Position numbers and translations under genes: made by a program. Source: a virus. Taken from it: 25,724 nucleotides of DNA. The stretch covers positions 1 through 25,724 of IMG/VR virus record IMGVR_UViG_3300020162_000930. One strand, given 5' to 3'. Each line of letters starts with the position of its first letter. The first letter of the stretch is position 1. This document shows positions 1 through 25,724 of the stretch, one piece after another. The notes under the pieces were generated by a model, which was not told the origin of the DNA, did no database searches, and was given only the letters and a program-made list of their open reading frames with translations.

Positions 1-440
1 ATAAAGAAATTAACCACATTAAAAACTCTAAATGTTAATGATGTTCTTATATCTTTACCAACCGATTTTATTTTACATGTCATTAAATGAAGATGTTCTT
101 TCTCCATTAAATTAATGTTGTCTTGGATGTTACTTTCGTTTACTAAAACCGTATCGGCATCCATAAACAAAACATATTTTGTTTTTACTAATGACCCACC
201 GAAGTTCCTTGCGAATCCTACTTTACCACCATTAACCATTTCTATCTTGATGGTGTCTTTGTATGTTTCTCTAAGATTTATTATCTTTACTCTTGTCTTG
301 TCTTTACTAAATGCGTCAGCAATTATCACTCTCGTTCCTTGTATACCATATTGTTTAACTATTGTTAGTATGGTTCTCTCTATGTAATTCTCTTCATTGT
401 AACTTGGAATTACAATTGTTAATTTATCCTTTATGTTCAT
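1..440 (-). CDS. Family 2 glycosyltransferase, 3' end cut by window
   Basis: This partial protein of about 146 visible residues is a GT-A fold sugar transferase. It opens with TIVIPSYNEENYIERT, the classic N-terminal strand and nucleotide-binding start of GT2 enzymes. It continues with ADAFSKDKT, then GKVGFARNFGGS, and a clear DxD-type metal and nucleotide-sugar motif in KYVLFMDADT near residue 96. The frame is open to the window edge, so the C-terminal half lies outside. The ATG at 438-440 overlaps the end of the LpxH-like gene by 17 bases, which implies one transcript. GT2 enzymes act in the cytoplasm or at the inner membrane face on polysaccharide or glycolipid acceptors. The substrate cannot be told here. 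A role in host-surface or virion glycosylation is inference. Confidence 0.88.
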   Translation of the reverse strand, partial: MNIKDKLTIVIPSYNEENYIERTILTIVKQYGIQGTRVIIADAFSKDKTRVKIINLRETYKDTIKIEMVNGGKVGFARNFGGSLVKTKYVLFMDADTVLVNESNIQDNINLMEKEHLHLMTCKIKSVGKDIRTSLTFRVFNVVNFF

Positions 441-1146
441 ATATTTTATATTCTCCGTTATTGTATATTAAATAACTATTGTTTTCAATCCAATCCCCTG
501 TGTTCAAATATCTAACATCCTCTATCATTCTATCTTCAGGATGATGTATGTGTCCACAAATAACCGTTTTGCATTTATGTTTCTTCGCCTGTCTAGTTAA
601 TTCAACTTCAAATTGTGTTATGAATTTAACTGCCTCCTTAACTTTGTTCTTTAGAAATTTAGATAAGGACCTTTTATAACCTAATCTTTTTAAAAATCTG
701 TCTATTGATATTGCGAAATCATATCCAACAGAACCAAGAACTCCCAACCATTTTAATTTAACAACCCCATCATATAAATCACCATGAGTTATGAAAGTAT
801 CTTTCCAAACATACTCATTATGAACTTCTATATTACCAAATGAGAACTCACCATATTCTCGTAAGAAGTCATCGTGATTACCTGGAATGTAAATTACCTT
901 ACAACCATTTTTAGAATGTGACATTATTTTTCTCAACACATTTGTGTGAGATTGTGGCCACCTAAATCTCCTTTTTAATAACCAACCATCTATTATGTCA
1001 CCAACTAAGAATAGATATTGTGGGTTATATTTTTTTAGTACTTCAAGTACCTTATCCGCATTGGAACCTTTGGAACCAAGGTGAACATCACTAATAAATA
1101 AAGCTTCTATTTTCATGTTCATAAATATCACCTTGGTCTCTCCCAT
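424..1146 (-). CDS. LpxH-like calcineurin-type metallophosphoesterase
   Basis: The 240-residue protein carries the full metallophosphoesterase metal set: DVH at 20-22, GDxxD at 49-53, GNHD at 89-92, HGD at 121-123 and GHIHH near 197. The order, and the extra helical insert between HGD and GHIH, resemble the UDP-2,3-diacylglucosamine hydrolase (LpxH) family, which cleaves the pyrophosphate of a lipid A precursor at the membrane surface. Substrate assignment is tentative because many Bacteroidota paralogs of this subfamily have unknown substrates. Three in-frame ATGs are possible (1146, 1122, 1116). The one at 1122 has AAGGTG upstream at good spacing, and the family usually begins close to residue 11. 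It lies 20 bases after a 59-aa gene and overlaps a glycosyltransferase, so a lipid or glycan surface role is plausible. Confidence 0.85.
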   Translation of the reverse strand: MGETKVIFMNMKIEALFISDVHLGSKGSNADKVLEVLKKYNPQYLFLVGDIIDGWLLKRRFRWPQSHTNVLRKIMSHSKNGCKVIYIPGNHDDFLREYGEFSFGNIEVHNEYVWKDTFITHGDLYDGVVKLKWLGVLGSVGYDFAISIDRFLKRLGYKRSLSKFLKNKVKEAVKFITQFEVELTRQAKKHKCKTVICGHIHHPEDRMIEDVRYLNTGDWIENNSYLIYNNGEYKIYEHKG

Positions 1147-1166
1147 AGATTAACAAATTGATACTT

Positions 1167-1346
1167 TTAAGAGATTAAAAACACTTCCTTTTGGGATTTA
1201 CCGTGGAATTCTGTCCTATATAAATGACAATATATTTCAGACTTTCTTAGACTTCTAAGTTTTTTTTCCGCCTGTTCAAGCGTCTCACATTCAACAGTTT
1301 CTGAACCGATTTCAATGTGATATTTTATGTTTATTTTTATTTCCAT
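1167..1346 (-). CDS. Small protein of unknown function (59 aa)
   Basis: An ATG at 1344-1346 opens a 59-residue frame closed by TAA at 1167-1169. The protein begins MEIKINIKYHIEIG and contains ETLEQAEKKLRSLRKSE, a likely helix, followed by a basic C-terminal half. I recognise no family. Support comes from position: a near-perfect Bacteroidota-type promoter ends only four bases before the start codon, and the gene leads directly into the phosphoesterase and glycosyltransferase. It is below common size cut-offs and easily missed. The very short leader suggests a leaderless or nearly leaderless message. Confidence 0.68.
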   Translation of the reverse strand: MEIKINIKYHIEIGSETVECETLEQAEKKLRSLRKSEIYCHLYRTEFHGKSQKEVFLIS

Positions 1347-1350
1347 AATA

Positions 1351-1381
1351 CAAATATAATGAATTTAATTAAGATATCAAA
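1351..1381 (-). promoter_or_regulatory. Bacteroidota-type promoter TTTG-N19-TATATTTG
   Basis: Read on the minus strand, TTTG (1378-1381) is followed by 19 bases and TATATTTG (1351-1358). This matches the Bacteroidota housekeeping consensus of a TTTG -33 box and a TAnnTTTG -7 box. The -33 TTTG is the end of the T-tract of the terminator just upstream. The -7 box lies four bases from the ATG at 1346. Confidence 0.75.
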
Positions 1382-1404
1382 AAAAAGTCCCTATAAATAG
1401 GGAC
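1379..1404 (-). terminator. Intrinsic terminator after the 94-aa gene
   Basis: Minus-strand GTCCCTA, loop TTTA, TAGGGAC (1387-1404) is followed by eight T residues (1379-1386). It lies seven bases after the stop of the gene at 1411-1695. The T-tract runs directly into the -33 box of the next promoter. Confidence 0.88.
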
Positions 1405-1410
1405 CTTATA

Positions 1411-1695
1411 TTAACCTTCTTTTTTATCAAATAAATTGTACTTGTCAGGACCTATCATGTCCTGTATGGTATGAATTGGTTTTAACTCGTCCATATTTCT
1501 TCTACCTGTAATATGTCTATGTATCCTTTCAATGTCATCATGAGTGACATCGTGGTCATCATAATCACGTTCCCATTCTGAAGGACTGTCCCTATGTGTT
1601 CTTTCAAAGTTATCACCGGTTGCATCCTCCACTTCCTCCTCAAGGTATTTTTTAATCACCTTTTGGTATTGTTCTTCTGTTATATTAATCTTCAT
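1411..1695 (-). CDS. Acidic tagged protein of unknown function (94 aa)
   Basis: The 94-residue protein starts with MKINITEEQYQKVIKKYL, followed by EEE. This opening resembles the starts of several other proteins in this window, including those at 3939-4172 and 8561-8800, and looks like a shared targeting or processing tag. The rest is strongly acidic and His/Asp-rich, with RDSPSEWERDYDDHDVTHDD in the middle, and looks poorly folded or metal-binding. SPSEW recurs in the neighbouring 161-aa protein. It is the last gene of the unit that begins with the DnaA-like gene and is followed by a strong terminator. Function unknown; a packaged virion protein is one possibility. Confidence 0.75.
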   Translation of the reverse strand: MKINITEEQYQKVIKKYLEEEVEDATGDNFERTHRDSPSEWERDYDDHDVTHDDIERIHRHITGRRNMDELKPIHTIQDMIGPDKYNLFDKKEG

Positions 1696-1722
1696 ATTGT
1701 TTATGTTTGGTATTAATAAATA

Positions 1723-1944
1723 TTACTCTTTGGACAAATCCTCTACCGATTCGATTATAAATCTATCGGTTGGGTATTGACAAACCAACTCATACCCATT
1801 TTCTGGAGTACCGTATAAACCTGGTTTCCTAACGTTTTTATGGAACCTAGTTGCACATGTTGAATCGGGGTGAACCGTATCCGCAACTATCGTTATTTCC
1901 TTTAATTCGGTACCTACAATTAAAAAACAATTATATCTATTCAT
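1723..1944 (-). CDS. Hypothetical protein (73 aa)
   Basis: A 73-residue soluble protein beginning MNRYNCFLIVGTELKEITIV. It alternates hydrophobic strands and polar turns, suggesting a small beta-rich domain, with two Cys residues beyond the first (in STCATRF and LVCQYP). I recognise no family. Its start lies one base from the stop of the 161-aa gene, so it is very likely cotranscribed and perhaps translationally coupled. Nothing indicates secretion or membrane insertion. Confidence 0.7.
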   Translation of the reverse strand: MNRYNCFLIVGTELKEITIVADTVHPDSTCATRFHKNVRKPGLYGTPENGYELVCQYPTDRFIIESVEDLSKE

Positions 1945-1945
1945 A

Positions 1946-2431
1946 TTATTCTGTTATTGTTGTTAAATAATCACCTATTTCGATTGTTAAAGTATCAATA
2001 CCTCCATCAAACACATACCAAGAATCGTTTATATCTCCTTGATTATACATGTCCCATTCACTCGGTGAAGTTTCTTGTTCTTCTTCCGTTAATGGTTCGC
2101 TCCAATCCAAATCATAAAATGATGTGTCACCATCTCTAGTTTCAACCAACTCTAAACCACTAAAATCTTGATGAGTCATTTCTGATATGTTTTTATTTCT
2201 AATTAGTTTAACCAATTGAAAAACATCCATTTCAGTTGTTTTGAGTTCACCACTTCTCCAATTAATATCTGCTGTAATTGAATAAGACTTTCCTTCCCAT
2301 TCGCCATCGATATAAAGTGTTTCACTTAATGATTTTTTACCAAAGGATAATGTGATGGTTAACCCATCTTGATTCATATAATCCTTTAGTTCTCTAATAA
2401 TTTTAGGATATTGTGTTGGTTTCCTAGCCAT
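1946..2431 (-). CDS. Acidic hypothetical protein (161 aa)
   Basis: A 161-residue acidic protein with a basic start (MARKPTQYPKIIRELKDYM). A predicted beta-rich core (ITLSFGKKSLSETLYIDG, SYSITADINW) is followed by a helix and a long acidic tail with SEPLTEEEQETSPSEWD. I recognise no family. The SPSEW motif also occurs in the 94-aa gene two genes downstream. It is tightly packed between the 170-aa and 73-aa genes in one operon. The acidity would suit a protein partner or DNA-mimic role, but nothing in the sequence proves either. Confidence 0.72.
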   Translation of the reverse strand: MARKPTQYPKIIRELKDYMNQDGLTITLSFGKKSLSETLYIDGEWEGKSYSITADINWRSGELKTTEMDVFQLVKLIRNKNISEMTHQDFSGLELVETRDGDTSFYDLDWSEPLTEEEQETSPSEWDMYNQGDINDSWYVFDGGIDTLTIEIGDYLTTITE

Positions 2432-2435
2432 AATG

Positions 2436-2948
2436 TTAGATTTTTATATAACTGATACCTCCTTGAGTTCCCTTCAAAGAGTTACTATATTTTTGTTCGG
2501 CGTTCTCTCTTTTAACTAACTTACCATTCTTATGATAAATAGCCCACTTCCATTCTTTGTTGGGTTTATAACCAGGACCTTTCCAATGTGGATGAGCGCC
2601 CTTTTCGTACTTCTCTAACTTATCGATAACCGCTTCCAAAACATATTCATCGGATACTTCAAGGTATTTCATACCTGGATATATTTTATCTCGTTTTGGA
2701 CAATTGTACATTACCGCATAACTACAATCTAAAGACACATCTAAGTCTTCGTTACTCCTTGCACTAATCAATATTGCAAGTTCATCTCCTGTTGTGTCTG
2801 GTAATTTCTTAATTGCCTTTGGAAGGAGTTCGATTAGTTTACTGATGTTACCTCTGTATTCTCTTACAGCCTCTTGTCTTGTTTCAAAAATCTTATCTGG
2901 TATTCTACCATCTAAAAGTTCTACTTTGTATTGTTTGTCTGTTATCAT
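2436..2948 (-). CDS. Hypothetical protein (170 aa)
   Basis: A 170-residue protein beginning MITDKQYKVELLDGRIPDKIF. The first half is helical and charged (QEAVREYRG, LIELLPKAIKKLPD). The middle has a strand-rich segment with two Cys (DCSYAVMYNCPKRD). The C-terminus is aromatic and basic (NKEWKWAIYHKNGKLVKRE). I recognise no family. The start overlaps the stop of the caspase-like gene by four bases (ATGA), pointing to translational coupling and a possible shared task with that gene. Confidence 0.72.
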   Translation of the reverse strand: MITDKQYKVELLDGRIPDKIFETRQEAVREYRGNISKLIELLPKAIKKLPDTTGDELAILISARSNEDLDVSLDCSYAVMYNCPKRDKIYPGMKYLEVSDEYVLEAVIDKLEKYEKGAHPHWKGPGYKPNKEWKWAIYHKNGKLVKRENAEQKYSNSLKGTQGGISYIKI

Positions 2949-3499
2949 GATTTGTATAATCTGTTGTTATTGTATAATGCAATTGGATTTTCTTCAGCTA
3001 ATATTCCATATTCTTTCTTTACATTCTCGTGGATAATGTTTTTATCTTCGTTAATGTACTTAGCTATGATGTTAACAAATGCGTAGTTGGATTCGTCTAC
3101 TTGGTCTTGTTCGGTTCCGGGAAGTCCACAATAGTATGCTTCACCTACTTCGCTGATAAACATTCCAGAATAAAACCCCGCAAGTTTAAACCCATCCACA
3201 AATTTGTCAGCATTACACCAAATAAAGACATTGTTGTCCTTTTCTTTTAAAATTGGTACCATTGATTGGTCGATAATATAACCGTTGTCTTTACCGTTTA
3301 TAATGAATTGGCCGACATGGAACAAACCAGCTGGTGAGCCGTGACCCATCATCATGATTCTATCATGTTCTCTCATTAATGTCATGAGTTCGGATTTATT
3401 AATCCCTCCTGTTATTAATGTTTGATTTGGGATGTCTTTATAGACAATATCCAAAAAAAATGTACTTTCATCCTGTGGATGGATTATCAAAGTTTTCAC
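2945..3499 (-). CDS. Caspase-like (clan CD fold) protein, putative cysteine peptidase
   Basis: A 184-residue protein whose hydrophobic strand DRIMMM runs into GHGSPAGLF (His53), followed about 40 residues later by a second strand and NNVFIWCNADKF (Cys95). A strand-HG / strand-C-x-A pairing is the hallmark of the caspase, clostripain and CHAT catalytic dyad, where His and Cys end successive beta strands. Length is short, close to a single p20-like domain. The start codon is GTG (3497-3499), overlapping the TAG stop of the DnaA-like gene as TAGTG. Peptidase activity is inference from two motifs. It could be a non-catalytic relative, or a catalytic one acting on a host or phage protein. Confidence 0.72.
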   Translation of the reverse strand: MKTLIIHPQDESTFFLDIVYKDIPNQTLITGGINKSELMTLMREHDRIMMMGHGSPAGLFHVGQFIINGKDNGYIIDQSMVPILKEKDNNVFIWCNADKFVDGFKLAGFYSGMFISEVGEAYYCGLPGTEQDQVDESNYAFVNIIAKYINEDKNIIHENVKKEYGILAEENPIALYNNNRLYKS

Positions 3500-3879
3500 T
3501 AATATATTCTGTTTTTAATTTCATCGAAGATTCCATCGGCAACACCTTTGTAATCTCCGTAATTTCTATATCTATCATGAAATGCCCCAACCGCGTGCAT
3601 AATACTTGTATGGTCTCTATCACACATTTCACCAATAAATTTAAGTGAATGTCCAAATTCCTTTCTCATCACGGCAATAAACATAAAACGAGCATCAATC
3701 ACCTCTCTTTTTCTTGAACGGGATAAGATGTCATCCATATTAACACAACAGTTTTTAGCAACTATTGATAATATTTCTTCTTTACTAATTCTGTCTCTTT
3801 TGAATTTTCTTGTCTTTAGAAATTCTTCCTTATGTTTTAAACCTGGGAAGATGTAATGACTAATGGTTGTTTCTAACAT
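3499..3879 (-). CDS. Stand-alone DnaA domain IV-like DNA-binding protein
   Basis: A 126-residue protein whose residues 33-100 match the C-terminal DNA-binding domain of DnaA: EEILSIVAKNCCVNMDDIL, then SRKREVIDARFM (55-66), then the signature helix DRDHTSIMHA (87-96, compare GRDHTTVLHA in DnaA). There is no AAA+ ATPase domain and no room for one. It therefore should bind DnaA-box-like DNA without ATP-driven oligomerisation. It could mark a phage origin, compete with host DnaA, or act as a transcription factor; the last two are inference. It is the first gene of an operon with the caspase-like gene, driven by a consensus Bacteroidota-type promoter. Confidence 0.9.
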   Translation of the reverse strand: MLETTISHYIFPGLKHKEEFLKTRKFKRDRISKEEILSIVAKNCCVNMDDILSRSRKREVIDARFMFIAVMRKEFGHSLKFIGEMCDRDHTSIMHAVGAFHDRYRNYGDYKGVADGIFDEIKNRIY

Positions 3880-3898
3880 ATGTTAATGGTTTATTAAA

Positions 3899-3930
3899 CA
3901 AATATACCATTATAGTTTGAATATACCAAA
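3899..3930 (-). promoter_or_regulatory. Bacteroidota-type promoter TTTG-N20-TATATTTG
   Basis: On the minus strand TTTG (3927-3930), 20 bases, then TATATTTG (3899-3906), 19 bases before the ATG of the DnaA-like gene. No strong terminator precedes it; the upstream gene stops at 3939. Confidence 0.72.
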
Positions 3931-3938
3931 TTTTTTAA

Positions 3939-4172
3939 CTAGAAGTTTCCGAATAAAAACATGTAAACCACCTCAGGGATTTGAGTGCAGACTCTTTTTT
4001 CATCGTTTTGGTCCCTACATTCAATATATGGTAAATTTTTAATATATTTCTTCATATATTGAGGAGCGGATTGTAATCGTTTAACTATAACTTCTCTAGA
4101 ATATAGTTTATCTTGTTGATAATACTCTAAAAGTACTTTCTTATATTGAGATTCGTTTATAATTAATTTCAT
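3939..4172 (-). CDS. Tagged small protein (77 aa)
   Basis: A 77-residue protein beginning MKLIINESQYKKVLLEYYQQ. This opening fits the tag seen in other proteins of the window: a Glu-Ser/Glu pair, a hydrophobic-polar helix and then a Glu. The remainder is basic (SREVIVKRLQSAPQYMKKY) with two Cys (IECRDQNDEKRVC) and a hydrophobic end (YMFLFGNF). I recognise no family. It ends just before the DnaA-like gene's promoter. A virion-packaged or processed protein is inferred from the tag only. Confidence 0.72.
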   Translation of the reverse strand: MKLIINESQYKKVLLEYYQQDKLYSREVIVKRLQSAPQYMKKYIKNLPYIECRDQNDEKRVCTQIPEVVYMFLFGNF

Positions 4173-4174
4173 TT

Positions 4175-4351
4175 TTATTTAAATTTATCGAATTCTTTAA
4201 AGATATTAGAACCTCCCTTTAGGATTAGATAACCAATACCAAAAACGATTACCAACAATAGGAGCATAATGAATGTATGGTATACAAAACCATACAATAA
4301 AAACAAAGTGATAAGAATACCAACTGTCCATTTTGTTATTTTACCTTTCAT
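4175..4351 (-). CDS. Two-helix membrane peptide (58 aa)
   Basis: An ATG at 4349-4351 opens a 58-residue frame ending with TAA at 4175-4177. After a basic start (MKGKITKWTV), two adjacent hydrophobic segments follow at about residues 9-22 and 26-44 (for example FIMLLLLVIVFGIG). The tail KEFDKFK is charged. A helical hairpin in the inner membrane is likely. It could be a holin-like or membrane-remodelling phage peptide, but no specific family is recognised. It lies between two short genes with almost no spacing, which supports it being real. Confidence 0.65.
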   Translation of the reverse strand: MKGKITKWTVGILITLFLLYGFVYHTFIMLLLLVIVFGIGYLILKGGSNIFKEFDKFK

Positions 4352-4354
4352 AGG

Positions 4355-4588
4355 TTATTCCCAATTTATTACATATCTTTTATATGTTCCTATTGTACTA
4401 TTCAATAGGGTAACTCTGTAACCATATGTTCCGGTTAAAATACCAACCGCAGTTGAATCGATAAAGGGTTCCTCCATAACAATTGAGTATTGTCCATTTT
4501 GAGATGCTCCCGATATTAATGTGTTTACATATGTTAAATTAGTTCTTGCTGTGTCTGCCGTTGTTTTTGCTAAAGATGCACTTACCAT
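4355..4588 (-). CDS. Hypothetical protein, possible structural (77 aa)
   Basis: A 77-residue protein beginning MVSASLAKTTADTARTNL. The N-terminal half is an alanine/threonine-rich helix. The C-terminal half has alternating strands (QYSIVMEEPFID, YGYRVTLLNS, YKRYVINWE). Low charge and a Ser/Thr/Gly-rich sequence are reminiscent of small phage structural proteins, but I recognise no specific family. It is the first gene downstream of the large hairpin at 4665-4746. Confidence 0.65.
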   Translation of the reverse strand: MVSASLAKTTADTARTNLTYVNTLISGASQNGQYSIVMEEPFIDSTAVGILTGTYGYRVTLLNSTIGTYKRYVINWE

Positions 4589-4664
4589 TACTTAGTTTTT
4601 ATGTTTTAATTATTATACTATAAATAGTAAGAAATAAACAAAATAATTTCGTTTTTTTGATTTT

Positions 4665-4746
4665 CACCCAGTATTTATCTAGTATACTAGCACTAGAAGC
4701 AAAACCAGATATCTAGAAAAGCATTAATACTAGTAAATACTGGGTG
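4665..4746. repeat. Long inverted repeat, candidate structured RNA or MITE-like element
   Basis: CACCCAGTATTTA (4665-4677) is perfectly complementary to 4734-4746. After one unpaired base, CTAGTAT (4679-4685) pairs with ATACTAG (4727-4733). The result is a 20-bp stem with one bulge and a 41-base loop containing further CTAG tetramers. It fills the gap between the cyclophilin stop and the next gene. It lacks a clear T-tract on the minus strand, so a simple intrinsic terminator is not the obvious reading. Confidence 0.85.
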
Positions 4747-4754
4747 TTTTCAAT

Positions 4755-5186
4755 CTATAATATCGTTATTTCCATTATCTTATCTCCTTGTTGGATTGAA
4801 TCTATTACATCCAAACCTTCAACTACTTTACCAAAACAGGTATGATTTCTGTCAAGATGTGATGTATTGTTGCGACTATGACAAATAAAGAACTGTGATC
4901 CACCCGTGTTTCTTCCTGCGTGTGCCATAGATAAAACACCCCTGTCATGGTATTGTTTATCCGCATCAACTTCACATGGAATATTGTAACCTGGACCACC
5001 TGAACCATTCCCAATTGGGCATCCACCTTGGATAACAAAATCAGGAAGTACTCTATGGAAATTCAATCCATTATAAAATCCTTTATCGATTAAATCTTTA
5101 AAGTTATTAACTGTTAACGGGGTTTCGTTATCATATAACTCAGCTATCATTTGCCCCTTTGCTGTTGAAATTCTTACTTTGCTCAT
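4755..5186 (-). CDS. ppiB: Cyclophilin-type peptidyl-prolyl cis-trans isomerase
   Basis: The 143-residue protein is a compact single-domain cyclophilin. It has the catalytic segment FHRVLPDFVIQGG, which holds the conserved Arg, Phe and Gln, then SMAHAGRNTGGSQFFI and LDRNHTCFGKVVEGLDV, the family's HTxFGKV motif. The tryptophan found in many family members before LD is not present, as in many bacterial forms. There is no signal peptide, so it acts in the cytoplasm, where it would speed proline isomerisation during folding. Its ATG overlaps the stop of a 33-aa membrane peptide (ATGA). A virion-assembly or folding role is inference. Phage cyclophilins are uncommon. Confidence 0.95.
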   Translation of the reverse strand: MSKVRISTAKGQMIAELYDNETPLTVNNFKDLIDKGFYNGLNFHRVLPDFVIQGGCPIGNGSGGPGYNIPCEVDADKQYHDRGVLSMAHAGRNTGGSQFFICHSRNNTSHLDRNHTCFGKVVEGLDVIDSIQQGDKIMEITIL

Positions 5187-5284
5187 TTTTGTTTATTTTG
5201 TTTATCTTTTATCAAAATATATGTAAACCATATTGATGCAATCAACACTATGGTAACATACATTATTGTTTGTTTAACGTACAT
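5183..5284 (-). CDS. 33-aa single-helix membrane peptide
   Basis: An ATG at 5282-5284 opens a 33-codon frame with one hydrophobic helix (IMYVTIVLIASIWFTYIL) and a Lys/Gln-rich tail (KDKQNKQK). Its start shares bases with the stop of the 335-aa gene (TAATG) and its TGA overlaps the ATG of the cyclophilin. It therefore bridges the two neighbours exactly, which is strong evidence for translation. Topology is probably N-out with a cytoplasmic basic tail. Function unknown. Confidence 0.68.
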   Translation of the reverse strand: MYVKQTIMYVTIVLIASIWFTYILIKDKQNKQK

Positions 5285-6291
5285 TATAGTGATATTGATT
5301 GACTCACAGGTCCTTCCCAACTACCTCTCTCAACCTCAATGCTTGGTTCTTCCTGTGATGGTTCAACCATATCTTCTTCACTTCTTTCTAATGCTCTACC
5401 AATTCTTCTAGTTCTTGTTTCTGCAATTGTTTCCACAGGTTGACTATGATAATTAAAATCATATGTGGTACTAAGTCCTTGTTTTTTTAATAACTTATCT
5501 TCTTTATTTCTTTCATCATCACTCAACAAAAAACGATTGGTCTTAGCACCTTTACTTTTTGATTCCTCACGAATTATTAATCTTATATCATCCGTAATTT
5601 CAGCATCTAATGAATCAATTCTTTTATCCTTTTGGTCCCAAAATGAAAACTCAGGATCATTCTTATCTAATGAATAAAAACTTGCAACTTTATAACCTGT
5701 TTTTTTATTTATACAATAAATTAAAACACCCTTACTTGCAAATTTAATATAATATTCTGGATTGTTTTCTTGTGTTGTACACCATTTGGTGTTGGCTCCG
5801 TACTTCTTTGATGATATATATGTCAATGGTCTAACTAATAACCACTCATCATTATCAAGAACAATCTTTACTTGTTTTTCTAAGTTTTTTGTTTCTGCAA
5901 TCATCTCAGCTAAACTTAATTCTTTTAATATTTCATCAAAAGAATTGTACTTGGACACATCATTTTGTTTAATGATTCCTCTTTCATTATATTCACAAAA
6001 TTTTTGGAATGATTGTAAATCCGCAACATTAAACATAGAGTCAATAAGTCTATGGAAAAAGACTATCTGTAATTTTGGAATTGTATCGAGTTTTTCTTTG
6101 TTAAAACCAAATTGGTCAATAAAGTATTCCTTTATCTCTTCCACATGTTCATTAAAGTCTTTAGTTTTTTTCATTACTCTAATCAAAGTTTCGGTATACT
6201 TTGATTTCTCATCTGGACTAAACAAAGAAAACAATTCAAATATGTTTACATTATTTTCCGCATTAGATTTTAAATCTCTTAATCTTGACAT
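5284..6291 (-). CDS. KWCT-domain phage protein (335 aa)
   Basis: A 335-residue protein with a helical N-terminal two-thirds. A central domain contains DNDEWLLVRPLTYISSKKYG followed by ANTKWCTT, then YYIKFASKGVLIYCINKK, a strand pair, and FSFWDQKDKRI. I recognise this KYGAxTKWCT arrangement from phage proteins without an assigned function. The layout (an invariant Cys, then paired strands reading out a substrate-like segment) recalls the PcfJ-type module found twice elsewhere in this window. The C-terminal 60 residues are acidic and probably disordered (SEEDMVEPSQEEPSIEVE). It is coupled by TAATG to the 33-aa peptide and cyclophilin and follows its own terminator-promoter cassette. Confidence 0.82.
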   Translation of the reverse strand: MSRLRDLKSNAENNVNIFELFSLFSPDEKSKYTETLIRVMKKTKDFNEHVEEIKEYFIDQFGFNKEKLDTIPKLQIVFFHRLIDSMFNVADLQSFQKFCEYNERGIIKQNDVSKYNSFDEILKELSLAEMIAETKNLEKQVKIVLDNDEWLLVRPLTYISSKKYGANTKWCTTQENNPEYYIKFASKGVLIYCINKKTGYKVASFYSLDKNDPEFSFWDQKDKRIDSLDAEITDDIRLIIREESKSKGAKTNRFLLSDDERNKEDKLLKKQGLSTTYDFNYHSQPVETIAETRTRRIGRALERSEEDMVEPSQEEPSIEVERGSWEGPVSQSISL

Positions 6292-6308
6292 TTTATATAC
6301 ATTTTTAT

Positions 6309-6340
6309 AAAATATAAATAAACTATTTCATAAAAACAAA
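6309..6340 (-). promoter_or_regulatory. Promoter TTTG-N20-TATATTTT
   Basis: On the minus strand TTTG (6337-6340), 20 bases, then TATATTTT (6309-6316), one mismatch from TAnnTTTG. It lies 17 bases before the ATG of the 335-aa gene. The -33 box is formed by the end of the upstream terminator T-tract. Confidence 0.6.
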
Positions 6341-6368
6341 AAAAATATCCAATATTTCTATTGGATAT
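6338..6368 (-). terminator. Intrinsic terminator overlapping a stop codon
   Basis: Minus-strand ATATCCAATA, loop GAAA, TATTGGATAT (6345-6368) is followed by a run of T (6338-6345). The TAG stop of the upstream gene (6358-6360) lies at the loop boundary, so coding sequence forms one arm. Confidence 0.8.
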
Positions 6369-6636
6369 AAATAAATTTTTTACTGTTATATTCTTTAAGT
6401 GCTTTAAACTCTGATTTCCATTCGTTTACAACATTTATTGCCGATTGTTCGTCTAAGTAAACGTTATCATTAGATACCCACTCTTTAAACCAATTTCCAT
6501 TGTGTTGTTTCTTCATTGGTATAAAGATTTCTTTACCGTCTGTGGTTTTTCGAACCATAATACGATACTTCTCTCTTGCAAAACTCTGTAATGTTACCAC
6601 TCCCAATAACATTACCAATATAGTTAACTTTTTCAT
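6358..6636 (-). CDS. Small secreted or periplasmic protein (92 aa)
   Basis: I place the start at the ATG 6634-6636 because it gives a textbook signal peptide: MKKLTILVMLLGVVTLQSFA, with likely cleavage after SFA. Upstream in-frame ATGs at 6678 and 6669 would add 14 or 11 residues, overlapping the previous gene. The mature part is about 72 residues, basic and strand-rich (YRIMVRKTTDGKEIFIPMKK) with a helical C-terminus. I recognise no family. Export across the inner membrane suggests an envelope role, for example lysis, superinfection exclusion or moron-type host modification. Those roles are inference. Confidence 0.72.
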   Translation of the reverse strand: MKKLTILVMLLGVVTLQSFAREKYRIMVRKTTDGKEIFIPMKKQHNGNWFKEWVSNDNVYLDEQSAINVVNEWKSEFKALKEYNSKKFIYIQ

Positions 6637-6652
6637 TTTCTTTTTAATACCA

Positions 6653-6952
6653 TTAGTTAAATTTTTCATCTTTACCAACAGCGTCGTGCTGTTTTACTAA
6701 TTTGTTTATTTCACTCTCAATCTTAATTTCTAATTCCGTTTCCAAACTTTTGTCATTCCACTTAGTTTCAAAATAAATTCTTGCCATGTTAAATTTCAAT
6801 TTAACTTGGTGGAGTTCAAAACCTGGAATCATAACTAAATCTTCCATTACTTTATCTAAGTAATTGGTTACATCTGGAATATCAAATTCCAATCCATACC
6901 AACCTTGAGGTATGTATGGTTTATACTTTTCGTTAAATTCTCTTACTGTCAT
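6653..6952 (-). CDS. Hypothetical protein (99 aa)
   Basis: A 99-residue charged protein beginning MTVREFNEKYKPYIPQGWYG. Residues 20-40 include LEFDIPDVTNYLDKVMEDL, and the C-terminal half is a long helix rich in Glu and Lys. I recognise no family. Its ATG shares a base with the stop of the upstream 80-aa gene (TAATG), so the two are translationally coupled. It may also overlap the secreted protein downstream if the longer start of that gene is used. Confidence 0.72.
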   Translation of the reverse strand: MTVREFNEKYKPYIPQGWYGLEFDIPDVTNYLDKVMEDLVMIPGFELHQVKLKFNMARIYFETKWNDKSLETELEIKIESEINKLVKQHDAVGKDEKFN

Positions 6953-7194
6953 TAGTATTTGTTTTTTTCTGATTTACCTAAATGTGCACGACCTTTAATG
7001 GTCCCGTTGAAATTATCCTCTTCAATTTTTCTATCAACAATCAATGAGGTGCTATTAAGACTTATCATTTCTTGAAGTGTCTTCTTTGCAATTGAACCCG
7101 CGTATTTTCTTTTGTGTTTAGTATTATCCGCACCTAACAACGGGGCTTCGAACTCAACTTCCACATCTAATGTAATTGTATATTTGAATAACAT
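6952..7194 (-). CDS. Hypothetical protein (80 aa)
   Basis: An 80-residue protein beginning MLFKYTITLDVEVEFEAPLL, with strong alternating beta pattern, followed by a basic patch (NTKHKRKYAGSIAKK) and a second strand pair (STSLIVDRK, FNGTIKGRAH). I recognise no family. It is followed with TAATG overlap by the 99-aa gene and preceded closely by the nucleotidase, so it belongs to the Dam-nucleotidase operon. Confidence 0.72.
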   Translation of the reverse strand: MLFKYTITLDVEVEFEAPLLGADNTKHKRKYAGSIAKKTLQEMISLNSTSLIVDRKIEEDNFNGTIKGRAHLGKSEKNKY

Positions 7195-7204
7195 AATAAT
7201 TGTT

Positions 7205-7672
7205 TTATAATCCTAAAACTTTTAATTGGTCGATTGTATGTTTAGTACTAACATGATGAATACCAATACCTCCATTATCTCTCCATCCTTGGATATTATC
7301 TAACCTATCATCAATTAAAATCGATGTTGGTGTTGCAAAATCTTTCTTATGTTTCGCACTTCTTAAAATAAGATGTGTTCCTGGTAACTCTTTATTGACC
7401 CAATCGTGTTTCGCAATTCTTGAATCGTTTTGTCTTGATGGTGCCGATAATAATTCTGGACCATACTTCTCAATATATTTCCATAATTGTTTACCATCTT
7501 TCATCCACTCAAGTTTAAACCAAAAGTCGTAACCTGCTTTGTTAATTGGGTCCCAAAAATCAGTATCGTCAAAATGTTGCCCCGCAATATCCTTGCCGGT
7601 CAATTCTTTATAACCTTTGTCGAAATCAACTAAGACTCCGTCCATGTCGCAATATATCTTATATTTTTCCAT
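7205..7672 (-). CDS. 5'(3')-deoxyribonucleotidase-like HAD phosphatase
   Basis: The 155-residue protein begins KIYCDMDGVLVDF, the DxDGV nucleophile motif of HAD phosphatases (Asp9, Asp11). LLSAPS near 74-79 supplies the motif II Ser, and LIDDRLDNIQGW at about 119-128 supplies the acidic motif IV. The short length and motif spacing fit the NT5C (5' nucleotidase, deoxy, cytosolic) family, which removes phosphate from deoxynucleoside monophosphates. In a phage this could adjust dNTP pools or remove unwanted nucleotides during DNA synthesis; that role is inference. It lies directly downstream of an adenine methyltransferase. Confidence 0.88.
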   Translation of the reverse strand: MEKYKIYCDMDGVLVDFDKGYKELTGKDIAGQHFDDTDFWDPINKAGYDFWFKLEWMKDGKQLWKYIEKYGPELLSAPSRQNDSRIAKHDWVNKELPGTHLILRSAKHKKDFATPTSILIDDRLDNIQGWRDNGGIGIHHVSTKHTIDQLKVLGL

Positions 7673-7675
7673 AAC

Positions 7676-8494
7676 TCATATTATAAAATTTTTTATAATT
7701 ATTTCTTGGGATCCCAACCCTTTTTTCTTCGCCACTTTCTCGTAATTATAATCAATATCAATTACGTTCCACTTGTTTACTTTATCCATAAAAGGATTCT
7801 CAACACCTTTATGGTTTCTAACATTACTCATTAAGAAACGAACACCATTATTATCTAACATATCTAAAAAATAATATAACATATGTTCGTCGTCCATTGA
7901 CCAATATGAATTGTAACCAGCTTCGGTTATCATATAAGGTGGGTCAAGATAAACGAAATCACGGGATGTTGGATTAAATTTAAGAAGTAATTCTCTATAA
8001 CTAAAATTAGTAAATGTAATTTGTTTTTCATGGATAATTCTATAGTACTCTTTCAATTTACTAATAGTGCTATCGTTAATAGTTCTATTACCAAAGGTCT
8101 GATTAAATTCAAACTTCTTATTGAACCTCATCATATTATTTGTACAAGATGAAACTAATGAAAAGAAAAGAAATGGGTCTTTTGTTTTGTTAAACTCACT
8201 TCTAATTTCATTAAATTTTTCTTTATTTTTATCAATTCTATTTTCAATAACCGTTTCTACTAAATCATCAAAATTATTATATGATTTAATTTCTTTATAA
8301 AATTCCACCATTGGTGATATGATATCGTTTGAAACTATCTTATCATAATCACAATTAATGGTGACAGATAATCCTCCCGCAAATACGTCATAAAATGTAT
8401 CAACATCAGACGGAAAATGCTCCAATAAAATTGGCATTAACTTGTCTTTTGCACCTGTATAATTTAATGGGGATTTGTATATTATCTTTTCCAT
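7676..8494 (-). CDS. dam: D12-class DNA adenine N6-methyltransferase (Dam-like)
   Basis: I start at ATG 8492-8494, giving 272 residues; a longer TTG-initiated frame to 8527 would run through the promoter. The N-terminus SPLNYTGAKDKLM is the conserved start of the D12 class, followed by motif I in FYDVFAGGLSV (34-44). The catalytic motif IV DPPY is at 184-187. This is the Dam/DpnM order, methylating adenine N6, often at GATC, but the target cannot be read from sequence. No cognate restriction enzyme is visible, so it is likely an orphan enzyme protecting phage DNA. The -7 promoter box lies three bases before the ATG, suggesting a leaderless message. Confidence 0.94.
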   Translation of the reverse strand: MEKIIYKSPLNYTGAKDKLMPILLEHFPSDVDTFYDVFAGGLSVTINCDYDKIVSNDIISPMVEFYKEIKSYNNFDDLVETVIENRIDKNKEKFNEIRSEFNKTKDPFLFFSLVSSCTNNMMRFNKKFEFNQTFGNRTINDSTISKLKEYYRIIHEKQITFTNFSYRELLLKFNPTSRDFVYLDPPYMITEAGYNSYWSMDDEHMLYYFLDMLDNNGVRFLMSNVRNHKGVENPFMDKVNKWNVIDIDYNYEKVAKKKGLGSQEIIIKNFII

Positions 8495-8497
8495 ACA

Positions 8498-8528
8498 CAA
8501 ATATACTATATTAATTCGAATATACAAA
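8498..8528 (-). promoter_or_regulatory. Bacteroidota-type promoter TTTG-N19-TATATTTG
   Basis: On the minus strand TTTG (8525-8528), 19 bases, then TATATTTG (8498-8505). The box ends three bases before the Dam start codon. TTTG is the terminal part of the terminator T-tract immediately upstream. Confidence 0.75.
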
Positions 8529-8555
8529 AAAAACCCTCATTTTTTGTGAGGGTTT
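8526..8555 (-). terminator. Intrinsic terminator after the 79-aa tagged gene
   Basis: Minus-strand AAACCCTCA, seven-base loop, TGAGGGTTT (8531-8555) is followed by an unbroken run of T to 8526. It lies a few bases after the stop at 8561. Confidence 0.88.
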
Positions 8556-8560
8556 ATATA

Positions 8561-8800
8561 TTAAACTTTTTTTCTTGTCAGAACTTGTCCTGTATCGGCA
8601 TTAAGAGCGTATAAATAACCGTCTTCACCTTTACCAATTGCAATATTAAGTGGTTTTTCATCACTCATTTCACCTTGTTCGGTTACTTCCGTCTCTTCAT
8701 GAGCAATACTGTCTGGTTGTCCAATTTCAGATTGTTCGTTTACTATATTACTTACGATATTCTCAATATCACTTTGTGTTATTTTTACAATTTTAGCCAT
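8561..8800 (-). CDS. Tagged protein (79 aa)
   Basis: A 79-residue protein beginning AKIVKITQSDIENIVSNIVN, followed by EQSE, one of the clearest examples of the recurrent tag. The tag ends with IVNE, which fits the (I/L)xxE cleavage rule of T4-type prohead proteases. After the tag come an acidic, disordered stretch (HEETEVTEQGEMSDEKP) and a C-terminal strand pair with GYLYALNADTGQVLTRKKV. I recognise no family. It ends at a strong terminator, and an AGTATTTATATA motif precedes the start. A packaged, processed virion protein is inference. Confidence 0.74.
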   Translation of the reverse strand: MAKIVKITQSDIENIVSNIVNEQSEIGQPDSIAHEETEVTEQGEMSDEKPLNIAIGKGEDGYLYALNADTGQVLTRKKV

Positions 8801-8830
8801 TTTCTTATTTTATATATAAATACTGGTTTA

Positions 8831-8929
8831 TTAGGTTTTTTTCTTGTGTAAACCCTTTTTTTGGTTCATTCTTCTGGTTAACTTACCCATCTTAACCTTA
8901 TTTTTCTTCTTTTTTTCTGCTTTTGTCAT
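8831..8929 (-). CDS. Very basic 32-aa peptide
   Basis: An ATG at 8927-8929 opens a 32-codon frame reading MTKAEKKKKNKVKMGK and ending in LHKKKT. About 15 of 32 residues are Lys or Arg. It lies 13 bases after the stop of rfbC and before the tagged 79-aa gene. It could bind nucleic acid or act as a scaffold peptide. A-rich DNA makes Lys-rich frames easy to find by chance, so confidence is moderate. Confidence 0.45.
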   Translation of the reverse strand: MTKAEKKKKNKVKMGKLTRRMNQKKGLHKKKT

Positions 8930-8942
8930 GTAAATAAATACA

Positions 8943-9482
8943 CTATAAAGACAAGAAAGTTGGAAGTTCTAAATCCTTTTCTGAGACCCTTACAAAAAAA
9001 TCACTTACCCCCCAATCAATATTCAAAGTTGGGTCATTGTATATAATACCACCCTCACTTTCCTTATTATATGGGTTATCAACCTTATATTGAAATATTG
9101 CTGTGGTACTCAAAACCGAGAATCCGTGAGCACATCCTTTAGGAACAAATAGTTGGTTATTCAATGACCAACCAAGTTCAACCTTAACCACATTACCATA
9201 TGTTGGAGAATCTTTTCTGATGTCCACCGCAACGTCCAATACACGACCTTGGGTACACGAAACTAACTTGGCCTGAGCAAAGACACCACTTTGATAATGA
9301 AGTCCTCTAATAGTCCCTAAATGAGAATATGACATATTATCCTGAACGAACTCCACATCATAACCCACGTTACTATTGAAAACATCTTTGTTATATGGTA
9401 CTGAAAAATAACCTCTACTATCCACATACGTATCATATGTAATTAAGTAACAACCATCAATGTCAGTCTTGCTAAATTTCAT
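8943..9482 (-). CDS. rfbC: dTDP-4-dehydrorhamnose 3,5-epimerase (RmlC)
   Basis: The 179-residue protein is full-length RmlC. It has DSRGYFSV at 21-28, the catalytic-His segment IRGLHYQ (His62), LDVAVDIRKDSPTYG (82-96), VPKGCAHGFSVLS (113-125) and the Tyr132-containing FQYKVDNPY. The enzyme epimerises C3 and C5 of dTDP-4-keto-6-deoxyglucose in the cytoplasm, one step before dTDP-rhamnose. No RmlA, B or D is present in the window, so it would work with host enzymes or with genes elsewhere in the phage. A role in altering host O-antigen or decorating phage glycan is inference. Confidence 0.95.
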   Translation of the reverse strand: MKFSKTDIDGCYLITYDTYVDSRGYFSVPYNKDVFNSNVGYDVEFVQDNMSYSHLGTIRGLHYQSGVFAQAKLVSCTQGRVLDVAVDIRKDSPTYGNVVKVELGWSLNNQLFVPKGCAHGFSVLSTTAIFQYKVDNPYNKESEGGIIYNDPTLNIDWGVSDFFVRVSEKDLELPTFLSL

Positions 9483-9489
9483 ATTTTAT

Positions 9490-9768
9490 TTATTCGTGTC
9501 CACCCAAATCAAATTCATCTTCCCAATCCTTGGTTGTTTTGGGTTTACGTTTTCTTGTTTTTACAAATGGTTCTTCACTTTTAATTCCATCAAATTGTTT
9601 TGGATTTGGTTTACCTGTGAATGTAACTTTAACCGCATCCTTTTGCAATTTGTCTAATCTCTCTTCCAACCACGTTAAAGTATTGTTTATTATGGATAAT
9701 TCCATCCAAACAGCAACCGCACCTGATAAGGTACAAACACCAATTAAGATGATTAATAGTAACAACAT
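9490..9768 (-). CDS. Single-pass membrane protein with charged tail (92 aa)
   Basis: A 92-residue protein with an N-terminal hydrophobic segment MLLLLIILIGVCTLSGAVAV that fits a membrane anchor rather than a cleaved signal. An amphipathic coiled-coil-like helix follows (NNTLTWLEERLDKLQKDAV). The C-terminal part is basic then acidic (KTRKRKPKTTKDWEDEF). Hydrophobic anchor plus short coiled coil resembles the layout of i-spanin-type or holin-associated proteins, but I recognise no specific family. Tightly packed between rfbC and a 50-aa gene. Confidence 0.7.
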   Translation of the reverse strand: MLLLLIILIGVCTLSGAVAVWMELSIINNTLTWLEERLDKLQKDAVKVTFTGKPNPKQFDGIKSEEPFVKTRKRKPKTTKDWEDEFDLGGHE

Positions 9769-9771
9769 ATA

Positions 9772-9924
9772 TTATTTGATTTTTTTTCTTTTATTTATTG
9801 TCTTCTTTTTGATTTCAACAATTTCATTCATTGGAATGTAGTCAAATTCGGTTTCACCTGGCGGGTGTTTAACGACTTCATAAGATTTAAATAAACTTAA
9901 GATTTTAATGAGTAAAGTTTTCAT
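9772..9924 (-). CDS. Basic small protein (50 aa)
   Basis: An ATG at 9922-9924 opens a 50-codon frame ending at TAA 9772-9774. The protein starts MKTLLIKILSLFKSYEVVKH, which forms an amphipathic helix, then HPPGETEFDYIPMNE and a strongly basic tail (IKKKTINKRKKIK). It may be a peripheral membrane peptide. No family is recognised. It ends just before the start of the 92-aa membrane gene. Confidence 0.55.
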   Translation of the reverse strand: MKTLLIKILSLFKSYEVVKHPPGETEFDYIPMNEIVEIKKKTINKRKKIK

Positions 9925-9976
9925 GGGGTAGTGTGTGTTTGTATTAATATAGTTCTTTTTTTTTAAAAAATAAATT

Positions 9977-10630
9977 CTATCCCACTACATTTTTTAATTC
10001 ATCAACATGATGGTCATCAACTCCAAGTTCTGAACCAATTGGTCTCTTCTTCATATCATTTATTACCTTTCTTAAATCATACGGTTCAAATTCAAGATTA
10101 CCATCCATACCAACATCCATTCTACGACCATTGCCAAACTTTTTATTGTTAGGTAAGTGTGTGTGTCCATGAAGATGAATACGTCCTTTATTTAATCCGT
10201 TCCACGAGGCAATAGGATAGTGCATACATTCTAACGTTTCACCCAAATAATTTAATTGTAAAAACCATTGGGATGATGCAAAATGTTTTTGACAGTTCTC
10301 TCTATTGTTTACAATATGATGGTCGTGGTTCCCAAAAATTAAATGGATTTCTTTACACCATATTCTATTACGTAATTCTTCTATGTTTTCAAACCCACCA
10401 AATGACCAGTCACCAAAATGAATTAATACATCATCCTGACCAACAACTTCATTAATGTTATTAACGATTGATGCATTCATCTTATCCAACGTTTCAAATG
10501 GGCGTGTTTGTTTCTCAGGTACATCACCATTTGGCAATCTCCAATTAGTTACTCCACGACATATGTTTGTGTGTGAGTAGTGTGTGTCCGAAGTCACCCA
10601 TACTTTTCTATCGTTATCAATCTTTAACAT
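9977..10630 (-). CDS. Calcineurin-like phosphoesterase (phage type)
   Basis: The 217-residue protein has the metallophosphoesterase ligands in order: VWVTSDTHYSH (Asp15, His17), HFGDWSFGG near 71-79, IFGNHDHH near 95-102, and LHGHTHLP near 152-159. It is a two-metal phosphodiesterase of the small YfcE/MJ0936-like group, common in phages, and unlike the LpxH-type protein at 424-1146. Substrate unknown; nucleotide or cyclic nucleotide phosphodiesters are typical for the family, so anti-defence signalling removal is a possibility but only inference. Its start overlaps the previous stop as TAATG. Confidence 0.88.
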   Translation of the reverse strand: MLKIDNDRKVWVTSDTHYSHTNICRGVTNWRLPNGDVPEKQTRPFETLDKMNASIVNNINEVVGQDDVLIHFGDWSFGGFENIEELRNRIWCKEIHLIFGNHDHHIVNNRENCQKHFASSQWFLQLNYLGETLECMHYPIASWNGLNKGRIHLHGHTHLPNNKKFGNGRRMDVGMDGNLEFEPYDLRKVINDMKKRPIGSELGVDDHHVDELKNVVG

Positions 10631-10989
10631 TAATGAAAAAATTTAAAGTCTTTTGTTTTATTTGGTTTTCTGTTTGGTGGTTCTACTCGTGATATCGGTG
10701 GTGGAGGTGGAATGGACCTAAACCAAGTAGGGATTCTTTGTCTATTGATTTCCCCCATTGTCCGAAACCATCCTATATGTCTATCATTACTTTCTTTCTC
10801 TTTCTTACGTTTTTGTTTTATGATTCTTTCCTCATCATCCCCAATTAACAATGCCAATATTGGTCCCAATATTATTGCACCTATTATGATATCCAAACCT
10901 AATGTCCAACGTTTACTATGATAGACCATAACATATGTGGCAGACACCATCCAAAAAAATACTAAAACAAAAATTAACTCGTTACTCAT
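10630..10989 (-). CDS. Two-helix membrane protein with Pro-rich tail (119 aa)
   Basis: A 119-residue protein with two hydrophobic segments (FVLVFFWMVSATYVMVY near 7-23, and LDIIIGAIILGPILALLIG near 32-50), then a charged cytoplasmic region (RIIKQKRKKEKESNDRH). A proline-rich stretch (SIPPPPPISRVEPPNRKP) follows. I recognise no family. A helical hairpin anchor with an extended basic tail fits an inner-membrane phage protein. It is coupled by TAATG to the downstream phosphoesterase and starts one base after the MGTNYY gene. Confidence 0.72.
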   Translation of the reverse strand: MSNELIFVLVFFWMVSATYVMVYHSKRWTLGLDIIIGAIILGPILALLIGDDEERIIKQKRKKEKESNDRHIGWFRTMGEINRQRIPTWFRSIPPPPPISRVEPPNRKPNKTKDFKFFH

Positions 10990-10990
10990 A

Positions 10991-11491
10991 TTAACAAAAT
11001 TCAGTTGCTGAACTTACACGAAGTCCATCGATTATTAAATCATCATACTTGGGGTCATCAAAAAACGAACCAACACCTTTAGCTCTTTCCTTTTTTCGAT
11101 ATTCACGATTAACAACTAACCCATCAGGTTTACCCCATTCAAGTGCCATGGTAATAAACTCTTCTACTTTTTGTTCTTCACCATACTCATCAACAACTCT
11201 ACCAGAACGAATAAAGGATAGTAATTCTTCTTTATTGGTATAGTACTTGTCTTTGTGAAAATTCCAACAGAACTTCCATCCCATACTTCGTTTACCTAAA
11301 TGAATATTAGTTCCTTCAATGAACATTTCCCAAGGTGAGAACCATTCCCAATCTTTAGTTGGTGAAATATATTTCATCCCTCTTTCAAGGTTTTCAACAG
11401 ACATATCCATTGATGTAACTTGTTGAATTAGAATCTGTTGTCTCTTCAACATCTCTTCGTGTGTTGGTATAAAATAATAGTTAGTTCCCAT
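10991..11491 (-). CDS. MGTNYY-family phage protein (166 aa)
   Basis: A 166-residue soluble protein beginning MGTNYYFIPTHEEMLKRQQI. The middle has GTNIHLGKRSMGWKFCWNFH, followed by helices (EELLSFIRSG, VEEFITMALEW). I recognise the MGTNYY...H[IL]GK.S.GW layout from phage and bacterial hypothetical proteins without a known role. Trp and Tyr are frequent. It is the first gene of a unit driven by a perfect-consensus promoter and is followed by a membrane protein and phosphoesterase. Confidence 0.78.
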   Translation of the reverse strand: MGTNYYFIPTHEEMLKRQQILIQQVTSMDMSVENLERGMKYISPTKDWEWFSPWEMFIEGTNIHLGKRSMGWKFCWNFHKDKYYTNKEELLSFIRSGRVVDEYGEEQKVEEFITMALEWGKPDGLVVNREYRKKERAKGVGSFFDDPKYDDLIIDGLRVSSATEFC

Positions 11492-11509
11492 CGTGAGTTA
11501 GTTTATACA

Positions 11510-11540
11510 CAAAGATAGGTATTATTTTGGATATCACAAA
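11510..11540 (-). promoter_or_regulatory. Bacteroidota-type promoter TTTG-N19-TATCTTTG
   Basis: On the minus strand TTTG (11537-11540), 19 bases, then TATCTTTG (11510-11517), 18 bases before the ATG at 11491. Both boxes match consensus exactly. It sits just after the stop of the 58-aa gene. Confidence 0.75.
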
Positions 11541-11545
11541 ATATT

Positions 11546-11722
11546 TTAAATAAGTTTTCTAACTATTTTTGGTGTAAAGTCAACAGTAGTTACATTACCT
11601 TGTACTTTATTTTTAGCAAATGGTGCAATTGCTTGTAACATTGCAACGTGTTTATCCTCGGAGTCAGGTACTTTAACTCTTGGTTTACTTTCTTCTTTTC
11701 TAAATTCGTATAAATCACTCAT
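11546..11722 (-). CDS. Small protein of unknown function (58 aa)
   Basis: An ATG at 11720-11722 opens a 58-codon frame ending at TAA 11546-11548. The protein starts MSDLYEFRKEESKPRVKVPD, then has HVAMLQAIAPFAKNKVQG and a C-terminal strand-like part (NVTTVDFTPKIVRKLI). It is soluble and mixed-charge. I recognise no family. It lies between a terminator-promoter region and the next promoter, so it may be a single-gene transcript. Confidence 0.66.
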   Translation of the reverse strand: MSDLYEFRKEESKPRVKVPDSEDKHVAMLQAIAPFAKNKVQGNVTTVDFTPKIVRKLI

Positions 11723-11745
11723 TAATATTTCTTTACTTATATATA

Positions 11746-11776
11746 CAAGTATACATTATTATTCTTATTAAAAAAA
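11746..11776 (-). promoter_or_regulatory. Weak promoter TTTT-N19-TATACTTG
   Basis: On the minus strand TATACTTG (11746-11753) differs from TAnnTTTG by one base, and TTTT stands at the -33 position. It is 23 bases before the ATG at 11722 and lies downstream of the terminator at 11782-11810. Confidence 0.4.
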
Positions 11777-11781
11777 GCCAT

Positions 11782-11810
11782 AAAAAAAATCCCCCAAATT
11801 TCTTTGGGGG
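11782..11810 (-). terminator. Strong intrinsic terminator after the 476-aa gene
   Basis: Minus-strand CCCCCAAA, loop GAAA, TTTGGGGG (11791-11810) is followed by A then eight T residues (11782-11789). It lies 55 bases after the stop of the upstream gene, and that interval holds two more small inverted repeats. Confidence 0.9.
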
Positions 11811-11864
11811 ACTAACTGAAACACTAGTGTGTCGGTCCATGAATACTGTCCATGGAGAGGTTCG

Positions 11865-13295
11865 TTATTTTTCCATTTCACCAATAATGTTCTGAACAAT
11901 TCTGTTTAAATCAGATTCACTCAATTTCATTGTTTTGGTTACATCTTTTCTTGTTTTTAAAATTCTACTCTCTAAACTCTTTATTGGATTAAACTCCATA
12001 ATTTGTTTCTTTACACCTTCTAGTGCCACAACAAATGCTTTTCTAATTTTAGGATGGTCTAATACATCTCTTAATGGTTGACCATTAGATACTAACACAT
12101 TTTCTAACAAAGGAGTCTCAGCACTTGAATAAAAGTCTTTGTCGGGGTATAAACCACGTCCTGTCCATTCTTCTCTTAATTTCTCACCCAATTCAGTCTC
12201 AACCATAATTTGCCAAGTATATGTTTGACCACCACCATCAATTGTTGATGTTTCACCAGTTATACTTAATTTTGTTTCAACCACATAATCTTTATCTAAT
12301 AATTGGTATCCACCTCTTTCCATTTTATGAATTGGTGTTAATGGATTCCTTTTAAAATCGGGGTTTCTTTCGGCCTCTTTTTCTTGTTTTCTTGTTATTG
12401 ACCAATTTGCCGTTTTTTGATTAAATAGACGAGCCATGGATTCACCCTTTCTAACTTCAAACTCTCTACTATCAGGGTCGATTGCTTGTAAATCTAATAA
12501 TTCTTCGGCATTTTCTGAAAATTCATCAAATGTATGAAACGTATAAATGTTTACAGATGTCCAAACAAATAAATCATTTTCTTTTTTTGAATAACGATTA
12601 ATGTGTCTTTTTTGTACTGCTTCCTCATTACCTGACCATACAATTGGTTGATATCCTGATAAGAACATTTTATTATTTACCTCAGGAGTAACCAAATGGT
12701 CATGAATAACTTGATTCATTCCTCTTAATAACATTTGTCTTGAACTCGCAGGACCAGATCTTTGTGGTACAAAATCTTCGGGTTTGGTTAACATGTCAAC
12801 ACCCGTTGCGTCTTTTAAATTTCTCCATACCTTGTCCGTTAATTTTTGTGGGTTGTTTGGTTTTGAAACCGAATGTCCTAATTTAACGAAGTCAACGAAT
12901 TTGACATCAACTTTGTATTTAGAAATACCATCTTTATCTTTAGAAAACATTTCTTCAAGTTGTTCTTTAAACTCTTTTAAATCCTGTACACTAACATACT
13001 CTTCAGATGTTTGGTTTGGTTTTAATAATATAAATAAAACTCCTTCTCCCTCTTTTTGATTTGGGTTTAAAAGAAGGGCATCTGGTAATCTTTTTGTCTC
13101 CTTTTTACCTTTATGATACTCACCATATTTCTCGGCGTTAGGATGAAATAGATTTATTAATCTAGATGGTTTACCTGTTAGGGCACCTCTTTCTTTTCTG
13201 ATTCCTTGTAATTTCTTTTCCTGTGCTAATTCATCAATTTCATGTTCTGATTCATTGATGATAAACAAAAGGTCTTTCTTTGATATTTCTTTCAT
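11865..13295 (-). CDS. Doubly tagged protein of unknown function (476 aa)
   Basis: A 476-residue protein with a tag-like sequence at both ends: MKEISKKDLLFIINESEHE at the N-terminus and KLSESDLNRIVQNIIGEMEK at the C-terminus. IINE and IIGE both fit an (I/L)xxE protease site. The body is soluble and mixed alpha/beta, with YVSVQDLKEFKEQLEEMF near 100-117, a Lys-rich early region and TYTWQIMVETELGEKLREEW around 380-400. No catalytic motif is recognised. The strong terminator downstream and its neighbour, the tagged lysin, suggest a virion protein such as an internal or ejected protein; this is inference. Confidence 0.76.
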   Translation of the reverse strand: MKEISKKDLLFIINESEHEIDELAQEKKLQGIRKERGALTGKPSRLINLFHPNAEKYGEYHKGKKETKRLPDALLLNPNQKEGEGVLFILLKPNQTSEEYVSVQDLKEFKEQLEEMFSKDKDGISKYKVDVKFVDFVKLGHSVSKPNNPQKLTDKVWRNLKDATGVDMLTKPEDFVPQRSGPASSRQMLLRGMNQVIHDHLVTPEVNNKMFLSGYQPIVWSGNEEAVQKRHINRYSKKENDLFVWTSVNIYTFHTFDEFSENAEELLDLQAIDPDSREFEVRKGESMARLFNQKTANWSITRKQEKEAERNPDFKRNPLTPIHKMERGGYQLLDKDYVVETKLSITGETSTIDGGGQTYTWQIMVETELGEKLREEWTGRGLYPDKDFYSSAETPLLENVLVSNGQPLRDVLDHPKIRKAFVVALEGVKKQIMEFNPIKSLESRILKTRKDVTKTMKLSESDLNRIVQNIIGEMEK

Positions 13296-13360
13296 TTGAT
13301 TAAATATTTCTTATATCTATATAAATACTCTGATTATTACAATTGGAACCTGATATAAGA

Positions 13361-13729
13361 TTAATCAACTTTCATCTCTCTGTTTAAATGACACGCAATG
13401 TGGTCAGTTCCAGAAAGATAATCATAATCTATATTTGAAGTGTCCTCACCACAAAGTGAACACACCCACGAATTCTTAGTTGTTGGTTCAATATTATACA
13501 TGGAATAGTAATGTTCCCTTACTTTTGACCCCAATTCCATATCGTTTGGGTATCTATTAATGTAATTTTTGGGGATTGTAATCTGTTCTCTACTAGATGA
13601 GTCACCTTTTAGGTAACATTCGACACATAATTGTCCAGCTCCTTCAATGTAACCAGTTCTAAAATCAACGTGTGTGTTAATGTCTGTAGTGGTTTCTTTA
13701 CCACATAAAATACAAATTTCGTTTGGCAT
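13361..13729 (-). CDS. Cys-rich zinc-ribbon-like protein (122 aa)
   Basis: A 122-residue protein with two Cys clusters: ICILCGKE near 6-13 paired with LCVECYLKG near 34-42, and VCSLCGEDT near 89-97 with a later Cys/His pair in HIACHLNRE. CxxC-C-x2-C spacing fits one zinc ribbon in the N-terminal half and a second, less regular one at the end. Such proteins bind nucleic acid or partner proteins. No family is recognised. A TTTG-N20-TAGATTTA promoter precedes it, so it begins a unit that leads towards the 476-aa gene. Confidence 0.76.
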   Translation of the reverse strand: MPNEICILCGKETTTDINTHVDFRTGYIEGAGQLCVECYLKGDSSSREQITIPKNYINRYPNDMELGSKVREHYYSMYNIEPTTKNSWVCSLCGEDTSNIDYDYLSGTDHIACHLNREMKVD

Positions 13730-13747
13730 AATAATAAGTTTAGAATA

Positions 13748-13779
13748 TAAATCTAAACATATTATTTGATATATCCAAA
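13748..13779 (-). promoter_or_regulatory. Promoter TTTG-N20-TAGATTTA
   Basis: On the minus strand TTTG (13776-13779), 20 bases, then TAGATTTA (13748-13755), one mismatch from TAnnTTTG, 18 bases before the ATG at 13729. TTTG ends a run of T after the lysin stop codon, but no good hairpin precedes it. Confidence 0.62.
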
Positions 13780-13794
13780 AAAATCTTGGTAAAA

Positions 13795-15165
13795 TTATAC
13801 TAAACTAGCAACATTTGGGTTTGCACCAGAATTGTAACTTGCCACTACCTTCCCAACCAAGTCACCCGTTCCCCAAGTTTTTAAAGATTCACATCTAGCG
13901 ATGTTTGATGCTCCAATATCGTCTTTAAGTCCATTAACGATACAATTATAATATCCGTTTTTCAATGTTTTGATAGTTGCAACCATACCATCTTCCAACG
14001 ATACATAGTTTCTAACACCCACACTATTCATTTTGGTTGAACCTGGCATGTTCCATGTTGTATTGAATGGATTATACTTTCCTCCATTACCCTCCGCTTG
14101 TCTCCAAGCATACATGAACTTCATATTCTCATCACTTACAGGTGCACCTAAGGATTCTAATAATTTCATATAGAAATTCTTATCGGTTAAACCTGCCAAT
14201 TCAATCTTGTTGATATGTTTTTTTAAATCTTCTGAGGTCACTCCTTTTTGTTCTAATGAATCAACTAATGATTTTAAAAACTCAGGTGTTGCTTTAGCCA
14301 TCGATTCGGATGGTGCTGAACCACTAACTCCTTGAGTATTAGATACATGTAAATGATTAAAGTGATTACCTCCTGTATTTGTTTGCCATAATACGGCCTT
14401 TTGATTACCGCCTTCAGCATTTAATGAGTAACCCATATTAACTAACTCACTCTTTAAACTATTACCTAACTCTCTGAATTGTGAATTACCATTAATTTCG
14501 TTTGATGCTCCACCTGCGTTAACACCATTTAATATCGCAATATCGACAGCGGTATTTGTAGAATGTCTACTTTCTTTTCCACCTATGGTTAAGTTTGGGT
14601 GTCCCGATTTTACGGTTGTGATTGTAACAACCACATTTGCTTTAGATGCTGCAGCCTGTAAATCGTCTAATAACGCTTGATTTACTTGGTCATATTGAGT
14701 TCCGTCTTTGTCAAATTTTACATTGGAATAACTTGTGTCATTCAATTGAACGAAAGCCTCGTTAACCTCATCTTTAATTCCTTTATCTGTTTTGTATTTC
14801 TTAACCGCTGAAGCCGTCTCAGGTCCAAATAAACCATCAACTCCATGAGATGGTAATTCATATCCAAGTAAAATCAAACCAATTTGCATTGATTCAACTT
14901 GAGCTTGATAGGTCATCGACCCGCGTTGTTGTTGAGATAAACCACCAGCAGCAATTGCATCGTCTAAATTCTTATAAAATTCTTTAACATTGTCACCAAC
15001 TTCGTCCGCTTTTTTAGGATCCTTACCTATAATATCGTCCCTTTTTAGACCTACTTTCTTTAAAACTTTAGATAAAAACCCATTATCTTCCTGTTCATTT
15101 AGGAAACTCTTACCGTAGGTAAGTTCATGGATTCTTTTTAAATCTTCTTGTAATGACTTCTTCAT
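13795..15165 (-). CDS. Three-domain peptidoglycan hydrolase, tagged
   Basis: The 456-residue protein begins with a tag (MKKSLQEDLKRIHELTYGKS, then FLNE). Residues about 85-130 form a PG-binding type 1 domain (MQIGLILLGY, GVDGLFGPETASAVKKYK). Residues about 165-280 resemble an M15-like zinc carboxypeptidase/endopeptidase, with SRHSTNTAVDIAIL (His201, Asp208) and NHFNHLHV (His271, His273). Residues about 350-440 resemble a lysozyme or glucosaminidase domain: AWRQAEGNGGKYNPFNTTW, GVRNYVSLEDGM and TIKTLKNGYYNCIV. It would cut both peptide and glycan parts of the wall. No signal peptide is seen. The tag suggests a virion-borne entry lysin rather than a lysis endolysin. Confidence 0.9.
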   Translation of the reverse strand: MKKSLQEDLKRIHELTYGKSFLNEQEDNGFLSKVLKKVGLKRDDIIGKDPKKADEVGDNVKEFYKNLDDAIAAGGLSQQQRGSMTYQAQVESMQIGLILLGYELPSHGVDGLFGPETASAVKKYKTDKGIKDEVNEAFVQLNDTSYSNVKFDKDGTQYDQVNQALLDDLQAAASKANVVVTITTVKSGHPNLTIGGKESRHSTNTAVDIAILNGVNAGGASNEINGNSQFRELGNSLKSELVNMGYSLNAEGGNQKAVLWQTNTGGNHFNHLHVSNTQGVSGSAPSESMAKATPEFLKSLVDSLEQKGVTSEDLKKHINKIELAGLTDKNFYMKLLESLGAPVSDENMKFMYAWRQAEGNGGKYNPFNTTWNMPGSTKMNSVGVRNYVSLEDGMVATIKTLKNGYYNCIVNGLKDDIGASNIARCESLKTWGTGDLVGKVVASYNSGANPNVASLV

Positions 15166-15185
15166 ATCAATATAAATATAAGAGA

Positions 15186-15203
15186 AATGGACTTTTATCC
15201 ATT
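15186..15203 (-). terminator. Weak hairpin after the 55-aa membrane gene
   Basis: Minus-strand AATGGA, loop TAAAAG, TCCATT (15186-15203) with TTCTCTT following. The TAA stop lies in the loop. The stem is short and the T-run imperfect, so it may act poorly or not at all. Confidence 0.35.
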
Positions 15204-15362
15204 ACCAATTTGATTTTTATCGTCCTCATCAAATTCCCCAAATAGATCATTACCCGTATAATCTGGATGATGTTCTTTCATATAATCAATACCGACCACC
15301 CATCTCCAAGAGATAAATCCAACGACGAGTATCATTACCCCAAATACAATTACGTACCCCAT
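15195..15362 (-). CDS. Single-pass membrane protein (55 aa)
   Basis: I place the start at ATG 15360-15362, one base from the stop of the thioesterase gene; a longer frame to 15407 would overlap that gene. The protein begins MGYVIVFGVMILVVGFISW, a strong transmembrane helix, and ends in an acidic tail (LFGEFDEDDKNQIGNG). No family is recognised. It lies between the thioesterase and the lysin. A role in lysis timing is possible but unsupported. Confidence 0.68.
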   Translation of the reverse strand: MGYVIVFGVMILVVGFISWRWVVGIDYMKEHHPDYTGNDLFGEFDEDDKNQIGNG

Positions 15363-15363
15363 A

Positions 15364-15726
15364 TTATTTATTTTTTTTATTATGTGCTTTAGGTTTACCA
15401 TTTTCATCTAATAGAACGAAGATGATTTTATCAATTTTTATTATTGATTGTTTTGTATTTTTATTTCTAACATCACAACATAACGTTACCGAAGTTGTAC
15501 CAAATTTAACTAAATCCATACCAAATTCAATTACATCACCAACCTTTGCTGTGGTAACAAAATCAATCTCGGACATTGCTTTGGTAACAATATTAGAACT
15601 ACTCAATTGACAAATTGCAAATATTGCCGCTTCCTCATCAATCCATTTTAATAATTGACCACCGAACAATGTTCCTCTTGGATTTAAATCTCCTGGTTTA
15701 ATCAATTTTCTTGTTCTATATATCAT
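15364..15726 (-). CDS. Hotdog-fold acyl-CoA thioesterase (YciA/BACH-like)
   Basis: The 120-residue protein carries the acyl-CoA thioesterase signature: GDLNPRGTLFGGQLLKWIDE near 12-31 (compare N..GT.FGG..L.W.D in YciA), then AAIFAICQL. It continues with IDFVTTAKVGDVIEFGMDLV, the usual hotdog strand-helix layout. The enzyme hydrolyses acyl-CoA to free acid and CoA in the cytoplasm, usually as a hexamer. A phage copy may alter host fatty-acid or membrane lipid turnover; that is inference. The stop and start overlap or abut the HAD gene upstream and the membrane peptide downstream. Confidence 0.92.
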   Translation of the reverse strand: MIYRTRKLIKPGDLNPRGTLFGGQLLKWIDEEAAIFAICQLSSSNIVTKAMSEIDFVTTAKVGDVIEFGMDLVKFGTTSVTLCCDVRNKNTKQSIIKIDKIIFVLLDENGKPKAHNKKNK

Positions 15727-16304
15727 TTTAAATAACTTATAATACTTTCTTTAATTCCTGTTTGTTTAATACCTTCCCTACCTTTTGGTGTTAATACAAA
15801 ATTAGTTAACCCCCAATCCATTTCCATATCACCCCATGTTTCATTTGTTTGGGGAATACCCATATTCAAATCGTCAACAGCAACCCAATGGGTTATTTCA
15901 GGATGGTCTTGTAAATATTGTTTAATCTCCAATGAACGAGATTGTTCTAAGTCATATGTTCTTGACCATGGAAAGTTTTGCGGGACTTCACAGTCTTGTA
16001 AGAACTTGGTGAATCCAATTGGTTTCTTTTTAAGTCCCTGTGACTCATAATATTCACCCATCTCCTCAACATTGGCCCATCTTTTCCAATCAGATGAGAC
16101 AACAATATCAGCGTTAGTTTCTTCCAATATTTCATTTAGTATCTTAATTGCTTTCTTATTAAAGTTATCGAATCGTGCTTTAACTGGTAATGATTCTATC
16201 GATTGAGATAGTTTTCTACCCGCCTCTCTTTGTTTCTTAAATCGTCCACCCCACTCTGTAGATAAACATATAACACCATCATGGTCAAGAAATATTATCT
16301 TCAT
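15723..16304 (-). CDS. HAD-superfamily phosphatase, Swiss-army-knife type
   Basis: The 193-residue protein opens with KIIFLDHDGVI, a DxDGV nucleophile motif. It continues through KKAIKILNEILEETNADIVVSS, where Ser/Thr is the motif II residue, followed by DWKRW. HWVAVDDLNMG supplies the acidic motif near residue 142. The arrangement, including the extra C-terminal WGLTNFVLTPKGREGI, resembles the HAD domain attached to RNA repair proteins (Swiss army knife type), which acts on nucleotide or nucleic-acid phosphates. Substrate unknown. It overlaps the tagged gene upstream and the thioesterase downstream, so the three are co-transcribed. Confidence 0.82.
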   Translation of the reverse strand: MKIIFLDHDGVICLSTEWGGRFKKQREAGRKLSQSIESLPVKARFDNFNKKAIKILNEILEETNADIVVSSDWKRWANVEEMGEYYESQGLKKKPIGFTKFLQDCEVPQNFPWSRTYDLEQSRSLEIKQYLQDHPEITHWVAVDDLNMGIPQTNETWGDMEMDWGLTNFVLTPKGREGIKQTGIKESIISYLK

Positions 16305-16668
16305 TGAATTTGTCTTTTATAATGTCGTCTAAACTTGACTCACTTAGGTTAGTTTTTTTTGTACGTGTTTTTTTAAATGGTTTCATTATCTCTTTTCTTT
16401 TTCTATCCTTCAACAACATTAATTGTTGATACGCAATAACCATTTGTTTACACTCCTCTTCAGAATACTCTGTAGTTATTTTATAAAATTTACCATCCGT
16501 ACCATCCAATTCATAGTGAATGTTTTTTTCATTAACCATGTATGGTCTGTTATAACAAACACTATTTGTTGTATCAATTGTACCAACATATCCGATATGT
16601 TTTATAGTTCCCTTATTAATACTTCCAAATCTTGTAAAATGAATGTACTTATCTCCCTCTTTAAACAT
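16285..16668 (-). CDS. Protein with C-terminal tag (127 aa)
   Basis: A 127-residue protein beginning MFKEGDKYIHFTRFGSINKG, a strand-rich N-terminal domain with a possible RNA- or protein-binding beta barrel. A helical, basic middle follows (LLKDRKRKEIMKPFKKTRTK). The last 22 residues, NLSESSLDDIIKDKFNEDN, match the tag pattern at the C-terminus. No family is recognised. It overlaps both neighbours (20 bases with the HAD gene, eight with the metallopeptidase), so all are one operon. Confidence 0.72.
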   Translation of the reverse strand: MFKEGDKYIHFTRFGSINKGTIKHIGYVGTIDTTNSVCYNRPYMVNEKNIHYELDGTDGKFYKITTEYSEEECKQMVIAYQQLMLLKDRKRKEIMKPFKKTRTKKTNLSESSLDDIIKDKFNEDNIS

Positions 16669-17347
16669 TGGTAAATTTTTTAAAATTCTTTTTAAATTCT
16701 TTTTCGTAAACTTTTAATTCTTTGGTGTCTATACCATTGTACAATCCGGTAGACATGAAAGCTTGAATCTCGTCGTCGATAATTTTTTTATCATCAACAT
16801 AACCCATCTTGATTAGTTTCTTTTTTAACTTCTCGTAATGTGATAATTTAATTTTATCAATTAACTTATTAACTTCTTTCTTATAATCTTTATTTGTAAA
16901 ATATAAACCATGAGCAATCTCGTGGTCCATAGTTTTTAAATCCTTGCTACTCGCACCAATCAAATACCAATCACATCTTGTTCCATTATTTTTATTTTGT
17001 GAATCAATTGCACAATAAAAATAAATGTCATTCATTATCACATCATATTCAGTTTCTTTACAGAATATATGATTGGCTCTTTGCATAACATTACCTGGTA
17101 TGTTATAACCAGACCAATCGTCAGGATATGTGAAGGTTCTTTTCTTCCACGCCAATTTATAATGTCTCATATATTCCATCCAAGTGAATGGTTTATTTCT
17201 AAACTTCTTATACGGTGATTCATAAAACTCTTGATAACGACAGAACAACATCGCTCTATCATAATCATCATCAACGGTCACACAATATATTCTTGGGGAC
17301 ACTTCTTTAACTACACCTTTTACTAAAGGATGTTTAATCTTTTTCAT
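16661..17347 (-). CDS. Putative zinc metallopeptidase (HEIAH)
   Basis: The 228-residue protein contains DHEIAHGLYFTN (HExxH at 142-146), the zinc-binding and catalytic motif of gluzincin or metzincin-like peptidases. DDEIQAFMSTG follows about 50 residues later, where Glu193 could be the third ligand. The N-terminal 100 residues are aromatic and basic, with three Cys. There is no signal peptide. I have seen similar HEIAHGLY proteins among T4-like marine phage genomes with misleading names, but the exact family is uncertain. Possible roles are cleavage of a host or virion protein. Peptidase function is inference from the motif. Confidence 0.72.
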   Translation of the reverse strand: MKKIKHPLVKGVVKEVSPRIYCVTVDDDYDRAMLFCRYQEFYESPYKKFRNKPFTWMEYMRHYKLAWKKRTFTYPDDWSGYNIPGNVMQRANHIFCKETEYDVIMNDIYFYCAIDSQNKNNGTRCDWYLIGASSKDLKTMDHEIAHGLYFTNKDYKKEVNKLIDKIKLSHYEKLKKKLIKMGYVDDKKIIDDEIQAFMSTGLYNGIDTKELKVYEKEFKKNFKKFTNV

Positions 17348-17441
17348 TTGGTACTTTATTAATTTGTCTCATAATATTAATAAATGAAAAAACCGATAAA
17401 GTTGCAAATGCGACATACCCAATTATAATTAATATTTCCAT
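17334..17441 (-). CDS. 35-aa single-helix membrane peptide
   Basis: An ATG at 17439-17441 opens a 35-codon frame ending at TAA 17334-17336. The protein is MEILIIIGYVAFATLSVFSF then a short polar tail (MRQINKVPNEKD). One membrane helix is clear. The start is one base after the stop of the methyltransferase gene, and the end overlaps the metallopeptidase start by 14 bases. Function unknown. Confidence 0.62.
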   Translation of the reverse strand: MEILIIIGYVAFATLSVFSFINIMRQINKVPNEKD

Positions 17442-17442
17442 A

Positions 17443-18156
17443 TTATTTGTTTTTTAATGATTCTTCATAATATTGTTTACACCTACTACATTGAGAATCA
17501 CATTTATCTCCACCATCAATCTCAACAGAACAATAAGTGAAACTATCACAACTTTTTAAAATTTCAAAACACAGGTCTTGTGGTATTTTACTTCTCTCAT
17601 ATGCATTTGCTCTACCTTGTGTTCCTGTTTTAGAACCTCTCGGTGCTGCAACGTGACAAGGGTCACCATTCTTACACATCTTACGAGGAATCCATTCATT
17701 ACTATTTGTCCATATGTCCGTTGGTTTCATTCTCTCATCACCGTATTGACAATATGTAACTGTATTTCTTTTAAGGTCTTGCATAAATGGCATCTTACGA
17801 AGAACCCCTCTTGGGTTTTCAATAAACCAATATGTTGGATTGAAATGATTTATAATCTCAATTGTTTTTTTAACTAATTCAATACCTAAACGAGCGGTAT
17901 CTGTTTTGGGAATGTACGCCCCTTTACCACCAGTCCAATGATGTCCTAAAGCAGCAACACTAAAACCAGTACAAGGTGGTGATGCCCAAATAATATCCGG
18001 TTGAAATGGAACTTTGGTAACGTCAAAATCTAAAATACTAATAGCGTAATGAATTCCTTCAAATGGTGTAATGTCAGATGAAAATACTTCCATACCTAAA
18101 CCCTCGGCAACCTTTCCAACAGATCGACTACCCGCAAACAATTCCAATATTTTCAT
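17443..18156 (-). CDS. C5 cytosine methyltransferase-like protein with Cys cluster
   Basis: The 237-residue protein begins LELFAGSRSVGKVAEGLG (motif I), then DIIWASPPCTGFSV (PPC at 60-62, the catalytic Cys62 of motif IV) and WFIENPRGVLRK, where ENPRG replaces the usual ENV of motif VI. The protein is short, with no clear large target recognition domain. A C-terminal Cys cluster (CDSQCSRCKQYY, with an earlier Cys209) may bind zinc. It is probably a compact DNA cytosine methyltransferase with an unknown target. Its start is coupled by TAATG to the 93-aa gene. Confidence 0.85.
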   Translation of the reverse strand: MKILELFAGSRSVGKVAEGLGMEVFSSDITPFEGIHYAISILDFDVTKVPFQPDIIWASPPCTGFSVAALGHHWTGGKGAYIPKTDTARLGIELVKKTIEIINHFNPTYWFIENPRGVLRKMPFMQDLKRNTVTYCQYGDERMKPTDIWTNSNEWIPRKMCKNGDPCHVAAPRGSKTGTQGRANAYERSKIPQDLCFEILKSCDSFTYCSVEIDGGDKCDSQCSRCKQYYEESLKNK

Positions 18157-18437
18157 TAACGTAGATGTTTAAACTTATTAGATAAGTTATTTATAAAATT
18201 TTCTTCTTCGATTGATAATAAATCTCTACACTTTGATAAGTGTTGTAAACTATCCCAAAATATTTGGTCGTTTACATTTGGTTTACGAACACCATTACTA
18301 CTATTTTTGGTATCTTGGTCTGGTTGAATGTAACCATCCTCAATTAAGATTTCAACTAATCTGTCCTTTTCTCTTTTATTACATGAATCAACAAACTCAC
18401 TTGGGTCGATATCAACTGATGCTTCAAATTCTGGCAT
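18156..18437 (-). CDS. Phage hypothetical protein with EFEASVDID start (93 aa)
   Basis: I start at ATG 18435-18437, giving 93 residues; a longer frame to 18551 would run inside the iscA gene. The protein begins MPEFEASVDIDPSEFVDSCN, with KREKDRLVEILIEDGYIQ next, a pattern I have seen in unassigned phage proteins. The C-terminal half is helical (FWDSLQHLSKC, EENFINNLSNKFKHL). It is soluble. TAATG coupling links it to the methyltransferase downstream. Function unknown. Confidence 0.72.
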   Translation of the reverse strand: MPEFEASVDIDPSEFVDSCNKREKDRLVEILIEDGYIQPDQDTKNSSNGVRKPNVNDQIFWDSLQHLSKCRDLLSIEEENFINNLSNKFKHLR

Positions 18438-18493
18438 ATATTTTAATTTTAAATGTTTAATAAAATATAAGAAAAATATACGAGATAAAAAAA

Positions 18494-18826
18494 TTAGAGA
18501 GCAAAACTTTCTCCACATCCACAAGTACGTGATGCAGACGGATTGGCCCACGTAAATCCCTTTCCATTTAAACCATCTGAATAATCTAATTCTGTACCAA
18601 AAAGATATAATAAAGATTTTCTATCTATGGCGACTTTTAAACCACCTTCAAGTTCAACTATTTCATCTGTTATATCCATAACATCATCGAAGTCCATTTT
18701 ATATGAAAGACCACTACATCCACCACCAATTACACCAACACGAAGATGATGTGTATCGGGAGTTATTCCTTGATTTACCATTAATTCTACTAAATGGTTT
18801 AACGCTTTATCGGATATTGTTATCAT
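18494..18826 (-). CDS. iscA: IscA/HesB-family iron-sulfur assembly protein
   Basis: The 110-residue protein is a complete A-type Fe-S carrier. It has GGGCSGLSYKMDF (Cys37) and the C-terminal SRTCGCGESF (Cys102, Cys104), the three invariant cluster ligands of IscA, SufA and ErpA. It also has the family's SxKAxxxL helix-like start (ISDKALNHLVELM). It receives or delivers [2Fe-2S] or [4Fe-4S] clusters in the cytoplasm. Its start shares bases with the IscU stop (TAATG), so the pair is made together. Assignment to IscA rather than another A-type member is by gene context. Confidence 0.94.
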   Translation of the reverse strand: MITISDKALNHLVELMVNQGITPDTHHLRVGVIGGGCSGLSYKMDFDDVMDITDEIVELEGGLKVAIDRKSLLYLFGTELDYSDGLNGKGFTWANPSASRTCGCGESFAL

Positions 18827-19236
18827 TAACTTAAATGTTCTTCAAATTTTATTTCTTCCATACCATTTTTAACACGATAATCATTTATTGCGGATTTAAT
18901 TGCATCTTCTGCTAAGACACTACAATGTATCTTAACTGGCGGAAGGTTTAACTCCTCAACTAAATCCATGTTATCGATTGTGACTGCCTCATCTAACGAT
19001 TTACCTTTCAACCATTCAGTTGCGACTGAAGAAGAAGCAATTGCGGAACCACATCCAAAGGTTTTGAACTTAGCATCAATAATGATATTATCAATAACCT
19101 CAATCTGTAATCTCATTACATCTCCACACTCGGGTGCTCCAACCAATCCAGTACCTACATTTGATTTGGATTTGTCTAATGTCCCTACGTTTTTAGGATT
19201 TGAATAGTGGTCCAAGACCTTATCTGAATATGCCAT
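18826..19236 (-). CDS. iscU: IscU-type iron-sulfur cluster scaffold
   Basis: The 136-residue protein matches IscU along its length: YSDKVLDHYSNPKNVGTL, APECGDVM (Cys37, Asp39), FGCGSAIASSSVATEWLKGK (Cys62) and LPPVKIHCSVLAEDAIKSAI (Cys105). All three cluster-ligand Cys and the conserved Asp are present. LPPVK (98-102) is the docking motif for the HscA chaperone. In bacteria IscU receives sulfur from IscS and builds [2Fe-2S] clusters. No iscS or hscA is seen in this window, so the host would supply partners. An intact LPPVK suggests it can use host chaperones. Coupled to iscA. Confidence 0.96.
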   Translation of the reverse strand: MAYSDKVLDHYSNPKNVGTLDKSKSNVGTGLVGAPECGDVMRLQIEVIDNIIIDAKFKTFGCGSAIASSSVATEWLKGKSLDEAVTIDNMDLVEELNLPPVKIHCSVLAEDAIKSAINDYRVKNGMEEIKFEEHLS

Positions 19237-19259
19237 AATAGTTGTTTATATGATAAATA

Positions 19260-19505
19260 TCAGTCAATTAGTTCGTCTGTTATAATGTTATGGTCATTTA
19301 AGATTTCGTGTATCTTTTCAAATACCAATTCCAAAGCATCATATTTGTCAATTTCTTTACCCTCCATTGACCATTCTAAACCTTTTTTGGTGTTATGTAC
19401 AATGTCCCATAAAGCCATCGCCATATCTAAAGACTTGACCGCTCTTAGATGTGCCATCGCATCTTCAGGGTCACTTAAGTTGTATTCTAACGTCGCTTTT
19501 GCCAT
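19260..19505 (-). CDS. Phage hypothetical protein, AKATLEYNL family (81 aa)
   Basis: An 81-residue protein beginning AKATLEYNLSDPEDAMAHLR, followed by AMALWDIVHNTKKGLEWSME and a helical C-terminus. I have seen small phage proteins with this layout (KATL.[FY]NL, then an ALW.I helix), with no known role. It is soluble and acidic-neutral. It lies just upstream of iscU, 23 bases away, and its start overlaps the end of a 49-aa membrane gene, so it probably belongs to the same transcript as the Fe-S pair. Confidence 0.78.
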   Translation of the reverse strand: MAKATLEYNLSDPEDAMAHLRAVKSLDMAMALWDIVHNTKKGLEWSMEGKEIDKYDALELVFEKIHEILNDHNIITDELID

Positions 19506-19636
19506 AAGTCTTTAAGTTTTTTACCTGGTTTAGTTACTTTACCATTATTGTCCATCGTAGGTGCTCGGTAAATTTCATATGCAAACCATAACCCAAAAAT
19601 AATTAAAACTGAACCTACGATTTGATAATTTGTCAT
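19487..19636 (-). CDS. Single-pass membrane protein (49 aa)
   Basis: An ATG at 19634-19636 opens a 49-codon frame ending at TAG 19487-19489. After MTNYQIVGSVLIIFGLWFAY, one transmembrane helix, the rest is basic (TKPGKKLKDLWQKRR). The start overlaps the stop region of the 101-aa gene by four bases and the end overlaps the 81-aa gene by 19 bases, which supports expression. Cytoplasmic basic tail, function unknown. Confidence 0.62.
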   Translation of the reverse strand: MTNYQIVGSVLIIFGLWFAYEIYRAPTMDNNGKVTKPGKKLKDLWQKRR

Positions 19637-19938
19637 AATTCTACGAATTTAGGTTTAAAAATTTGCCACCATTTTCTTTTCACAATGGGTCTACATTCTG
19701 AGAAAGGGTTATCACCAAAAGAAGCTTTATTTAAATATTTTGAAGATAGTACGTTAAAAAATATCTCATGATGTTTTTTTTCTATTTTTGCAAAATCAGC
19801 AACAATATCTACTGTTAATGAAATTGGTCCGTCTTCGGTGTACACAACAAACTCCTCACTTAGTTTAATTATTGAACTGGTTTGTATATTAATATAAGAT
19901 CCATTACCAATGTGAAAGTTTGTATTTTTTTCACTCAT
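19633..19938 (-). CDS. Hypothetical protein (101 aa)
   Basis: A 101-residue soluble protein beginning MSEKNTNFHIGNGSYINIQT. It has strands early (SSIIKLSEEFVVYTEDG, ISLTVDIVADFAKIE) and a basic aromatic end (RPIVKRKWWQIFKPKFVEL). No family is recognised. It starts one base after the stop of the 94-aa membrane gene and overlaps the 49-aa gene by four bases, so it is part of the tightly packed 20.5-18.2 kb operon. Confidence 0.72.
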   Translation of the reverse strand: MSEKNTNFHIGNGSYINIQTSSIIKLSEEFVVYTEDGPISLTVDIVADFAKIEKKHHEIFFNVLSSKYLNKASFGDNPFSECRPIVKRKWWQIFKPKFVEL

Positions 19939-19939
19939 G

Positions 19940-20224
19940 TTACTCTGTTTGTGTTGTTAATATTAATTCAATTTCTTCAACGGCTTCGGGGTTTTTTTCT
20001 CTATACATCTCTAAAGCCATTTCATACCTACCCGCTTCGGTAAAATGAATAAAGGATTCATCACGAAGACTATCGGATAATGTTTGTAAACTATTAATTT
20101 GTTTTGATGACGACACTTTAAGTTCTTGATAAACTCTGTCCTTCTCAAAATATTCAAACGTCATTATGGTCAAACCTAATAATGTTATCGTTAACCCCGC
20201 TCTAAATTTAGTTTCGGTTGTCAT
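19940..20224 (-). CDS. Membrane-anchored helical protein (94 aa)
   Basis: A 94-residue protein with an N-terminal transmembrane helix (FRAGLTITLLGLTIMTFEYF) followed by a long, mostly helical soluble part (VYQELKVSSSKQINSLQTL, then EMALEMYREKNPEAVEEIEL). The anchor plus extended coiled-coil-like region is similar in plan to spanin-like or lysis-associated phage proteins, but I recognise no family. The ATG shares a base with the stop of the gene upstream (TAATG). Confidence 0.72.
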   Translation of the reverse strand: MTTETKFRAGLTITLLGLTIMTFEYFEKDRVYQELKVSSSKQINSLQTLSDSLRDESFIHFTEAGRYEMALEMYREKNPEAVEEIELILTTQTE

Positions 20225-20523
20225 TAATCTAAATTTTTAATGTCAGTTAATGTTTTTTCTACGTCTTCTTCCGAAAGATAACCAAGTACGTCATTAGTGA
20301 TTGGTGTGTCATAAGTAATGTGACCATCCTTACCAAAGACAGCCAATTCATATAAACCATCCTTACCACCATAAGTGTGTTCACCTTTTACAATACTAGC
20401 CCCATATCCGTTTGAAAATTGAACTATGCACTGTTGTCCCACCCCCATTGGGTGTTGTTGGAAGTTCAGTTCTTTGAACGACGTTGGGTTCATGTTGTTT
20501 AATGGTCTTGTTGTTGCTTCCAT
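20224..20523 (-). CDS. Phage hypothetical protein, FSNGYGASIV type (99 aa)
   Basis: A 99-residue protein with a Pro/Asn-rich start, then IVQFSNGYGASIVKGEHTYG and GKDGLYELAVFGKDGHITYD, then TPITNDVLGYLSEEDVEKTL. I recognise the pattern FSNGYGASVV...YGGK.GLYE.AV...ITYDTPIT.DV.GYL from phage proteins without a known role. The start codon is ATG at 20523; an in-frame Met at residue 11 is also possible. It is coupled by TAATG to the following membrane protein gene. Confidence 0.8.
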   Translation of the reverse strand: MEATTRPLNNMNPTSFKELNFQQHPMGVGQQCIVQFSNGYGASIVKGEHTYGGKDGLYELAVFGKDGHITYDTPITNDVLGYLSEEDVEKTLTDIKNLD

Positions 20524-20584
20524 CTTTTTGTTTTTTTAAACTTTTTACAAATGCAATTATTTGGAAATTATTCATAATCTATAA

Positions 20585-20746
20585 TTAAATTTCTTCAATG
20601 ATTCCCAATATTTCTGCCAATACAAATAGTGTGCCTGCGGCGACAAAATATTGTTGGAATAATGCTCCTCCCGCACCAATTCTTAGTATTGACTTAGCAA
20701 TACTAATTTTGAAATGCCAATTTGATTTTGATTCTTTTGGTTGCAT
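20585..20746 (-). CDS. Small membrane protein (53 aa)
   Basis: An ATG at 20744-20746 opens a 53-codon frame ending at TAA 20585-20587. The protein begins MQPKESKSNWHFKISIAKSI and has a hydrophobic stretch (YFVAAGTLFVLAEILGIIEE) near the C-terminus, with a Gly/Ala-rich RIGAGGALF between. One or two membrane helices are likely. I have seen related short SIxKSxxRIGAG proteins in Bacteroidota phages, possibly holin-like, but this is from memory only. Confidence 0.66.
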   Translation of the reverse strand: MQPKESKSNWHFKISIAKSILRIGAGGALFQQYFVAAGTLFVLAEILGIIEEI

Positions 20747-20758
20747 GATATAATATAG

Positions 20759-21733
20759 TTATTTTTTATGAGATTTCAAAACTTTTTGTGATTCAATATA
20801 ATTGTCTATAAAATTGATACGTTGGCCAATCCAATACATTACATTGACAGTCATAGAGTTACCAATACCACCTTTAACGGAAGAATAACTTGGTTTTTTA
20901 CCATCTATTTCAAAATCAAGGTAACCATCAGGAAAACCCTGAAGCCTCTCTAATTCTCTTTCTGTGAAGGTTCTAATACCATGTTTATCAATCCAAAAGT
21001 TAGATGTTGATACTTTACCAAATCCATCAACCAATGTTTGAGCATAACATTTAGTTACCGTACCTGCGAGTTTAATTTTTCCGAGAATGTTTGAGGTATA
21101 CTCATCCCTCTTGATGCGATTCTTCTCTTCAACGCTTTCAAAACATCCTTCTTCAAATAATACGGAGAATGGGATTTTCCAATTGTTTCCGCGATATCCG
21201 ACAATGAACACTCTTTTGCGTCGTTGGGGAACTCCGAAGTATTGGCTGTCGAAAACCCTATAAGCGATGGAGTATTCTTCCCCTTGGACAACCCCTTGTT
21301 TGTCGAGACTTTCTGGTTTGAAGTCAACACCGGTGAAAGAGGAGATGATTTCACATAGGGCTTTTTTGTGTTTGTTTTTAAAAACGCCTTCGACATTTTC
21401 CCAAATGAACCATCTTGGTCGTTTTTCTTTAAGAATTCTTCCATACTCAAGGGAGATTCTACCACGGATATCATCCATTCCTTTGTTGAGTCCCGCATCG
21501 GAAAAAGATTGACAAGGCGTTCCTCCGACCAATAAGTTGAATTTGATTTTTTTGTAACTTTCATGTGAGTTTAATTTAGTGATGTCTGAAAATAATGGTG
21601 TGTTTGGATAATGATGAGATAGCACTTTTTGGGGGAAGGATGCGAAGTCGCAAAGACCAACACATTCCCAATCTAAAGGTGACCAAGCAACGGATGCCGC
21701 TTCAATCCCACTACATACTGATAGATATTTCAT
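20759..21733 (-). CDS. dcm: DNA cytosine-5 methyltransferase (Dcm-like)
   Basis: The 324-residue protein has the full C5 motif set: motif I SVCSGIEAASVAW (5-17), motif IV GGTPCQSFS (catalytic Cys74), motif VI WENVEG (ENV at 112-114), motif VIII FGVPQRRKRVF (166-176) and motif X KGGIGNSMTVNV (288-298), preceded by LERLQGFPDGY. The stretch between VIII and X is about 110 residues, a short recognition domain. It methylates cytosine at C5 at an unknown site, without a visible restriction partner. A perfect TTTG-N19-TAATTTTG promoter precedes it. It is the second cytosine methyltransferase in the window. Confidence 0.95.
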   Translation of the reverse strand: MKYLSVCSGIEAASVAWSPLDWECVGLCDFASFPQKVLSHHYPNTPLFSDITKLNSHESYKKIKFNLLVGGTPCQSFSDAGLNKGMDDIRGRISLEYGRILKEKRPRWFIWENVEGVFKNKHKKALCEIISSFTGVDFKPESLDKQGVVQGEEYSIAYRVFDSQYFGVPQRRKRVFIVGYRGNNWKIPFSVLFEEGCFESVEEKNRIKRDEYTSNILGKIKLAGTVTKCYAQTLVDGFGKVSTSNFWIDKHGIRTFTERELERLQGFPDGYLDFEIDGKKPSYSSVKGGIGNSMTVNVMYWIGQRINFIDNYIESQKVLKSHKK

Positions 21734-21756
21734 ATTACTTTTGATTAGTGAATGAC

Positions 21757-21787
21757 CAAAATTAATAATAATTTATGAAATACCAAA
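21757..21787 (-). promoter_or_regulatory. Bacteroidota-type promoter TTTG-N19-TAATTTTG
   Basis: On the minus strand TTTG (21784-21787), 19 bases, then TAATTTTG (21757-21764), 23 bases before the methyltransferase ATG. Both boxes match consensus. A weak AT-only hairpin (21786-21805) lies just upstream. Confidence 0.75.
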
Positions 21788-21805
21788 AATATTTTAGAAT
21801 ATTTT
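21786..21805. terminator. Weak AT-only hairpin, possible terminator
   Basis: AAAATATT, loop TTAG, AATATTTT (21786-21805) lies after the 462-aa gene. The stem has no G or C and few extra T residues follow it on the minus strand, so termination would be inefficient. It abuts the next promoter like the stronger cassettes elsewhere. Confidence 0.4.
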
Positions 21806-21820
21806 TTTTAACGTTGATTA

Positions 21821-23209
21821 TCAATGAGTTAGGAACTCATATTTTTCTTTTCTCCATTCCAAATTGGAGAACCCCTTCATTCTTTCATTTAACACGTTAA
21901 TTGCCTCGTTGAATAACTCGGGAACTGCGGTATTTGCTTTACCATATGATTGTACAATATGACCCTTTCTATATTGAATGTTGATTTTTTTTCGATTACA
22001 ATGTAATGAAACAAAAATGTAAACGGCACCATGTGGGAATTGTTTTGCCATGCAGTTCTTCATTGAATACCCCTCAACTCTATAATCCTCTTCAGATAAT
22101 AACACCGTCGGTTTAAATGTTTCTCCATTGATGGTGATGTCTTTTTCTAATTCATTAACAACCTCATCTGGTATTGAATACTTAACTTTATATCCTCTTG
22201 CAAAGTGTAACTTAATTCCTGACCAAGTCTCCATTAAGTTTTCAAATTCATTATCGTTCTTTGCTTTAAATTTCAATTCAACTTTACGTTCTTCCATTAA
22301 GTCTCTTATTGAAAATAATTTATTCAATGAATAAACTAAAGAATCTGACCGTAATGTTTCCTTCTCCCAATTGTTAATCATCTTAACCATGCAACTTTTT
22401 TCAGAATCATTTTTTAATGTGTGAAATTTTTTGTTTGGTGGATAATCATAACAATGAAATTCCCATACAATTTGTTTTAAATAATCCAAATAGTTATCTC
22501 CAAATAATCTACATATGTATTTTAATGAAGATAGTTGAATTGGTTTATCCCATTTCTTACTTAATTCACCAATAAGGTATTTGGATTTAATTCCGTATGA
22601 ATCAAGGATTGCAGGTAAAAACTTATTATCATTCTTCTCTAACCATTTCTTTTTTGGGTAATCGTTTTGGATATCGTAATAAATTCCATCGTGGGATTTA
22701 ATGTTCTTCATATCTAAATGATAATCAACAATTAAATCGTACATTCGATTGATGCTAGATTTTTCGTAATCTTTTATCTTATAAAATTCTGATTTGAATT
22801 TAGGTTTTAATATACCAATTAATTCTTTACATATTACATCCTGAGCTCTATGATATTTTACTCCCCAATACCCTATTCTTTTTTCTCCCTTTATAAAACC
22901 ATTCTCTGTCAAATCAAAGAACAGTTTAAAATCATTCTTTTTGGTTTTAGTTTTGTTTTCAAATAACTTTTCCTTGGTAAGGTTGTCATTTATAATTTTA
23001 TAACTAACAACAATATCGCCAGATGAAATGTTTAATGTTAAATTGTGTTCGAATGTAATTCTCTTTAATTTACCATAACGAGCATATTCAAAATCAAATA
23101 CCGAAACATAAATGATATTTGTCCCATCATTGAATAATTTTAAATCACATTGTGATTTTGAATTATGTCTATCGGTCTTTTCTTGGTTGTGTTTAAATAA
23201 TAAATCCAT
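21821..23209 (-). CDS. PcfJ-like protein B (462 aa)
   Basis: I start at ATG 23207-23209, because the longer frame would begin with TTG. The 462-residue protein ends in a PcfJ-type domain: EGYSMKNCMAKQFPHG (Cys where PcfJ proteins have HCV), IFVSLHCNRKKINIQYRKG, then HIVQSYGKANTAVPELFNEA. The N-terminal two-thirds are charged and helical, with LEKNDNKFLPAILDSYGIKS and RLFGDNYLDYL. These match segments of the 622-residue neighbour, so the two are tandem divergent paralogs. PcfJ was named from a conjugative plasmid and its biochemical role is unknown. The start codon lies in a hairpin. Confidence 0.82.
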   Translation of the reverse strand: MDLLFKHNQEKTDRHNSKSQCDLKLFNDGTNIIYVSVFDFEYARYGKLKRITFEHNLTLNISSGDIVVSYKIINDNLTKEKLFENKTKTKKNDFKLFFDLTENGFIKGEKRIGYWGVKYHRAQDVICKELIGILKPKFKSEFYKIKDYEKSSINRMYDLIVDYHLDMKNIKSHDGIYYDIQNDYPKKKWLEKNDNKFLPAILDSYGIKSKYLIGELSKKWDKPIQLSSLKYICRLFGDNYLDYLKQIVWEFHCYDYPPNKKFHTLKNDSEKSCMVKMINNWEKETLRSDSLVYSLNKLFSIRDLMEERKVELKFKAKNDNEFENLMETWSGIKLHFARGYKVKYSIPDEVVNELEKDITINGETFKPTVLLSEEDYRVEGYSMKNCMAKQFPHGAVYIFVSLHCNRKKINIQYRKGHIVQSYGKANTAVPELFNEAINVLNERMKGFSNLEWRKEKYEFLTH

Positions 23210-23230
23210 ATACAAAATATATATGGATTT
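23202..23230. repeat. 11-bp inverted repeat containing the start codon
   Basis: AAATCCATATA (23202-23212) and TATATGGATTT (23220-23230) are perfectly complementary around a seven-base loop. On the minus strand the ATG of the 462-aa gene lies in the 3' arm, so folded mRNA would hide the start. It could also be a palindromic operator. Confidence 0.75.
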
Positions 23231-23245
23231 ACTCAGATTGTGTAG

Positions 23246-25114
23246 TTAAAAATGTACCAGTGGTTCAAAAAGTCGGTCGAACTGGTCTTCGGGTTTTATT
23301 ATCAATTTTTCAGGGGTAACCTCAATACCGTTTATCTTTACGGGTACCTTTCTTTTTTCTTTTGAATGTAACATACCCATACGAGAATAATATTTTGTCT
23401 TATTTTTTAACTCCTCTATTGCCAACTCCATATCCGCCGGTGGTAGTTTATTACAAAAGTGTCTAGCTTGAATTAATGTTCCCGTTTGACAATCAAATTC
23501 ACAAGTCACTCTATCTTCTTTATTTTCAGTTCTTAAGGAAATTATAATTGATTTATCTTTATCTGAATATGACGCAACACAATGATGCATGAATCTACCT
23601 TCTTCATCGTACTCCTCTTCTCGTTTTAAGATGTACGGATAAAATGTAATTTCACCAAACTCACCATCTTCTAAATTAATATTAAGTTTAATTGGTTTTT
23701 CCATATCATTAACCATCTTATCGTTAAAATAATATTCAATCACCCAACCCTTTTTAATGAATGAAATCATTTTAGATAGTTCCATGTGTTCTGCATTAAA
23801 TTCATCATATGTTCTCGCTCTCATACATAAATCAGACGAATAGACCCTTAACTTTTTAATCATATTTAAATGATCCACAAGTTCGGAGATAAATCTTTTT
23901 TCAATGAACGTTGATTTAGACGTGGACATACTAATTTTAACATCGTTTATAACTTTAACAATGTTTTCTTTTTCAATATTAGTAACTGTAAGGTCATGAT
24001 TCTTAGACTGTTGGATAAAATTATTCTTTGTTCCCATCATATTGTCCGACAAATCAATCTTTGAATTTTTAAAATGGTCAGGATGAATACTACCAATATA
24101 CTTTGAAAAATTGTCACCAAATAAATAACATAACGTACTTACCGCAAATAAATCAAACTGACTATTATCATGCATTAACTTTATCGTTATTTTAGATTTA
24201 ATATGAAACATATCTAATATAGATGCAATTAATTTTCTTTCGTTTTTCTTAAGATACTTTTCTGTTGGATATAGATTTTTTATCCAAAAACTAAAATCGT
24301 TTGAGACTTTTATTTTTTTAGTTTCCACAAATCTATTTGTCATTAACTCAACAAATTTATTCGTATCCAGTTTACGTTGATTAAAATTAAACTCGATGTT
24401 TACCGCAGAAAAAAAATCTTCGTTATTAAAAATCTGTTTATAGTTATTATATACTTTAGATTCTTTTTCAACATAACTTCTAAAATCTAACACTCCTCCA
24501 TTTTTTAGAACACCTTCTAGTTCAAAAAAGTTATTTGTTCTAAATCTTTTACTTTTAACTTTTGGTGATAATTCCATTCTCAATGTTGTGAAATTACCTG
24601 TTTTAGTATTAAACGTGGCAGATAGTACTGAGGTTGTTTTTTTAAAGTATTTTGAATTAAATCTTCTAAATTTTGTGTGTGAATAAACTTTTAATGTTAT
24701 CTTATCTCCGTGTCTTCTAATTGACCTTTCAATAGTCTTTACCCTTATTTCACAAAAAGGGTTATTATAATAATTCTTTATATGTCTATCCTTTGTAGTA
24801 TCAAAAGTGGTTAAATGATTTTTACCAACATATGCGTAATTTAACTGAATTCTTTCCTGAACTTCTGAATTATCATAAAAGAACATTGTGTCCCTTTTAC
24901 TAAATTTGGCAGGTAAAGTTACAACTCTACCTACTGGTGGGTTCATGAATACCGTACCTCCTAAAAATGAAAGTGGTTTTTCATCATCACAATCCAATTC
25001 ATCAATGGAATTATTAAACGAGGTACTACTATGTTGCTTCTCATCCAAACGGGAATAATTTCTATATAATACTATTGAGGCGTAGTTAAATTTTTGGGTT
25101 AAAATATCTACCAT
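23246..25114 (-). CDS. PcfJ-like protein A (622 aa)
   Basis: The 622-residue protein ends in a clear PcfJ-type module: EEEYDEEGRFMHHCVASYSD, then SIIISLRTENKEDRVTCEFD and TGTLIQARHFCNKLPPADME. The HCV-x-x-Y core and following strands fit the family well. Upstream, KKNERKLIASILDMFHIKSK and YLFGDNFSKYIG match segments of the 462-aa neighbour. The N-terminal 200 residues form a beta-rich, basic region (KVYSHTKFRRFNSKYFKK) not obvious in the shorter paralog. Function unknown; PcfJ-like proteins are common on phages and conjugative elements. A TATATTTG box stands 20 bases before the ATG. Confidence 0.85.
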   Translation of the reverse strand: MVDILTQKFNYASIVLYRNYSRLDEKQHSSTSFNNSIDELDCDDEKPLSFLGGTVFMNPPVGRVVTLPAKFSKRDTMFFYDNSEVQERIQLNYAYVGKNHLTTFDTTKDRHIKNYYNNPFCEIRVKTIERSIRRHGDKITLKVYSHTKFRRFNSKYFKKTTSVLSATFNTKTGNFTTLRMELSPKVKSKRFRTNNFFELEGVLKNGGVLDFRSYVEKESKVYNNYKQIFNNEDFFSAVNIEFNFNQRKLDTNKFVELMTNRFVETKKIKVSNDFSFWIKNLYPTEKYLKKNERKLIASILDMFHIKSKITIKLMHDNSQFDLFAVSTLCYLFGDNFSKYIGSIHPDHFKNSKIDLSDNMMGTKNNFIQQSKNHDLTVTNIEKENIVKVINDVKISMSTSKSTFIEKRFISELVDHLNMIKKLRVYSSDLCMRARTYDEFNAEHMELSKMISFIKKGWVIEYYFNDKMVNDMEKPIKLNINLEDGEFGEITFYPYILKREEEYDEEGRFMHHCVASYSDKDKSIIISLRTENKEDRVTCEFDCQTGTLIQARHFCNKLPPADMELAIEELKNKTKYYSRMGMLHSKEKRKVPVKINGIEVTPEKLIIKPEDQFDRLFEPLVHF

Positions 25115-25134
25115 GATTATAGGTGTTTAGTAAT

Positions 25135-25142
25135 CAAATATA
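25135..25142 (-). promoter_or_regulatory. Putative -7 box TATATTTG for the 622-aa gene
   Basis: On the minus strand TATATTTG (25135-25142) lies 20 bases before the ATG at 25114, the same spacing as in the other promoters. No TTTG is present at the -33 position, so it may be weak or need an activator. It sits in the 72-base divergent region shared with the plus-strand gene. Confidence 0.45.
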
Positions 25143-25186
25143 TGAAAAATTTTTATAAAATACTTATATATATAAAACTTTAAATT

Positions 25187-25321
25187 ATGGCGAAAGCGAA
25201 AGGTGGTAAATCCGCAACATCCATTAAAATTACCTTCGGTAAAAGAAAAAATGGTAAGGCTCAAAAGAGCTGGGGTCCCAAGGCTCAAAAACCCAAAAAA
25301 TACAGAGGCCAAGGTCGCTAA
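25187..25321 (+). CDS. Small, very basic plus-strand protein (44 aa)
   Basis: An ATG at 25187-25189 opens a 44-codon frame ending at TAA 25319-25321, the only plus-strand gene I can support. It begins MAKAKGGKSATSIKITFGKR and ends KPKKYRGQGR. About 15 of 44 residues are Lys or Arg and six are Gly. I recall phage proteins with FGKRK.GKA...K and a YRGQGR end, mostly unassigned; this is memory and not a search. Codons are more GC-rich than in neighbours, which fits a highly expressed gene. TATATATAAAA precedes the start. A nucleic-acid-binding or structural role is likely, by composition. Its end overlaps the convergent minus gene by four bases. Confidence 0.78.
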   Translation: MAKAKGGKSATSIKITFGKRKNGKAQKSWGPKAQKPKKYRGQGR

Positions 25322-25563
25322 TTTTTAGGAATTTTTATATGGATGGTTATTCCAGCTGAACCGGCACTTATATCGTAAGTGTTCTGTCGGTTGTCATTAA
25401 ACCATCCATATTTTTTAAATTTAAACACAGTTACTAATTTACCCTCAAAAACCGCATAAATTGCATTGTCGGCGTAATCTATTGATGGGTGTATAATATG
25501 TCCCAATTTCCAGGACTCTCTAAATTCTTCTTCTAATTCGTCAGGGGTAATATGAATAAACAT
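25318..25563 (-). CDS. Hypothetical protein (81 aa)
   Basis: An 81-residue protein beginning MFIHITPDELEEEFRESWKL, a helix with a weak resemblance to the recurrent tag, then a beta-rich part (IYAVFEGKLVTVFKFKKYGW, then AGITIHIKIPKN). No family is recognised. It starts one base after the stop of the truncated upstream gene and its end overlaps the convergent 44-aa gene by four bases. Confidence 0.7.
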   Translation of the reverse strand: MFIHITPDELEEEFRESWKLGHIIHPSIDYADNAIYAVFEGKLVTVFKFKKYGWFNDNRQNTYDISAGSAGITIHIKIPKN

Positions 25564-25564
25564 A

Positions 25565-25724
25565 CTAATTCGATAGTGGGGCTTTTATTGATGGATGTGA
25601 TTCATATCCATCTATTGTGAATTGATGTGGTTGAGATTCTTTTATATGGTCTTCAAATTTATCCAAGTGATGCTCAAAATGAGCTAATTGTATTGGACTA
25701 AAATTTAGTGTTGGTAAGTTCTTA
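25565..25724 (-). CDS. Unknown protein, 5' end outside the window
   Basis: An open frame runs from the window edge to TAG at 25565-25567, giving about 52 C-terminal residues: NLPTLNFSPIQLAHFEHHLD, then KFEDHIKESQPHQFTIDGYE and HPSIKAPLSN. It is His-rich and polar, with a helix early in the visible part. No family is recognised. The frame is supported by the immediately adjacent start of the next gene at 25563. Confidence 0.6.
   Translation of the reverse strand, partial: KNLPTLNFSPIQLAHFEHHLDKFEDHIKESQPHQFTIDGYESHPSIKAPLSN

Follow-up and report, generated by a model that had tools for sequence, protein, structure and literature searches.

Terminator–promoter overlaps between operons have been described in Salmonella, at tufB-secE, rpoBC and S10-spc-alpha (work by Brandis, Cao and Hughes from 2019, reported in PMC7055797), and the same account states that interrupting the tufB-secE overlap lowers fitness in Salmonella (PMC7055797). 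The Bacteroidota sigma-ABfr promoter consists of a -33 TTTG box and a -7 TAnnTTTG box (PMC6847099, PMC7366714); in F. johnsoniae the -7 box takes the form TAHHTTTG and its last base lies at -5 (PMC6847099). Leaderless transcripts make up about 3.7% in B. thetaiotaomicron, counted as those with a 5′ UTR below 10 nt (PMC7366714), and 5.5% in F. psychrophilum (PMC9723704).

Here we analysed a 25.7-kb IMG/VR virus record (32% GC), referred to at its full length as the window, in which the long ORFs lie almost all on the minus strand. We read the sites at 1351–1405 and 8498–8554, and probably that at 6309–6368, as terminator–promoter overlaps between co-directional units that reflect economy in, and co-option of, T-runs and no dedicated device, and we put the probability of this reading at roughly 0.75. 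As in the Salmonella overlaps, a terminator and the next co-directional promoter share DNA and the arrangement is conserved, and this likeness in layout assigns the phage overlap to an already known bacterial kind. Unlike the Salmonella cases, which involve large core operons and the Salmonella promoter system, the phage junctions separate small units, use a TTTG/TAnnTTTG promoter and overlap only in the T-tract; the loss of fitness on interruption is a Salmonella result. The arrangement illustrates the close packing of transcription-unit boundaries that a phage can achieve, and it offers an annotation rule for uncultured large phages with Bacteroidota-type promoters, namely hairpin-T8-TTTG-N19-TATATTTG-N4-ATG.

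Two junctions share a T-tract between terminator and promoter

All features described in this section lie on the minus strand. At the first site, the stop codon of the gene at 1411–1695 is followed by the terminator hairpin GGTCCCTATTTATAGGGACT (1386–1405; about -12 kcal/mol including its tail) and directly by T8 (1379–1386). This tract, TTTTTTTTG (1378–1386), ends in the four bases TTTG (1378–1381) that form the -33 box of a promoter whose -7 box, TATATTTG (1351–1358), is a strict match at a spacer of 19 nt. The ATG (1344–1346) of the downstream 59-aa gene (1167–1346), predicted to be leaderless, lies 4 nt past the -7 box. This layout confirms the first-pass annotation, which had described a terminator T-run ending in a TTTG-N19 promoter at this position. 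The second site repeats the design: hairpin AACCCTCACAAAAAATGAGGGTT (8532–8554; about -10 kcal/mol) lies 3′ of the gene at 8561–8800 and leads into the tract TTTTTTTTG (8525–8533), comprising T8 (8526–8533) and the -33 box TTTG (8525–8528), and a strict -7 box TATATTTG (8498–8505) follows at a spacer of 19 nt. The downstream gene is dam (7676–8494), encoding a D12-class N6-adenine DNA methyltransferase (Pfam PF02086, E 4.8e-34), whose ATG (8492–8494), backed by the homologue in L002, lies 3 nt past the box. By sequence, the same bases thus belong to both signals, T8/TTTG at 1378–1386 and 8525–8533. Neither of the two -7 boxes has a G in its two free positions.

Besides the first site, four places had been listed as recurrences of the design, which held in strict form at 8498–8554 and in part at 6309–6368. 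The latter, our third site, has an AT-richer, terminator-like hairpin ATATCCAATAGAAATATTGGATAT (6345–6368; about -10 kcal/mol) and, for the gene at 5284–6291, a near-consensus promoter T8-TTTG-N20-TATATTTT (6309–6345); hairpin, T8 and TTTG (6337–6340) are present, but the spacer is N20 and the -7 box TATATTTT (6309–6316) is off-consensus by one mismatch. The fourth site (11746–11812), described as a weaker form of the fusion, turned out to hold a strong but unfused terminator (11782–11812, hairpin 11789–11812), with T8 and, at -16 kcal/mol, the strongest hairpin of the five; ATGGC follows the T8, and TATACTTG lies 28 nt on. This TATACTTG box and a 58-aa gene occupy 11546–11753 (gene 11546–11722), between the site 4 terminator and the strict promoter TTTG-N19-TATCTTTG (11510–11540) of the gene at 10991–11491, which is kept upstream of that gene in relatives. 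The fifth site (21757–21806), also proposed as a weaker form, retains its promoter half, a strict TTTG-N19-TAATTTTG with T5 upstream of the C5-methyltransferase-like gene at 20759–21733, and loses its terminator half, the hairpin being AT-only and near-absent (-3 kcal/mol). The strict definition therefore applies to two of the five listed sites, where three strong cases had been counted; the five include all four strong intergenic terminator-like sites of the window. A strict promoter without a terminator, TTTG-N20-TATATTTG (3899–3930), lies upstream of the gene at 3499–3879.

At the two strict junctions, a polymerase leaving the upstream gene would meet the hairpin and stop in the T8 tract; the G that closes this tract completes the -33 box, TTTG, from which the next unit's promoter extends to its -7 box TATATTTG 19 nt on. 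With a start codon 3–4 nt past that box, the next mRNA would begin at or next to its AUG, and would be leaderless, if the transcription start register of F. johnsoniae applies. Overlap is favoured by short gaps and by the need of either signal for a T-tract, and we infer economy of space as its cause. The overlap may couple the two units or insulate them from each other.

Fused junctions recur in other phages and are conserved by descent

Terminators and Bacteroidota-type promoters with a common T-tract recur within the window, as had been proposed, and occur in further phages as well: we counted 15 raw and about 11 independent fused sites in approximately 3.3 Mb of phage sequence, from relatives and others. 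With 2 strict sites in 25.7 kb the window is denser than its family, which averages about one per 147 kb, a difference to be read with the fact that the window site had been picked out in the first-pass annotation. Two huge-phage records chosen via a dam relative, LR756504 and LR756501, had 0 fused sites in the 41 kb of each that were covered.

Conservation was seen around 8528. In L002 (record G001), whose dam is 64% identical, a hairpin-T9-TTTG-N19-TATCTTTG-N4-ATG arrangement precedes dam with differing bases. In G047, L373 and L374, an upstream gene 30–32% identical to 8561–8800 is followed by a fused junction whose stem differs (AACCCC...GGGGTT) and then by a nucleotidase-like gene (window 7205–7672), with dam absent between the two. 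The arrangement is thereby kept across phages whose downstream proteins are 64–75% identical, and to judge from these comparisons the fusion at 8528 is conserved by descent despite its differing stem bases. At the third site, distant homologues of the gene at 5284–6291 (32% identical; L040, L044) carry the same order of hairpin, T-tract, TTTG, 20 nt and TATATTTT.

In a less likely alternative, these junctions are points at which genes have been gained and lost, moron-like units flanked by terminators coming and going and thereby bringing terminator and promoter together. Phage morons are promoter-gene-terminator cassettes of lambdoid phages. Like them, the small gene at 11546–11722 has its own promoter-like TATACTTG box and stands between transcription units; unlike the moron class, it is a single clear case here. 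It splits a terminator and a promoter that abut in about ten relatives, and it had no homologue in the relatives fetched; dam, in turn, lies between the fused junction and the nucleotidase-like gene in the window and is missing from that position in G047, L373 and L374. These two loci suggest that such boundaries may be places of gene gain or loss. However, gain and loss account for the adjacency of the two signals and not for the exact sharing of a T-tract, and the case is limited to two loci at which the direction of change is not polarised. Gain and loss are, moreover, compatible with overlap through T-run economy, the reading that we prefer.

Hairpin and promoter are independent at a given T-run

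The first-pass annotation had gone further and suggested a repeated punctuation module that ends one transcript and starts another within about 55 bases. As a dedicated and selected unit, such a module would be kept together because the fusion itself is functional, for example through mutual exclusion or polymerase hand-over. This reading was not upheld by a comparison matched for T-runs, in which gaps between co-directional genes were examined and each downstream gene family was counted once: among T-runs of at least 6, a fused promoter was carried by 11/159 of those with a hairpin and by 16/227 of those lacking one (odds ratio 0.98, p=1). Equal rates with and without a hairpin indicate that hairpin and promoter are independent once the T-run is given. 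Read plainly, T-runs seed -33 boxes, and a terminator T-run serves as well as any other.

Other counts were less uniform. A stable hairpin accompanied the T-run in 23/80 viral pattern matches, compared with 22/217 other T7G sites (29% versus 10%), a contrast stronger than that of the T-run-matched test and drawn with T7G sites that do not all lie in co-directional gaps; bacterial-genome pattern matches showed no enrichment (10/80 versus 20/213). The fused spacing was the commonest single spacing with a hairpin (10/28) as well as without (14/35), with a second cluster 6–12 nt apart, and this spacing test is inflated because the T-run already supplies the TTT of TTTG.

A selected module could draw on the viral hairpin contrast, on the conservation at 8528 despite changed stem bases, and on the Salmonella overlap, a functional precedent (PMC7055797). 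Against it stand, besides the absent association in matched gaps, the T-tract promoter of site 21757, which persists in the majority of about 40 relatives, usually without a stable hairpin, and the small fused fraction of unique terminators (8/355 and 7/668 under the full promoter definition), most phage terminators being unfused. We therefore consider such a module unlikely. Its most specific form appears slightly less likely still: a selected coupling device of approximately 65 bp in large phages of the Bacteroidota type, in which the terminated polymerase would sit on the next -33 box, termination and initiation would either exclude or feed one another, and transcription would start at the AUG.

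Promoters and terminators exceed base composition

Shuffles that preserved dinucleotides were used to set expectations for the window. Strict promoters on the minus strand numbered 5, where shuffling the whole window gave 0.46 and shuffling its non-coding DNA gave 0.06, and T6-TTTG promoters numbered 2 against 0.018 expected per window. With counts so far above the shuffles, AT content does not account for the elements; the fusion itself did not rise above what T-run sharing would give. The same conclusion about the promoter follows from its spacer. In 37 de-replicated phage-family records (1.17 Mb, 9% of bases non-coding), TTTG-N-TAnnTTTG with spacers of 19–20 gave 112 non-coding and 32 coding matches, and spacers of 17, 21 and 22 together gave 6 and 34, respectively. 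On this evidence the promoter is real and of the known Bacteroidota -33/-7 type.

Like the sigma-ABfr promoter, sought here with a spacer of 19 ± 1 nt, the window sites have both boxes and lie in intergenic gaps. They depart from its description in three respects: the phage-family spacer is strictly 19–20, the -33 box is followed by an AT-rich stretch, often ATATTC, and some phage-family promoters have an ATG exactly 4 nt past the -7 box. Many phage-family -33 boxes run on as TTTGGAATATTC, often palindromically (for example, in L369 upstream of the homologue of the gene ending at 3879). Two candidate elements were examined and set aside. One was a dyad-symmetric operator over the -33 box, drawn from TTTGGAATATTCCAAA-like promoters; in de-duplicated promoters, 55 of the family and 151 others, symmetry did not exceed that of permuted halves. 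The other, a T-tract preceding TTTG in promoters generally, had an odds ratio of 3.6 in the family, a value raised artificially by numerous orthologues of a single site, and of 1.25 (p=0.35) in other phages.

The terminators are likewise real and have the sequence features of the Rho-independent type. The hairpins at 1386–1405, 8532–8554 and 11789–11812 contain GC, lie close behind a stop codon, are followed directly by T8 and have stabilities of about -10 to -16 kcal/mol. Across 11 related sequences, the hairpin orthologous to 11789–11812 was 100% paired wherever both sides had letters, with a compensatory change in 6/10 pairs, and its pairing fell to 62–66% when the partner was shifted by one column. 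The hairpin at 8528 is kept with altered stem bases in the few sequences available (G047, L373, L374 and G001).

Chance resemblance, that is, AT-rich DNA mimicking hairpin, T-run and promoter without function, would suit the 32% GC of the window, the commonness of T-runs in gaps and the imperfections of sites 3 and 5, but it is very improbable in view of the T6-promoter excess over shuffles, the restriction of the spacer preference to non-coding DNA, the compensatory stem changes and the conservation in relatives. Equally improbable is a hairpin that acts as a regulatory RNA or operator (attenuator, riboswitch or repressor dyad) instead of as a terminator: hairpins adjoin promoters and some promoters contain palindromes (TTTGGAATATTCCAAA, for example), but with transcription predicted to begin downstream of it, the hairpin is absent from the mRNA of the next gene, an Rfam search of the window gave no match, and de-duplicated promoters held no dyad signal beyond base composition.

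A 4-nt class of predicted leaderless starts

The part of these junctions most worth following is the distance from the -7 box to the ATG. In phages it was bimodal: among 241 promoters, left from 278 after repeats were removed by gene family, 39 had a gap of exactly 4 nt, 48 (including these) a gap of 3–5 nt and 13 a gap of 6–14 nt, the remainder falling mostly at 15–40 nt. Records that had not been selected by an ATG pattern gave 12/96 gaps at 3–5 nt and 2 at 6–14 nt; pattern-selected records, taken without index-type matches, gave 31/138 and 8. The 4-nt class is exemplified by G013, G016 and G035 and by the window starts at 1346 and 8494, the latter with its gap of 3. Since the box ends at -5 in F. 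johnsoniae, a 4-nt gap places the AUG at +1; in this host register the AUG would lie at +1 at site 1 (gap 4) and at -1 at site 2 (gap 3), and the mRNAs of both strict sites would begin at or next to the AUG, without a leader. Bacteroidota ribosomes ignore Shine-Dalgarno sequences.

The predicted position of the phage AUG, at or near +1, is that of Bacteroidota leaderless transcripts. In contrast to the few per cent that these represent in Bacteroidota, 39/241 phage promoters have the 4-nt gap, and the sharp class predicts more leaderless mRNA in these phages than has been measured there. No comparable 4-nt spike was present in 27 bacterial genomes taken as Bacteroidota (about 95 Mb), where raw matches, coding ones included, numbered about 97 at gap 4, 61 at gap 10 and 92 at gap 19, and 18 of the approximately 97 were a single repeat. 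In G074, the genome of L149 (titled Tannerella sp.), a leaderless-type promoter TTTGGCATTCAAATGATTAATTAGTATATTTGCGGTATG occurs in about 18 copies, often at contig ends, and is probably a multicopy mobile element.

Gene content and further elements of the window

The window encodes, besides the D12-class adenine methyltransferase, an IscA-like protein, a C5-methylase-like protein, a cyclophilin, a protein with a DnaA C-terminal domain, a dTDP-sugar epimerase and a nucleotidase-like protein. The C5-methyltransferase-like protein has numerous relatives, 84–100% identical, in viral contigs of up to 211 kb, and a 310-kb contig was retrieved via another window gene; the phage is a large one with Bacteroidota-type (housekeeping) promoters. 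From the promoter type we infer a Bacteroidota bacterium as host. For the 476-aa protein at 11865–13295, neither tblastn in phages nor peptide patterns retrieved a relative.

Two further observations concern the window at large. The intergenic stretch 4665–4755 holds an inverted repeat rich in CTAG and about 90 nt long, CACCCAGTATTTATCTAGTATACTAG...TACTAGTAAATACTGGGTG (about -33 kcal/mol), and a similar element occurs in one place each in the relatives G051 (at about 237.4 kb) and G046 (at about 31.5 kb); an origin, a recombination site or a structured RNA are possible identities. Otherwise unlike proteins, encoded at 1411–1695 and 3939–4172 in the window and in G001, G046, G051 and L445, start with similar versions of M-K-x-I-(T/N)-E-(S/E)-Q-(L/Y), suggestive of a common N-terminal targeting signal.
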